Origin: Opitutales bacterium
Lineage (GTDB): Bacteria > Verrucomicrobiota > Verrucomicrobiia > Opitutales > Intestinicryptomonadaceae
Assembly: GCA_015061945.1 (NCBI GenBank)
Contig: SUVP01000001.1
Coordinates: forward strand, 124,001-188,000
Direction of reading: 5' to 3'
DNA length: 64,000 nt
Positions 1 to 64,000 of the stretch are shown piece after piece; the stretch's first letter is position 1, and each line of letters opens with the position of its first letter. The notes under the pieces were generated by a model. That model saw nothing but the letters and a program-made list of their open reading frames with translations, was not told the origin of the DNA and searched no databases. Position numbers and translations under genes: made by a program.

Positions 1-796
1 GCATCAGATTTTTTTCGCGAGTATCGGGCAGAATCATTCTTTCTTCAGCCCAAAAGTTTATATCGCCAATTTTGTGAACAGCGTCGAACGGGACAGGTGG
101 AGTCTTTGCAATGCGGACACTCCCCATATCGAGCCTAAACGAAAACTCCGACGCAAAAGTCAACTCAACTTCACATCTCGATTTTTGCACTCTCAACAAT
201 AATTTCGGCTTATCTTTTGTCATTATTGAAAATGACGATTCTTTTGAATCTGCCGAAAAAGTAATCTTTTTAACGTTTTCAAAAGTTTGCGTTGAACCAG
301 CTTTTGTATTCGTAGAAATGAGAAAAGATTTTCCGTCCACATCGATAGTTGAGTCAGCAAAAAAAGTGTACGGCAAAATAAAACGCATCTTCATTTCTTG
401 TGCTTCAAATTTGCCTGAAAACGACAATCGCTTCTTCTTATTTAAACTTACTTTTACTTCGCCACCATTTGAGAATTTCAAAATTTTTTTATTCTTTTCT
501 TTTGATGTTTCCGACACCTTTAATTTCATTTGGTCGGCAAAAAAATCTATTTCAGTAAAAGCTCTGCCAGTATCGACAAAAAAGAATCTCAAGATATTTT
601 TAATTTCAGAAAATCCGATTGTCCCACCACGTGCATAATAATATTTTGCGTCGTCAATATCAACATTTCGGACCCATTCATATCCTTTTTCTTCAAAGGT
701 TGGAGGCGGATTATACAACGACGGCAAATCTTTTGCTACCACCACCGTATATGCTGACAAAAACACACATAACAAGCCAAAATAAAATCGTTTCAT
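1..796 (-). CDS. Secreted protein, N-terminal part (cut by window edge)
   Basis: An open frame runs from an ATG to the window edge, giving 265 codons without a stop. The N-terminus has a classical Sec signal peptide: a short basic start (MKRF), a hydrophobic stretch and an Ala-Lys cleavage region near residue 22. The mature part begins with a Pro-rich segment followed by alternating beta-strand-like sequence, as in the N-terminal beta-sandwich of many secreted glycoside hydrolases. No catalytic motif is visible in the part present, so no family can be given. It reads the same way as groEL but lies beyond the groEL terminator, so it is probably transcribed separately. Confidence 0.75.
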   Translation of the reverse strand, partial: MKRFYFGLLCVFLSAYTVVVAKDLPSLYNPPPTFEEKGYEWVRNVDIDDAKYYYARGGTIGFSEIKNILRFFFVDTGRAFTEIDFFADQMKLKVSETSKEKNKKILKFSNGGEVKVSLNKKKRLSFSGKFEAQEMKMRFILPYTFFADSTIDVDGKSFLISTNTKAGSTQTFENVKKITFSADSKESSFSIMTKDKPKLLLRVQKSRCEVELTFASEFSFRLDMGSVRIAKTPPVPFDAVHKIGDINFWAEERMILPDTREKNLM

Positions 797-854
797 ACTT
801 TTTCATTACAATAAAAATCCAACACAATTCAAGAATAATAAAAGTATATACAAA

Positions 855-888
855 TAAAAAAGACTCGCCAGATTTCCCAGCGAGCCTC
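855..888 (-). terminator. Rho-independent terminator after groEL
   Basis: On the minus strand an 8-bp stem (AGGCTCGC with GCGAGTCT, one G-U pair) is followed by a run of six T. It lies just past the groEL stop codon and ends the groES-groEL transcript. Confidence 0.75.
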
Positions 889-912
889 GTTTAAATTTGG
901 ATTTTGCGACGA

Positions 913-2562
<1,650 letters not shown>

Positions 2563-2567
2563 TTAAA

Positions 2568-2864
2568 TTACTTGATGATTGCAACGATGTCATCTTCACG
2601 GAGGAGGATGTATTTTTCGTCGCCAACTGATACTTCTGTACCGCCGTACTTCGAGATAAGAACGTTGTCGCCTACTTTTACTTCAAAAGCTACACGTTTG
2701 CCGTTAGAGTCGAGCTTACCGCTACCGATTGCAACAACAACTGCTTCTTGTGATTTTTCTTTAGCTGCATCAGGAATGATGATACCGCCCTTGATTTGTT
2801 CTTTTTCCTCAGCCTGCTTTACGAGCACTCTATCGCCGAGAGGTTGGATTTTTGCTTTTGCCAT
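2568..2864 (-). CDS. groES: Co-chaperonin GroES (10 kDa)
   Basis: This is the heptameric lid of the GroEL chamber. The 98 residues are typical. The N-terminal PLGDRVLVK segment, the mobile loop containing GGIIIP near residue 27, and the KYGGTEV segment are all recognisable. It is the first gene of the groES-groEL operon. The upstream region carries a short palindrome (2921-2934) that could be a heat-shock operator; the classical CIRCE sequence is absent. Confidence 0.97.
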
Positions 2865-2920
2865 TTTTAATATAGTGTTGATTGTTTCTGTTTATAATAA
2901 AAAAAGATATTTACCATTTT

Positions 2921-2934
2921 GCACAATTTTGTGC
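2921..2934. promoter_or_regulatory. Palindrome upstream of groES (candidate operator)
   Basis: GCACAA-TT-TTGTGC is a perfect 6-bp inverted repeat with a 2-bp centre, 57 bases upstream of the groES start codon. The dnaK upstream region has a longer inverted repeat with related GGCACA/TGTGCC cores, so both heat-shock promoters carry GCAC/GTGC symmetry. The function is inferred from position only. Confidence 0.35.
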
Positions 2935-2946
2935 GTTTGAAAAGAC

Positions 2947-2987
2947 AAAAGCCACTCCGCAACGATTTTTTTGCGGAGGACTTTTAT
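2947..2987 (-). terminator. Terminator after dnaK
   Basis: The hairpin has CTCCGC/GCGGAG at its core, extended by flanking A and T runs, around a loop of about 12 bases. It lies immediately downstream of the dnaK stop codon and separates dnaK from the groES promoter. Confidence 0.7.
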
Positions 2988-2996
2988 CTGACAAAA

Positions 2997-4934
2997 TTAT
3001 TCGCTCTTTGGCTTTTCGTCGTCGACAACTTCAAAGTCTGCGTCAACGCCGTCATTCTTTGGAGCACTACCTTGTGGTTGCGATGCACCAGCACCTGCAC
3101 TTGCACCAGCTTGAGCTTGCGAAGCTTGTTGCAAATGTTGAGCGTTATCTTGCAAAACTTTCATCAACTTGTCGGATGCTCCCTTGAGCTCATCCTTTGT
3201 TGCGTCTTGCTTATCGAGAACTTTCTTTGCCGATGCAATTTCGTCTTCGATACTTTGCTTTACATTTGCTGGCAAGTTTGCACCAGCTTCTGTGATTTGC
3301 TTCTGAACTTGATAAACCATATTGTCGAGTTCATTGCGAGCTTCGACTGTTTCCTTGCGGAGATTGTCTTCTGCTGCGTGCAATTCAGCTTCTTTGCGGA
3401 GCTTTTCGACTTCGTCCTTACTCAAACCACTGCTGTTTGTGATTGTAATCTTCTGTTCCTTGCCTGTACTCTTATCCTTTGCCGATACATTGAGGATACC
3501 GTTTGCGTCGATATCAAATGTAACTTCAATTTGAGGAAGACCACGTGGTGCTGGAGCAATACCATCGAGACGGAAGTTGCCAATCAACTTGTTGTCGCGA
3601 GCCATTGGACGTTCGCCTTGGAGAACTCTGATGTCAACTGCTGTTTGATTGTCAGCGTATGTCGAGAAGATTTGAGATGCTTTCTTTGGAATTGTAGTGT
3701 TGCGTTCAATCATCGGAGTTGATACGCCACCTGCTGTTTCGATTGAAAGCGTAAGAGGTGTAACGTCGAGCAAGAGAACATCGCGAACGTCGCCTTGCAA
3801 TACACCACCTTGGATTGCTGCACCACGAGCTACAACTTCGTCAGGGTTTACACCCTTGTGTGCTTCTTTGCCAGCCAAACGGTCGGCAATTTCAACAACC
3901 TTTGGCATACGAGTCATACCGCCGACGAGAACAAGCTCGTTGATGTCCGACTTTGAAAGCCCTGCGTCGCGCAAGCAATCTTCAAATGGCTTGATTGTAC
4001 GTTGGATTAAATCGTCTGTGAGTTGTTCGAGCTTTGAACGTGTGAGCTTTACATTCAAGTGCTTTGGACCCGATGCGTCAGCTGTGATAAATGGAAGATT
4101 GATGTCTGTTTCTTGTGCCGATGACAATGCAATCTTTGCCTTTTCAGATTCTTCCTTGAGACGTTGGAGAGCCATTGCGTCGTTGTGAAGATCAATGCCT
4201 GTATCTGCTTTGAAAGTCGAAATAAGCCAATCCATTACAGCCGAGTCCCAGTTGTCGCCACCGAGTTGAGTATCGCCATTAGTAGCTTTAACTTCAAACA
4301 CGCCGTCGCCAATTTCGAGAATCGAGATATCGTAAGTACCGCCACCGAGGTCGTACACTGCGATTGTTTCATCATTCTTTTTGTCGAGACCATATGCGAG
4401 CGATGCCGCTGTTGGTTCGTTGATGATACGCTTTACATCAAGACCAGCGATTGTACCAGCATCCTTTGTTGCCTGACGTTGTGCGTCATTAAAATATGCT
4501 GGAACAGTGATGACTGCTTCTGTAATTTTTTCGCCCAAGTATGCTTCAGCGTCGGCTTTGAGTTGTTGGAGAACCATAGCCGAGATTTGTTCAGGCGAGA
4601 AACGTTCAGTTTTACCACCGACTTCACATTCAATCATTGCAGCACCGTTAGGACCTTCAACAACCTTGTAAGGAAGTTGCGATGCCATTTCTTGAATTTC
4701 AGAATATTTGCGTCCGATAAGACGCTTTGCCGAAAAAATCGTGTTGCTTGGGTTAGTGATAGCCTGACGCTTTGCAGCCTGACCAACTAATCTTTCACCC
4801 GATTTTGTAAATGCAACGACGGAAGGAGTAGTTCTACCGCCTTCGCGATTAGGGATGACGGTGCTTTCTCCGCCTTCCATTACTGCCATGCAGGAATTTG
4901 TTGTTCCTAAGTCTATACCTAATATTTTACTCAT
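2997..4934 (-). CDS. dnaK: Hsp70 chaperone DnaK
   Basis: This is the ATP-dependent Hsp70 that binds exposed hydrophobic segments of client proteins in the cytoplasm. The chosen ATG gives 645 residues starting [14 protein letters not shown], which places the phosphate-1 loop at its normal position. A start 48 bases upstream would add a hydrophobic tail foreign to the family. The ATPase motifs DLGGGTYD and [11 protein letters not shown] are present. The C-terminus has the Gly/Ala/Gln-rich linker and an acidic end ([10 protein letters not shown]). The gene is monocistronic here; dnaJ and grpE are not in the window. No Shine-Dalgarno sequence is visible before the start. Confidence 0.98.
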
Positions 4935-4947
4935 ATGCCAATATATC

Positions 4948-4976
4948 AGCATATATCGTGCCAGTTTAAGCGCCAA
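4948..4976 (-). promoter_or_regulatory. Candidate dnaK promoter
   Basis: On the minus strand TTGGCG, 17 bases, then TATGCT form a sigma70-like pair. The predicted transcript would start only about 6 bases before the dnaK ATG. The same stretch also contains TGGCACG-N5-TGCT, which resembles a sigma54 -24/-12 element, but sigma54 control of dnaK would be unusual. Confidence 0.35.
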
Positions 4977-5056
4977 AAACACAACAAACGAATAATCATA
5001 GATTTAAAATTTACTCAAAAAATTTTATTATTTTCACCCACAAACATAGTGCGACA

Positions 5057-5102
5057 TTTTGGCACACTAATGCCCACATTGACACACATTATTGTGCCAA
5101 AA
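5057..5102. promoter_or_regulatory. Large inverted repeat between dnaK and the GH43-like gene
   Basis: Two 16-base arms (5057-5072 and 5087-5102) match at 15 of 16 positions and are separated by 14 bases. They lie between two divergent genes, about 125 bases from the dnaK start and 65 from the lipoprotein start. The arms contain TTTTGGCACA and its complement. There is no T-run placed like a terminator for either gene, so an operator is more likely than a terminator. Confidence 0.45.
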
Positions 5103-5166
5103 ATCCACAAAGAATTGCACAGACTTTAATATTGCAATAACGCATTTGGCAAACAATATCATTTCT

Positions 5167-6258
5167 ATGAATTATAACACTAAATTTTCATTAATTATTA
5201 CTGTACTTTGTAGTTTATTTTTAAGCTCTTGTAAAAATGCACCTACCCCGTCGAACTTTTCCGAAAGAACTATTATAGGAGATAAAGTTTGTTTAGATAA
5301 ATTTCCGGAAGCAAAAAAATTAGCAGACGCTGGCGTGATGATGTATGCCGACTGTTCAAGACTTGGCATACCATATTCAAAAGATCCACACGTTGTTTTC
5401 TTCAAAGGTCGATACTTGATGTATTTTTCAATCCCACCATATGCGAAAAAAGACAAAGTAACTTGGTCGGGTTGGGTAATCGGAGTAGCTGAAAGTTCTA
5501 ATCTTATCGAATGGAAAAAAATTGGAGAAATTCTCCCATCTGCGAATGCTCCGTACGAAAAGAAAGGCATTTGTGCTCCTGGAGCCATTGTTCGCGACGG
5601 CAAAGTACATTTGTTCTACCAAACATACGGCAATGGACCAAAAGACGCAATATGCCACGCAGTGTCTGACAATGGTATCACATTTGAAAGAAATAAAACA
5701 AACCCAATTTTTAGTCCCGATGGCAACTGGAATAATGGTAGAGCAATAGACGCTGAAGTTGTACTTTTTAAAGGCAAATATTTCCTTTATTATGCGACAC
5801 GCGACCCTAAAGGGAAAATTCAACTTCAAGGGGTCGCATCAACAGATATAAATTCAAATTTTGACAGAAACACTTGGAAACATCTCTCAAAAGATAAATC
5901 AATTTTACAACCCGAACTTGAATGGGAAGGCAAATGTATCGAAGGTGCATCATGCATTGTCAAAAACGATAAACTTTATATGTTCTACGCAGGTGCATAT
6001 AACAATGCTCCACAGCAAGTGGGCGTTGCAGTTAGCGATGATGGAGTTAACTTTAAACGCCTATTTGATAAACCTTTCTTACCAAATGGTAAACCGGGCG
6101 AATGGAACTCAAGCGAGTCTGGACACCCTCATATCTTTTTGGCACCAAACGGAGACTCCTATTTATTTTACCAAGGCAACAATAACAAAGGTAAAAGCTG
6201 GTTGCTATCAAACGTAAAAGTTAAATGGGAAAATTCACTACCCAAAATCGAAAAGTAG
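5167..6258 (+). CDS. GH43-like beta-propeller glycosidase, lipoprotein
   Basis: This is a predicted lipid-anchored glycan hydrolase of the five-bladed beta-propeller group (GH43/GH32/GH117 clan type). The chosen ATG puts a lipobox (LSSC, Cys22) after a hydrophobic signal; a TTG 75 bases upstream would bury it. Repeated blade signatures are visible (FFKGRYLMYF, VRDGKVHLFY, LFKGKYFLYY, VKNDKLYMFY). Likely catalytic acids are Asp73 (SKDP), Asp195 (AIDAEV) and Glu259 (IEGAS), matching the D-D-E pattern of GH43. Family knowledge suggests an arabinosidase, xylosidase or galactosidase; the substrate cannot be fixed from sequence. The length is 363 residues. It ends 4 bases from a convergent gene. 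Confidence 0.8.
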   Translation: MNYNTKFSLIITVLCSLFLSSCKNAPTPSNFSERTIIGDKVCLDKFPEAKKLADAGVMMYADCSRLGIPYSKDPHVVFFKGRYLMYFSIPPYAKKDKVTWSGWVIGVAESSNLIEWKKIGEILPSANAPYEKKGICAPGAIVRDGKVHLFYQTYGNGPKDAICHAVSDNGITFERNKTNPIFSPDGNWNNGRAIDAEVVLFKGKYFLYYATRDPKGKIQLQGVASTDINSNFDRNTWKHLSKDKSILQPELEWEGKCIEGASCIVKNDKLYMFYAGAYNNAPQQVGVAVSDDGVNFKRLFDKPFLPNGKPGEWNSSESGHPHIFLAPNGDSYLFYQGNNNKGKSWLLSNVKVKWENSLPKIEK

Positions 6259-6262
6259 AGAA

Positions 6263-6625
6263 TTAGATTTCGATTGCCGACTTTTCTATTATCCCTTTTG
6301 CGATTAGAGCATCGCATACTTTTCGTGATGTAAATGTCCAAAAGCATAAGTACTTTGGAAGTTTTGTATTTTTGTGAATAAATAATATTCCCTTAGAAAA
6401 CAAAACCCTCCTTACCGAAACATATTCAATATCTGAAAACGAGAGAATATATTTATCCATAACAAACCCGAAAAAGTTGCGAGTTAAAATGCACGCATCA
6501 TTAGTGATTTCTAACGAAGCAAAAGGAATACTTGCGTTGTTGAAATCGTACCAATCGGGCTTATCGTGCCACGAGAGATTCCCCCACCGCAATCCACCAA
6601 TAAACTTTTGTATAGATTTTTTCAT
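6263..6625 (-). CDS. Hypothetical protein, 120 residues
   Basis: The product is not recognised. It is a cytoplasmic-looking protein of 120 residues with alternating beta-strands in the middle (residues about 35-90) and a short C-terminal helix, a pattern compatible with a small PH-like fold but without diagnostic residues. There is no signal peptide. It is followed on the same strand-side by the convergent GH43-like gene, with only 4 bases between stop codons and no terminator. Confidence 0.6.
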   Translation of the reverse strand: MKKSIQKFIGGLRWGNLSWHDKPDWYDFNNASIPFASLEITNDACILTRNFFGFVMDKYILSFSDIEYVSVRRVLFSKGILFIHKNTKLPKYLCFWTFTSRKVCDALIAKGIIEKSAIEI

Positions 6626-6658
6626 TTTGGTCTTTGTTAAAATCCTTTTATCTATTGC

Positions 6659-7303
6659 TTAATCGACAGGGATAAATCCGTAAATCGACTCACACATTGA
6701 ATCAGTATTTGTAATGTCGGCTAAATTTTTTATGAACAAAAATGGATTATCATTAAGTTGATTGTTTATGTATTTGTCGGTTATATTTGTTGAGACTTGC
6801 CCCAAAATTATTTCCGACACTTTGCCCTTTTCGTATACAACAACAACTTTAAACATCGCTGGGAGAGAATTTTTACCATACGATATAAATTGAGTTGGAG
6901 CTTTAAAATCGATGAACTTGCCAATTAACTCAGAAATTTTTGTGCTTTTGTGTTCATCAACAACAATCAAATTCTTCTTTGTTTTATCATCCAAATTTGA
7001 GGGGTTAGGAGAGTATATATAACTTGGATACATACCCCACTGATCATTATATGATAAGACCAAAACAAACCAATCGCACTCTTTTTCCATTTTTAAGAGT
7101 AAATTAGAATACGGAGATTTTTTAATCACACTAATACACTCTTTATATGCCTTGTAATAGTCTTTCTCCGAAAAATCTGCAGTTATACAACTCGGATTTT
7201 TTTTGTTTACTTCGGTTATCGTTGACTGCGTTGAAAAGCTAAAAGCATAATCGCCATAAAAAACCATAGGAAAGAAAATCAAAAAATATACGATATACTT
7301 CAT
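6659..7303 (-). CDS. Hypothetical exported protein, 214 residues
   Basis: A Sec-type signal is clear: MKYIVYFLIFFPMVFYG, then a polar region. The mature protein has a few cysteines and mixed alpha/beta sequence without a known motif. A good ribosome-binding site (AGGAG) lies 7 bases before the ATG. It is flanked by two other small minus-strand genes (about 30 and 20 bases away), so the three may form one transcript of unknown role. Confidence 0.65.
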   Translation of the reverse strand: MKYIVYFLIFFPMVFYGDYAFSFSTQSTITEVNKKNPSCITADFSEKDYYKAYKECISVIKKSPYSNLLLKMEKECDWFVLVLSYNDQWGMYPSYIYSPNPSNLDDKTKKNLIVVDEHKSTKISELIGKFIDFKAPTQFISYGKNSLPAMFKVVVVYEKGKVSEIILGQVSTNITDKYINNQLNDNPFLFIKNLADITNTDSMCESIYGFIPVD

Positions 7304-7322
7304 AATCTAACTCCTAAAAAAT

Positions 7323-7583
7323 TCACACAAACTTTTTCTTAATGCGTAATAATATCATCAAATAATGTGCAGAAATGCAACCGGCAGGAATATACGATAA
7401 TACTATAAGCACGATTTTTATCATTTCTTTTGAAAAACCTAAATCAACCATTGCCTGTTGGACATCAAATTTCATCAAAAGAAATAATACTATTCCTTGC
7501 GATACTATGAAAACCGGAATTACCACAAACTGCAAAAGAAAAAATATAGTTTTCAATAACCCTGCTTTCATATCAATTCTCAT
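7323..7583 (-). CDS. Small membrane protein with two predicted helices
   Basis: The product is not recognised. Two hydrophobic segments (about residues 9-37 and 52-77) are separated by a short polar loop, and the protein ends in a basic RIKKKFV tail, consistent with a cytoplasmic C-terminus. The start is uncertain: an ATG is used here, but a TTG 36 bases upstream and another ATG 12 bases downstream are possible. It lies 19 bases upstream of the exported hypothetical protein on the same strand. Confidence 0.5.
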   Translation of the reverse strand: MRIDMKAGLLKTIFFLLQFVVIPVFIVSQGIVLFLLMKFDVQQAMVDLGFSKEMIKIVLIVLSYIPAGCISAHYLMILLRIKKKFV

Positions 7584-7665
7584 TACTTGGAAAGTATTTT
7601 TTACGTTTGCTTCCAACAAGGTAAATTTTGCTCTGTTATTCTAATTTTTGCAAATAAATTCGACT

Positions 7666-7695
7666 AAAAAAAAGACCGCAAATTGCGGTCTTTTT
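7666..7695. terminator. Bidirectional terminator by the prfB remnant
   Basis: A GACCGCA/TGCGGTC stem is flanked by A-rich and T-rich runs. The intact prfB is also followed by an A5-GACCG...CGGTC-T4 hairpin, so this terminator may have been copied together with the prfB remnant next to it. Confidence 0.65.
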
Positions 7696-7718
7696 CGGAT
7701 ATATTTTGTGAAGTTTTT

Positions 7719-7853
7719 TTATTCTTCGTCTAAATAATTTTTGTTGCGGGTTGTGGGTCCTCCAGCTCGGAGCCATGCGTTAACAAACAAATCGATATCG
7801 CCGTCGATTTCAACAGAAAACCCACGACGCTTGATGTCATCGCTATTTTCAAT
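7719..7853 (-). pseudogene. Internally deleted prfB (RF2) remnant
   Basis: Read on the minus strand this is an uninterrupted 44-codon frame plus stop, made of three pieces of release factor 2. These are the first codons (ending DDIKRR), a central piece (RRGFSVEID), and the complete last 31 residues (from GDIDLFV to NKNYLDEE). The joins fall where intact prfB has matching short sequences: GAGCGTCG at both sides of the first join and a GACG/GATATC pattern at the second. The position of the start codon reads ATT. The GGQ catalytic domain is missing, so it cannot work as a release factor. Most differences from the intact gene (12144-13272) in the aligned pieces are synonymous. Confidence 0.8.
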
Positions 7854-7916
7854 ATCTACCCCACGATTCTATTTCTTTTAAGATTTCAAACGTATATTTT
7901 ATATATAGTAGTGAAT

Positions 7917-7952
7917 AAAAAAAAATGCCGTTGATTCTCAATCGGCATTTTG
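7917..7952 (-). terminator. Terminator after the beta-helix/Ig protein
   Basis: An AAAATGCCG/CGGCATTTT hairpin lies 24 bases downstream of the stop codon of the 1242-residue secreted protein. A-runs and T-runs on both sides allow it to work in either direction. Confidence 0.7.
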
Positions 7953-7975
7953 TAATTATTATAAGGATTGATTGC

Positions 7976-10900
7976 TTAGTTTAGCTTACCAACTACTACT
8001 TTACGTTGGTTTTTATTATCCTTTGTTTCTAATTTATATATACCTTCTTCAAATTCAAACAATACTAACTCACAATTATATGTTGTGTCAGCATTCTTAC
8101 CTTTGATAGTTATTGTGGAAATTCCATTTTTATAATTTTTATAAGAATATGTACAATCTTGAACTGAAGCAGTTGAGAGAATTAGGTCACATTTCTTTGT
8201 AGTTTTAAAGATAACCTTTACTCCATTAAACTCAATTTCATTTGCAACCAAGTCCTTTGATTGTGCAGGAATTGAATCATCTTCAAAGTCAGCATATTCC
8301 ATACTATCTACACGGAATTTCAAATCGACGCCCTTTTTCTGATCCTTCAATAAAGCTACCCAAGTAGTTGTTTGACTATCATATTCAAATGAACCTTTCA
8401 TTGAATACGATACACCATTGTATTTAAACGCCATCGTTAATGTAGCTTCTGTTGGAGAAGTGCGTTTGATAGAATATGTTGAGTTTTCGAGAACGACACC
8501 ATTGTCTAAACAGATTCTAAAATTCTTCTTATCTACAAAAACTGCATCAAAGAAGCCATTAATACCGTCGAAGTCAAAATAGCCTGTTGCTAAGCAACCT
8601 GATAATGTAGCTTTTACAGGACAATCCATTGCAATAAGCTCAAATGTCCCACCAAGAATATCGCTACCACCATTAGAAATATAACAACGATAATATCCTG
8701 AATCTGAGGTATCCAACGGTTTCAATATGTAGCTCTTTTTGGTTGCCTTTGCAATATTTTCCCAAGTTACACCATCCGAAGAATACTGCCATTGATATCT
8801 AGGCTTATCTCCTGATGCAAGAACCGACATTTCAAATGGGTATTCAGCAAATACGTATACCGATGTTCCATTTGTTGAATCAATACCTTCAATAGAATTT
8901 GAAGTCGATGTTATATCAGTTAATTCTTCTCCACTTCGTTTAAATGAATATCCATTAAACGCAACGCAATCTTTCAATGTTACTTTAAGAGTTTTCGAAA
9001 CAACTTTCAACCCTATCATTGTTCCAGAATCTTCACTCCAAGCAAGACAACGACATTGGACTGACGTTGAAGTCTTTCCTTTTGGCATTGTCAACGACGA
9101 CGTATCAAACGCATTCAAGATATTACTTGTTTCACCTGCAATATTTACCCAATTCTTTCCATCTAATGAATATTGCCATTGATACTTCGTGTTATATCCT
9201 TTTGCTTCTACTGAAGCAGAAACAAAATCACCTTTATAAATTGTTGTCTTTGAAACAAGCTGTGCTTTTGTAATTTTTGCACCTGCTCTTACTGTTAAGG
9301 TAGCTATCCTAGAAACCTCGGGATTCTTTGGATTACCTTTATTACTTACCAAACAACGATATTGATTGCCAGATAGCTTTACATCTGGTTTAGAAATTAC
9401 GAGTGTTTGTTTTGCCCCAACATTCTTCCAAATAACTCCGTCCGTAGAAACTTGCCATTGGAATTTCAAGTTTTTGTCATCACTGGGTGTAGCTTCTACT
9501 GTAAATGTAGCTTTTTCCGTATTAGAACATGTACAATCCGCAGGAAGATTTACATTAGCAATACCTGCTTTAGCCAATTTAACAGGCTTGTATACATTAG
9601 ACACGACATCTTCAAGCGATTGAAGATATGTTGAATTAACAACTAATCTGTATTCTTTATTGAAGTCATCTGCATCAACGCAATCAGCTATAAACTTCAC
9701 AGAATTGGCAGTTTTATTTTCTGTTTTTGATATATTTTTCCAAGCACTATCATTTTCATTTTGATATTTATACTGCCATTGATATGTCAAATTTTTTACG
9801 CCTTTTGCCTTTACCTGTAAGCATATTGTAATTCTGCTATCAACCTTCGCCACCCCGTCTACTATATCTGTAGGATCATAAACTGCCAATTTTGTAGCAC
9901 GATTGTTTTCCGTTATTTCGATAGTTGGTTTGTCAACTACCGCAACTTTTACTACGTTTGATTCGATAGTTTTATTATGACGCTTATCCGTAAGAACACA
10001 CTTATAACGATAAAGTGAATGTTCTTTAGTTACGTTTGAAATTTTCAATGGTTCTATTGGTTTAAAGACACCGCCATTATATTCATCATCATCCAATACG
10101 TCAGTATTAAATGGAGCCAATTCACCCTTTGTATTTGGAATAGGCAACCATTTTTTTCCATCATACATATACCATTCGTATTCTATTTGAGATTCAAGTT
10201 TTGTATCATAATCAACAGATATCTCAACTGCTCCACCAACAAAAGTTCTAACTGTAGTAGAAGGGTTTTTTGAAAATTTAACTGTAGAATATTCAACTGC
10301 GCCAATCGTTGATTTTACGATAGAACCATCGACGCTAACTGGACGAACAACACCTCTTGCATCTGTTAATGCTTCTTCCGACAAAACACCTGCTTTTATT
10401 GCAGAACTTTTAGCACCGAGTGCACAAGTTAAAACATTTCCACCATTGTCAGCCAAAGGTAATAATTTTGGATCCTTTGTTATAATATATTCATGAGAAT
10501 ACAATCTTTCTGGTTCACGTCCATTTTCAGATGGTTGTTCAAGAGAAGGATCTGTATAAATACCTTCCATATAAAGAAGTTTACCTATTTCACGACGTTG
10601 TTTTATCACACAAGTATGTATTATTTGAGAATTACTTTCATTGTAAACTTCACCTGCACGTTTTGTCGCAATATTACCCCAAAGGATACTATTTACGATA
10701 ACAGACCCTGCATTATCAAAAATCGCACCTCCTCTCATTGCTTTGTTTTGTGTAAACGTACAATTTCTCAATATCATAGAAGAATCTGGTTCTTCTTGAG
10801 TACCAGATGATCCACTATTATCAAGAATTCCATCATTTGGATCTGAAAAATCCGGATTATACACTGTCTCTCCGTTGCAGATTGCCCCACCATTATATGA

Positions 10901-11704
10901 AGCAACATTATTAACAAATGTACAATTGAATAATTCTAAATGATTATGATGAACCTCAGCACTAAACTCATCATCATTAGTTGGTGTTTTTAAATCATAA
11001 AGTTCATCGTGATTATAAATCGCACCACCCGAGAATATAGAAGTATTATTTCTAAATGTACAATTTGATATTGTTAAATAAAAACTTCTAACATACAATG
11101 CACCACCACCTGCAAGTGCATTTGATGAATGACCATTTTGAATTATCAAAGTGCCGAGCATTGCACGATCTTCCATCGGCTTGCCTTTTCCTTGTGCAAC
11201 AAAGACAGCATACTTTCCTTCACCATCAATATACACAAAGTTTCCGCATTTTCGCGTCGCTCTTCCTATTGGAGTAAGATACTTCCCTGTACATTCTCCA
11301 TTTACATATTCCTGCCTTTTGTTTTCATTGGCAGTCCACTCCGTTTCATCTCCAGCAAAACCGCCAAACACACCAACATTTTTCTTCAAAAAGATAGTAG
11401 AACCATGTTTATATGTACCTGCGGCAATCCACACTTCAGCAAAACCATCATCACCTGCTTTACTTGAAGCTGTATTAATTGCTTTTTGAATATCACCGCA
11501 AGCTTTTGCCCAAGTGCTACCATCACCTTGGCCACCTGGCTTAACATAGACAACACCTTTAAGCTGCACTCCCGTTTCCACAGGAACGCCAGGCTCTGGA
11601 TTGTACCATTGTGTAACAGGATAGAGACTTGGAGATGTGCTTCCAGCAAAAAGCGACGCAGTTAAAAACGTAACAAGAGGAAGAATTATTTTTTTCATTT
11701 TCAT
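7976..11704 (-). CDS. Large secreted beta-helix and Ig-repeat protein
   Basis: This 1242-residue exported protein has a Sec signal (residues about 1-21, ending LFAGS). Residues about 50-470 form a right-handed beta-helix of the polymorphic outer-membrane/choice-of-anchor type: VYVKPGGQGDGSTW followed by repeated GGGALYV, SGGAIYN, NGGAICN and RGGAIFD turns with NCTF rungs. Residues about 480-1010 hold five Ig-like repeats, each with the signature YQWQYSxDGxxWxNI (or a close variant). The last 220 residues are a distinct beta-rich domain. There is no PEP-CTERM or LPXTG tail, so surface attachment is unclear. The likely role is adhesion or glycan binding; no hydrolase active site is identifiable. 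It has its own terminator. Confidence 0.8.
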   Translation of the reverse strand: MKMKKIILPLVTFLTASLFAGSTSPSLYPVTQWYNPEPGVPVETGVQLKGVVYVKPGGQGDGSTWAKACGDIQKAINTASSKAGDDGFAEVWIAAGTYKHGSTIFLKKNVGVFGGFAGDETEWTANENKRQEYVNGECTGKYLTPIGRATRKCGNFVYIDGEGKYAVFVAQGKGKPMEDRAMLGTLIIQNGHSSNALAGGGALYVRSFYLTISNCTFRNNTSIFSGGAIYNHDELYDLKTPTNDDEFSAEVHHNHLELFNCTFVNNVASYNGGAICNGETVYNPDFSDPNDGILDNSGSSGTQEEPDSSMILRNCTFTQNKAMRGGAIFDNAGSVIVNSILWGNIATKRAGEVYNESNSQIIHTCVIKQRREIGKLLYMEGIYTDPSLEQPSENGREPERLYSHEYIITKDPKLLPLADNGGNVLTCALGAKSSAIKAGVLSEEALTDARGVVRPVSVDGSIVKSTIGAVEYSTVKFSKNPSTTVRTFVGGAVEISVDYDTKLESQIEYEWYMYDGKKWLPIPNTKGELAPFNTDVLDDDEYNGGVFKPIEPLKISNVTKEHSLYRYKCVLTDKRHNKTIESNVVKVAVVDKPTIEITENNRATKLAVYDPTDIVDGVAKVDSRITICLQVKAKGVKNLTYQWQYKYQNENDSAWKNISKTENKTANSVKFIADCVDADDFNKEYRLVVNSTYLQSLEDVVSNVYKPVKLAKAGIANVNLPADCTCSNTEKATFTVEATPSDDKNLKFQWQVSTDGVIWKNVGAKQTLVISKPDVKLSGNQYRCLVSNKGNPKNPEVSRIATLTVRAGAKITKAQLVSKTTIYKGDFVSASVEAKGYNTKYQWQYSLDGKNWVNIAGETSNILNAFDTSSLTMPKGKTSTSVQCRCLAWSEDSGTMIGLKVVSKTLKVTLKDCVAFNGYSFKRSGEELTDITSTSNSIEGIDSTNGTSVYVFAEYPFEMSVLASGDKPRYQWQYSSDGVTWENIAKATKKSYILKPLDTSDSGYYRCYISNGGSDILGGTFELIAMDCPVKATLSGCLATGYFDFDGINGFFDAVFVDKKNFRICLDNGVVLENSTYSIKRTSPTEATLTMAFKYNGVSYSMKGSFEYDSQTTTWVALLKDQKKGVDLKFRVDSMEYADFEDDSIPAQSKDLVANEIEFNGVKVIFKTTKKCDLILSTASVQDCTYSYKNYKNGISTITIKGKNADTTYNCELVLFEFEEGIYKLETKDNKNQRKVVVGKLN

Positions 11705-11742
11705 ATAATATATTTTAAAACATAAAGACGAATAAACAGACG

Positions 11743-11758
11743 CCTACAAAAGTCAACA
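11743..11758 (-). promoter_or_regulatory. TGTTGACTTTTGTAGG motif upstream of secreted gene
   Basis: This 16-base motif matches 14 of 16 bases of one upstream of the PEP-CTERM gene (63894-63909), at a similar distance (about 40-55 bases) from the start codon. It contains TTGACT, a good -35 box, but neither copy has a convincing -10 at 16-18 bases. It may be an activator or alternative sigma site. Confidence 0.35.
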
Positions 11759-12015
11759 TTTTTTTTGGAAAAATTTTATCTCTACTCAAAATCCTCTAAA
11801 ATATACTGTATTTTCCGGCTACATAACATAAAACACTTCAATCATATTACATTATTTTACTGCGTTTAAGATATTTATATAAAACCTAAGAATAAAATAT
11901 TGTAAAAAATATCCACAACCATATTACTATTTTTTGATGCTGATGCTTCAAACGCTTCGTTCACATTTCCAAACCCTCTTTTTCCACCAATATTTCTCCC
12001 GTTTCAGCAAACAAC

Positions 12016-12052
12016 AAAAAGACCGACAGAATCGTTTTTCCGCCGGTCTTTT
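12016..12052 (-). terminator. Terminator after prfB
   Basis: An AAAAAGACCG/CGGTCTTTT hairpin lies about 90 bases downstream of the prfB stop codon. Confidence 0.6.
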
Positions 12053-12143
12053 ATTTGCGTTATTGATATTTATTTATACCACAAAATATATTTAAAACAT
12101 CAATAATAATATTTTTTACCAAATATTAATTCGACAAAATCAT

Positions 12144-13272
12144 CTACTCTTCGTCTAAATAATTTTTGTTGCGGGTTGTGGGTCCTCCTGCTCGCAACCA
12201 TGCGTTGACAAACAAATCGATATCGCCGTCCATCACTGCTTGCAAGTTCCCTGTTTCTGCTCCCGTACGCAAATCTTTCACCATTTGGTAGGGTTGGAAA
12301 ACGTAGCTTCGTATCTGATTTCCCCACGAGATTTCACCTTTCTCTCCGTAGAATTTGTCCATTTCGCTTCGCTTTTGGTCGAGCAATTTTTCGTACAATC
12401 TACTTTTGAGAATTTTCATCGCACTCGCCTTATTCTTAAATTGCGAGCGTTCATTTTGGCACGCAACTACTATACCTGTCGGCAAGTGTGTGATTCGCAC
12501 CGCACTCTCGGTCTTATTGACGTGTTGCCCACCTTTACCACTCGCACGATATGTATCAATTTTCAACTCTTCTTCCTTGATATCCATGTCGATATCATCG
12601 TCGATTTCAGCGATAACATCAACCGACGCAAATGACGTATGCCTACGCTTATTCGCATCAAACGGACTAATTCGCACAAGGCGATGCACTCCACGTTCGG
12701 CTTTTGAATATCCGTAAGCGTTTGCCCCGACAATTCTGAATGTTACACGAGAAACTCCTGCCTCTTCGCCATCTTGGATATCGTCGATTTCGACAGAAAA
12801 CCCTCGACGCTCCGCCCAACGCGAGTACATTCTAAAAAGCATTTCAGCCCAGTCGCAACTTTCTGTTCCACCTGCGCCAGCGTGGATTGTCATAATCGCA
12901 TTCGACGCATCGTGCGGTCCACTCAAGAATGATTCGATTTCAATCTTATCTAAATATGCGTGCAAGGCGTTTGTTTCCGACGCAAGCTCTGCCGACAACA
13001 TATCGTCAGGCTCCGATTCTTCCGCAAGTTCAAAAAGTGCTTTGAGATCGTCGAGACGCTTTTTCATCTCGTTCTGTGGTGCGACCAACGCTTTCAAGCG
13101 AGTCAATTCCGACACAGTCTTTTGGGCTTCGGCTTGATTATCCCAAAAATCTGCACGAGTCATTTCTTCTTCGAGCTGTCCAATCTGTGCAACTTTTGCT
13201 GGGACGTCAAAGAAACCTCCATAAATATCCTGCGCGACGCTCGATGTCATCGGCAATCGCCTTAATTTCCAT
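12144..13272 (-). CDS. prfB: Peptide chain release factor 2, with programmed +1 frameshift
   Basis: RF2 releases finished proteins at UGA and UAA codons. The gene starts at ATG 13272 in a short leader frame of 21 codons ([13 protein letters not shown]...) that ends at an in-frame TGA (13209-13207). The shift site reads GGAGG-TTT-CTT-TGA-C, with the same 3-base spacing between the internal Shine-Dalgarno and the slippery CTT as in E. coli. After a +1 shift, translation continues as [10 protein letters not shown] to the end, for about 375 residues. The GGQ motif ([10 protein letters not shown]) and a codon-recognition region are present. A frame beginning upstream at 13277 looks continuous but carries a false N-terminus. 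A truncated copy lies at 7719-7853. Confidence 0.95.
13206..13220 (-). promoter_or_regulatory. RF2 autoregulatory frameshift site
   Basis: The elements in order on the minus strand are GGAGG (internal Shine-Dalgarno), TTT, CTT (slippery codon), TGA and C. Low RF2 lets ribosomes pause at UGA and slip +1, restoring RF2 synthesis. This mechanism is well established for prfB. Confidence 0.92.
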
Positions 13273-13419
13273 ATCAATTATCATCGAAAAATATATTTCT
13301 AAAATAGTTCGATTAAATCAACACAAAAAAGCTTGAAAAGAAAAAACTAATTGAAATACTTATTCGTAAATCTATTTGCACTCTTGTGCAGACAAAAAAA
13401 TTTTAACAAAAAAATAATT

Positions 13420-13824
13420 ATGTCAGACGAAACAAACCCCATTCAACCTCAAGAAATTCCATCGGCACCAACAATGCGTGTTGCACCAGCTGAACCTCAA
13501 ACTGTGCGTGTAGAAGCTCCTGTTGCCCCAACACCTATTGAAACTCCTGTTGCTCCAGTTGCTCCTGCACCTGTTGCAAAACCAGTTGCATCGGCTCCGA
13601 CAGCTCCAGTTGCTAAGCCTGTTGCACCAGCAGTAAAACCTGCCGTTTCTCTTGATTTGCCAAAAGCAAAGTATGGCGTTGCTACAAAAGCTGGAACTGC
13701 TACACCTATGAAAACTGTCGAAGTTAAGAAAGATGAAAATCCGTCGATAGTATCAGTAGCGATTGATTTCGTTGCAGCTGCGGTTGCAGTAGCGTTTGCT
13801 GTTATGATTATTTTAGACATCTAA
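13420..13824 (+). CDS. Pro/Ala-rich tail-anchored membrane protein
   Basis: The product is not recognised. It has 134 residues, chosen from an ATG preceded by an A-rich leader; a start 69 bases upstream would add an unrelated segment. Residues about 8-85 are low complexity, dominated by PVAKPVAP and APVAPTPIETPV repeats, and the last 22 residues form one hydrophobic helix (IDFVAAAVAVAFAVMIILDI). This suggests a C-tail-anchored protein with an extended Pro-rich arm, possibly a scaffold. It is 19 bases upstream of trxA and probably cotranscribed. Confidence 0.65.
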   Translation: MSDETNPIQPQEIPSAPTMRVAPAEPQTVRVEAPVAPTPIETPVAPVAPAPVAKPVASAPTAPVAKPVAPAVKPAVSLDLPKAKYGVATKAGTATPMKTVEVKKDENPSIVSVAIDFVAAAVAVAFAVMIILDI

Positions 13825-13843
13825 TAAATTAGAAAGAAAAAAT

Positions 13844-14158
13844 ATGCCAGTATTACATTTAGATTCATCAAATTTTAACCAAACAATTTCTGCAGATAAG
13901 CCCGTTCTTGTAGACTTTTGGGCACCTTGGTGCGGTCCATGCAAAATGTTGAGCCCAACAATCGACGCACTCGCTGAAGAAGTCGGTAGCTCGGCTATAA
14001 TTTGCAAAGTCGATGTCGACCAAGCTCCAGAAATTGCTCAACAATTTGGCGTAAATCAAGTGCCGACAATCATCTTCTTCCGCAATGGTCAACGTGTCGG
14101 CGTATGCGGTATGACTACAAAAGAAGAGTTGAAAAATATGCTCAAGCAATTTGCTTAA
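13844..14158 (+). CDS. trxA: Thioredoxin
   Basis: This is a cytoplasmic disulfide reductant of 104 residues. The active site WCGPC is at residues 29-33, preceded by DFWAPW, and the cis-proline motif VPTIIFF is near residue 73. The length and motif order match classical thioredoxin. A purine-rich stretch (AGAAAGAAAAA) precedes the ATG. It follows the Pro/Ala-rich membrane protein closely and ends before a strong terminator. Confidence 0.96.
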   Translation: MPVLHLDSSNFNQTISADKPVLVDFWAPWCGPCKMLSPTIDALAEEVGSSAIICKVDVDQAPEIAQQFGVNQVPTIIFFRNGQRVGVCGMTTKEELKNMLKQFA

Positions 14159-14180
14159 TCACATCTGATTTCGACAAAAA

Positions 14181-14215
14181 AATGGACTCGGAAATTTTCA
14201 CCGAGTCCATTTTTT
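14181..14215 (+). terminator. Terminator after trxA
   Basis: An 11-bp stem (AATGGACTCGG/CCGAGTCCATT) is followed by a T-run. Confidence 0.85.
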
Positions 14216-14248
14216 ATTTCATAACAACTACACAAATAATAGAGACAA

Positions 14249-14287
14249 AAAAAACGTCTCAAGCTTGATTGCTTGAGACGTTTTTTT
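14249..14287 (-). terminator. Terminator after the small lipoprotein
   Basis: A perfect 10-bp stem (CGTCTCAAGC/GCTTGAGACG) has T/A runs on both sides. It lies 7 bases past the stop of the convergent lipoprotein gene and could also back up the trxA terminator. Confidence 0.8.
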
Positions 14288-14293
14288 GCAGAA

Positions 14294-14491
14294 TTAATAT
14301 CTTGTTGGATTGCCGATTCCGCCCATTCCTGGCAGACCACCTTCCCACGAGGCTGGACGAGCCCAAGGCAAGTCTCCCCCATCGGTTTGGCGTGATGGCA
14401 AACGCGATGGCTTTTTATTATCAGTCGATTCGCAACCGACCATAAAAGCCGAACACAGTGCCAACAATACAACAAATATTATTTTCTTCAT
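14294..14491 (-). CDS. Small lipoprotein with Trp/Pro/Gly-rich tail
   Basis: The 65 residues start with a lipoprotein signal whose lipobox is MVGC (Cys20). The mature part is about 45 residues and ends in a distinctive DLPWARPASWEGGLPG segment. I recall similar short lipoproteins in Verrucomicrobiota, but no function is known to me. It lies 8 bases downstream of the coiled-coil protein on the same strand and probably belongs to its operon. Confidence 0.7.
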   Translation of the reverse strand: MKKIIFVVLLALCSAFMVGCESTDNKKPSRLPSRQTDGGDLPWARPASWEGGLPGMGGIGNPTRY

Positions 14492-14499
14492 AACGTCGA

Positions 14500-15456
14500 T
14501 TAAGCTTCTGTTGCACCTGGATGTGCGTTTTCAGCTGGAGTTGCTTCTTCTTTCTTTTCAGCTGGTGCTTCTGCTGGTGCTTCAACTGTTGCAACAGTCA
14601 ACTCGAGCAAGTCGCCAACTTCGATTGTTTCAGGTATACCAACTTTGCGATTGATAAATGCCAATGCGAAATTTTCTTTCGATTCTGAAATGATAACTTC
14701 AGAAACCAATGTACCTTCACGTTTGAGTTGAATCTTTTGGTCAGCCTTAACGCCGTCTTTTTCGCCCTTGTTGATTACAACAATGCCCGATTCAGCGTCG
14801 AGATTGATAACAGTTGCGATATCGCCTTTAGCAACGTAAGGTGTTTTCAAAATCTTTCTCTTAACCTTGTTGCCCGATGCGTCTGTTTCGACCACTTCAA
14901 CAACTTCAGATGCTTCGAGAGTTTTGATTTTCTTTTCTGCTTCTGCGAGTGCTTCTGTCTTTGCGTTCAACTGCGATTCCAAGTTAGAAACTTTTTCTTT
15001 GAGTTCGTCAGCTTCGTTATTTTGTGTGAGCATTGCTTTTGTCGAAACAATTTCACGCTTGAGATTTTCGATGAGAGAATCTTTTTCAGCAACACGCTTG
15101 TTCGATGTTGCAAGCGATGCTTCGAGCTGACGGATTTGTGCACGATTTTTTACAATCTCTGCATTTGCGTCAACGCTCTTGCGACGTTCTGATTCGAGCT
15201 CAGAATTTGTCGATTGAATACGTGATTCAAGTGTCGAGAGTCTGCCTTGCAAACTCTTAACAGTTGTTTTTTGTTTTGCGAGATCTTTGAGCAATCCAGG
15301 AACCTTGGGAGCTTTTTCTTCGAGGTTTGCACCTGCAACACCTTTCATATGAGCTTCCGCCGATGCTATTTTACCGCGTGTGTCAGCCCAGAAATATACA
15401 CTGGCTGCTGCGGCAATGATTGCTACTATTTTGAGAGATAGGGATACTGCTTTCAT
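14500..15456 (-). CDS. Membrane-anchored coiled-coil protein
   Basis: This 318-residue protein has an N-terminal membrane helix (about residues 6-24), a long coiled coil (about 50-165, rich in E, K, L and N) and a C-terminal beta-rich domain (about 200-275). A low-complexity Ala/Glu tail follows. The C-terminal domain contains NLDAESGIVVINKGEKDG and resembles the SH3-like/FlgT-type beta domain of other envelope proteins. No enzyme motif is seen. It is probably periplasmic and structural. It starts 4 bases after the pgi stop codon, with the small lipoprotein following it. Confidence 0.7.
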   Translation of the reverse strand: MKAVSLSLKIVAIIAAAASVYFWADTRGKIASAEAHMKGVAGANLEEKAPKVPGLLKDLAKQKTTVKSLQGRLSTLESRIQSTNSELESERRKSVDANAEIVKNRAQIRQLEASLATSNKRVAEKDSLIENLKREIVSTKAMLTQNNEADELKEKVSNLESQLNAKTEALAEAEKKIKTLEASEVVEVVETDASGNKVKRKILKTPYVAKGDIATVINLDAESGIVVINKGEKDGVKADQKIQLKREGTLVSEVIISESKENFALAFINRKVGIPETIEVGDLLELTVATVEAPAEAPAEKKEEATPAENAHPGATEA

Positions 15457-15460
15457 TTTC

Positions 15461-17032
15461 TTATTTTGTTTTTATAAATGTTCTTTCAAAGCCTGTTCCA
15501 GATGCGACTTTCACACCTGTCGACAGATTAGATATCAAGTGAATAAGAACTTTAAATACTAATTCTGTTTCATTTTCAAGATTTATTTCACATGCAATTT
15601 CATCTACTGTTTTTCCCTTATCAGTAGAGAGTGCATTTAAAATCTTTTGCTTGATTTCTAAAATGTGCCCTGCTGCCTTTTTACCAGCTTCAACACCTGG
15701 TTGGTGATATGCGTTGATATTTACCAATGATGCGTACAAGCCGACTGTTCTATCGTAAAGTGCGATGAGCATCCCGATTGTTTGAGGCGAGCAATCCTTA
15801 ACAGTGATTGTAATGCTTTCTCTATTTTTAGCTGAAAGAGCTTCGCGTGTGCCGAGCAAGAATGCTTGCAAATAATCGCCACTTGTTTCGCCCGATGCAA
15901 CTTCAGGACTTTCACCTTTTCTGTCTGAAAGCACTTCGATAAATGTTACGAAGAAGTTATCGATACCATCACGGAGTTGTTGAACGTATGCGTGTTGGTC
16001 TGTCGAACCTTTGTTTCCGTAAACAGATATACCTTGTTCAACGACATTGCCGTCGAGATCGAGCTCTTTACCGAGCGATTCCATAATAAGCTGTTGGAGA
16101 TAACGGGACAAGAGGAGCAATCTATCTTTATATGGAAGAATAACCATATCTTTAAGACCTTTACCACTTGTGCATTTGTACCACATCAACGCTAAGAGTG
16201 CTGCTGGATTCTTGAGCATTTTATTCGAGCGTGTCGCTTTGTCCATATCTGCTGCACCTTTGAGCATCTTATCTATTCTGATACCTTGTAGTGCTGCAGG
16301 CAACAAGCCGACTGCTGCAAATTCGCTTGTTCTTCCGCCTACCCAATCCCACATTGGGAAGAATTCCAAGAATCCTTTTTCTTTTGCGAAGTTATAAAGT
16401 TTGCTATTTACGCCTGTTGTTACAACTGCGTGTTTTGCAAAGTCGAGCCCAGCAGCTTCCCAACGAGAGATAGCTTCCATCATCGCATTGCGTGGCTCTG
16501 GTGTTCCGCCAGATTTTGATGCGATAACTGCGAGTGTCTTACCGAGCTTTCCACGCAATTTATCGAAAACTACGTCATAGCCGTCTGGGTCTGTATTATC
16601 GAGGAAGAACACTTGCATTTTGTCGGTGCGTGGCGATGCGAGTGCTTCGCTGACAAATTGAGGTCCGAGAGCCGAACCACCGATACCGATGCAAAGAACG
16701 TATTTAAATTTGCCGTCTGCACCAACGATTTCGCCCTTATGAATTTTCTTTGCAAAGTCCTTAATTTTTTCGACAGTACCTACGATTTCATTTTTGATTT
16801 CTTCAGTAGGTGCGAGTTCTGGTGTACGGAGCCAATAGTGCCCAACCATTCTGTTTTCGTCAGGGTTAGCAATAGCACCGTTTTCGAGTGCTTGCATTGC
16901 GTCAAAAGCCGACTTCATCTTACCTTTCATTGAAGGCAAGAAAGCGTCGTCAAAATTGACTCTGCTGATATCGAGACCGAAACCGAGTCGGTCTATTCCC
17001 AAATAATATTTTTTATAACGTTCCCAAGACAT
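15461..17032 (-). CDS. pgi: Glucose-6-phosphate isomerase
   Basis: The enzyme interconverts glucose-6-phosphate and fructose-6-phosphate in glycolysis and gluconeogenesis. Family motifs are visible: the phosphate-binding [24 protein letters not shown], the signature [17 protein letters not shown], and [16 protein letters not shown] carrying the ring-opening His region. At 523 residues it is within family range. The last ~80 residues resemble a winged-helix-like extension ([12 protein letters not shown]) not present in all homologues. The upstream region (about 94 bases to the glnD stop) holds its promoter. Confidence 0.95.
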
Positions 17033-17126
17033 AATTTTTCAATTTAAAAATTTTCCAAACATATTACCTTGCAATTTGAGCTTGGCAAATAAAAAAATCA
17101 ACAAATATGACTATTTTTGCATAAAA

Positions 17127-19832
17127 TTACGCCAATTCACGCAAATTTTTCAATAATACTGCCGAAGAGTTGTGTTTACCGCCCGCTACAATATGGAATG
17201 TATCTTGAGCCCAACCACGTTCTGTATTGATGCGTGCAAAAGCTATATCATAACCATTCTCCTCGATAATCTTTGCTACTTTATATAAGAGCCCTACTCT
17301 ATCGAACGCACGCAATTCTATCACAATTTTCCCCGATTCCCGACGCATAAATACATCGCTTATCACTTTATTTTCTTTGTATTTGTTATTTGAGTAGAAC
17401 ACATCGTTCACACGAGATTCAAGTTTGATATCGCCATTGATGACTGCATCGATTTCTCTGGCAAAGCGTGCTTTTATGCGTGGGTTTGCCGACATCCCGC
17501 CACTGATACCGCTAACATAGAATGCGTCGAGCGTTATGCCGTCGCTACGTTTAAAAACTTTTGAACCTAAAATATCAAGCCCCGAAAGCGTGATAATTCC
17601 CGACAGCACCGAGAACATTCCACGTTGATATTGCGATACTACATAAAGTCGGCTAATAGAGTCGTTGGGGTCGTCTCGCCATTCGACAACGGGATTTTTT
17701 GAAGTCTTGTTATCTTTGAGATTTTCTCGAAGTTGCGATATCATTTTTGCGTGCATAAGCAAGTCGCTTCTGCCATGTAGCATAAAATAGTTTTGTGGCA
17801 AAAATTCGGATTGCTCCAAGATGATATTTTCAATCCCTTCTGAACGCGTATCTGCGAGCGATTCAGCGAGAACTTTTGCCTTTCTACGTTCCAACATTGC
17901 TGGCGTGCGACGCTTATTAAAATATGCCATTGTAGCCGAGAACAATGCAGAGTGAAGTCCTTGCTTGTAAGAATTCCAGAATCCATCTGCCGTACCCGAC
18001 GCATCGCAAAATGTCAAAACATACAAGTATTTCAAATTTTCTTCATTCTTTACAATCGACGCAAATTTGGCGATTGCCGTTTCGTCCTCGACATCGTTAG
18101 ACTGCCAGAATCGAGCCATCTGCAAATGATTTTTTATCGCAAAAATTATTGGTTCTATATCCGATTCTTGAACGCCCCAACGGCGTAAAATTCCCTTTGC
18201 TAAATCAGCACTAACTTCTGCGTGTCCACGTATTCCGTCGCCCTTGCCGATATCGTGCAACAAGATTGTCGGATAAAGCAAAATTGGCGATGGGCTCGAC
18301 AACAACACTTTGTGATATTCGTAATACACGCCATCGTTTTGGCTCGCACAAAAAACTTTATCGAGCTGTGCAATGGTATTTAACGTGTGAACATCGACAG
18401 TGTATCTATGATAAAATTCGTGCTGAACCATACAAGTGATGTCCTTAAATTCAGGCACAAATTCGCCGAGAACACCCCAGTAGTGCATAAGCTCAAGTGT
18501 TGGGAACACGTTGCCACGCTTCTCTAAAATAGAGAGGAAAGATAAATTTGTGTCGCTATCGGCACGCACATTGTCGTCTATCAAAATACGAGAGTCTTTT
18601 ATCAAAACTTCGAGACTATCTGACGGCACAACGCCATATTCTTGGAACATCGCAAACACTTTCACCAAAAGTGTTGGATCGCGTTGGAATACATAATTAG
18701 ACAATGCCTTTGCTTCTCCACGATAAAATGAGAATCCGTCTATTTCAAATTTTCTATTTGCAGGCAGACGTTTTCCCAAGTGTCGCATTGTTGCAAAAAC
18801 GTCATCTGGCAAAACTATACCCATTCGCTTGCGGGCTGTTTTTGCGACACTATCTATTGTGCGAAAAGAAAAATAAATTTTCCGCATAAATTCTTCGACA
18901 CCGTCATTATCATCATTTTGGCTGATAAACCCGAGTCGCTTGGCGATTATCGGCTGATTTTCCAAGTCGAGCAAATCTACTTCTCGAGCAAAAAAGTAGT
19001 GCATATCATTTCTGACTCGCAAAAGAAAATCGTAAGCTTTCAGTACTGCACGATACTCGCTTTTAGAAATAATCGAGCGTGTTGCGAGTTGACGCAAATT
19101 GCCCTCACCAAAATTCAGACGTGTTTTCCACGACATCGTTTGTGCGTCGCGTAATCCGCCAATACCATTTTTCAAATTCGGTTCTTGTAGATATGGAGTC
19201 CAACCAAACTTTGCGTGGCGATCACGTTTCAAACGCAAAAGCTCTTCAAAATGTTCTTTCTTTTTTGAGCTACACAAAGAATTAAATCTCGATAAAAATT
19301 TGGAATAGATTTTTTTATTCCCACAAATTATTCGGCTATCGAGCATAGAATTACGCAACAAAATATCGCTTTTGGCATCTGACAACGCTTCTGAATAAGT
19401 GCATGATGAATGCCCGATACGCAAGCCACAATCCCAAAGTGGATACATAATTTCGTCGACAACTATTGTCTTAAATCGGCTCGAAATTCCATTTTCGTAG
19501 AGAAAGATAATATCGATGTCGCTTTTTGGGGAAAGCTCTTCACGTCCATATCCGCCTGTGGCGACAATACAAAATTTTTCGCCCATTTCCCTCCCACGCG
19601 ATTTTCTCTTTTCGACAAATTTTGTATAAAGAAATTCTATAATTCTATCCATCGCACACGAGTTCGCCTTGCAAACACTCTTGCCCCCTGCTCCATTTTG
19701 ATGAAACTGCATAATAGCATTGTATGTTTGCGACAACGCCTTTGCGAGTGCATCTTTTGCGATAGATGTCGACACAAAGCAATCGGAACATATTTTCCCG
19801 ATTTCAAGATATACCTGTTGCGACTTCAACAT
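17127..19832 (-). CDS. glnD: [Protein-PII] uridylyltransferase / uridylyl-removing enzyme GlnD
   Basis: This bifunctional nitrogen sensor adds UMP to PII proteins when glutamine is low and removes it when glutamine is high. The order of domains is standard. There is a nucleotidyltransferase with GGYGREELSPKSDIDIIF near residue 93, an HD phosphohydrolase with LLHDIGKG and GHAE near residue 525, and two C-terminal ACT domains for glutamine sensing, the second containing DRVGLLYKVAKIIEENG. At 901 residues it matches the family. No glnB or glnA is in the window. It is transcribed divergently from the LysM protein. Confidence 0.95.
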   Translation of the reverse strand: MLKSQQVYLEIGKICSDCFVSTSIAKDALAKALSQTYNAIMQFHQNGAGGKSVCKANSCAMDRIIEFLYTKFVEKRKSRGREMGEKFCIVATGGYGREELSPKSDIDIIFLYENGISSRFKTIVVDEIMYPLWDCGLRIGHSSCTYSEALSDAKSDILLRNSMLDSRIICGNKKIYSKFLSRFNSLCSSKKKEHFEELLRLKRDRHAKFGWTPYLQEPNLKNGIGGLRDAQTMSWKTRLNFGEGNLRQLATRSIISKSEYRAVLKAYDFLLRVRNDMHYFFAREVDLLDLENQPIIAKRLGFISQNDDNDGVEEFMRKIYFSFRTIDSVAKTARKRMGIVLPDDVFATMRHLGKRLPANRKFEIDGFSFYRGEAKALSNYVFQRDPTLLVKVFAMFQEYGVVPSDSLEVLIKDSRILIDDNVRADSDTNLSFLSILEKRGNVFPTLELMHYWGVLGEFVPEFKDITCMVQHEFYHRYTVDVHTLNTIAQLDKVFCASQNDGVYYEYHKVLLSSPSPILLYPTILLHDIGKGDGIRGHAEVSADLAKGILRRWGVQESDIEPIIFAIKNHLQMARFWQSNDVEDETAIAKFASIVKNEENLKYLYVLTFCDASGTADGFWNSYKQGLHSALFSATMAYFNKRRTPAMLERRKAKVLAESLADTRSEGIENIILEQSEFLPQNYFMLHGRSDLLMHAKMISQLRENLKDNKTSKNPVVEWRDDPNDSISRLYVVSQYQRGMFSVLSGIITLSGLDILGSKVFKRSDGITLDAFYVSGISGGMSANPRIKARFAREIDAVINGDIKLESRVNDVFYSNNKYKENKVISDVFMRRESGKIVIELRAFDRVGLLYKVAKIIEENGYDIAFARINTERGWAQDTFHIVAGGKHNSSAVLLKNLRELA

Positions 19833-19954
19833 ATCAAATTAAATTTAATTTGTAGAATAATATATATCGAAAGAAAATAAAACGTAAAGCGTAAAGAAAT
19901 GTTGAACTTTTTAAAAATAATATCAATATACATATTCATAATTTAAATAAAAAT

Positions 19955-20575
19955 ATGGAAGACGAAAATATTACAAAAACAGAAAAACAACCTTCATCGC
20001 TAATGTCAGCCCTCGGTTTGCTCGGGTTGGGTCTTAGTGTTATCGCTATTGCACTCGCAATTATGGCTATGGTTAAAGTCGGCGATACTGCAAAAGATAT
20101 GAACGAAAAAATCGAGAAAGCTGCATCTATTGCACTCGAAACAAAAAAGATTAGCGATAGGATTGACTCGCTCGCACTTCAACTCGAAGAAGTGAAATCG
20201 AACGACAAAACACACTTGAACACAATCGTCTCAAAATTGAATGCTGAATTGAGTAAGTTCAACGCTGTCATTTTGGAAAATCGCAAAGGTATTGAAGAAA
20301 ATAGAAACGCTATCGAAATTGTCGCAAAACGTGCTGTTCAAAAAGCTCAACCTAAATCTGAAGTAAAATCGACAGAACAAACTGCTCAAACAACTACTCA
20401 AGACAAACAAGCTCCTACTCAAGACGGAGCAACTAAAAAACACGTCATCCAAAGTGGCGATACATTCGGTAAGCTCGCAAAGAAATATGGGGTGTCTGTA
20501 AGTGCAATTATCTCGGCAAATCCAGACGCAAATCCATCTCGATTGAAGGTCGGTCAAGAAATTGTAATTCCGTAA
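19955..20575 (+). CDS. Membrane-anchored LysM protein
   Basis: The 206 residues comprise a short acidic N-terminus, one transmembrane helix (about 18-42), a coiled coil (about 45-120), a Gln/Thr-rich linker and a C-terminal LysM domain (about 160-206). The LysM domain contains HVIQSGDTFGKLAKKYGVS and LKVGQEIVIP. LysM binds N-acetylglucosamine in peptidoglycan, so the protein probably tethers the inner membrane to the cell wall. No hydrolase domain is attached. A strong terminator follows directly. Confidence 0.88.
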   Translation: MEDENITKTEKQPSSLMSALGLLGLGLSVIAIALAIMAMVKVGDTAKDMNEKIEKAASIALETKKISDRIDSLALQLEEVKSNDKTHLNTIVSKLNAELSKFNAVILENRKGIEENRNAIEIVAKRAVQKAQPKSEVKSTEQTAQTTTQDKQAPTQDGATKKHVIQSGDTFGKLAKKYGVSVSAIISANPDANPSRLKVGQEIVIP

Positions 20576-20584
20576 ATTTTCTCG

Positions 20585-20613
20585 ACGCGTCCGAAAAAAC
20601 GGACGCGTTTTTT
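20585..20613 (+). terminator. Terminator after the LysM gene
   Basis: A 9-bp GC-rich stem (ACGCGTCCG/CGGACGCGT) with an A6 loop is followed by six T. It ends only 7 bases before the ATG of the Nudix gene, so that gene must be expressed by read-through or from a promoter overlapping the hairpin. Confidence 0.88.
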
Positions 20614-20620
20614 ATGCAAT

Positions 20621-21190
20621 ATGAAAAAAATTAAAGTACAAAACTGGAAATGCACACGCGAAAAAACTATCGCAGATTGTCGTGTGTTCAAAGTTAAATC
20701 TAAAACCTTTGTACATCCCGACGGACGCAAGGGAGATTTTTTCATAAATGAATGTACAGACTGGGTCCAAGTTGCACCTATTATCAGATGCGACGACGGC
20801 TCAATCAAAACTATCCTCGTAAATCAATTTAGATTCGGTGCAAACAAGACCTCTTGGGAGTTTTCAGGTGGCGTTATGGACAAAGGTGAAACGCCTATCC
20901 AAACTGCAAGACGAGAACTTGCCGAAGAAACTGGATACACTGGTAAACGTGCAAAACTTGTCGCCTCATACTCGCCAAACCCAGCAATACAAAGCAACCT
21001 TGCACACTTTGTAGTGATTGAAGACTGCAAGAAAACTGCAGAACTCCACTGGGATGAAAATGAAGAGATTGAAATGAAAATTATAGATGTCGATAAACTC
21101 GATTCTATGGTAAAACGTGGAAAAATTTTCCATTCAATAGCAATTAACTCGTTATATTTTTTGCAAAAATATTTAGAAAATAATCGATAA
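20621..21190 (+). CDS. Nudix hydrolase, ADP-ribose pyrophosphatase-like
   Basis: This is a cytoplasmic pyrophosphohydrolase of nucleoside diphosphate derivatives. The complete Nudix box is present: GGVMDKGE, 7 residues, then RELAEETGY. The upstream strand VNQFRFGANKTSWEFSGG resembles the ADP-ribose pyrophosphatase subgroup. The length is 189 residues. It heads a three-gene run with the DUF721 gene (6 bases downstream) and the nitrilase gene. A terminator hairpin stands 7 bases before its start codon. Confidence 0.88.
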   Translation: MKKIKVQNWKCTREKTIADCRVFKVKSKTFVHPDGRKGDFFINECTDWVQVAPIIRCDDGSIKTILVNQFRFGANKTSWEFSGGVMDKGETPIQTARRELAEETGYTGKRAKLVASYSPNPAIQSNLAHFVVIEDCKKTAELHWDENEEIEMKIIDVDKLDSMVKRGKIFHSIAINSLYFLQKYLENNR

Positions 21191-21196
21191 AAATTT

Positions 21197-21565
21197 ATGC
21201 CGTTATCAGAAGAAAATAATGTGTTGAGTGCGTTTAGAGGTCTGCCCTATTCGCCAAAAATTTCTATCGACAGATCGACAAAAGGCAAACCAGAATCATC
21301 GGCATCGCTCGTCGAAAAATTTCTTCTCAAATTAAAGATAAAGGCTGAAAACCCAGTAAAAATAATATCTGCCAGCTGGAACGATTGTTTGCCAAAACGT
21401 TTTATCGGCAGAGCTTCTCCACGAAATGTGAGAATGAATATTCTTTATGTAGAAGCAGAAAATCCGGCAGTAAAACAAGAAATATTATTTTCAGAAAGAG
21501 AGATTTTGAAAAAAATAAAATTGTTAAAAGGCTGTTCTAACATCAAAAAAATTAGATTTCTATGA
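21197..21565 (+). CDS. DUF721 (DciA-like) protein
   Basis: The protein has 122 residues. The C-terminal two thirds (ISASWNDCLPKRFIGRASPRN..., then LYVEAENPAVKQEILF and IKKIRFL) match the DUF721 pattern. In other bacteria DUF721 includes DciA, a partner of the replicative helicase DnaB. The assignment rests on the pattern of a WxxxL start, the VEAENPA strand and a basic IRF ending. Its stop codon overlaps the ATG of the nitrilase gene by 4 bases, so the two are translationally coupled. Confidence 0.7.
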   Translation: MPLSEENNVLSAFRGLPYSPKISIDRSTKGKPESSASLVEKFLLKLKIKAENPVKIISASWNDCLPKRFIGRASPRNVRMNILYVEAENPAVKQEILFSEREILKKIKLLKGCSNIKKIRFL

Positions 21566-22356
21566 GAGTTGCAATCGCACAAATTGATGTCGCACAAGGC
21601 GAGTTTGAACAAAATCTTCTATCGGTTGAAAGCCATGCGAAAAATGCAAGACTCCACGGAGCAGAAATGGTGGTGTTTCCAGAAATGTTCTTGTGTGGCT
21701 TCAACTACAAAAAGAATGTCGAGTTTTTGCGAGCAAATGGAACTTTTGCCGAAGAAAAACTCTGCGAGATTGCCCAACGCAACAACATTTGTATTTGTGG
21801 CTCAATCCCACATTTAAACGATACGGACGCTCTCCCCACAAACAGATTTCTATTTATATCTGCCGACGGAAAAATCCTTTCAACTTACGATAAAATTCAT
21901 TTGTTCTCGGTTTTCAGCGAAAATAAATATGTAAAAAGTGGTGATGAGATTGTTGTTGCAAACACGCCCTTTGGAAAAATTGGTTTTGCAGTTTGCTACG
22001 ATATTCGCTTCCCCGACCTTTTTGTCAGAATGGCAAAACGTGGGGCAAAACTTATCATTATATCGTCGGCATTTCCGCATCCACGCTCGGAACATTGGCG
22101 TATTCTCTCACGAGCAAGGGCGATAGAAAACCAATGTTTTGTAGTTGCTGTCAATCGTGCTGGAACAGAAAATTTCGGTAAAAATTCAGTAAAATATTTT
22201 GGGATGTCGGCTGTAATCGACCCTTGGGGAACCGTGTTGGCAGAAGCTCCGCAAGACTTGGAATCGCTCACGTTTGCAGATATAAATCTCGACGAAGTTG
22301 ACGCAATCAGAAGTAAAATACCAGCCTTCCAAGACCGACGTGAAGACATTTATTGA
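21562..22356 (+). CDS. Carbon-nitrogen hydrolase (nitrilase superfamily)
   Basis: The 264 residues cover the whole nitrilase fold. The catalytic Glu-Lys-Cys triad is visible as FPEMFLCGF (Glu), YDKIHLF (Lys) and AVCYDIRFPDLF (Cys). The sequence is closest to the omega-amidase/Nit2-YafV branch, which deaminates alpha-ketoglutaramate or deaminated glutathione in metabolite repair; the exact substrate is inferred. It overlaps the upstream DUF721 gene by 4 bases and is the last gene of its operon, convergent with rho. Confidence 0.88.
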   Translation: MRVAIAQIDVAQGEFEQNLLSVESHAKNARLHGAEMVVFPEMFLCGFNYKKNVEFLRANGTFAEEKLCEIAQRNNICICGSIPHLNDTDALPTNRFLFISADGKILSTYDKIHLFSVFSENKYVKSGDEIVVANTPFGKIGFAVCYDIRFPDLFVRMAKRGAKLIIISSAFPHPRSEHWRILSRARAIENQCFVVAVNRAGTENFGKNSVKYFGMSAVIDPWGTVLAEAPQDLESLTFADINLDEVDAIRSKIPAFQDRREDIY

Positions 22357-22370
22357 GTCTGAATATCCAC

Positions 22371-22410
22371 AAAAAAAGGTACATTCGTAAAAGAACGCAC
22401 CTTTTTTTTT
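22371..22410. terminator. Shared terminator between nitrilase and rho
   Basis: A7-GGT and ACC-T9 arms enclose a loop that can pair partly itself. It lies between two convergent stop codons and can serve both. Confidence 0.65.
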
Positions 22411-22433
22411 ATTTCGGTAAATTTGTCTTTTGA

Positions 22434-23552
22434 TTACAGAATCATTGAGATAAAATCTTTGTTTGTTTTAGATTGCTTCATTCTGTTGATGAGTGTTTCG
22501 GCACAGTCTTCCGTCTTTGAACCAGCCATTGCCCTACGCAAGAATGATGCAGCTTCAAGCTCATCTGCAGTCAACAACAATTCTTCACGACGTGTACCCG
22601 ATGCCGATATATTTATCGCTGGCCAAATGCGAAGTTCAGCGACTTTTCTGTCGAGTACCATTTCCATATTTCCAGTGCCTTTGAATTCTTGGAAGATAAG
22701 GTCGTCCATACGCGAACCTGTTTCGACTAATGCCGACGCAATAATCGTCAAGCTACCAGCTTCATCAGTGTTGCGTGCTGCCGAAAATATCTGACGTGGA
22801 CGTTCGAGAGCTCGGATATCAAGCCCGCCACTCATCGTTCTACCGCCATTAGCTTTTGCAGAGTTATGTGCACGAGAAAGACGTGTGAGCGAGTCCATAA
22901 GCAACACGACATCTGCCCCAGTTTCTACAAGGTGTTTTGCACGTTCGATTGCAAGGTCGGATATACGGATATGTGTCGCAATATTTTCGTCATTCGACGA
23001 TGCGTAAATTTCGGCTTCGGGAACTTCCATACGGAAGTCTGTTACCTCTTCTGGACGTTCATCGACAAGCACGATAATCAACTTGCACTCTGGATGATTT
23101 TCCAAAACTCCAAACGCAATATCTTTCAAGAGAGTAGTCTTGCCTGTGCGTGGTGGTGCTACGACAAGCCCACGCGTACCCTTACCGATTGGGCAGAATA
23201 TATCGATTACACGATTTGTCATTCTGCCGTCTTTTGTTTCGAGCTTAAGTTTTTTATTTGGTGCGATTGTCGTCAAATTTTGGAACGACATCATTCGGCG
23301 ACGTTCTACGCAAGGAACACCGTCGATTGTATCAATAAAGCGTACTTTCGGGTTTTGATGCCCTTTTGCTTGATGTGCTTTTGCTACAATAAACTGTCCT
23401 TTTTTTACCGCAAAACGCTGAACGAGTTCCTTGGGTACATAAGGGTCTGAAGGGCGTGTTTTTCCACCTCGTTTTGGGTCGAGCAAAACGCCGTTATTGT
23501 TTGTTGTCGGAGCGAAAATTCCACTCACTTCTATAATATCTAAATTATCCAT
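22434..23552 (-). CDS. rho: Transcription termination factor Rho
   Basis: Rho is a hexameric RNA-dependent ATPase that ends untranslated transcripts. The ATPase core is complete: Walker A ([13 protein letters not shown]), Walker B ([16 protein letters not shown]), the Q-loop region (NGGRTMSGG), and [19 protein letters not shown]. The chosen ATG gives 372 residues starting MDNLDIIEV; an upstream TTG would add a hydrophobic 34-residue piece unlike any Rho. The usual N-terminal Rho_N helical domain is missing, and the OB-fold lacks the normal GFGFLR motif, reading [16 protein letters not shown] instead. The 198 bases upstream contain no gene. Confidence 0.95.
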
Positions 23553-23750
23553 AATTGAAATTGATTGCAACTTTCCCAACGTGCGAGAAAATACATAGAA
23601 TCCCCAAGTTGAAGAAAGAATTAAAAGACAATATAAAGCACAAATAGAGTGCAAACATACTGCTCCAAAAAGACAGAGCTAATCGTTTATAAATCACATT
23701 TAAGCATCTAAAAAAAATCAAGACAAGCTTTTTTAACTTATACGCTCAAA

Positions 23751-24152
23751 TTATTTATCGGTTTGTAAGCTTAATTTTTTAATTTTTGATATTTTAACAA
23801 TATCGATTGCCGATGTCACAAAGTGCAATGGTGTGTCTTTGTCGGCAAGTAAAATCAGCGATGCGTCGTCTCCTTTTTGGGCGACGCTATTTAATGTTTC
23901 TTTTAACGCATCAAATTTAATTTCTTTTGCGTTGAAATAGTATCGACCATCTTTGTCGATAGCAATCGTATCGGGCTTTTTTGTCGATGAGCCAGTCGCA
24001 CTCTCCATATTTGGCGGGGTAATATCGACTGCATAAATATCTTTAAATTGCATTGTCAAAAGAAAAAAGAAAATCAGCACGGTGAGAACATCGACCATTG
24101 GGACGATATTCACTTCGGCTTTTCTTCTCGGTCTGTGAGCTTTTATATTCAC
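23751..24152 (-). CDS. exbD: ExbD/TolR-family transport protein
   Basis: The 133 residues consist of a basic N-terminus (HRPRRKAEVN), one membrane helix with the conserved Asp at its start (VPMVDVLTVLIFFFLL), and a periplasmic domain of about 90 residues. With ExbB it forms a proton-driven motor that energises TonB or Tol. The start is GTG, 2 bases after the exbB stop. TonB and outer-membrane receptors are not in the window, so Exb and Tol roles cannot be separated. Confidence 0.9.
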   Translation of the reverse strand: MNIKAHRPRRKAEVNIVPMVDVLTVLIFFFLLTMQFKDIYAVDITPPNMESATGSSTKKPDTIAIDKDGRYYFNAKEIKFDALKETLNSVAQKGDDASLILLADKDTPLHFVTSAIDIVKISKIKKLSLQTDK

Positions 24153-24154
24153 AG

Positions 24155-24724
24155 TTATTTCGATTTTTCTTTTTCGTGAACATCAATCAAACTTTCCACG
24201 CATATATTCAGACGTGCACAAAGTTTGTCGATTTTTCTATTCAAATACGAATTACCTACGATTGCAGGAATTGCTATCGAAAGCCCGATGATAGTTGTAG
24301 ATAACGCAAGCCCTACCCCACGTGAGATTGTTTCAGGCGACGGCAACGATGAATCTGTTGCAAACACAGTAACAAGACCTGCGACTGTCCCCAACAGCCC
24401 CAAAAGTGGAGCTGCCGAAACAACAACATCAAGCCAGAACATCCCTTTTTCAAGGCGAGTCATTTCGAGTTGAGCAAATGCCTTGAGTGCTTCAGGGTCT
24501 GGCTTTGACGTTTTGAAAAAATACAAAATTCTACCGATAGATGACGACAACTCGTTTGAGAGTTGTGGGAGTTGTCCCGCTATGAGTGAATTCGCAACTT
24601 CACGTGGAATCACTTTTGAATCACGCAAAGAGATGAAACGCTCTATAATAATAAAGAGAGCCAAGAACGAACACAGTCCGAGCGGATAAATAAAAACTCC
24701 TGCACCTTCGAGTATGAATTTCAT
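24155..24724 (-). CDS. exbB: MotA/TolQ/ExbB-family proton channel protein
   Basis: The 189 residues carry three membrane helices (about 8-27, 98-122 and 137-160) and the conserved VVSAAPLLGLLGTVAGL and GVGLALSTTIIGLSIAIPA segments that line the proton path. It starts one base after the leuD stop codon and is followed by exbD, so leuD-exbB-exbD is probably one transcript. Confidence 0.92.
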   Translation of the reverse strand: MKFILEGAGVFIYPLGLCSFLALFIIIERFISLRDSKVIPREVANSLIAGQLPQLSNELSSSIGRILYFFKTSKPDPEALKAFAQLEMTRLEKGMFWLDVVVSAAPLLGLLGTVAGLVTVFATDSSLPSPETISRGVGLALSTTIIGLSIAIPAIVGNSYLNRKIDKLCARLNICVESLIDVHEKEKSK

Positions 24725-24725
24725 A

Positions 24726-25325
24726 TTATTTAAAGTATGGCAAATCTGATGCCTTTTCTTTTATTTGCGTTTCAGCGTCGAGCAAGTCTGCTATTGGGTC
24801 CCATGTGCCTGATACCAATGCAGAGCGAGCTGTATCTGGCATTGTGCATTTGCATACAAAATCTTTGCATGATACAGTCATTGCTTCAACATTAACATCA
24901 ACTTCAGCGTCAGGATCTACTTCGATAATTTCGCCAATCTTTGCGATATCGTCGTGCGATGCACATACGCAAGGTATTCCCAATGTCGTCGAGTTGCCGA
25001 AGAAGATTTCAGCAAAACTTTCTGCCACGATTGCACGGAAACCATAGTGCCAAAGCGATTGTGGAGCGTGTTCACGTGATGAGCCACAACCGAAGTTTGC
25101 CCCTGAAAGCAAAATCTTTGCATTTTGCTTGCGTGGGTCAGTCAACGGATGGACCTTATCTGAACCGTCTGCATTTTTGCGTTCGTCATAAAACGCATAT
25201 TGTCCCAAACCTTCAAAAGTCACGCAGACCATAAAGCGAGCGGGAATAATTCTATCGGTATCAATGTCGTTTCCAGGGATGAAAACGGCTTTTCCTTTTA
25301 CGTCGTTAATTTTTTCAAGTGCCAT
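24726..25325 (-). CDS. leuD: 3-isopropylmalate dehydratase small subunit
   Basis: LeuD is the swivelling small subunit of the leucine-pathway isomerase that converts 2- to 3-isopropylmalate, working with the iron-sulfur subunit LeuC. Recognisable segments are GNDIDTDRIIPARF near residue 18 and GANFGCGSSREHAPQSL near residue 90. The 199 residues match the family. LeuC is not in the window, so the two subunits are split or leuC lies outside. It appears to be cotranscribed with the unrelated exbB-exbD genes. Confidence 0.94.
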   Translation of the reverse strand: MALEKINDVKGKAVFIPGNDIDTDRIIPARFMVCVTFEGLGQYAFYDERKNADGSDKVHPLTDPRKQNAKILLSGANFGCGSSREHAPQSLWHYGFRAIVAESFAEIFFGNSTTLGIPCVCASHDDIAKIGEIIEVDPDAEVDVNVEAMTVSCKDFVCKCTMPDTARSALVSGTWDPIADLLDAETQIKEKASDLPYFK

Positions 25326-25461
25326 AATTATCTACCCTATTAGAAACATTTTTATTTTTTCGACAACAATTTTTTGCACAATCTAAAAATTATTATGTTT
25401 TTTATTGCTTGAAAAAAACGCATAATCGTCTTTTGATTTTTATTAGGAAACAGAAGTTTTT

Positions 25462-26835
25462 ATGAAGAATATAAAAAAATTATTACTCGCACTATTAATT
25501 GTCGCGACTGCAACATTCACTGCATTCGCCGAAATGAAGCCCGTTAAATATGTATTCCTATTTATCGGCGACGGAATGTCTATTCCCCAAAGAATGATGG
25601 CAGAACGTTATATGCAACTTTCAGGTCAAGGTGGGCTTGCTATCAATGCAATGAAAAACCAAGCTATCACTTACACAAACTCGGCAAGCTCGTTTATTAC
25701 AGATTCTGCCGCAAGTGGAACTGCTATCGCATGCGGTGAAAAGACAAGAAACGGCACAATCGGGTTGAATGCAAAAGGCGAAAAGATTGAATCAATCGCA
25801 TACGTCGCACAGAAAGCGGGCAAAAAAGTTGGTATCATTACAAGCGTTACAATCAACCACGCTACCCCTGCGTCGTTCTACGGACACAATCAATCAAGAA
25901 GCAACTATTACAACTTGGGTCTTGATATGATTGAATCGGGCTTCGATTACTTCGCTGGTGGCGGTGTAAACAAAAATGATGATAAAAAGAATAAGGAATA
26001 CAAAGGCGATATTTACGACCTCGCTAAAAAAGCAGGATACAAAGTTTTTGTAGAAATTGATAATGACGATTTCAAAAAGCTCAACTCAAAGAGTGGAAAA
26101 ATTATGGCTTTCGGTAGCAAAGAAGATATCCCTTACGCAATCGATGCCGATGATGATGATCTCATCCTTGCCGATTATGTTCGCAAAGGTATAGAAGTTC
26201 TCGATAATCCAAATGGTTTCTTCATTATGACTGAAGGTGGAAAAATCGACTGGATGTGCCACGCTAACGACGCCGCAACCGTTATAAAAGAGGTTATCGA
26301 CTTCGACAAAGCCGTAAAAGTTGCTCTTGAATTTGCAAAAAAACATCCCGATGAAACACTCATCGTTATAACGGGCGACCACGAAACTGGGGGCTTGACA
26401 CTCGGATTTGCAGGTACTGGATACACATCGTACATAGATAGACTCAGCTTGCAAAAATGCTCGATTAACGTATTCGTAAAGAAAATATCGAAGATGAGAA
26501 AAGAATTAAGAAAAGACGGCAAAAGATTGTATTTTAAAGATGTAAAGCCACTCATCGAAGAAAAGTTCTCTCTCAAATTTAGTGGCGATGAAAAACATCC
26601 AATGTACGTCTCAGAAGAAGACCAAGAAAAACTCAAGAAAGCATTTATCGAAAAGAAGTCGTTCGGCAGAGCACTTACGCATCTTTTCGACAATAAAGCT
26701 GGCGTTGCTTGGACATCTGGAGCACACACTGCTCTGCCTGTAAACACAACTGCAACAGGTAAAGGTGCTGAAAATTTCAACGGTGCAATCGATAATACCG
26801 ATATCGCAAAATTGCTCAAACAAGCAGTTAAATAA
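25462..26835 (+). CDS. Alkaline phosphatase (PhoA family), exported
   Basis: This exported phosphomonoesterase has 457 residues, with a Sec signal of about 23 residues ending AFA. Metal and active-site regions are all present: FIGDGMS (first Asp), DSAASGTAIA carrying the phosphorylated Ser, INHATPASFYGHN, TEGGKIDW, GDHETGGLTL and the C-terminal TSGAHTALPV His. It releases phosphate from organic esters in the envelope. A weak AGGA ribosome-binding site lies about 12 bases upstream. It is followed after 3 bases by the YibE/F gene. Confidence 0.93.
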   Translation: MKNIKKLLLALLIVATATFTAFAEMKPVKYVFLFIGDGMSIPQRMMAERYMQLSGQGGLAINAMKNQAITYTNSASSFITDSAASGTAIACGEKTRNGTIGLNAKGEKIESIAYVAQKAGKKVGIITSVTINHATPASFYGHNQSRSNYYNLGLDMIESGFDYFAGGGVNKNDDKKNKEYKGDIYDLAKKAGYKVFVEIDNDDFKKLNSKSGKIMAFGSKEDIPYAIDADDDDLILADYVRKGIEVLDNPNGFFIMTEGGKIDWMCHANDAATVIKEVIDFDKAVKVALEFAKKHPDETLIVITGDHETGGLTLGFAGTGYTSYIDRLSLQKCSINVFVKKISKMRKELRKDGKRLYFKDVKPLIEEKFSLKFSGDEKHPMYVSEEDQEKLKKAFIEKKSFGRALTHLFDNKAGVAWTSGAHTALPVNTTATGKGAENFNGAIDNTDIAKLLKQAVK

Positions 26836-26838
26836 TAG

Positions 26839-28008
26839 ATGCAAAAAAGTTTGAAATTTTCTAACAAGACGAAAGACGCAATCATTATTTGCGTCTTTGT
26901 CTTTTTGTGTGCAACTATTTTTTCTTTGGATATTTTCCATGTTTCGCCAGCTCAAAAAGGCGAAAAAGTTAAAGCCGAAGTTGTAGAAGTAGACAACTCG
27001 TCGCTTATGATTGTCGAGCTTGTCGCACAAGGCGAACAACGTCTGAAAGTAAAAATATTACAAGGTAAATTCGACGGAAAAATTTTTGATGCAGTCAACT
27101 TGCAACGCTCGCAAATGGAGCTCGATAAAATCTTTAAAGTTGGCGATACTGCTATTGTCTCAATCCCCGAAGATGCCGATGAGAACACGACAATCAACGC
27201 CCAAGACCATTACAGAATCGGTTGGACAATAACTTTGTTTGCACTCTTCTCGATTTTGTTAGTTGCATTCGGAGGAATGGTCGGAGCAAAATCGTTAATA
27301 TCATTTGTATTTTCGTGTGCGATAATTTGGAAAATCGTAGTGCCATTGTGCCTGCTGGGATACAACGCAATCTTGATATGCTTCATCGCAGTAATGGTAC
27401 TTTCGGCAACGATAATATTCCTCGTGGCGAGCTTTACTCAAAAAGGATTTTCAGCATTTTGTGGAACAATTTTAGGCGTGGGTGCGAGCTGTGCAATGGG
27501 CTGGCTTTTCACTTATCTATTTAAAATCAACGGTGCAGTTATGCCATACTCGCAAGCACTACTCTATGCTGGATACCCAAACTTGAGTATTTCAGATTTG
27601 TATATCGGAGCAATATTCTTGTCCTCGTCGGGTGCTGTTATGGACTTGGCAATGGACGTTTCGGCGGGAATGGAAGAATTAAAATTGCGTAATCCACAAA
27701 TAACATCACGACAATTATTAGAGTCGGGGTGGAGAATCGGCAGAAGTGTTGTCGGTACAATGTCGACAACTTTACTTTTGGCGTACACAGGCGGATACCT
27801 AACATTGATGATGACGTTCCTCGCAAACGGAGTTGAACCGATTGATTTCATCAACAATCCACATGTCGCATCAGAATTAGTAAAAACACTCGTCGGCTCA
27901 TTTGGGCTTGTACTTGTAGCTCCATTCACTGCAATCGCAGGAAGTATAATTTTTTCGAGCAAAAAAGCCTTGACTAACAACATAAAAAATAGACTCTTAA
28001 AAGGTTAA
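26839..28008 (+). CDS. YibE/F-family membrane protein
   Basis: The 389 residues have an N-terminal membrane anchor, an extracytoplasmic beta-rich stretch (about 35-125) and seven or so membrane helices. These include the family segments GCGTILGVGASCAMGW-like and SSGAVMDLAMDVSAGMEELK. The molecular function of YibE/F proteins is unknown. It lies 3 bases after the alkaline phosphatase gene and 10 bases before aspS, so all three may be on one transcript. Confidence 0.85.
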   Translation: MQKSLKFSNKTKDAIIICVFVFLCATIFSLDIFHVSPAQKGEKVKAEVVEVDNSSLMIVELVAQGEQRLKVKILQGKFDGKIFDAVNLQRSQMELDKIFKVGDTAIVSIPEDADENTTINAQDHYRIGWTITLFALFSILLVAFGGMVGAKSLISFVFSCAIIWKIVVPLCLLGYNAILICFIAVMVLSATIIFLVASFTQKGFSAFCGTILGVGASCAMGWLFTYLFKINGAVMPYSQALLYAGYPNLSISDLYIGAIFLSSSGAVMDLAMDVSAGMEELKLRNPQITSRQLLESGWRIGRSVVGTMSTTLLLAYTGGYLTLMMTFLANGVEPIDFINNPHVASELVKTLVGSFGLVLVAPFTAIAGSIIFSSKKALTNNIKNRLLKG

Positions 28009-28018
28009 TTTTTTTACT

Positions 28019-29809
28019 ATGAAACGCACTAATACATGCAACGAACTCACCGCTTCCGATAACGGCAAAGAAGTAATGCTTATCGGCTGGGTACAATCTG
28101 TACGCGACCACGGCGGAATTCTCTTCATCGACTTACGCGACCGCGAAGGTATCACGCAAGTTGTCTTCCACCCAGAAGCAACTAACGTGTACGAAAAAGC
28201 TCAAAAGCTTAAGGACGAAAGCGTAATCCAAATTTTTGGTAAGGTAGCTCTCCGTGAAGAAGGAACAAAGAACGCATCGCTCAAAACTGGCGATATCGAA
28301 GTTGTGGCAAACGATATGATTATCCACAATATCTGCGAACCTTTGCCTTTCCCTCTCGAAGACGAACGTGCCGACAAAGTTAACGAAGACTTGCGTTTGC
28401 AATATCGTTATCTCGACTTGCGTAGACCTCGCAACCTCAACTTGCTCCGTATGCGTCATAAGGCAGCACAGGCAATCCGAGACTACCTCAATTCTGAAAA
28501 CTTTATCGAAGTAGAAACTCCAATCCTCTTCAAGAGTACTCCAGAAGGTGCTCGTGAATTCCTCGTACCAAGCCGTACAAACCCTGGAATGTTCTACGCA
28601 CTCAACCAATCGCCACAACAATATAAGCAAATGTTGATGGTATCGGGCATTGAACGCTATTACCAAATGGCAAAGTGCTTCCGAGACGAAGACCTCCGTG
28701 CAGATCGTCAGCCAGAATTCACACAAGTCGATATCGAATTGAGCTTCGTCGAACGTGAAGATATGTACGCACTCATCGAAAATATGCTCAAGAAGATTTG
28801 GAAAGACACGCTCGGAATGGATATTCCAACACCTTTCCCAAGAATGCAGTATGTAGATGCAATGAATCGCTACGGTGTCGATAAGCCAGATACTCGCTTT
28901 GGTATTGAGCTTCAAGACCTCACCGACGTTTTCAAAGATAGTCAATTCAAAGTGTTCGCAAGCGTTGTCGCAAATGGTGGAGTCATCAAAGCAATCAATG
29001 CAAAGGGTCTTTCAGACATCACTCAAGGCGAATTGAAGTCGCTCGAAGACGTCGCAAAGACACTCGGTGCAAAAGGCTTGGCTTTCATCAAAGCTGAAAA
29101 TGGTGCTTGGAAGAGCCCAATTTTGAAGTTCCTTTCAGAAGCAGAACAAACTGCCCTCAAAGAAAAGCTCAACATCGAAGACGGCGACATCGTATTCTTT
29201 GCTGCGTCAAATTGGGAACAAGCTTGTGCAATTCTCGGACGTGTACGTTTGGATTGCGGAAAGCTTTTGCAAGCTCGTGGAAAAATCGTTATCGATCCAA
29301 AACAATTCAACTTCCTTTGGGTTATCGAATTCCCACTTATGCTTTGGGACGAAGAACAAGGCAGATACGTTTCGGCTCACCACCCATTTACATCGCCTGT
29401 TCCAGAAGACGTACAATATTTGGAAACTGATCCGCTCAAAGTTCGTGGTCAACACTACGATATTGTTCTCAATGGTACAGAACTTGGCGGTGGCTCGATA
29501 AGAATCCACCAACCAGATGTTCAAGAAAAAGTATTTAAAGACGTATTGAAGATTCCTGCAGACGTTGTTGAATCGCGTTTCGGCTATATGCTCAAGGCGT
29601 TCAAATACGGAGCACCTCCACACGGCGGTATCGCATTGGGCTTTGATAGACTTGTTACTATCTTGACAAATCGCCAAAGTATTCGCGATATTATCGCATT
29701 CCCAAAAACTCAAAAGGGACAAGATTTAATGGCACAATCGCCATCGCCAGTAGTAGAAAAGCAACTCAAAGACTTGCACATCGCCCTCGATATGCCAGAG
29801 TCAGAATAA
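28019..29809 (+). CDS. aspS: Aspartyl-tRNA synthetase
   Basis: This class II synthetase charges tRNA-Asp (and possibly tRNA-Asn if the enzyme is non-discriminating). It has 596 residues of the bacterial type: an N-terminal OB-fold (GWVQSVRDHGGILFIDLRDREG), motif 2 (CFRDEDLRADRQPEFTQVD), a GAD insertion domain, and C-terminal motif 3 (GIALGFDRLVTIL). No gatCAB genes are in the window to decide specificity. A terminator follows the gene. Confidence 0.97.
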   Translation: MKRTNTCNELTASDNGKEVMLIGWVQSVRDHGGILFIDLRDREGITQVVFHPEATNVYEKAQKLKDESVIQIFGKVALREEGTKNASLKTGDIEVVANDMIIHNICEPLPFPLEDERADKVNEDLRLQYRYLDLRRPRNLNLLRMRHKAAQAIRDYLNSENFIEVETPILFKSTPEGAREFLVPSRTNPGMFYALNQSPQQYKQMLMVSGIERYYQMAKCFRDEDLRADRQPEFTQVDIELSFVEREDMYALIENMLKKIWKDTLGMDIPTPFPRMQYVDAMNRYGVDKPDTRFGIELQDLTDVFKDSQFKVFASVVANGGVIKAINAKGLSDITQGELKSLEDVAKTLGAKGLAFIKAENGAWKSPILKFLSEAEQTALKEKLNIEDGDIVFFAASNWEQACAILGRVRLDCGKLLQARGKIVIDPKQFNFLWVIEFPLMLWDEEQGRYVSAHHPFTSPVPEDVQYLETDPLKVRGQHYDIVLNGTELGGGSIRIHQPDVQEKVFKDVLKIPADVVESRFGYMLKAFKYGAPPHGGIALGFDRLVTILTNRQSIRDIIAFPKTQKGQDLMAQSPSPVVEKQLKDLHIALDMPESE

Positions 29810-29833
29810 GCTTTGCACACTTCTTTCAAAGAG

Positions 29834-29860
29834 CCGTTCCGATATCGGAGCGGTTTTTTT
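29834..29860 (+). terminator. Terminator after aspS
   Basis: A CCGTTCCG/CGGAGCGG stem (one G-T pair) with an ATAT loop is followed by seven T. Confidence 0.82.
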
Positions 29861-29873
29861 GCATCCATTACTC

Positions 29874-29902
29874 TTGACTGTAATATACACAGAATTTAGT
29901 AT
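29874..29902 (+). promoter_or_regulatory. Sigma70-like promoter of the first GH65-like gene
   Basis: TTGACT, 17 bases, then TAGTAT. It lies between the aspS terminator and the gene. The expected transcript start is only about 5 bases before the ATG, leaving almost no leader and no Shine-Dalgarno sequence. Confidence 0.55.
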
Positions 29903-29913
29903 CTATCACTAAT

Positions 29914-32073
29914 ATGAGAAAAATATTATCACTTGTATCAATACTGTGTGCAACATCTGCACTGTTTGCGATTGAAAATAAAACATTTGAACGTAGCGTT
30001 GATTCAAATTGGGAACACGCAAGCAAACAATACTCACCCCCAATCCTCGCAAATGGCGATATCGGGTTGCTTATCGACTATCGCAACTGTCAATTTCACG
30101 ATGTATCGTCGTACAAATACATCAAAAGTATTAGCGAAAAGGTTTACTCGCCGTCAATTTATCGACAAGGTCGCAGACTCGATAACAAAAAGCTCGCATG
30201 CTTCGGACGCTTTGAAGAATCGGTAGATTTTGAAAATTCTCCTGACGCAAAACCTGAAAGCTGGTCGCAACATCTCGATATTTTCAACGCTATATCGGAA
30301 ACAAAAAATACATACAACAAAGGCAAGACGATTATTGACTCATCCGCCTTTGTGTCAGCCGATATGCCGATAATTGCAATCCAAAAAAGATTTTCTGGCG
30401 ATACTCCGAAGTCGTACACATTTGAATATTATTTTTGCGAAGAAAGAAAGTACGACGAACAGCCGATGCATATGCGTGGAAAAATCGCAAACGGCGAAAT
30501 TTCTTACAAGCTCGAAGGGACTCGCACAAAAACAAAAGGTAAAATTGCTCTATTTTGCGATGACAAAAATGCGAAAATTATCGAAGAAGAAAACTCGATA
30601 AAAATCACAATAGATAAACCTAAAGGCGACATCGCATTCTTCGTGGCAATAGTCGATAATTTCAAGAAGAACGACTACAACGCAGAGCTTGCAAAAATCA
30701 AAAAGATAATGGATGAATCGCCATGGCAAACGCTTCTCGACTCACACAAAAAACAATGGCAAAAATTTTATGGCGACTTCGGTATTACACTTGAAGACAA
30801 AAAAGTTGAATCAACATACTACACTGCCATTTATAATCTCAAATGCTGGTCGACACAATGGTCAATCCCAGTGGGTATTTTAAGAACGCACTGGAATGGC
30901 TCATTCTTTGGCTTCACATTTTTTGGTCCAGCACTGTCGGCATCGGGACACTTGCCCGAAGTCAAAAAACTCGGCAATTTTTGGAATAGCATAATCCCTG
31001 CGGCAAAAGCACGAGCAGGCAGAAAAGATAGTCAGGTCGGCATTCGCTACAACTGGCAATCGCTCGAAAACGGAGCTGAAGGAACGACAAGAGAAGGTCA
31101 ATGGCTCGACCACATCTTGCACTTGGGCAACATACCCATTGAATGTTATTCATATTATCAATATACAGAAGATAAAGAATATTTGCGTACAAAAGCATAT
31201 CCTGTCATAAGAGGTTGTGCTGAATTTTTCGTAAAACAAGCAGTCTATGAACTCAAAGACGGACGCACTGTCATCGGCAAATTTTGCGATTTGGAACGTT
31301 TGCCATCGGCACTCGAAAACGCATCGCTCACAACATCTGCGGCGATATCTACACTTTTAATTGCGTCTGAATCTGCCGAAATTTTGGGCGTTGATGCTGA
31401 CGACGCAAAGAATTGGCGAAAGATTGCCGATGCCTTAAAAAAACATCTGCCCAGAGATAACGAAAAATATATCCCATATCCAAACGCCGACCAAAAGAGT
31501 GTCGGGGTTCTCGGCTCGACAATCCCATACGGAATTTTGGGCAAAGAAAGCGATTTGCAAGTGAAGGCAATCCACGACTTTGAGAAGAACGGATTGGCAT
31601 TCGGCAATATGTACAAAGTCGGCTCAAGAATCTGCAGTTGGTACGCATCGTGGCTATCGTGTGCGATGTCGAGAATTGAAGATGGCGAAGGTGCCGAAAG
31701 AAACATTCAACGTGCGATTGCATCCGTCGGCAAATTCGCCGAAATCTTTGAAATCAACGAACCAGCATTTATGTCTGTGCCATGGTGTTCATCTCCGCAA
31801 GGCACATACATACAATCTGTAAACGAGATGTTCATACAATGCAAAGGCGATACAATCAAGATTATCCCAGCGATTACAAAGAAGTGGAAAAATTATTCTT
31901 TCAAACTCCGTGCGTACGATAGCATTATCGTTGAATGCAAATGCGTAGACGGCAAGCCGACAATAAAACTCACCGCTGAAAATAATCACTCCGAACGCGA
32001 AAAGACAATTATTGTGGCAGGTGGTACACCTCAGAAAATCAAGCTTTCAAAGGGAGAAACAAAAACCTTGTAA
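29914..32073 (+). CDS. Secreted GH65/GH95-like glycosidase, copy 1
   Basis: A 719-residue exported protein with a Sec signal ending LFA. The N-terminal half (about 25-270) is a beta-sandwich (SPPILANGDIGLLIDY, KITIDKPKGDIAFF), and the second half is an alpha-helical (alpha/alpha)6-barrel. Barrel motifs are WSIPVGILRTHWNG, followed by FTFFGPAL, and GKFCDLERL, followed by ENASLTTSAA. By comparison with GH65 enzymes (PDE...VDNNAYTN) the Glu in CDLERL is the probable general acid. The C-terminus is a small beta domain. The substrate is unknown; the layout fits an exo-acting hydrolase or phosphorylase. It is the first of two tandem paralogues, 719 residues each. Confidence 0.75.
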   Translation: MRKILSLVSILCATSALFAIENKTFERSVDSNWEHASKQYSPPILANGDIGLLIDYRNCQFHDVSSYKYIKSISEKVYSPSIYRQGRRLDNKKLACFGRFEESVDFENSPDAKPESWSQHLDIFNAISETKNTYNKGKTIIDSSAFVSADMPIIAIQKRFSGDTPKSYTFEYYFCEERKYDEQPMHMRGKIANGEISYKLEGTRTKTKGKIALFCDDKNAKIIEEENSIKITIDKPKGDIAFFVAIVDNFKKNDYNAELAKIKKIMDESPWQTLLDSHKKQWQKFYGDFGITLEDKKVESTYYTAIYNLKCWSTQWSIPVGILRTHWNGSFFGFTFFGPALSASGHLPEVKKLGNFWNSIIPAAKARAGRKDSQVGIRYNWQSLENGAEGTTREGQWLDHILHLGNIPIECYSYYQYTEDKEYLRTKAYPVIRGCAEFFVKQAVYELKDGRTVIGKFCDLERLPSALENASLTTSAAISTLLIASESAEILGVDADDAKNWRKIADALKKHLPRDNEKYIPYPNADQKSVGVLGSTIPYGILGKESDLQVKAIHDFEKNGLAFGNMYKVGSRICSWYASWLSCAMSRIEDGEGAERNIQRAIASVGKFAEIFEINEPAFMSVPWCSSPQGTYIQSVNEMFIQCKGDTIKIIPAITKKWKNYSFKLRAYDSIIVECKCVDGKPTIKLTAENNHSEREKTIIVAGGTPQKIKLSKGETKTL

Positions 32074-32075
32074 GT
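31894..32075 (+). repeat. Converted 3' tract, copy 1
   Basis: This 182-base stretch ending just past the stop codon matches 34117-34298 with 9 differences counted by eye, all but one synonymous. The rest of the two genes is far more diverged. Confidence 0.8.
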
Positions 32076-32136
32076 TTGCAATCACATAATCTACAAAAAA
32101 AGAATGACTCGTATTTTTTATTAACAGATGAGACAA

Positions 32137-34296
32137 ATGAAAAGAAAGATATCAATAATTCTATCAATATTCTTTGCAATATCTACACTTTGTGCTAATC
32201 AAACAAACAAAGAATTTACTCGCACAGTAGATTCATCTTGGGAACACGCAAAAACACAATATTCACCACCAATTCTCGCAAATGGCGACATCGGACTACT
32301 CATCGACTACCGAAATTGTCAGTTCCAAGAAACTCCATCGTATAAGAATATCAAGTGTACGGGTGGGAAATATTATCCAGCAAATTATCGAGCAGGTCGA
32401 CGTACAGACAGCCATAAGCTTGCTACTTTTGGATATTTTGTCGAAAGCGTAAATCTTGCCGAAGAAAAAAATGTATCGCCTGAAAAATGGTCGCAACATC
32501 TCGATGTTTTCAATGCCACATCTGAAGTATCCAACACTTATAACAATGGTAAAACGACGATAAATTCGACAGCATTTGTATCGGCAAAACACCCTGTTAT
32601 AGCAGTGCAGAAACGATTTTCTGGTGAACCTTTAAAATCGTACACATTTGAATACTTCTTCTCTGATGTTGGCGAAAAACAATCAAAGCCACTGCATATG
32701 ACTTATGAGATTGTTGGCAACGAGATTAAATTCTTTCTCGAAAAAGCACGCAAATCAGTCAACGGAACTATAAAAATTATCTGCGACAACAAAAATGCGA
32801 AATTAGAATCTACAAAAAATTCGATAAAAATTACAATCGATAACCCAAAAAATGATACAGCATTTTTCATTGTGATGGTTGATGATTTTCAGAAGAATAA
32901 ACCAGAAAAACAGCTTGTAAATATAGAAAAAGAAATTAGCAAAGGTTGGTCAAATTTCTTTGCATCACACAAAGCACAATGGAAAAAATTTTATGGCGAT
33001 TTTGGAGTATGGCTTGAAGACAAAACAATTGAAGCAACTTATTACACATCGCTTTACAATCTAAAATGTTGGTCGAGTCGTTGGTCGATTCCCGTCGGAT
33101 TTCTCCCGATGCATTGGGATGGCAAATATTTTGGCTTCACATTTTTTAACCCTGCCCTCTGTGCAACAAACAAGATACAAGAAGCAAATAAAATTGCTCG
33201 TTTCTGGAATAGTTTTCCAAAAGTTGTAAAATTCCGTGCAGGTCGTCCACAAAGTCAAACAGGCAGAAGATATTCGTGGCTGACTCTTGAAGATGGCAAC
33301 GAAGGCACAACTCTGCAAGGTCGCTGGCTCGACCACATCTTACATATGGGTAGCATCTCGCTCGAAGCAATGACTTGCTATCGCTATACCGAAGATAAAG
33401 AACTCCTCGCAAAAACAATCTACCCAATCTTAAAAGGTTGTGCAGAATTTTACGAACATCACGCAGTTTATAAATACGAAAGTGGCAGAACTGTAATAGG
33501 CAAATGTTGCGATTTGGAACGCCTACACTCGCCAGTCGAAAACGCAATGCTCACGACATCGGCAGCGATATGCACGTTTGAATCTGCAAGCGAAGCTTCA
33601 AAGATTTTGGGCGTCGATGATGAAATGGCTGTGCGTTGGAAACAACTTGCAAACGACCTCAGAAAATATCTACCTAAAGACAACAAAAAATACATTGCCT
33701 ATGCCGACGCAAAAGAAATGTCTGTTGGTGTACTCGGTGGAATAATACCATATGAAGCCGTTGACGAAAACGACAAATTCCAACGCAACGCAATTTACGA
33801 CTTTGAAAAAAATGGTCTGCACGTTGGTAATATGTACAAGATTGGTACTCGCATATGTTCGTGGTATGCAGCGTGGCTCTCGTGTGCAATGGCTCGCATA
33901 GGAGACGGCGAAGGTGCAAAAAGAAATCTCAAAAGCTCGACAGACTCAATCGGCAAATTCGCAGAAATCTTTGAAATCAACGAACCAAATGTAATGTCAA
34001 TCCCGTGGTGTTCATCGCCTCAAGGCACATATGTACAAGCACTTAATGAGATGTTTGTGCAATGCAAAGGCGACGCAATTTTAATTCTGCCTGCTGTTTC
34101 AAAAGAATGGAAAAACTATTCTTTCAAACTCCGTGCATACGATAACATTATCGTTGAATGCAAGTGCGTAGACGGAAAGCCGACAATAAAACTCACCGCT
34201 GAAAATAATCACTCCGAACGTGAAAAGACGATTATTGTGGCAGGTGGAACACCTCAAAAAATCAAGCTTTCAAAGGGAGAAACAAAAACTTTGTAA
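32137..34296 (+). CDS. Secreted GH65/GH95-like glycosidase, copy 2
   Basis: This paralogue of the preceding gene has the same length and domain order: Sec signal ending LCA, N-terminal beta-sandwich, (alpha/alpha)6-barrel, and C-terminal beta domain. The barrel motifs are WSIPVGFLPMHWDG, then FTFFNPAL, and GKCCDLERL, then ENAMLTTSAA, so the proposed general acid is conserved. The two proteins differ most in the N-terminal domain (around residues 190-240), which may tune substrate choice. The second of two in-frame ATGs was taken as the start because it gives a normal signal peptide. A strong terminator follows. Confidence 0.75.
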   Translation: MKRKISIILSIFFAISTLCANQTNKEFTRTVDSSWEHAKTQYSPPILANGDIGLLIDYRNCQFQETPSYKNIKCTGGKYYPANYRAGRRTDSHKLATFGYFVESVNLAEEKNVSPEKWSQHLDVFNATSEVSNTYNNGKTTINSTAFVSAKHPVIAVQKRFSGEPLKSYTFEYFFSDVGEKQSKPLHMTYEIVGNEIKFFLEKARKSVNGTIKIICDNKNAKLESTKNSIKITIDNPKNDTAFFIVMVDDFQKNKPEKQLVNIEKEISKGWSNFFASHKAQWKKFYGDFGVWLEDKTIEATYYTSLYNLKCWSSRWSIPVGFLPMHWDGKYFGFTFFNPALCATNKIQEANKIARFWNSFPKVVKFRAGRPQSQTGRRYSWLTLEDGNEGTTLQGRWLDHILHMGSISLEAMTCYRYTEDKELLAKTIYPILKGCAEFYEHHAVYKYESGRTVIGKCCDLERLHSPVENAMLTTSAAICTFESASEASKILGVDDEMAVRWKQLANDLRKYLPKDNKKYIAYADAKEMSVGVLGGIIPYEAVDENDKFQRNAIYDFEKNGLHVGNMYKIGTRICSWYAAWLSCAMARIGDGEGAKRNLKSSTDSIGKFAEIFEINEPNVMSIPWCSSPQGTYVQALNEMFVQCKGDAILILPAVSKEWKNYSFKLRAYDNIIVECKCVDGKPTIKLTAENNHSEREKTIIVAGGTPQKIKLSKGETKTL

Positions 34297-34298
34297 GT
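34117..34298 (+). repeat. Converted 3' tract, copy 2
   Basis: Partner of 31894-32075. The last 57 or so residues of both proteins are identical except for one Ser/Asn difference. Confidence 0.8.
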
Positions 34299-34310
34299 CG
34301 ATAAAAAAAC

Positions 34311-34347
34311 AAAAAAGCGAAGCTAAAATTTTTGCTTCGCTTTTTTT
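34311..34347. terminator. Terminator between GH65-like copy 2 and argA
   Basis: An AAAAAAGCGAAGC/GCTTCGCTTTTTT hairpin lies between two convergent stop codons and can serve both. Confidence 0.85.
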
Positions 34348-34359
34348 GTATAAAAATTT

Positions 34360-35676
34360 TTACGAAAGTTTTTTCAAAAATACTTTTGAATTTCTTGCAG
34401 ACGCTTCGTACTTTTTTAAGCGTTCAGATGGAAGTTCTGTCGGGGAAACCTCGTCAAATTTACATACTCCCGAAAAGAACGGAGCACTCTTTGTACTCAA
34501 TGCAAAAAGCTTTTTAAAACCAGCATTTGTAGCTTCACGCACGATAAAATCTACCATGTGCGTGCCGACATCATGCCCTTGATAAAATGGCTGAACGTGC
34601 AAACTTGCAAGCTCTGCCGAGCCTTCAGTAATATCGAGCAAGCTGACAAAAGCGATAATACTTCCGTCCATTTCATAGACAAAGTATGTGTCGATTTTCT
34701 CTGCAATTTCGTCTCTACTTCTGTACACAAGATTTTGCGAACGTGTAGAATTTTTTGAAAGGTTGTAGATTGTAGAGACATCGTCAGCAGTCGCCTTTCT
34801 GATTTTCTGATATTCGTCAGAATAAATCATCGTACCGCAACCGACCTTTTCAAAAAGCTCTGTAAGCAAACAAGCAAAGTCTCTGCCGTCAAGAATATGA
34901 GCACGTTGTGTACGCCCAGTTTGCAAGGCTTTCACAGCGTTTTGCACTTTTGACGGAACACGAAAATCGAGCAATGCTTCACGTTCTCGCATAATTTTTT
35001 CGACATCGTTGAGTGGAACAGCCAGAGCCTTTTCGTCGTTAGAAAGGAGTCCACGAGTTTCCGTCAAGAAAATCAACTTTGTAGCATCGAGCCCAGATGC
35101 GACGTCTGACGCAAGCAAGTCTGAATTTATGCGGAAAATTCTGCCGTCTCGATTAACAGCCATTGGCGACATCACTGGAATCATACCCAGCGACAACAAG
35201 TTTTGCAAAGTTGCAAAATCGATTTTTTCGATACGACCTGCGTTCTGAAAATCTACACCTGAAACTATACCGAACTCAGTTGCACGCACAGCGTTTGTCG
35301 AAACGCAACGGATATTTTTTGTCGAGAATGCGTCGACAACAATTTGCAATGTCGATGCTGAAACTTCACGTGCGAGCGACAATGTTTGGTCATCAACAGG
35401 GCTATCGCCGTAAACATCGCTTAGTTTAACGCCCTTTTGTACTCCTGCGTCTTTGAGTTGCTTACCGATTCCGCAAACAACCACAACATTTATGCCCAAG
35501 CTACGCAATACAGCGATATCTGTAATAACATTAGCAAAGTTGTCGCAAGCTACCACGCTACCGTCGATAGCCACGACAAACGTTTGCCCACGATACAATG
35601 GAACGTACTCCAATATGCCACGCAAATCGGAGGCTTTAATCGACACTTTGTCGCTTGGTGGTACTGAATTTTCCAT
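34360..35676 (-). CDS. argA: N-acetylglutamate synthase (ArgA type)
   Basis: This enzyme makes N-acetylglutamate from glutamate and acetyl-CoA, the first step of arginine synthesis. It has 438 residues: an amino-acid-kinase-like domain (about 20-270), followed by a GNAT acetyltransferase domain (about 290-430). The GNAT domain has the acetyl-CoA loop FYQGHDVGTHMVDFIV. The kinase-like part keeps FRINSDLLASDVASGLDA, but its phosphate loop reads VVCGIGKQL rather than the usual GGGPQI, as expected when the domain only binds regulators. The family could also act as a fused kinase/synthase, which is less likely here. It is followed upstream by efp on the same strand. Confidence 0.88.
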   Translation of the reverse strand: MENSVPPSDKVSIKASDLRGILEYVPLYRGQTFVVAIDGSVVACDNFANVITDIAVLRSLGINVVVVCGIGKQLKDAGVQKGVKLSDVYGDSPVDDQTLSLAREVSASTLQIVVDAFSTKNIRCVSTNAVRATEFGIVSGVDFQNAGRIEKIDFATLQNLLSLGMIPVMSPMAVNRDGRIFRINSDLLASDVASGLDATKLIFLTETRGLLSNDEKALAVPLNDVEKIMREREALLDFRVPSKVQNAVKALQTGRTQRAHILDGRDFACLLTELFEKVGCGTMIYSDEYQKIRKATADDVSTIYNLSKNSTRSQNLVYRSRDEIAEKIDTYFVYEMDGSIIAFVSLLDITEGSAELASLHVQPFYQGHDVGTHMVDFIVREATNAGFKKLFALSTKSAPFFSGVCKFDEVSPTELPSERLKKYEASARNSKVFLKKLS

Positions 35677-35692
35677 TGTATTTACAATCTAA

Positions 35693-36250
35693 TTATACGC
35701 GACTAATATATGAATTGTCTTCAGTGCGGATTTTTAGAACGTCGCCTTGCTTAATGAAAAGTGGAACTTGGATTACTACTCCGTTTGCGAGTGTAACAGC
35801 TTTTGTTGGAGCCGATGATGTATCGCCACGCAAACCTTCTGCTGCTTCTGCAACTTCGATTTCAATGCTATTTGGCAATTCAAGCGATACTGGAGCACCA
35901 TCGACAAAAAGAATTTGGTAGAGGTTGCCTTCTGAAAGCCACTTTACATCTTCACCGATTGTAGCTTCCATAAGAACTGTATCGTCGAAAGTTTCTGGAT
36001 CGATAAAGTGGTATTGGTCGCCATCAACGTACGAAAATTCGAGTTGTTTATTTGTTGTATGGCAGAATTCGACAGAGTCTGTTGAGCGGAATTTTACCGC
36101 AGTCGACGCATTAGTCGAAAGATTACGCAAAACGGTTTGGACGAACCCAGCTTGTCTGCCTTGTGTGCGGTGCATCATACTCATAACGGCGTGTGGTGTG
36201 CCGTTGTACATAATAACTCTACCTTTTCTGATATCTGTTGGATTTGCCAT
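35693..36250 (-). CDS. efp: Elongation factor P
   Basis: EF-P enters the ribosomal E site and relieves stalling at proline runs. The 185 residues contain the three beta-barrel domains, with the signature VAEAAEGLRGDTSS in domain 2 and the C-terminal IKQGDVLKIRTEDNSYISRV. The loop that reaches the peptidyl centre reads HRTQGRQAGFVQ, with Arg32 at the tip instead of the usual Lys34 site. EF-P with Arg32 is modified by rhamnose through EarP in Proteobacteria; earP is not in this window. The gene is 16 bases upstream of argA. Confidence 0.96.
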   Translation of the reverse strand: MANPTDIRKGRVIMYNGTPHAVMSMMHRTQGRQAGFVQTVLRNLSTNASTAVKFRSTDSVEFCHTTNKQLEFSYVDGDQYHFIDPETFDDTVLMEATIGEDVKWLSEGNLYQILFVDGAPVSLELPNSIEIEVAEAAEGLRGDTSSAPTKAVTLANGVVIQVPLFIKQGDVLKIRTEDNSYISRV

Positions 36251-36484
36251 AAGTGTGTAATGTTTATTTAATATTATAAATGTTTATCTTGATGCAACGC
36301 ACTGTGCGAAACACCTCAATTATTACCTTAAAAAGCTAATTAAAACTGACCTTGCGTCAACAAAAATGACACATTTAAATTTTTGAAAAATTTTTCTTGT
36401 CGAAAGTAAGAAAAGATGTTTCGATGAAAAACATAGTGGATTTATCCAGACTTGCACACTTAAACTGCTAAAAAAGGAAATAAA

Positions 36485-36955
36485 ATGTCTAAAACATATA
36501 AGGCTTCAACGCCATCACAAGATACTAATTCGTTGTCGGTGCTTTTTGAAAACATCGATGTTTTGTTAAAAAATAAAAACGCAATTCTCGCTAATCCGAG
36601 CAATTACTATATCCACATTCAAGGGACTGGTATTACGGGTGTTTATATTGGGTATTCCCCACTCTATTTAGGAGACCTTTTGCGTCTGTGGAGCGAAAAT
36701 TCTAATTGGATAAAGCGTTCGGAACAATCTACAAAATACGTTTATCACTTGGGTGGATTCCCAACATCTGGTCTTACTTTTTTGAAGACTTATGATGTCG
36801 ATAAAAAATCGTTCCAAGAAGAAGAATATCGCCATTTTGCAGAATACTTCAAAGAAGCAGAAGCGATTACAAAAAGTCGACCGACTCAATCTGAAGACGA
36901 ACAAAATCTTCAACGCTCTAAAACAATTCAAGAGCTTATAAAGGAACTCAACTAA
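36485..36955 (+). CDS. Hypothetical protein, 156 residues
   Basis: The product is not recognised. It is a soluble protein with a structured N-terminal half (LFENIDVLLKNKNAILANPS, then YYIHIQGTGITGVYIGY) and a charged helical C-terminus. The Shine-Dalgarno AAAAGGA is 8 bases before the ATG. The upstream 234 bases hold no other feature. A hairpin terminator follows. Confidence 0.6.
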   Translation: MSKTYKASTPSQDTNSLSVLFENIDVLLKNKNAILANPSNYYIHIQGTGITGVYIGYSPLYLGDLLRLWSENSNWIKRSEQSTKYVYHLGGFPTSGLTFLKTYDVDKKSFQEEEYRHFAEYFKEAEAITKSRPTQSEDEQNLQRSKTIQELIKELN

Positions 36956-36981
36956 TCAAGCTCTGGATAAATCTGCTATTT

Positions 36982-37005
36982 GGCTGTCGAAAGACAGCCT
37001 TTTTT
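36982..37005 (+). terminator. Terminator after the 156-residue hypothetical
   Basis: A GGCTGTC-GAAA-GACAGCC tetraloop hairpin is followed by six T. Confidence 0.9.
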
Positions 37006-37069
37006 ATTTTTCAAAAAAATATTTTTAGTATTGTTTAGGATAGTTTTATCTGAAATGATATCCACAGTT

Positions 37070-38443
37070 ATGAAAACAAAGAATATTTTAAAACTTACAT
37101 TATCGCTTGCGTTAACCTCATTTTTGTGGGCGTGTAATTCGGTTGGCGTTGAGTACTCGCAAATAGAAGTGGATGCTCCATTCGATATGCCAGCAATCAA
37201 GGTATGCAAATTTCCACAAAGAGATTTTCTTATTACCGACTACGGTGCAAAACCTGACGGCTCCGACTGCACTAAAGCAATCGCACAAGCTATTGAAGAT
37301 TGCAACGATGCTGGCGGTGGTCGTGTTGTAGTGCCAGCGGGCAAGTGGTTCACAAAGGCGATCCATTTCAAAAGCAATGTAAATTTACACTTGCAAGAAA
37401 ATGCTATTTTAGATTTTTCCGACAATCCAGATGACTATCTTCCAGCAGTAATGACTTCGTGGGAAGGTCTCGAATGCTACAACTACTCGCCCTTGCTCTA
37501 TGCGTTCAACTGCGAGAACATTGCAATCACGGGTTCGGGAAAAATCGCACCGAGAATGGATACTTGGAAAGTTTGGTTTAAGCGTCCTCCCGAACATATC
37601 GCAATGCTTAAAGACCTCTACATAAAAGCATCGACAAACGTCCCCGTTATCGAGCGACAAGTATGGAAGAATAAGGGCAATCTTCGCCCACATCTCATTC
37701 AATTTAATAGATGCAAAAACATAATGCTCGACGGTATCAAGATTCGAGAAAGTCCATTTTGGACAATCCATTTGTATATGTGCGAAAACGGGTATATCAA
37801 TAATATAGATGTGAAAGCACACGGACACAACAACGATGGTGTCGATTTCGAGATGTCGAAAAATATCCTTGTAGAAAATAGCACGTTCGACCAAGGCGAC
37901 GATGCGTTTGTCGTAAAATCGGGTCGCAATGCTGATGCGTGGAGGCTCAACTGCCCGAGCGAAAATATTGTTGTGCGAAACTGCACTGTCCGCAACGGAC
38001 ACACTCTGCTTGGTATTGGTAGCGAACTTTCGGGTGGAGTACGCAACATATATGTTCACGATTGCAAAGTTCCAAACATCGTATGGCGTGTTCTCTATGT
38101 AAAAACAAATCATCGACGTGGTGGTTTTGTAGAAAATATTTACGTTGAAAATACCGATATTATTTCGGCGAGATACAGTATTCTTGAAGTTGCGACGGAT
38201 GTCGTTTACCAGTGGAAAGATTTTCCCGATTACGAAACTCGCATAACAAATATCAAAAATCTTTCCGTAAAAAATATCAACTGCGGAAAGAGTCGGTACA
38301 TCTACAAAATTGTTGGCGACAAACGGGCTCCAGTTGAAAATGCGTCGCTTACAAATGTCAAAGTTGACAAAATTACGCACTCGGCAAGAGTCGCTGAAAA
38401 TGCAAAAAATATAAAAGAAGAAAATGTGATTTATTCTTACTAA
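37070..38443 (+). CDS. GH28 polygalacturonase-like lipoprotein
   Basis: A predicted pectin-degrading enzyme of the right-handed beta-helix family GH28. The chosen ATG gives 457 residues with a lipobox (LWAC, Cys22), so it is probably anchored in the membrane. Catalytic motifs are in the standard order: HNNDGVDFEMS (first Asp), QGDDAFVVKSG (Asp pair), NGHTLLGIGSE (His) and LYVKTN (Lys, as in RIK). The N-terminal DYGAKPDGSDCTKAIAQAI segment is typical of the family. A start 15 bases upstream would weaken the signal peptide. No carbohydrate-binding module is seen. Confidence 0.9.
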   Translation: MKTKNILKLTLSLALTSFLWACNSVGVEYSQIEVDAPFDMPAIKVCKFPQRDFLITDYGAKPDGSDCTKAIAQAIEDCNDAGGGRVVVPAGKWFTKAIHFKSNVNLHLQENAILDFSDNPDDYLPAVMTSWEGLECYNYSPLLYAFNCENIAITGSGKIAPRMDTWKVWFKRPPEHIAMLKDLYIKASTNVPVIERQVWKNKGNLRPHLIQFNRCKNIMLDGIKIRESPFWTIHLYMCENGYINNIDVKAHGHNNDGVDFEMSKNILVENSTFDQGDDAFVVKSGRNADAWRLNCPSENIVVRNCTVRNGHTLLGIGSELSGGVRNIYVHDCKVPNIVWRVLYVKTNHRRGGFVENIYVENTDIISARYSILEVATDVVYQWKDFPDYETRITNIKNLSVKNINCGKSRYIYKIVGDKRAPVENASLTNVKVDKITHSARVAENAKNIKEENVIYSY

Positions 38444-38463
38444 AATTTGTAAAAAAAAAACGA

Positions 38464-38496
38464 AACGGACTTCAATTTAATGAAGTCCGTTTTTTG
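38464..38496. terminator. Terminator between GH28 and the metallo-hydrolase
   Basis: An AACGGACTTCA/TGAAGTCCGTT hairpin lies between convergent genes and has T-runs on both sides. Confidence 0.88.
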
Positions 38497-38503
38497 TATA
38501 CTT

Positions 38504-39856
38504 TCAAAGCTCGATTGATTCCGACGGCTCTGGAATTATCACAACCGTGTTCGGAGAGCGGTCAATAATCTCGTACATAAACCATTCACGCGATTCCATA
38601 CTGCCGTGTGTTAGCACCACACAACGTGGATCTTTTTCCATAATAAATTGCAGAGTTTGTTCACGGTCGGCATGTGAGGTTAAATCAAACTTATCAACAC
38701 GACAATTTACGTTACCAACATAGAATAAATCTTTAAATGCGAACTGGTCGCCATTTGCAGTTTGTTGCAATCTTGACGCAGGCGTATCGGGGTCAGCATA
38801 ACCGACAAAGAAAATTGCATTCGCACGGTTATCAATCATTGCAGAAGCAGCGAGATAACTTGGTGTATGTTCCACTAACATACCACTTCCGAAAATATAA
38901 ATACCTTGCTTTTCAAAATCCTGCCCAGGAACAATTTTATCTCTGAAAGGTTTTACGCCTTCCATATGTTGCTTGCCAAATGAAAATGTATTTGAACGCT
39001 TTGCTCCCTTTATAAAATATTCGGCAATATCAAGACCGAGTCCGCTCGCAAAAATCGGGACATCGGGAATACGTTTTTGCTGTTTTGCACGTTGCAAAAT
39101 AAAGACAATTTCTTGCATTCTCCCAAGTGCAAACGATGGAATCAAAACACTTCCACCACCGAGTAAAACGTGTTCAACCGACTCAACAAAACGGTCAACT
39201 TCGCTTTCATACGATACACCTTCAGGGCGTGCATACGAACCACGAGTTGTTTCAACCACCAACGTATCGACCTTGCCTTCTGGTGGAACAGCACCTTTTA
39301 AAATTCCAGTTGAGTGAAAAGAAATATCGCCCGAAAATAAAATCTTTTGTTTTTTGTGTTCAAACAATATCGACGACGCTCCTGGAATATGTCCCGACGG
39401 AGTAAATGTAATCGAGATTTTTTCGCCATCAATTTCAAATTGTTTTTCGTGATGAAATGGCATCGACAAAATGCGTGGCTTGAGTGCATCAATCGACGAT
39501 GAATCGAAGAGCGGATACTCTTTTATATCAAATTCCTCACGTTGACGTGCCATTACCGCACGCGAATTACGCAACATTCGCAAAAGCAAATCTGAACTTT
39601 CGTCCGACACCAAAATGTGTGCGTGATTTTGATTTCTGACAACAACTGGCAACGCTCCGCAATGGTCGAGATGCGTATGTGTTATTGCGATAAAGTCCAA
39701 AGTTTCGGGAGTAATTTTTGAAAGGTTTGGCAACGCTGAAAGCCCCATATATTTCGGATGAAGCCCACAATCAATTAACGCCTTGAAATTCCCAATTTCA
39801 AGCAGATGCCCACTCGAGCCGACGTCAATTTCTGTATTTAAATCAGTATAAACCAT
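38504..39856 (-). CDS. MBL-fold/beta-CASP RNA metallo-hydrolase
   Basis: This metallo-beta-lactamase-fold protein of the CPSF/beta-CASP group works on RNA in known family members. It has 450 residues. The zinc motif is complete as THTHLDHCGALP, near residue 60. A beta-CASP insertion follows, with GHIPGASSI, VVETTRGSYARPE and FVGYADPDTPASRLQ, and near the C-terminus THGSMESREW. The ATG used lies 2 bases after the TGA of thiS; a TTG that overlaps it is the alternative. It is the last gene of a thiF-like/thiS/metallo-hydrolase set, which is not a normal thiamine operon. Confidence 0.88.
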   Translation of the reverse strand: MVYTDLNTEIDVGSSGHLLEIGNFKALIDCGLHPKYMGLSALPNLSKITPETLDFIAITHTHLDHCGALPVVVRNQNHAHILVSDESSDLLLRMLRNSRAVMARQREEFDIKEYPLFDSSSIDALKPRILSMPFHHEKQFEIDGEKISITFTPSGHIPGASSILFEHKKQKILFSGDISFHSTGILKGAVPPEGKVDTLVVETTRGSYARPEGVSYESEVDRFVESVEHVLLGGGSVLIPSFALGRMQEIVFILQRAKQQKRIPDVPIFASGLGLDIAEYFIKGAKRSNTFSFGKQHMEGVKPFRDKIVPGQDFEKQGIYIFGSGMLVEHTPSYLAASAMIDNRANAIFFVGYADPDTPASRLQQTANGDQFAFKDLFYVGNVNCRVDKFDLTSHADREQTLQFIMEKDPRCVVLTHGSMESREWFMYEIIDRSPNTVVIIPEPSESIEL

Positions 39857-39858
39857 AC

Positions 39859-40059
39859 TCAACCACCTGCGACAATACGCATAACTTCAAGCACATCGCC
39901 GTCGTTCAACGGGAGGTCTTTAAACTGCTCAAAACGCATAGCCTTGCCGTTTAGTTCAACGACGCAACGCTTGGGATTTTCTCCCATTTTCTCGATAAAC
40001 TCGACAACTGTCGACGGATTATCGATTTCATAGCTTTTTGAATTTGCCGTAATTGTCAT
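39859..40059 (-). CDS. thiS: Ubiquitin-like sulfur carrier ThiS
   Basis: A 66-residue beta-grasp protein ending in the characteristic GG (VMRIVAGG). Such proteins are adenylated at the C-terminal glycine by an E1-like enzyme and then carry sulfur. The central ELNGKAMRFEQFKD segment matches ThiS-type carriers. It lies 63 bases downstream of the thiF-like gene, in the same direction. No thiC, thiE, thiG or TPP riboswitch is nearby, so a role in thiamine synthesis is inferred only from family membership. Confidence 0.88.
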   Translation of the reverse strand: MTITANSKSYEIDNPSTVVEFIEKMGENPKRCVVELNGKAMRFEQFKDLPLNDGDVLEVMRIVAGG

Positions 40060-40122
40060 ACTTTTTATTAGACCAAATTTTCTCTATTTTTCAAGACTTT
40101 ATGCGTACGCAAAATGTTTTGA

Positions 40123-40812
40123 TTAACGAAGATTCCCCGATAAGAATTTCATCGTTTTAAGATTAAAACTCAGGAATTGTCCGACATTGAAATCGTCCCA
40201 TACAATCGATTTTATTGTCGCATTTGCAGAAAGCACACCGCTAATGTGGGCGACAGACGGAAGAATCGCAAGCCCTTGCGACGCCTCTTTTTCTGCCGAC
40301 TTCTCAATTATATCGTCAAAATAGAAGTCATCTCCAAACAAAAAGTTTTGAGCAACAAAACCCTCTGCCGATGCCGATATCACACGGTTTTTATGTTTAC
40401 GACACACCTTTGCAATCGCCACACGCGATGCAAAAGAATCGGTTGCATCAATACAAATTGTCTGTGCTGTAAAAATATTGTCGGCAACAGATTCGCACAA
40501 TTTTTCGCAAAAGCATTCGACCTTGCAATCGGGATTTCTCGAACACACAAATCGTCCTGCAAGCTCTGCTTTAGGTTTTCCGATGTCTCCAAAAGTATAC
40601 AAAGTTTGGCGATGCAAATTCGACTCAGAAACATTATCGCAATCGAAAATCGAGATTCTACCAACGCCAACGCCAGCAAGCAACGGCAACACAGCACTGC
40701 CGACTCCACCTACACCTACAATAACGATATGTGCCGACGCAAGTTTCTTCTGCCCTGCATCGCCAAAATCATCAAGAGCTATTTGCCGTGTATACTTTTC
40801 AAAATGTTCCAT
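40123..40812 (-). CDS. E1-like adenylyltransferase (ThiF/MoeB/TcdA family)
   Basis: A 229-residue Rossmann-fold E1-like enzyme. The nucleotide-binding GVGGVGSAVLPLLAGVGVG, the RQ of NLHRQTLY, the Lys of GKPKAEL and the Asp of DATDSFASR are conserved, so it should bind ATP and adenylate a C-terminal glycine or a tRNA. It differs from classical ThiF and MoeB by lacking the two zinc CXXC pairs and the active-site Cys: the last 92 residues contain no cysteine. It could be a ThiF partner for the adjacent thiS, or a TcdA-like tRNA enzyme; the neighbouring thiS favours the former. Confidence 0.8.
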   Translation of the reverse strand: MEHFEKYTRQIALDDFGDAGQKKLASAHIVIVGVGGVGSAVLPLLAGVGVGRISIFDCDNVSESNLHRQTLYTFGDIGKPKAELAGRFVCSRNPDCKVECFCEKLCESVADNIFTAQTICIDATDSFASRVAIAKVCRKHKNRVISASAEGFVAQNFLFGDDFYFDDIIEKSAEKEASQGLAILPSVAHISGVLSANATIKSIVWDDFNVGQFLSFNLKTMKFLSGNLR

Positions 40813-40835
40813 TGCTTGAACAGTTAAATATTCAT

Positions 40836-40865
40836 TTGACCAACTACTATAAAATAAAATATTAT
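40836..40865 (+). promoter_or_regulatory. Sigma70-like promoter of the DUF4838 cluster
   Basis: TTGACC, 18 bases, then TATTAT. The transcript would start within a base or two of the ATG at 40872, so a leaderless or near-leaderless mRNA is possible. Confidence 0.5.
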
Positions 40866-40871
40866 ATCTAT

Positions 40872-43235
40872 ATGAAAAAGTTTATATCAATTTGGGTCAA
40901 GACGCTATTTGCACTTTCATCAACTTTCTATGCCTATGCAGATATTAAGTTAACAGATAATGGCAACGCATATCTGCCGATTGTCATTCCCGACAATCCT
41001 ACAAAAGTAGAAGAATATTCTGCAAAAGAATTGAAAGAACATCTCGACAAAATGTCGGGAGCAAACTTCCCTATTATCAATTTCTCTGCGTCAGATTATG
41101 TAAAGCGTGCAATCTATGTTGGCGATTCTCCCAAAGCACGCGAACTTCTCGATAATCTCGATCCCAAGACACTCGATTTTGATACAACAATTATAAAGAC
41201 ATCGGGCGAAAACCTCGTGTTATTAGGGCATCCCAAACGTGGCACACTTTTTTCGGTAATATCTCTTTTAGAAGATGAGTTGGGAGTGAGATGGTGGACA
41301 TCGACTGAATCATTCATCCCACAAAAATCGACCATTACCGTCAAAGAACAAGATACTCGATACACACCAGCACTAAAACATAGACGCCTTGACTACTATG
41401 AATGGAAGACAAATAAATTTCCAGCCAGACTCCGTGCCGGCGACCTCGTCTTCCCAGACAAAAAGCTTCAACGTCAAACAAACAATATCGACGCAATCGG
41501 CTACCACTCTTTTTATAGAGTTTTATCGCCTAAAAAATATTTCGACGCTCACCCCGAGTGGTTCTCGATGAATAGCAAGGGCAAACGCTATCATAAAAAA
41601 GGTACACAATTAGCTCAACTTTGTTTGACAAATGAAGAAATGACAAAAGAGTTCACAAAAAATGTCCTTGAGAGAATCAGAAAAACACCACATGCGACAT
41701 TTGCCCATATCTCGCAAAACGATTATTATAATTACTGCGAATGTAAAAAATGTACTGACTTTGTAAACGCTCACGGCAAAGAGCAATCGGCACTTATGGT
41801 ACACTTTGTAAATAAAATTGCCGAAGAAGTTGAAAAAGAATTCCCGAACATAAAGGTGGTAACTTTCGCATATCAATACACTCGCCACGCACCACAAAAC
41901 ATTAAGCCACGCCACAATGTCTGGATTGAACTCTGCTCTATTGAATGCGACTTCGCCCACCCTCTCGCAACCGACACAGATTACGGCTTCACAAAAGATA
42001 TTCAAGATTGGAGCAAGCTCACAAAAAATATGACAATCTGGAATTATGTTACAAACTATAACAACCTAATGTACCCATTCCCGAACTTGCACTGTATCGG
42101 ACAAGATATCAATTTCTTTGTTAAAAATAACGCTGTCGGACTTTTTGAACAAGCCGATAACTATTGTTCTATCGGCGATTTTGTCAGACTTCGTCATTGG
42201 GTAATGGCTCATCTTATGTGGAATCCGTCGCTCGACACCAAAAAGCTCGTGCGAGAATTCCTCTACGGCTATTACACTGAAGAAGTAGGCAAATATCTCG
42301 AAGAATATCTTTGGACACTCAACGACAGAGCTTATAATTTAAAGTATTTCCAAGGTTGCTATGTTGTAGATTGGTTGCTTTGGATGGATATCGATACATT
42401 TATTAAGGCATCAAAAGCAATGGAAAAAGCTTTCGACACTGCAATAGAACTCGAGAAAAAAGATCCAAAAAAATACGCTGGCTTAACATTTAAATTGCGT
42501 CGCGACAGAACATCGTACGACTGGTTTGTGCTTATGAATTATGCCGACTTGCAACTAATGGCAGAAAAACAAGGCAAAAGCTTGTCGCACTTGCGACCAA
42601 TCGAATACACTGCAAGCAAAATTGCAAAAACATTAAAAGACCACAAAGTAAAAGGTTCTACACCTCCAACGTATCCGGAAGATTGCCCAAAAGTTTATTC
42701 TGCACACATCACGCACGCATTGAAAAATCAGCTCAAATATTTGAAAAATGCAAAGCGAGAATTCCCTTCTAAAGATTTAATCGGGCAATATAAAGAAGGT
42801 ACCTTTGTTGAAATCCAAAACGAACGCTTTGTTCAATCAGTATGGCGAGACACTCGTGTGCCTTGCGAATATGTCGCCGACAAACACGCCTCCGACGGCT
42901 TTGCATCCGTAAAATATAGCTATAACCAAAATGTGATGAAAGTTCCGTTCCGCTTCGACTTGCTCAACCTGAAGTCAAAATCTGGCAATACAAAAGACGG
43001 CAGAAAATGGCAAATTTGGGGCTATGTAAGCACAAAAGGCAAAACTGCATCAGTAAAAACAAACTATTCTAAGTGGAAAGAAATCAAAACTGGCGACGAA
43101 TATCAACGCATAGATTTTGGAACTATAACTATGTCGAACGAAGAATTGACACGCAAAAATGCTTCGAAATTGCTTCATATTTATTACAAAAAAGGGAAAG
43201 CCCTTGTAGACCGTATAGTAGTTGAGGAATTGTAA
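40872..43235 (+). CDS. DUF4838 secreted protein, copy 1
   Basis: A 787-residue exported protein with a Sec signal ending AYA. The N-terminal domain (about 25-160; LPIVIPDNPTKVEEYSAKELKEHLDK) resembles the N-terminal domain of GH67 alpha-glucuronidases. The central DUF4838 barrel contains YHSFYRVLSPKKYF, then LTNEEMTKEF, HISQNDYYNYCECKKC and ELCSIECDFAHP. SQND and the Cys motif CxCxxC are shared by all three copies and could form the active or metal site. The C-terminal ~200 residues are a beta-sandwich, possibly carbohydrate-binding. An alpha-glucuronidase or related activity is inferred, not shown. It is first of three tandem paralogues. Confidence 0.8.
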   Translation: MKKFISIWVKTLFALSSTFYAYADIKLTDNGNAYLPIVIPDNPTKVEEYSAKELKEHLDKMSGANFPIINFSASDYVKRAIYVGDSPKARELLDNLDPKTLDFDTTIIKTSGENLVLLGHPKRGTLFSVISLLEDELGVRWWTSTESFIPQKSTITVKEQDTRYTPALKHRRLDYYEWKTNKFPARLRAGDLVFPDKKLQRQTNNIDAIGYHSFYRVLSPKKYFDAHPEWFSMNSKGKRYHKKGTQLAQLCLTNEEMTKEFTKNVLERIRKTPHATFAHISQNDYYNYCECKKCTDFVNAHGKEQSALMVHFVNKIAEEVEKEFPNIKVVTFAYQYTRHAPQNIKPRHNVWIELCSIECDFAHPLATDTDYGFTKDIQDWSKLTKNMTIWNYVTNYNNLMYPFPNLHCIGQDINFFVKNNAVGLFEQADNYCSIGDFVRLRHWVMAHLMWNPSLDTKKLVREFLYGYYTEEVGKYLEEYLWTLNDRAYNLKYFQGCYVVDWLLWMDIDTFIKASKAMEKAFDTAIELEKKDPKKYAGLTFKLRRDRTSYDWFVLMNYADLQLMAEKQGKSLSHLRPIEYTASKIAKTLKDHKVKGSTPPTYPEDCPKVYSAHITHALKNQLKYLKNAKREFPSKDLIGQYKEGTFVEIQNERFVQSVWRDTRVPCEYVADKHASDGFASVKYSYNQNVMKVPFRFDLLNLKSKSGNTKDGRKWQIWGYVSTKGKTASVKTNYSKWKEIKTGDEYQRIDFGTITMSNEELTRKNASKLLHIYYKKGKALVDRIVVEEL

Positions 43236-43236
43236 T

Positions 43237-45645
43237 ATGATTAGAAAAATCCTGATTCAAACAATCTGCATATTTGCATTATGCTTATGCGTCGCATGCG
43301 AAAATAAAAAGCATATTGCACTAACACAAAACGGCAACGCACTTATGCCTATCGTCATTGCCGACACTCCGACAAAAGTCGATGAGCATTGTGCAAAAGA
43401 ATTGAAAACGCATCTCGACAAAATATCAGATTGCAATTTTCAGATAATTAAGGAATCGGAGCTATCACAAAATGCAAAGGCGATATTTGTTGGCAACACA
43501 CAGAAATCAAAAGTTGCATTGCCCGATTTTAATCCGCAAAAAGTTCCGTTCGATACAATCAGAATTTTAACAAAAGATGGCTCGCTTTTTATAACGGGTC
43601 ATCACCGACGTGGCACAATATATGCAACCTCTGAATTCCTCGAATCTCTGGGCGTTAGATGGTGGACACCTCAAGAAATGTATTTGCCCAAAAATGCGTC
43701 AATAACACTTAAACATATCGATAAAACATACTCGCCTGCACTTCAATTTAGACAGACAAATTATATCAGCGGAAGTTTTGACGCACTGTTTGCAATGCGT
43801 ATGAAAAACGGACAACTGCAAGGCTCCGACAAACAAATGAATCAGGCTATTGCACAATCACGAGCAGTTCCATACCACTCATTTTACAAGATTTTGCCAC
43901 CTGAAAAATATTTCAAAAAACATCCAGAATGGTTTTCAGAAATTGACGGCAAACGCACTCATCAAAACGCACAACTGTGTTTGACTAACGAAGAGATGAC
44001 AAAAGAGTTCATAAAGGTTGTCCGAGAAAAGCTCGCAAAAATGCCGTATGCACGCTTCGCACATATCTCACAAAATGATTGGCGTAAACCTTGCGATTGC
44101 AAAAAATGTAAGGATTTTGAAGATGCACATGGTGGCGTCCATTCGGCGACAATGGTAAATTTTGCAAATAAAATTGCAGACGCCGTTAAAGAAGATTATC
44201 CCGACTTACGAATCGTTACATTTGCATATCAGTATACAAGAAAAGCCCCACAAAACATCAAGCCACGCAACAATGTTTGGATTGAGCTTTGTACAATCGA
44301 ATGCGACTTTGCCCATTCTCTCGAATCAGATACATACTACTCATTCACGCAAGATATAAAAGATTGGAGCAAGCTCACAAAAAATCTCACAATTTGGAAT
44401 TACACAACTTGCTTTAGCAACTATATCATCCCATATCCGAATATGTACCTTATTGGCGACGACATCAGATTCTTCATCAAAAATGGTGCAATCGGTCTGT
44501 TTGAACAAGGCGACTCATTCTGCAATGTGGGCGACTTTATGCCACTACGCCTCTGGGTAATGTCTAAATTAATGTGGGATCCAACCCTCGACGACAAAAC
44601 TCTTATCGACGAATTTTTGAACGGCTACTACGGAAATGAAATTGCAAAAATTTATTGGGAATATCTCGACACAATAAATAATAGAGCCTCAAGCGTGCAT
44701 TACACTCAAGGTTGCGATTACATCGACACTTTCACATGGATGGATGCAAAAACATACAATAAAGCATCGACCCTAATGGCTAAAGCTTTGCAAACGGCTA
44801 AACGTTTGGAAAAAGAAAATCCTACAAAATACAAAGGTCTTATCCGTAAAGTATGGAAAGATAAAATCACAATCGATTATGTCGGAGTGATGTACCACAC
44901 GCAATTAAAACGTATGGCAGAGCGAGAAGGTATTGAAATAAAATACCCCAAAGATGTTGTCGCTTCAGCACAAGATATTATAAACCGATTCAACAATTTC
45001 AAAACAGAAAGAATCGTACCCTATATGACACGTGAAAAGTTTGAATCAACTTTCCCCGCATTCTTATCTTTCGCAAAAGAACAAAAAAAATATCTGACTG
45101 CAATGCCCAAAGCATCGAGCTCAAACGACCTTCTCAAATATTTTAAAGAAGGCACTTTTGCAGATTTCCAAGAAGATAGAATAGAAATAAGTGGAAATGG
45201 TTGGGCTGGCGGTTGGCTACAAATCCCACCCGAATACGTCAAAGACGAAAATGCGTCAAATGGTTGGTCGGCAAAAAATCACTATTGTAAGCGTTTTGAA
45301 GTTCAACTTCGCGACAATCTTTTGAAACTAAAATCGTCGAGTGGAAACGAAAAAAATAGTACGTTTAAAATTTATGCCTTTATAAAAAACCCCGCAAAAG
45401 ACATTCCCGCTGGCAAATTAACGTGGCTACATTTTAATCCTGTCGGCAAAGAAAATAGACGTGTTCAACGCTTACCAGCTCCGGCAATCCCTCACTCCGA
45501 TAAATATCAAATGATTGAAATTGGCACGTTTGACCACTACGACATCACATCTAATCACAAAGATATGGTATGCCGTCAATTCCTTTTGTACACTGGTAAA
45601 AACTCGCCTATCTTAATCGACAGAATTGTTTTTGTTAGAAATTAA
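43237..45645 (+). CDS. DUF4838 lipoprotein, copy 2
   Basis: This 802-residue paralogue starts one base after the previous stop codon. The start MIRKIL gives a lipoprotein signal (VAC, Cys21). It keeps the family motifs YHSFYKILPPEKYF, HISQNDWRKPCDCKKC and ELCTIECDFAHS. It differs from copy 1 by being lipid-anchored and by having a longer C-terminal part with an insertion near residue 720. Expression from the same transcript as copy 1 is very likely. Confidence 0.8.
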   Translation: MIRKILIQTICIFALCLCVACENKKHIALTQNGNALMPIVIADTPTKVDEHCAKELKTHLDKISDCNFQIIKESELSQNAKAIFVGNTQKSKVALPDFNPQKVPFDTIRILTKDGSLFITGHHRRGTIYATSEFLESLGVRWWTPQEMYLPKNASITLKHIDKTYSPALQFRQTNYISGSFDALFAMRMKNGQLQGSDKQMNQAIAQSRAVPYHSFYKILPPEKYFKKHPEWFSEIDGKRTHQNAQLCLTNEEMTKEFIKVVREKLAKMPYARFAHISQNDWRKPCDCKKCKDFEDAHGGVHSATMVNFANKIADAVKEDYPDLRIVTFAYQYTRKAPQNIKPRNNVWIELCTIECDFAHSLESDTYYSFTQDIKDWSKLTKNLTIWNYTTCFSNYIIPYPNMYLIGDDIRFFIKNGAIGLFEQGDSFCNVGDFMPLRLWVMSKLMWDPTLDDKTLIDEFLNGYYGNEIAKIYWEYLDTINNRASSVHYTQGCDYIDTFTWMDAKTYNKASTLMAKALQTAKRLEKENPTKYKGLIRKVWKDKITIDYVGVMYHTQLKRMAEREGIEIKYPKDVVASAQDIINRFNNFKTERIVPYMTREKFESTFPAFLSFAKEQKKYLTAMPKASSSNDLLKYFKEGTFADFQEDRIEISGNGWAGGWLQIPPEYVKDENASNGWSAKNHYCKRFEVQLRDNLLKLKSSSGNEKNSTFKIYAFIKNPAKDIPAGKLTWLHFNPVGKENRRVQRLPAPAIPHSDKYQMIEIGTFDHYDITSNHKDMVCRQFLLYTGKNSPILIDRIVFVRN

Positions 45646-45650
45646 AATAT

Positions 45651-48041
45651 ATGAAAAGAACACTATTAAGTATCTTCGGATTTTCGATTGTATCGACAAT
45701 CCTCTGTGCATGTACAAAAGAAATTGAGATTGCGAAAGACTCGCAAGCATCGCTGAAAATCGCAATTCCCGACACCCCCACACATTGCGAAAAATACTCT
45801 GCCCAACTACTAAAAAAATATCTCGATAAAATAACAAACGCTAAATTTGAAATTTTGCCTGAATCAAAATTACCACAAAATTCAAAAGCAATATTTATTG
45901 GCGATACAAAAAAATCTCAAAATGCACTTGCAGATTTTAACCCAAAAACTGCACCGTTCGATGCAATTAGAATTAAATCTGACAAAGAAAATATTTACAT
46001 CAAAGGACACGCAAGACGTGGTACACTCTACGCTGTAAGCACATTTCTCGAAGATTGCACAGGCGTAAAAGCGTGGGCAGAAGACGACATCTACGTTCCA
46101 CAAAAAACTTCTCTTAAAATATCGCCAACAGATATTTCGTACGCACCACAACTGACATCTCGTAAAACAGATTACAGAGTCGGGACAAACTGCGAGTTGC
46201 GAGTTCTCCAATACTCAGGCTTCCCTATCCCAGCAGACCTCAAATTGCGAAAAGAAATTGGCGAAAGTTATGCGGTAGGCTACCACTCATTTTACAAAAT
46301 TTTACCACCTAAAAAATATTTCAAAGAACACCCTCAATGGTATTCTTTGATAAATGGGAAACGTACAGATAAAGACGCACAACTCTGTCTGACAAACGAA
46401 GAAATGACAAAAGAGTTCATAAAGATTGTGTGTGAAAAAATCAAAAAAGCCCCTCACGCACGCTTTGCACACATTTCACAAAATGATTGGAACGGAGTTT
46501 GCCAGTGTAAAAAATGTACAGATTTTGTAAATGCTCACGGTGGCGTACAATCGGCTGTATACCTTAATTTTGCGAATAAAATTGCCGAAGCTGTCGAAAA
46601 AATAAACAAAGATATTCGCATAGTAACTTTTGCATATACGTTCACTCGCAAAGCCCCAAAAAACATCAAACCTCGCCATAATGTTTGGATAGAACTCTGC
46701 TCTATCGAATGCGACTTTGCCCACGCATTAGAAACAGACAAAGATTACGGATTCACCCAAGACATTATTGACTGGGGAAAACTAACAAAAAACCTCGTAA
46801 TTTGGGATTATGTAACCAGCTTTAAAGATTACCAAATTCCATTCGCAAACATTCATAATCTCGACGACAACATAAAGTTTTTTGTAAAAAATGGAGCTAT
46901 CGGGATCTTCGAACAAGCCGACCAAAAGAATGTAACGGGCGAATTTGTACGACTTCGCAACTGGTATTTAAACAAGCTTATGTGGAATCCGTCTCTCGAC
47001 GGGGACAAGCTTATCGACGAATTTCTCGCTGGCTATTACTCTCCTGAAGTTGCCCCATTTTTGCGAACATACATAGATACAATCGAAAAACGCGTAAACA
47101 ATGTACAATTCTCGCTTAGTTGCTATTCAACAGATCCACTTAATTGGCTCGACGCAAAAACGTACGCAATACTTTCGGAATCTCTGCATAACGCCTTTCA
47201 ACTTGCCCAAAAGCTCGAGAAAGAAAATCCGCAAAAATACAAGAACTTGTCTCGAAAAATTTGGCGAGACAAACTTCCGCTCGACTACATCGCACTGACA
47301 AAATGGGTTCACTTGGTTGCACTCGCAAAAAAAGAAGGTGTAGAACTAAAGTACCCTCAAGACCTCGTTGCGCTCGCAAATGACATCGTAAAACGTTGGC
47401 AAGAATTTGGAACCGAAAAAATCAATCAACGTGAAACACGCGAAAACTTCTTAAAATTTGCTAATTCGTTTCCTGCTTTTGCAAAGCGTCAAATTGAATT
47501 CTTAAAAAATAATCCCGATTTCACTGAGTCTACAAACATCTCGGGATTTGATAAAAATCAAGCAGTAGAATTTCAGGAAGGAAGAATTGACCAATGCAAT
47601 AGTGCAAAGGCTGTCGCTACGCAACCAGTAAACTATTTTGCAGATAAAAATGCGTCAAACGGTTGGGCTATTTATCTCGACGAAAACTGCGAACGCCTCA
47701 GACGTTTTGAAATAAATTTGCACGACACTCTTGAAAAACTCGAATCTACGACATCCTCAAAAGGAAAACGTAAGTATGATATTTATGTAGATGTGAAAAC
47801 AAAATCACAAAAATCGACAAAAATTATAATGATGCTATTTAGAAAAGGAACGTGGAATATATATAATCAAGGCGAAGGTAAATATATTCCCGACGGCGAC
47901 AAGTATGTGCGTGTACATTGTGGCGAAATTGAGCTTAACCATTCTCGCAAAGATTCAACAAGCTTCCAACTTTGGATAAGACCACTATATACAAAATATT
48001 CCGACCTTCTTCTCGATAGAGTTGTGGTAGTCGCAAAATAA
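45651..48041 (+). CDS. DUF4838 lipoprotein, copy 3
   Basis: The third tandem paralogue has 796 residues, 5 bases after copy 2, with lipobox LCAC (Cys21). The motifs YHSFYKILPPKKYF, HISQNDWNGVCQCKKC and ELCSIECDFAHA are conserved. One marked difference from the others is in the strand around residue 130, where the RWW of copies 1 and 2 (GVRWWT) is replaced by GVKAWAED. A terminator follows. Confidence 0.8.
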   Translation: MKRTLLSIFGFSIVSTILCACTKEIEIAKDSQASLKIAIPDTPTHCEKYSAQLLKKYLDKITNAKFEILPESKLPQNSKAIFIGDTKKSQNALADFNPKTAPFDAIRIKSDKENIYIKGHARRGTLYAVSTFLEDCTGVKAWAEDDIYVPQKTSLKISPTDISYAPQLTSRKTDYRVGTNCELRVLQYSGFPIPADLKLRKEIGESYAVGYHSFYKILPPKKYFKEHPQWYSLINGKRTDKDAQLCLTNEEMTKEFIKIVCEKIKKAPHARFAHISQNDWNGVCQCKKCTDFVNAHGGVQSAVYLNFANKIAEAVEKINKDIRIVTFAYTFTRKAPKNIKPRHNVWIELCSIECDFAHALETDKDYGFTQDIIDWGKLTKNLVIWDYVTSFKDYQIPFANIHNLDDNIKFFVKNGAIGIFEQADQKNVTGEFVRLRNWYLNKLMWNPSLDGDKLIDEFLAGYYSPEVAPFLRTYIDTIEKRVNNVQFSLSCYSTDPLNWLDAKTYAILSESLHNAFQLAQKLEKENPQKYKNLSRKIWRDKLPLDYIALTKWVHLVALAKKEGVELKYPQDLVALANDIVKRWQEFGTEKINQRETRENFLKFANSFPAFAKRQIEFLKNNPDFTESTNISGFDKNQAVEFQEGRIDQCNSAKAVATQPVNYFADKNASNGWAIYLDENCERLRRFEINLHDTLEKLESTTSSKGKRKYDIYVDVKTKSQKSTKIIMMLFRKGTWNIYNQGEGKYIPDGDKYVRVHCGEIELNHSRKDSTSFQLWIRPLYTKYSDLLLDRVVVVAK

Positions 48042-48046
48042 CGATT

Positions 48047-48072
48047 AAGCCCCAGTACAATGGGGCTTTTTT
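48047..48072 (+). terminator. Terminator after the DUF4838 cluster
   Basis: An AAGCCCC/GGGGCTT stem is followed by T-rich sequence, just past the stop of copy 3. Confidence 0.88.
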
Positions 48073-48109
48073 GTTTGACGTTCCACGTCCACATTTTTAA
48101 ATTTTGCGT

Positions 48110-49534
48110 ATGTTAAAAGTAATAATATTCTTGCTTGTTTCTATCACCTTTTCTTTCGGGAAAGATGTCTACATTTCCTCCTCAACAGGCGACGACGCAA
48201 ACGACGGCTCTATAAACGCACCACTTAAAACAATCTCATCGGCACCAAAAAATAATGTAAATATTTTCCTTAAACGTGGAGATGTTTTTTTTGAGAAGTG
48301 TTGGAATTTCACAAACTGCAAGATTGATGCCTATGGCAAAGGCGATAAGCCAATGATTTGCGGTTTGAAAATTTTGAAAAATAAATCGGTGTGGATTCGC
48401 CAAGCAAACGATATATGGCGTATTGATTTAAAAAATAGAAAAGATTTTGAGGGCTTTGTATCAACAACAGATAAAGAAGATAATATCGGTGCAATCTACG
48501 ATATTACAAACGACAAAGTCTACGGGCATCTTGTGCATAGATACAGTGCAATAAACAACTATGGCGACTTTTGGGTGTCAGATAACATCAAAAGAAAAAA
48601 CGTACAAAGCAAGAAAGAAACATTCAAATATCTGTTCTTCCGTTCAAAAGAAAATCCAGCAAAGATGAATTCGCAATTCGGATTTTCGACGTACAATTGT
48701 GGTCTCAGAAATTTGAAAAACTGTACAGTAAAAAACATTGCGATAAAAGGTTTCGCCCTGCACGGAATAGCAAAAGCGTGGAATTGCAAATTCCAAAATA
48801 TAGATATAGATTTAATCGGCGGTGGCGTTCAGTTGAGTTATCCAAGTTGGGTGCGTTTAGGCAACGGAATCGAATTTTGGATTACCGAAAAAGACGCTTG
48901 CAATAATAACATTGTTGAGAATTGCAAAATATCTCGAACATACGATTGTGGCACAACTATTCAAGGTGTTTCAAACGGTGATCTTATCGCTAAAAACATT
49001 GTATTTAAAAACAATTATTTTTTCAAATGTCGCCAAGCATTTGAACACTTCCTTATATCCAAAACAAAAGAAAAAATCGGATATGAAAATTGCGAGTTTT
49101 CAAACAACAAATGTTTTGATATTGGCGATAACGAATTCTCTACACCAGAATGTCGCGACGCAAATTTGCTGTCGTACGAAACAAGAGCAATCAGCGGACT
49201 TTCTATAAAAAACAACATCTTTTGGGGAGGTAATTATTATAGCAAACAACAACACCCTGCGACTCTCGAAAACAACACTGTTTATATTTTCAAAGGACAA
49301 TATTTGATAAACAATCGTTATAATCCGAGCGAAACAATTTGGGCAGACTCAGAACAAGACATCGAAAAGATGAAGGAACAATACGGAAATAAATCGGATA
49401 AAATCATAATCGTAAGCCCGTCTGATATCCATATGCGTGAGAAAATTCTAAGAGAAAGTTTTGCCGAACAAAAATCTGAAATACAAAAGAAATCACCAGT
49501 AAAATATCGACGAGATTTCTTTTTCAGAAAGTAA
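48110..49534 (+). CDS. Secreted right-handed beta-helix protein
   Basis: The 474 residues have a Sec signal ending SFG. The N-terminus DVYISSSTGDDANDGS, then PLKTISSA, is typical of secreted parallel beta-helix proteins. The rungs between about 190 and 370 (KNCTVKNIAIKGF, NNIVENCKISRTYD) resemble pectate-lyase-like helices. No acidic catalytic cluster was found, so lyase activity cannot be claimed. The ATG used follows a TTG that would only add two residues. It sits 68 bases after the DUF4838 cluster, beyond a terminator, and reads the same way. Confidence 0.75.
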   Translation: MLKVIIFLLVSITFSFGKDVYISSSTGDDANDGSINAPLKTISSAPKNNVNIFLKRGDVFFEKCWNFTNCKIDAYGKGDKPMICGLKILKNKSVWIRQANDIWRIDLKNRKDFEGFVSTTDKEDNIGAIYDITNDKVYGHLVHRYSAINNYGDFWVSDNIKRKNVQSKKETFKYLFFRSKENPAKMNSQFGFSTYNCGLRNLKNCTVKNIAIKGFALHGIAKAWNCKFQNIDIDLIGGGVQLSYPSWVRLGNGIEFWITEKDACNNNIVENCKISRTYDCGTTIQGVSNGDLIAKNIVFKNNYFFKCRQAFEHFLISKTKEKIGYENCEFSNNKCFDIGDNEFSTPECRDANLLSYETRAISGLSIKNNIFWGGNYYSKQQHPATLENNTVYIFKGQYLINNRYNPSETIWADSEQDIEKMKEQYGNKSDKIIIVSPSDIHMREKILRESFAEQKSEIQKKSPVKYRRDFFFRK

Positions 49535-49620
49535 AATCAACCTCAAAAAACGTTTAAAATACTTGACGAAAACAAGCACTGATTTAGTCTCTTAAAAATA
49601 ACCTAACATCGAAAAAACGT

Positions 49621-50997
49621 ATGCAACCAATAAAAGAATTTGAAAAAATCGTCGGAGCAGGAAATGTATTTTCGTCGCTCGCCGACAGACAAACCTACGC
49701 TTACGACTCGGCAGTTCTCGAATCTGTTACACCTGCACTCGTCGTCCGCCCGACAAACACAGAACAACTCGGTGCGATAATCGCCTTGTGCTACAAGCTC
49801 GGAATGCCGATGACTGTTCGTGGTTCAGGCACAAACCTCTCCGGTGGCACTGTACCCGATTCGCCCGACTCTGTCGTTATCTTAACACAAGGCTTGAACA
49901 GAATTTTAGAAATTAACTCGTCAGACCTTTATGCAGTTGTTGAACCTGGGGTGATAACAGCAAAGTTCGCATCGGCAGTTGCTGAAAAAAATCTCTTTTA
50001 CCCGCCCGACCCTGGCTCACAAGCTGTGTCAACAATCGGCGGAAACATCGCTGAAAATGCTGGCGGTTTGCGTGGCTTGAAATATGGCGTTACAAAAGAT
50101 TACGTTATGGGACTTGAGTTTTACGACCACACTGGCTCGCTCGTAAAGTCGGGTTCGCGTACGGTAAAGTGCGTTACAGGCTATAATCTTGGTGGGCTTA
50201 TGGTCGCATCTGAAGGCACGCTCGGTATTATCAGCAAAGCAATTCTTAAACTTATTCCACCGCCGAAAGCATCAAAGGCGATGATGGCAGTTTTCAAAGA
50301 TGTGCAAAATGCAGCAGACGCTGTCGCCGATATTATCGCTGCACACATCTTGCCTTGTACGCTCGAATTTATGGATAACGTCACAATCAATATGGTTGAA
50401 GATGACGTAAAAATCGGACTCCCACGTGATGCACAAGCAATTTTGCTTATCGAAGTTGATGGTCACCCTGCACAAGTTGCAGACGATGCAATCACTGTCG
50501 AAGCACAGTTGAAGAAAAATAATGCGACTGAAATTGTGGTCGCACGAGACGCTGAAGAAAAGAATAAGATTTGGGAAGCACGCCGTAAGGCATTGCCTGC
50601 ATTGGCTCGCCGACGCCCAACAATCGTGCTTGAAGACGCAACAGTACCACGCTCGAAAATCCCAGCGATGATTCAAACCGTAAATGAAATTGCAAAAAAA
50701 TACGATTTGCTCGTCGGAACTTTCGGACACGCTGGCGACGGCAACTTGCATCCATCAATCCTTTGCGACAGACGCAACAAAGAAGAATTTGCAAGAGTCG
50801 AACAAGCAATCGACGAACTTTTCAATCGCACAATTGAAATGGGTGGAACGCTCTCGGGCGAGCACGGAATCGGCACTGCAAAAGCAAAATGGCTCGAAAA
50901 GGAAACTACAAAAGCAACTATTGAGTACTCACGCAGAATGAGATTGGCAATAGACCCAAAACGCCTTTTCAATCCGTCAAAAATGACATCGATTTAA
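49621..50997 (+). CDS. glcD: FAD-linked 2-hydroxyacid oxidase subunit (GlcD type)
   Basis: The 458 residues match FAD-binding type-4 oxidoreductases. The FAD motifs are MTVRGSGTNLSGGTVPDSPD and NIAENAGGLRGLKYGVTKDYV, and the C-terminal GTFGHAGDGNLHPSIL and GGTLSGEHGIGTAK fit glycolate or D-lactate oxidation. It is followed after 3 bases by a GlcF-like iron-sulfur gene. GlcE, present in the three-subunit E. coli enzyme, is absent, so this may be a two-component D-lactate or glycolate oxidoreductase. Confidence 0.9.
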   Translation: MQPIKEFEKIVGAGNVFSSLADRQTYAYDSAVLESVTPALVVRPTNTEQLGAIIALCYKLGMPMTVRGSGTNLSGGTVPDSPDSVVILTQGLNRILEINSSDLYAVVEPGVITAKFASAVAEKNLFYPPDPGSQAVSTIGGNIAENAGGLRGLKYGVTKDYVMGLEFYDHTGSLVKSGSRTVKCVTGYNLGGLMVASEGTLGIISKAILKLIPPPKASKAMMAVFKDVQNAADAVADIIAAHILPCTLEFMDNVTINMVEDDVKIGLPRDAQAILLIEVDGHPAQVADDAITVEAQLKKNNATEIVVARDAEEKNKIWEARRKALPALARRRPTIVLEDATVPRSKIPAMIQTVNEIAKKYDLLVGTFGHAGDGNLHPSILCDRRNKEEFARVEQAIDELFNRTIEMGGTLSGEHGIGTAKAKWLEKETTKATIEYSRRMRLAIDPKRLFNPSKMTSI

Positions 50998-51000
50998 CCT

Positions 51001-52296
51001 ATGGCAAACTTGCAAAATTTAGTGGCTGAATTAAAAGGCCTCGACGATAAACTCGCAAAATGTATGCGTTGCGGAACATGCCAATCGGTATGTCCAGTAT
51101 TCGCTGAAACGCTGAAAGAATCGGACGTTACACGAGGAAAACTCGCACTGCTCTCAAACTTGGCAAATCAACTTATTGACGACCCTAAAGCAGTTCGCGA
51201 AAAGCTCGATAGATGCTTGTTGTGTGGCTCGTGCCAATCGGCGTGTCCGTCGGGAGTATCAATCCTCGACATCTTTATGCGTGCAAGAGAAATTGCTGGA
51301 ACATACATGGGGCTATCGCCAATCAAAAAAGCGATATTCCGCATAATGCTCTGCAACCCAAAATTGTTCAGCTTTTTGATGATTGTCGGCAGACCATTTA
51401 TGCCGATTTTTATGCGAGACCAAAAGAACGCTCCGCATACTGCATGTGCTCCACTGATGAAGCCAATTATGGGCGATAGATGCGTGCCAGTTATGCCAAA
51501 GAAAACTATCCGTGAACTTTATGGCGACCTCGATATTCCAACAGGCAAAAGTGGAATCAAGGTGGTTTTCTTCCCAGGTTGTATGGGCGATAAAGTCTAT
51601 ACAAATGTTACCGAAGCTTGTTTAAAAATCTTCAAACATTTTGGAGTCGGAGTGCGTATTCCAAATAATCTTGCGTGTTGCGGAATACCTGCACTTGCGT
51701 CGGGCGACGTAAAAAGTTTCCGCACAATGATGGCACACGATGTAGAAATTCTAAAGGATATAGAGTTTGATTATATCGTTACTGCGTGTTCGTCGTGCAC
51801 AGAAACAATCGGAGAATTTTGGAAGAAATATGCGGTCGATACAAAGTACGAAGCCGATGCAAAGAAAATCGGTGCGAAAGCAATCGACATCAACAAATTC
51901 CTCGTCGAAGTCCTGAAGGTTGATCTCACACCAAGCCAAACTTCTGAAGCAAAGACAAAAATTACATATCACGATTCTTGCCACTTGTTGAAGTCGCTCG
52001 GTATTGCAAAACAACCACGCGATTTAATTAAAGCAAACGGCAAAATGGAATTTGTAGAAATGAAAGAAGCCGACCGCTGTTGCGGTTGTGGCGGAAGTTT
52101 CACGCTCACACATTACGATCTTTCAAGAAAAATTGGACAACGCAAACGCAATAATATTGCCGATAGTAAGGCTGATATTGTCGCATGCGGATGCCCTGCG
52201 TGTATGATGCAAATTTCAAATATGTTGGCGTTGAACAAAGATGATGTAAAAGTAAAACACGTCGTCGAAATCTTCGCCGACACGCTCGGAGAATAA
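51001..52296 (+). CDS. glcF: Iron-sulfur subunit of glycolate/lactate oxidoreductase (GlcF type)
   Basis: The 431 residues begin with two [4Fe-4S] binding sites (CMRCGTCQSVCP and CLLCGSCQSACP). Two CCG domains follow (CCGIPALASGD and DRCCGCGGSFT, with YHDSCHLLKSLG). These carry electrons from the flavin subunit to the quinone pool. It is encoded 3 bases after glcD, so the two proteins are made together. A terminator shared with a small minus-strand gene follows. Confidence 0.9.
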   Translation: MANLQNLVAELKGLDDKLAKCMRCGTCQSVCPVFAETLKESDVTRGKLALLSNLANQLIDDPKAVREKLDRCLLCGSCQSACPSGVSILDIFMRAREIAGTYMGLSPIKKAIFRIMLCNPKLFSFLMIVGRPFMPIFMRDQKNAPHTACAPLMKPIMGDRCVPVMPKKTIRELYGDLDIPTGKSGIKVVFFPGCMGDKVYTNVTEACLKIFKHFGVGVRIPNNLACCGIPALASGDVKSFRTMMAHDVEILKDIEFDYIVTACSSCTETIGEFWKKYAVDTKYEADAKKIGAKAIDINKFLVEVLKVDLTPSQTSEAKTKITYHDSCHLLKSLGIAKQPRDLIKANGKMEFVEMKEADRCCGCGGSFTLTHYDLSRKIGQRKRNNIADSKADIVACGCPACMMQISNMLALNKDDVKVKHVVEIFADTLGE

Positions 52297-52308
52297 AAAA
52301 TCTCGAAC

Positions 52309-52343
52309 AAAAAACGCATCGATTTTTTTTCGATGCGTTTTTT
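52309..52343. terminator. Terminator after glcF, shared with a micro-ORF
   Basis: An AAAACGCATCG/CGATGCGTTTT hairpin has T-runs on both sides. The micro-ORF on the other strand ends inside its T-run. Confidence 0.88.
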
Positions 52344-52485
52344 ATTTCTTGCGATTTGTCATCTCTCTTTTTTTGCGATAAAAAATTTGTGCGAGCTTTG
52401 CAACAAGCAATGCAAGCACTGCAAATATCGAGTAAATCAGCGTGCTAAAAGTGCAAAATACACAGTTGAAAAATATCGCAAACAT
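52342..52485 (-). CDS. Membrane micro-protein, 47 residues
   Basis: A complete 47-codon frame runs from ATG to TAA. It predicts one hydrophobic helix (about residues 14-36; TLIYSIFAVLALLVAKL) and a strongly basic C-terminus (RKKREMTNRKK), as in many real small membrane proteins. It reads opposite to glcF and divergently from the next gene, and stops inside the terminator hairpin. No clear Shine-Dalgarno is present, so expression is unproven. Confidence 0.45.
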   Translation of the reverse strand: MFAIFFNCVFCTFSTLIYSIFAVLALLVAKLAQIFYRKKREMTNRKK

Positions 52486-52538
52486 ATCTTATAATAAACT
52501 TATCAATTAAATTATTCGGATTTTTCTTGCTCACATTT

Positions 52539-53078
52539 ATGAAAAAATTTTTCGCAATTTTGCTAATCACGTTGACGGCTATCACAAATTGTGTCGCAGG
52601 TGGGTACGACTTCACTGCTCTGCTCAATCCCGCAAATTACAAGAATGTAGACACTATTTATCGCAACACAAAAGGTAGACAAGTTTTCGGAATCGCATTT
52701 GAATCTATGTCTATTGCAATGGGTAAGACTGCTTTCAATATTAAGATTCCACAAAAAGTAATTATCAACAATCTCTCTCTTACCGTTCACGCCCAAAACT
52801 TAACGCAAGATGAACTCGAAAAACTCGACTTTCCTCGTCCGTTGGATTTTGAAATAAACAATTTGACTTTGACCATATACGGAAAGAAAAGCGTGATGAC
52901 AATTAAAGCGTCGCAAGCACGAGTCTTCCGTGAAAACACGTTATACTTATCTGCCGATAACGAGCTTACAATCGCTGGAAAATCGGCAAAGCTCGGCAAG
53001 GGTGCAACAATTTCAATCAAGGATAGAATCCTCACTATAAAAAGTCAGACGCTTGGCGAACTCGCTGTAAAAATCTAA
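52539..53078 (+). CDS. Hypothetical exported protein, 179 residues
   Basis: The product is not recognised. A Sec signal (MKKFFAILLITLTAITNCVA) precedes a beta-rich mature part. An ATG was used in preference to a TTG 12 bases upstream because it gives a normal signal peptide. Short repeats of a similar beta strand (NNLSLTVHAQNLTQ, NNLTLTIYGKKSVMT) suggest a small beta-barrel or sandwich. It lies between glcF and a convergent Gfo/Idh/MocA gene. Confidence 0.65.
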   Translation: MKKFFAILLITLTAITNCVAGGYDFTALLNPANYKNVDTIYRNTKGRQVFGIAFESMSIAMGKTAFNIKIPQKVIINNLSLTVHAQNLTQDELEKLDFPRPLDFEINNLTLTIYGKKSVMTIKASQARVFRENTLYLSADNELTIAGKSAKLGKGATISIKDRILTIKSQTLGELAVKI

Positions 53079-53098
53079 TTTTTCAACTTATAAAAAAA

Positions 53099-53132
53099 CA
53101 AAAAACCGACAACTACGATGCTGTCGGTTTTT
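53099..53132. terminator. Terminator between the exported hypothetical and the MocA gene
   Basis: An AAAAACCGACA/TGTCGGTTTTT hairpin, usable from both sides. Confidence 0.85.
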
Positions 53133-53187
53133 GTTTAGTTTGACGATTTCACTTTTGATAAAATCGCCGATGTTTTCCGATTTTCGA

Positions 53188-54588
53188 TTAACCGAAGATT
53201 CCACCAAATGACTTCGATTCCCAGCCCTTGCGTTCTGGTTCTTTGATGAGGCAATCGAGTTCTGGACGATTCTTTGCACGCATATTCTTTGCGTCCCATT
53301 CGATTTTTCCGCCAACACGTTGTACGAGAGCACCCAAGAGTGCAACTTCTGTAAGTTGTGTTGCGTATTTGAAGTTTGAACCACATTCATCGATATCGCC
53401 ACGGATAGCGTCTGCCCATTCGCAATAGAGACTTCCCTTGCGAACACGTGGAATTGATTGCTTTGGACGATTCTTTCTGAATTCATCAAAGAATGCTTTG
53501 TTAGATACACGTGGATCAAAGTTTGGACGCGAACCTGTGTGGATTGTGCGTTTATCGCCAATCATATACATACCCGATGTTGAGAGCTTTGTATCTTTAT
53601 CAAAGTCGTGTGGGCGTGTGATTGGTTCTCTGTTGCCGTCGTACCAGTACATAACGAGTTCTGGGTGTTTGTCTGTTGCAGCAAATGTCCACTTTACAGT
53701 CGAGCCGTCAGGGATGAATGTAAATTGGTCGTGTGTGCATTGAACATCGACAAGTTCGACAGAAACTGGGTCTTTCAAATCGAGAATCCAAACTGGAGCG
53801 TCAGCTGTATGGCAGAACCAGTCGCCGAGCATACCAGTACCGAAGTCCCAGAATCCACGCCAGCTCAATGGAGCATAGATTTTATTATAATCTGTATATT
53901 TTGCTTGGTTAAGCCACAAGTCCCAATTGAGAGTTGAAGGGATTGGTTGTTTTACCATTGGCAATGACTTTGGACGTACGAAGTATGGTGTACGCTTTGG
54001 GTTGCCGTCCCACCACTTTGGACCACTGCACATAACGTGAACTTCACGGACATCGCCAGTTACGCCACTATCGTACCATTCTTTGAGAAGACGGATATGT
54101 GGTGTTGCGTGCCCTTGGTTCATCATCTGAGTTTTTACGCCATAGTACTGACGTGCACGTTCAAGCTCGCGACATTGCCAGATATTGTGAGTCAATGGCT
54201 TTTGTACGCAAACGTGCTTACCACATTGCATTGCATCGAGAGTAATTTTGAAGTGAGAGTGGTCAGGAGTTGATACGCAAACAGCGTCAATATCCTTACC
54301 CATTTTGTCGAGCATTTCACGATAGTCTTGGAAAACGCGAGCTTTTGGATACATCTTTACGCCTCTGCCGACCATAGATGTGTCGACATCACAAAGTGCT
54401 ACACCGTTTTCTTCACGCATACCATTGAGTGCCATCGAACCGATATTGCCGACGCCAACAAAAGCTACGTTGATTTTATCGTTTGCACTAATTCTTCTTG
54501 GCTTTTTTGCCGAAGCACAGCCTGGGAAGAACATTGATGCAGTAGCAGCTGTTACTGCCGATTTAATGAACTTTCTTCTTTTAATCAT
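53188..54588 (-). CDS. Gfo/Idh/MocA oxidoreductase, Tat-exported
   Basis: A 466-residue NAD(P)-dependent sugar or cyclitol oxidoreductase of the Gfo/Idh/MocA family. It has a twin-arginine signal (RRKFIKS) and a lipobox (PGC, Cys24), so the cofactor-bound enzyme is probably moved to the periplasm by Tat. The Rossmann glycine motif VAFVGVGNIGSMAL and the substrate region VCVSTPDHSHFKI, then EKPL-like QKPLTHN, are present. This exported subgroup is common in Planctomycetes and Verrucomicrobiota with carbohydrate loci. The Shine-Dalgarno AAGGG lies before its ATG. A fabG-like gene lies upstream on the same strand. Confidence 0.88.
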   Translation of the reverse strand: MIKRRKFIKSAVTAATASMFFPGCASAKKPRRISANDKINVAFVGVGNIGSMALNGMREENGVALCDVDTSMVGRGVKMYPKARVFQDYREMLDKMGKDIDAVCVSTPDHSHFKITLDAMQCGKHVCVQKPLTHNIWQCRELERARQYYGVKTQMMNQGHATPHIRLLKEWYDSGVTGDVREVHVMCSGPKWWDGNPKRTPYFVRPKSLPMVKQPIPSTLNWDLWLNQAKYTDYNKIYAPLSWRGFWDFGTGMLGDWFCHTADAPVWILDLKDPVSVELVDVQCTHDQFTFIPDGSTVKWTFAATDKHPELVMYWYDGNREPITRPHDFDKDTKLSTSGMYMIGDKRTIHTGSRPNFDPRVSNKAFFDEFRKNRPKQSIPRVRKGSLYCEWADAIRGDIDECGSNFKYATQLTEVALLGALVQRVGGKIEWDAKNMRAKNRPELDCLIKEPERKGWESKSFGGIFG

Positions 54589-54625
54589 ATTAGATACCCT
54601 TGTTATTTGTGTTAATTAAAAAAGA

Positions 54626-55372
54626 TTACATATAAAGACCACCATTTACAGCGATTGTTTGCCCTGTAATATAATTAGCTTCGTCTGACGCAAGGAATGC
54701 ACAAACTTTTGCGATATCAGAAACGCAACCAGTACGCTTAAGTGGAATATTATTTTTTGCAGCCTCAACAATAGCGGGAGGAAGAACTGCTGTCATATCT
54801 GTTTCGATAAATCCGGGAGCGACAACATTTGCGGTGATATTTCTTGGTGCAAGCTCACGAGCAAGCGACTTTGTAAAGCCGATAATACCAGCCTTTGCCG
54901 CAGCATAGTTTGTTTGCCCAGCATTGCCAGCTTGTCCTGACACAGATGCAATATTGATAATACGTCCACGACGATTACCCATCATCGCACGAACTAAATT
55001 GCGTACGACATAAAAGCACGACGACAAATTAGTAGAAATAACGTCTTCCCATTCTTCATCTGTCATTCTCATCAAGAGATTATCACGAGTAATACCAGCG
55101 TTGTTTACGATAATATCAACTGCTTCGTACTTCTTGATAATTTGTGTACACATTTCTTTTACTTCAGCCGATTTTGAAACATCAACTGCGAAAGCTTCAG
55201 CCTTGCCACCGTTTGCGTTGATTTCGTCGGCGACTGCACCGCACGAAGACAAATTCTTACTAACGCACAAGACAGTAAGCCCTGCCTTTGCGAATTCCAA
55301 GGCGATTTCACGCCCGATGCCACGCCCAGCCCCACTGACCAGCACGACTTTTCCTGTATAATTAAGTTCCAT
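54626..55372 (-). CDS. fabG: 3-oxoacyl-ACP reductase
   Basis: This short-chain dehydrogenase has 248 residues and reduces 3-oxoacyl-ACP in fatty acid synthesis. The cofactor motif GAGRGIGREIA, the family NNAG and the catalytic Ser-Tyr-Lys in SVSGQAGNAGQTNYAAAKAG are present, and the C-terminus matches FabG (NYITGQTIAVNGGLYM). The ATG was preferred to a TTG 6 bases upstream. No other fab genes are in the window. It reads toward the MocA gene, 37 bases away. Confidence 0.92.
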   Translation of the reverse strand: MELNYTGKVVLVSGAGRGIGREIALEFAKAGLTVLCVSKNLSSCGAVADEINANGGKAEAFAVDVSKSAEVKEMCTQIIKKYEAVDIIVNNAGITRDNLLMRMTDEEWEDVISTNLSSCFYVVRNLVRAMMGNRRGRIINIASVSGQAGNAGQTNYAAAKAGIIGFTKSLARELAPRNITANVVAPGFIETDMTAVLPPAIVEAAKNNIPLKRTGCVSDIAKVCAFLASDEANYITGQTIAVNGGLYM

Positions 55373-55501
55373 ACCCAAAGTATACTGACAAAATCTCTAT
55401 AAAATTCAAAGCTTTTTTGCACCCGATTTAAATTTTCCTCAAATTAGGTTAACAATAAAACAAAAAGTACGATTCAATTCTCATAAACTCTATTTAAGCA
55501 A

Positions 55502-55969
55502 ATGAAAAAAATATTGATATTATTGTGTGCGTGCGTCGCCCTTGTGGGATGCCAATCAACACCTCAAAAACCACCTGAAACAATCGCGATTGAGTCTGTA
55601 TATAATATAGACAAAAATTTGGTATCCGATTCTAAAACGATAGCCGAAGTTGTCTCGAAAGCTGAATCGATATCGTTAGCGGGATGTCCAGCTACTTTTG
55701 TGAAAGCGTACCAAGCAAATATCTTAGCTTGGCAAAAGATGGCAGATGTGGAAAAGAAAATGTATGCTTCGGGCAACATATCCAAAGCCTCAAGCGACAT
55801 CCAACGCTTTCTTGCCGATTATGAGAAAAACCCGACTTTAGCAACTGTAAGATTAAAATCTGAATGGCCAGCCTTGGCAAATCAGATAGATTCAGCAATG
55901 TTCGATATAACAAAAACATTCACAAAATATACTGCTATCGGTGCAGAATATAATGCCGTTTTTCCGTAA
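55502..55969 (+). CDS. Hypothetical lipoprotein, 155 residues
   Basis: The product is not recognised. A short lipoprotein signal ends in LVGC (Cys17). The mature 138 residues are mostly helical and lack known motifs. It lies alone between fabG and sdhC, with a hairpin terminator downstream. Confidence 0.65.
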   Translation: MKKILILLCACVALVGCQSTPQKPPETIAIESVYNIDKNLVSDSKTIAEVVSKAESISLAGCPATFVKAYQANILAWQKMADVEKKMYASGNISKASSDIQRFLADYEKNPTLATVRLKSEWPALANQIDSAMFDITKTFTKYTAIGAEYNAVFP

Positions 55970-56023
55970 GACCTTTAAATAAAATCGGATAACATTTTGC
56001 TACATAAACAATTATCAAGCACG

Positions 56024-56051
56024 AGCCGTTTAAGAGATTAAACGGCTTTTG
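56024..56051 (+). terminator. Terminator after the lipoprotein
   Basis: A perfect 10-bp stem (AGCCGTTTAA/TTAAACGGCT) with a GAGA loop is followed by a short T-run. Confidence 0.8.
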
Positions 56052-56207
56052 TATTTTATGATATTTTGTATAAAATTTTTACATCAGCAAAATTTATCGA
56101 GAGATGAAATTAGATAAAAAAATTTGAAAAATGTGTTGAAAGAATTGGTTATTTTTGCAATATTGGAACCTCACTTTTTTATATAAACGCAACTGTAAAA
56201 AAATATC

Positions 56208-57038
56208 ATGGCAAACATAAAAAAATCGATGATGTCATCGTTGATGAAAAAGTTCGTGATGGCAGTAACTGGGTTTGTATTGGCATCGTTTATGCTGATA
56301 CATATGCTCGGTAACCTTCAGACATTAGAAGGTGGTCCACACGCAATCAACGCATACGCTAACTTCCTCCAAACACTCCCTTGGGAGATTCTTTGGGGCT
56401 TCAGACTCGGCTTGGGAGCATGCTTTGTATTGCATATTCTCACAGCTTATTTGCTCGTTATAGAAAACGGCAAAGCACGTCCGCAAAATTATGCGACAAA
56501 AAAGAATATCGCATCAACACTTGCAGCAAGAACTATGATTTTCTCGGGTTCGCTCATCGCATTGTTTGCGGTAATCCACATCTTGCACTACACAGTGCTT
56601 AATCTCGATCCTTCATTCAAGCTTCTCGAATGGAAAGCAACAGCAGGTATGTACGAAGGCAAAGTTCTTCACGACGTATACGCAATGCTTATCCTCGGTT
56701 TCTCAAATGTATGGGTATCGCTTGGCTACATCGTATCGATGATTCTCATCGGCTTGCACCTTTCACACGGCGTAAGCAGTATGTTCCAAAGTATTGGTTT
56801 CCGCAACGAAGTATGGCGTTATCGTCTCAATGCGATTGCAGTTGCATACTGCGTAGTAATTGCTTTCGGATTCTCGCTCAATCCGCTCGCAGTTTTAGTA
56901 TCTAAATATACAGATTGCCAAATCCTCCCTGTAAAACAAGTCATCAAACAATACGATGCACTCAAAAATACAACGGGTGAAATCTTCATCAATTACGACT
57001 TCCTCAAAAAAGACTGCAAGTCGTGTGGCAATCACTAA
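56208..57038 (+). CDS. sdhC: Succinate dehydrogenase/fumarate reductase cytochrome b (type B)
   Basis: The membrane anchor of complex II. It has 276 residues with five membrane helices and conserved histidines (e.g. His32 in MLIHMLGN) expected to bind two haems. The length and single fused anchor mark the type-B enzyme, as found in Bacteroidota and Verrucomicrobiota, in contrast to separate SdhC and SdhD. It starts the sdhCAB operon. The 238 bases upstream contain a terminator and its promoter region. Confidence 0.93.
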   Translation: MANIKKSMMSSLMKKFVMAVTGFVLASFMLIHMLGNLQTLEGGPHAINAYANFLQTLPWEILWGFRLGLGACFVLHILTAYLLVIENGKARPQNYATKKNIASTLAARTMIFSGSLIALFAVIHILHYTVLNLDPSFKLLEWKATAGMYEGKVLHDVYAMLILGFSNVWVSLGYIVSMILIGLHLSHGVSSMFQSIGFRNEVWRYRLNAIAVAYCVVIAFGFSLNPLAVLVSKYTDCQILPVKQVIKQYDALKNTTGEIFINYDFLKKDCKSCGNH

Positions 57039-57056
57039 TATAGAAAGGACAATAAA

Positions 57057-58985
57057 ATGAGTTTAGATTCAAGAATTCCAGAAGGTCCTATTGCGGAAAA
57101 GTGGTCAAACTTTAAGTTCAACGCAAAGCTTGTAAACCCATCAAATCGCCGTAAATTCCACGTTATCGTTGTAGGTAGTGGTTTGGCAGGTGCAAGTGCT
57201 GCAGCATCGTTGGCTGAACAAGGCTATAATATTTCGTGCTTCTGCTATCAGGACAGCCCACGTCGTGCACACTCAATCGCTGCACAAGGTGGTATCAACG
57301 CTGCAAAGAATTATCAAAACGACGGCGATAGCATCTATCGTTTGTTCTACGATACAGTAAAAGGTGGCGACTTCCGTTCACGTGAAGCAAACGTTTATCG
57401 TTTGGCAGAAGTTAGCGTACATATCATCGACCAATGCGTAGCTCAAGGTGTTCCATTTGCACGTGAATACGGTGGTTTGTTGGCAAACCGCTCATTTGGT
57501 GGCGCACAAGTTAGCCGTACATTCTATGCTCGTGGTCAAACAGGTCAACAGCTCTTACTCGGTGCATACTCTGCTCTCGAAAGACAAATCGGCTTGGGCA
57601 AAGTTAAGATGTACAATCGTCGTGAAATGCTCGACCTCGTACTCGTTGACGGCTCGGCAAAAGGTATCATCGTTCGCAACCTCATCACAGGTGAAATCGA
57701 AAGATACGCAGCAGACGCAGTTCTCCTTTGCACAGGTGGTTATGGCAACGTATTCTACCTCTCGACAAACGCACAAGGTTGCAGTGTAACAGCAGCATTT
57801 AAGTGCTACAAACGTGGTGCAGGTTTCGCAAACCCATGCTTTACACAAATCCACCCAACATGTATTCCACAACATGGCGATCAACAAAGTAAGCTCACAC
57901 TTATGAGTGAATCGCTCCGCAATGATGGTCGTGTATGGGTTCCAAAGAAGGCAGAAGATTGCACAAAGAAACCAGCAGACATCGCTGAAGAAGATCGCGA
58001 CTACTATTTGGAAAGAAAGTATCCATCATTCGGCAACCTCGCACCTCGCGATATTTCATCACGTGCAGCAAAAGAAGCTTGCGACGACAAGAGAGGTGTA
58101 GGTCCAGCAGTTAATGGAGAACGTCGTGGCGTATATCTCGACTTTGCTGACGCAATCAAACGCGACGGTTTGAAGACAGTTAAAGAAAAGTACGGCAACC
58201 TCTTTGAAATGTACGAACGCATCACAGGCGAAAACGCATACGAAACACCAATGCGTATATACCCTGCATCGCACTACACAATGGGTGGTTTGTGGGTTGA
58301 CTACACACTCGAAAGTACAATTCCAGGCTTGTTCGTACTCGGTGAAGCAAACTTCTCTGACCACGGTGCAAATCGTTTGGGTGCATCTGCACTTATGCAA
58401 GGTTTGGCAGACGGATACTACGTTATCCCTTACACACTCCCGAACTACTTGGCAAGAGTTGGCGCACAAAACATCAAGACAGATCGTCCTGAATTTGATG
58501 AAGCAGAAAAACAAGTTCGTGATCAAATCAAGAAATTGATGTCGATTAAGGGTAAGCACAGCCCACGCTACTTCCACATGAAACTCGGTAAGATTATGTG
58601 GGAATACTGCGGTATGGCACGTTCTGAAGAAAGCTTGAAAAAAGCTCTCGAACTCATCCCACAACTCCGTGAAGAATTCTGGAAAGACCTCAAAATTGTC
58701 GGCGAAGAAAACACACTCAATAATGAGCTTGAACGTGCTGGCAGAGTTGCAGACTTCCTCGAATTTGCTGAAGTTATGGTACGCGATGCTCTCGAACGTC
58801 GCGAAAGTTGCGGTGCTCACTTCCGTGTAGAACACCAAACAGATGACGGCGAAGCAAAACGTAATGACTCGGAATACTCGTATGCAGCAGTATGGCTCTA
58901 CGACGGAGATGGCAAGCCACCACGTCTCGAAAAAGAACCAATCACGCACGACGAAGTAAAACCCGTTGTTCGCTCCTACAAATAA
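57057..58985 (+). CDS. sdhA: Succinate dehydrogenase/fumarate reductase flavoprotein subunit
   Basis: The 642-residue subunit carries covalent FAD and the dicarboxylate site. The FAD-binding [19 protein letters not shown] is near residue 38, and the flavin-linking His lies in [18 protein letters not shown]. Other motifs include [11 protein letters not shown]-like [15 protein letters not shown] and the catalytic [10 protein letters not shown], then [10 protein letters not shown]. The Shine-Dalgarno AGAAAGGA lies just before its ATG, 18 bases after sdhC. Confidence 0.97.
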
Positions 58986-59006
58986 ACCAAAAGGATTTTT
59001 AAAGAT

Positions 59007-59765
59007 ATGAAAGTAAATCTTAAAATTTGGAAGCAAAAGGACGAAAACTCAAAAGGTCGTTTTGAAACTTATACAGTTGATAACGTAAGCGAAGACAGCT
59101 CATTCCTCGAAATGTTCGACATTCTCAACGAACAGCTCGTAGCAGAAGATAAAGAGCCAATCGCATTTGACCACGACTGCCGTGAAGGTATCTGCGGTAT
59201 GTGCTCGATGGTAATCAACGGTATTCCACATGGTCCTGAAAAGGAAACGACAGTTTGCCAATTGCATATGCGTAAGTTCAAAGACGGCGACACAATCGTC
59301 GTAGAACCATGGCGTGCAGGTCCATTCCCAGTAAAGAAAGACCTCGTTGTATCACGTGAAGCACTCGACTTGATTCAACAAGCAGGTGGCTTTATCACAG
59401 CACGCACAGGTTCGCCACAAGACGCAAACGAAGTTCTCATTCCAAAAGATATTTTGGAAAAGGCAATGGACGCAGCAGCATGTATCGGTTGCGGTGCTTG
59501 CGTAGCAGCTTGCCCAAATGCTTCGGCAATGCTCTTCACAGCGGCAAAGGTATCGCACTTGAACTACTTGCCACAAGGCGCACCTGAAAAGGATAAGCGT
59601 ACAATCGCAATGGTCGAAAAGATGGACGAACTTGGTTTCGGAAATTGCTCGAACTATGGCGAATGTCAAGCAGTTTGCCCAAAGGGTATTTCGCTCGACT
59701 TCATCGCAAAGATGAATCGCGACTATGCAGTTGCAAAAGCAAAGCAAATTGCAACAGAAGCATAA
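59007..59765 (+). CDS. sdhB: Succinate dehydrogenase/fumarate reductase iron-sulfur subunit
   Basis: This 252-residue protein passes electrons from SdhA to the membrane subunit. It has a [2Fe-2S] domain ([18 protein letters not shown]) and a C-terminal domain with [16 protein letters not shown] and [17 protein letters not shown]. The ribosome-binding site AAAGGA precedes the ATG, 21 bases after sdhA. A terminator follows. Confidence 0.97.
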
Positions 59766-59784
59766 TTGAGATAACATCAAAAAC

Positions 59785-59815
59785 GGACGCACTCACAAGG
59801 GTGCGTCCTTTTTTT
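59785..59815 (+). terminator. Terminator after the sdh operon
   Basis: A GGACGCAC/GTGCGTCC stem is followed by seven T. Confidence 0.9.
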
Positions 59816-59967
59816 GTGTATAAAAATTGAGTTTACAAAAAACAATAAATTTGTCGTGCCAATTAACAACACTGCACTTGCACAATTCTTATATTTTTAT
59901 TTTGACGTAAACGCAATGTAGTGATTTTATGTTTTGAAGAATTTTCACAAATAAATAGGATATAAAA

Positions 59968-61803
59968 ATGCCAGAATATAAATCAAAAAAGAGTTTTAAC
60001 GGAAGAAATATGGCTGGAGCACGTGCACTCTGGCGTGCAACTGGTGTCAAAGAAGAAGACTTTGGCAAACCTGTAATTGCAGTCGTAAATTCATACACGC
60101 AATTTGTCCCTGGACACGTCCATTTGGATAAGGTTGGCAAATTCGTTTGCGACCAAATTGCAAAAGCCGGTGGTATCGCACGTGAGTTCAATACAATCGC
60201 AATCGACGATGGTATCGCAATGGGACACGAAGGTATGCTCTTTTCCCTTCCTTCGCGTGAACTTATCGCCGATAGCGTTGAATATATGTGCACTGCTCAC
60301 TGTGCCGATGCAATGATTTGCATATCAAATTGCGACAAAATTACACCAGGGATGATGATGGCATCTATGCGTATGAATATCCCAACGATATTCGTATCAG
60401 GCGGACCAATGGAAGCTGGCGAAGCAAAACTTTCTGACGGCGAACGCAAGCTCGACCTCGTCGACGCAATGATAGCGGGAGCAAACCCAAAAGTTTCCGA
60501 CGCCGATAGTTTACTTATGGAACGCAATGCATGCCCAACATGTGGTTCATGCTCTGGTATGTTCACAGCAAACTCGATGAACTGCCTTATGGAAGCAATC
60601 GGTATGGCTCTCCCAGGGAATGGCACAATAGTTGCTACACACAAAGCACGCAAAGAACTTTTCAAGAAAGCGTCGAAACGCATTGTCGAAATGGCAAAAG
60701 CGTACTACGAAGGCGGAGATGAATCTGTATTGCCTCGTTCAATCGCAAAGAGAAAATCGTTCCTCAATGCGATGAAACTCGACATCGCAATGGGCGGAAG
60801 TACAAACACTGTTCTTCACCTTTTGGCAATCGCTCGAGAAGGCGAAGTTGAATTTACAATGGAAGATATCGACAAGCTTTCACGCATCACACCTTGCATT
60901 TGTAAGGTCGCCCCAAGTACACAAAAAGTACACATTCAAGACGTACATCGTGCCGGCGGTATCTCGGCAATTTTAGGCGAACTCGCAAAAGCGGGGCTTC
61001 TCGATGTCCGCGAAAAAACAGTCTCGGGCAAAACAATCGGTGCGATAATTAAAGCAAACGACATCACATCTGAGAAAACATCTGACCGTGTAAAGAAATT
61101 CTTTAGAGCTTCGCCTGCCCACAAATACAGCGTTTCGGCATGGTCGCAAGATACATACTACGACACTCTCGATACCGACCGTGTCAATGGTGCAATCCGT
61201 TCAGTTGAAAACGCATTCAGCAAAGATGGTGGGCTTGCAGTACTCAAAGGCAACATCGCAAAAGACGGTTGTATCGTTAAAACTGCTGGCGTTGATGAAT
61301 CGATTTTAAAATTTAAGGGAACTGCAAAAGTTTACCACTCGGAACAAGACGCAAGCTTGGCTATCCGTGGTGGCAAAGTTTCTCCAGGCGACGTTGTCGT
61401 GATTCTCTACGAAGGTCCACGTGGAGGCCCTGGAATGCAAGAAATGCTTTATCCGACAAGCCATTTGAAAAGTATGGGCTTGGGTAAAGTTTGTGCATTG
61501 CTCACCGACGGCAGATTCTCGGGCGGCACAAGCGGACTTTCTATCGGACACGCATCTCCAGAAGCAGCCGACGGCGGAGACATCGCACTTGTCGAAGACG
61601 GCGATATGATTGATATCAACATCCCTGACCGCAAAATTTCTCTCGAAATTTCTGACGCTGAAATGGACGCACGTCGACAAAAGATGCTCGCAAAAGGTGA
61701 TATGGCATACAAGCCAACACGTGATAGAGTCGTTTCAAAGGCATTGCAATACTACGCAAAATCGGTATCATCGGCAGCAGATGGTGCTGTTAGAAAGCTC
61801 TAA
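59968..61803 (+). CDS. ilvD: Dihydroxyacid dehydratase
   Basis: IlvD makes the keto-acid precursors of valine, leucine and isoleucine. It has 611 residues with the iron-sulfur cysteines in [13 protein letters not shown] and [19 protein letters not shown]. The C-terminal [19 protein letters not shown] is the family signature. The ribosome-binding site AGGA lies 8-10 bases before the ATG. No leader peptide or attenuator was found in the 200 bases upstream. yicC follows after one base. Confidence 0.96.
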
Positions 61804-61804
61804 T

Positions 61805-62680
61805 ATGAAAAGTATGACGGGTTTCGGGCGCGCCCGAAAAGAATGTTCAAATTTTGACCTCACTATTGACGTATCCTCCGTAAATAAAAAGGGATTCGAA
61901 TTGTTTGTATCTCTCCCTCGAGACTGGACGCCAATGGAACGACTCATCGCACAAGCATTGAAAAAATCTATTGCTCGTGGCAAAGTGTCAGTATCTATAA
62001 AGGTCGAAAAAAAGACATCGCAAGGCGGACTTTCTCTCAACCCCGACGCTCTCAAAAAAGCTGTCGATGAATTGAAATCCACCTGCCAAATACTCGGCAC
62101 ACCTCAACCCGACATCACACCAGACCTCATCTTGAAAATCGACGAACGCCTCTCCCAAAACGCTTCTCAAGCCGATTGGGAAGACGCTTGGGCTGATGTT
62201 GAACCTGCCCTTTCACAAGCTGTCGCACAACTCGAAGAAATGCAAGACGCAGAAGGTAAAGAATTGAAAGCCGACCTTACTATGCGTTTGCAACTCATCG
62301 AAAATTTGGTTTCGCAAGTCGAAGAAAATTCAAAAGGTACTGTCGAAAAATACAAAGAACAACTCTTGCAACGTCTCGCAACATCTGGTCTTGAACTCGA
62401 CCCTAACGACGAACGTGTACTCAAAGAAATCTGTCTCTTTGCCGATAGATGCGACATTTGCGAGGAAATCACTCGCCTAAAAAGCCACATCAAACAATTC
62501 CTCTCAACAATGGAAGAACAAGATGCTGTCGGCAGAAAAATGGACTTCATCTGTCAAGAAATGGGGCGTGAAATTAACACAACTGCAAGCAAAGCAAATT
62601 CTCTCGAACTCACAAAGCTCGCAATTGAACTAAAAAACGAACTCGAAAGAATCCGCGAACAAACCCAAAATATTTTATAG
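61805..62680 (+). CDS. yicC: YicC/YloC-family endoribonuclease
   Basis: The chosen ATG gives 291 residues beginning MKSMTGFGRARKE, the typical start of YicC proteins; an earlier in-frame start lies inside ilvD. The conserved C-terminal segments RCDICEEITRLKSHIKQF and GRKMDFICQEMGREINTTASKA are present. Family members act as endoribonucleases in RNA turnover. It starts one base after the ilvD stop, so the two are coupled. Confidence 0.92.
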   Translation: MKSMTGFGRARKECSNFDLTIDVSSVNKKGFELFVSLPRDWTPMERLIAQALKKSIARGKVSVSIKVEKKTSQGGLSLNPDALKKAVDELKSTCQILGTPQPDITPDLILKIDERLSQNASQADWEDAWADVEPALSQAVAQLEEMQDAEGKELKADLTMRLQLIENLVSQVEENSKGTVEKYKEQLLQRLATSGLELDPNDERVLKEICLFADRCDICEEITRLKSHIKQFLSTMEEQDAVGRKMDFICQEMGREINTTASKANSLELTKLAIELKNELERIREQTQNIL

Positions 62681-62686
62681 ACGGGC

Positions 62687-62778
62687 ACCGGCGGACATTG
62701 CTAACGCAATCGTCCTTTGAAACGGGTTGCCGATTTTACAGAAAAACTGCCAATGCGTTGGCTGTTTTTCGTTTAGTG
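62687..62778 (+). repeat. Intergenic repeat unit 1
   Basis: The unit begins ACCGGCGGACATTGCTAAC and ends with a hairpin and a TTTAGTG motif. A second unit begins at 62793 with 18 of 19 bases identical. Confidence 0.55.
62742..62769 (+). terminator. Terminator after yicC
   Basis: AAAAAC-T-GCCAA and TTGGC-T-GTTTTT form a stem with one T-T mismatch around TGCG. It lies inside repeat unit 1. Confidence 0.75.
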
Positions 62779-62792
62779 TTTTTAATGTGAAT

Positions 62793-62842
62793 ACCGACGG
62801 ACATTGCTAACTGAAATGTGTTGGCAGTTTTTAGTTTTAGTG
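62793..62842 (+). repeat. Intergenic repeat unit 2, shortened
   Basis: It starts with ACCGACGGACATTGCTAAC, then goes directly to the TTGG and TTTAG sequences seen at the end of unit 1. About 45-50 bases of the unit are missing. Confidence 0.5.
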
Positions 62843-62858
62843 CAAAGAAAAGTATACC

Positions 62859-62891
62859 AAAAAAACTCTCCAAAATGTTGGAGAGTTTTTT
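62859..62891 (-). terminator. Terminator after the PEP-CTERM gene
   Basis: An ACTCTCCAA/TTGGAGAGT hairpin with an AATG loop has runs of A and T on both sides. Confidence 0.85.
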
Positions 62892-62917
62892 GTAGTGTTT
62901 TAAATCTGTATTATGTT

Positions 62918-63868
62918 TTATTTACGTCTACGATAAATTGCTAAACAGAGTGCTAACGCACCTAAAATCATTGCCCATTCGGCTGGTTCTGGAACTGCTA
63001 CCCCATAAAGCTTATAACCACCATCAACGGCTTCCCATTTAAGATTTTGAAGTGCATTACCATCTACATCGACAAACGATGCAATCTGTTTCTTTGAACC
63101 TGAATTGATAGTCAATCTAGAATCTGACTCACTCCACAAATATGTATTCGAATAAAAACTATCGTCAGTTAGGAACATCATCGAACCATCGAGCAATCCA
63201 TTTTCTATTTTGAATGTTACAGTTCCGCTATCATCATTCAATAGAGAAACACCTGTTACAGTAAAGAGAGCGTCATTAGTAATATTGACAGAATAAATTG
63301 AGTTAGCACGAGAATCTAATGCAAAACTTTGGTTGCAATTCATATTGATTACAAGTTCGCGTTGACCACCAGCAACACCAACTACCATTTTCTTTTCGCT
63401 AATGCCATACTCTTTCCAAAGGTTGAGAGTTGTTGTCTTCGCATTTGAAAATAATTTATGTGCTCTAAACTTATTCGCTGTCGATTCAATAGTAAGAGTA
63501 AACTCATCAGCACCATTAATAATACCAAAGCTTGCACTTGAATAAATAATAAATGATGCACCATCTTTTATTGTAAGCGATGAATTTCCTTCTACTGCTA
63601 CAATATAAGTACCACCACCAACAGTCAACCCAGCTGAATTTGTTGTTCCAACAACTAAGTTTTTGCTTGTTCCAGAACAAGTTAAATTTGCTTCATACAA
63701 CCACAAATTGTCATATGTATTTGAAGTTGAATTTGTGTATGTACCAGTTATTTGGGGCGTAGTTATGGAAGGATTTTGAGAATATGGAACATCTAAAGTC
63801 AAACCTGCAAACGATTGAGTCGCCACACAAACGATTAATGAAAGTAAAAATGTGAATTTTGTTTTCAT
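62918..63868 (-). CDS. Exported PEP-CTERM protein
   Basis: The chosen ATG gives 316 residues with a Sec signal (MKTKFTFLLSLIVCVATQSFA). The middle is beta-rich with Ser/Thr-rich strands and resembles a secreted adhesin or autotransporter-like beta-helix. The C-terminus is a classical PEP-CTERM sorting signal: VPEPAEWAMILG, a hydrophobic helix and a basic end (YRRRK). Such proteins are processed by exosortase and cross the envelope; the exosortase gene is not in the window. An upstream motif (63894-63909) is shared with the 1242-residue protein. Confidence 0.85.
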   Translation of the reverse strand: MKTKFTFLLSLIVCVATQSFAGLTLDVPYSQNPSITTPQITGTYTNSTSNTYDNLWLYEANLTCSGTSKNLVVGTTNSAGLTVGGGTYIVAVEGNSSLTIKDGASFIIYSSASFGIINGADEFTLTIESTANKFRAHKLFSNAKTTTLNLWKEYGISEKKMVVGVAGGQRELVINMNCNQSFALDSRANSIYSVNITNDALFTVTGVSLLNDDSGTVTFKIENGLLDGSMMFLTDDSFYSNTYLWSESDSRLTINSGSKKQIASFVDVDGNALQNLKWEAVDGGYKLYGVAVPEPAEWAMILGALALCLAIYRRRK

Positions 63869-63893
63869 AGTATAAATAGAAAAAAAGAAAATC

Positions 63894-63909
63894 CCAACAT
63901 AAGTCAACA
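63894..63909 (-). promoter_or_regulatory. TGTTGACTTATGTTGG motif upstream of the PEP-CTERM gene
   Basis: It matches 14 of 16 bases of the motif at 11743-11758, which lies upstream of another large secreted protein. The TTGACT part could be a -35 element. Confidence 0.35.
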
Positions 63910-64000
63910 ATTTTTGTTAAAACACAAAACACATACAATGATATTTTTCTATAATTACAAACAAGTTACAGAACATATATTCATTTATACTTTTATATAT

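Follow-up and report, generated by a model that had tools for sequence, protein, structure and literature searches.

An intergenic stretch of 135 bases (positions 7719 to 7853, minus strand) in the 64,000 nucleotides of Opitutales DNA analysed here, which we call the window, raises the question of how pieces of prfB, the gene for release factor 2 (RF2), came to stand between two genes as one open frame. This frame has 44 codons, lacks a start codon and ends in TAA. The earlier note on this DNA had described it as three joined RF2 pieces, and BLAST together with alignment bears this out. The three pieces keep the order that they have in prfB and the orientation of the intact gene. Piece C (7719 to 7808, minus strand) holds the C-terminal 28 codons and the stop and matches 12145 to 12233, with 93% identity over 89 nt between 7808-7720 and 12233-12145 (BLAST E 2e-32). 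Piece B (7802 to 7831, minus strand) encodes 10 residues of the PCRF region, with 93% identity over 30 nt between 7831-7802 and 12811-12782 (E 4e-8). At the level of sequence comparison, these E values exclude a chance similarity to prfB. Piece A (7824 to 7859, minus strand) is the N-terminal leader V-D-I-E-N-S-D-D-I-K-R-R from ahead of the frameshift site, recognised by its match to the genome's own prfB and to the leaders of six relatives. It is identical to the 5' end of the own prfB at 17 of 18 nt, and the similarity runs on, interrupted by gaps, as far upstream as GTA-GAT near 7859.

The intact prfB lies at 12144 to 13284 on the minus strand and encodes the PCRF and RF-1 domains. Its start and its +1 frameshift site CTT-TGA-C (TGA at 13209-13207), which is preceded by GGAGG, were placed by alignment with relatives. 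GGAGG followed by CTT-TGA-C is conserved in all relatives that were read except one, genome G001, where the sequence is AAG-TTT-CTG-GAC and the in-frame stop seems to be gone. Gene order marks the intact copy as the resident locus at its ancestral place, since prfB adjoins thioredoxin in all ten genomes of the genus that were examined. A single large gene (7976-11704) occupies the 4.4 kb between the remnant and prfB. It encodes a large secreted protein combining Chlamydia-PMP repeats with Ig-like domains, of which the genome has a paralogue on another contig.

Both joins of the remnant fall on short repeats of prfB, as the earlier note had proposed. The first, at AGCGTCG, corresponds to a jump of about 430 nt in prfB and the second, at GACG, to one of about 555 nt; each keeps the protein frame. 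The first jump removes CTT-TGA-C, which confirms that the programmed frameshift site was bypassed. That both joins are in frame is unremarkable and calls for no selection on the frame, because the longer direct repeats inside prfB tend strongly to be in phase (24/27 of the 8-mers; 435/877 for 5-mers). Selection for an open frame was thus dropped as a cause of the joins. The remnant combines significant collinear similarity to its intact parent with disabling lesions, namely the two deletions and the missing start codon, and its 44-residue translation contains neither the GGQ peptide-release motif nor the stop-codon recognition region. It is most probably a non-functional, untranslatable prfB pseudogene of the ordinary bacterial kind.

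The start of the frame required a correction. The earlier note stated that the remnant has no normal start codon, which holds, and took its ATT as the original start position, which does not. Comparison with the leaders of relatives, which read ATG-ATA/ATT-ATT-GAT, gives ATG-ATA-ATT-GAT-ATG as the ancestral prfB start. The ATG that pairs with the ATT of the remnant in the alignment is thus four codons downstream of the true start, and it is not conserved among the relatives. The remnant has a start codon at neither position, and there is no in-frame ATG, GTG or TTG before piece A.

How far the remnant has diverged from the resident gene, and when, can be read from its codons. In the 36 alignable codons of pieces B and C there are eight base changes in seven codons. 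All eight are synonymous, including the change of the stop from TAG to TAA that had already been pointed out. Under random substitution such a pattern has a probability of about 1.5e-5 in simulation; random changes relative to the local prfB, which would have spoken against the earlier interpretation, are not what we see. The dS between remnant and intact prfB over the same codons is about 0.31. The description of the differences as mostly synonymous is right for pieces B and C and fails for piece A, which shows a 9-nt in-frame loss and amino-acid replacements relative to prfB. Some of its residues are those of relatives: N-S is found in G009, G003 and G015, where the local prfB has A-I, and K is found in G009 and G003, where the local prfB has E. 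Over the first 69 nt of piece C, remnant and intact prfB are equally close to the prfB of seven out of nine relatives; the remnant is closer in G009 (57 vs 55) and further in G012 (45 vs 46). Taken together, the synonymous-only changes, the equal distance to relatives and the leader residues agree with the earlier proposal that coding constraint still held while the sequence diverged and that the shortening came afterwards. Long drift after truncation would not give such a pattern, which suggests that nearly all divergence predates the truncation. The changes in pieces B and C are best read in this way rather than as selection on a present product.

Behind the remnant lies an intrinsic terminator, AAAAAGACCGCAATTTGCGGTCTTTTT (7669 to 7695, minus strand), whose folded stem is shared with the terminator of the intact prfB (12018 to 12051, minus strand; stem AAAGACCG/CGGTCTTT). 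The stem is rare: AAAGACCG..CGGTCTTT occurs at five loci in the 2.5-Mb genome, and within the window only behind the remnant and behind prfB. A whole prfB unit was therefore probably once present at the site of the remnant, and the similarity of the terminators may also be convergence. The flanks resemble those of prfB little. For the 3' spacer the similarity is weak, with 19 of 500 shuffles reaching its score, and for the 5' flank it is weak or missing (160/500).

The earlier note had suggested looking for a full second prfB in relatives, and here its interpretation finds no support. No genome with an RF2 match has a second RF2 gene; each carries one RF2 and prfA. The two RF2 matches of G002 belong to a single gene split at contig ends, and G010 has no match at all. 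In relatives, what the remnant matches is their only prfB, with at most 81-83% identity; the exception is a 24-nt match in G025, which is to the flank of the remnant. Of the 177 genomes of the order, the other 176 lack the junction, which was not found in viral contigs either. DNA searches for a phage or plasmid source gave no match, and the protein search for a phage source returned only distant RF2s. With neither a second prfB nor the junction in any relative, a full second prfB at the remnant locus is what we infer from the sequence of this one genome. The rest of the earlier interpretation stands, namely a prfB remnant, joins at microhomology and coding divergence before truncation.

We conclude, with a probability of about 0.82, that a redundant and slightly divergent second prfB decayed in place by deletions between repeats, having arisen by an old duplication or come in from a closely related strain. 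Some 4 kb beyond the present prfB, in the downstream direction, there would once have been another prfB transcription unit, probably with its terminator. Its origin would be an old duplication or else a strain close to the species boundary, and it would have diverged from the resident allele for as long as coding constraint lasted. Once it was redundant, deletions between short direct repeats of 8 and 4 nt, presumably by slippage, would have removed roughly 430 and 555 nt, and further small losses in the leader together with loss of the start codon would have left the non-functional pseudogene. On the present data, a diverged duplicate and an import from a related strain are indistinguishable.

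A shortened copy could also have arisen in one step, through template switching between repeats of a donor prfB during DNA repair or replication, or during copying of prfB mRNA, and then been inserted. The collinear pieces with their microhomology joins would fit this, as would the lack of any full-length second prfB throughout the genus. However, a dS of 0.31 from the resident prfB would require a divergent donor besides, and the shared terminator stem and the additional small in-frame leader loss suit stepwise decay better, so that we regard patchwork insertion as unlikely. Site-specific integration of an element at the prfB 3' end could leave a duplicated gene end as a scar, and 89 nt of that end are repeated directly 4.4 kb away in the same orientation. 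Such a scar would not account for pieces A and B, which come from the beginning and the middle of prfB, and the intervening Ig/PMP-repeat protein gene comes with no integrase; we have rejected this origin as hardly credible.

Translation of the 44-codon frame, or of an overlapping TTG-started frame of 40 codons (7852-7730), as a functional small gene or as a leader peptide that controls the downstream minus-strand genes together with the terminator is very improbable. The frame is still open with synonymous changes only, and the terminator follows directly, with genes in the same direction behind it. Against this stand the missing start, the loss of the catalytic GGQ motif and the absence of the remnant from all relatives, and divergence before truncation already accounts for the synonymous pattern. 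The remnant lacks the in-frame start and the copies in relatives by which a leader peptide or attenuator would be recognised. No promoter for the remnant scored above chance, and the search for RNA families gave two weak matches far below the gathering threshold, both spanning the terminator. The RNA fold of the remnant has a z of -2.17 with the terminator and is not unusual without it (-0.33). That the remnant has been retained because its RF2 pieces are expressed, as a small RNA or a micro-ORF acting on termination or on downstream genes, is highly improbable.

Within the window we found no other collapsed-gene remnant of this sort. The window does contain tandem repeats of genes. Two glycosidase genes (GH95/GH65-like) at 29914-34296 share 55-81% identity along most of their length, but a 100-nt block close to the 3' end reaches 95%, and their last 60 residues are nearly identical; the block looks like a local gene-conversion tract. 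Three lipoprotein-like DUF4838 genes (PF16126) at 40863-48041 share about 70% identity in a common core.

In decay from a redundant second prfB, the remnant is a clean small example of the collapse of an essential-gene copy, and it suggests that the lineage may once have had a second prfB allele. No selection is needed for a frame to stay open when deletions join in-phase repeats, and a short open frame with synonymous changes only is by itself no proof of a micro-gene. A survey of prokaryotic pseudogenes names disabled native duplications and failed horizontal transfers as their sources (PMC522871). As with those pseudogenes, an intact native gene here has a disabled copy beside it; unlike them, the remnant has collapsed to three in-frame pieces and its source cannot be assigned. 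Compared with prfB and its programmed +1 frameshift, every piece of the remnant derives from that gene, whereas the frameshift site, the GGQ motif, the recognition regions and the start codon are gone.
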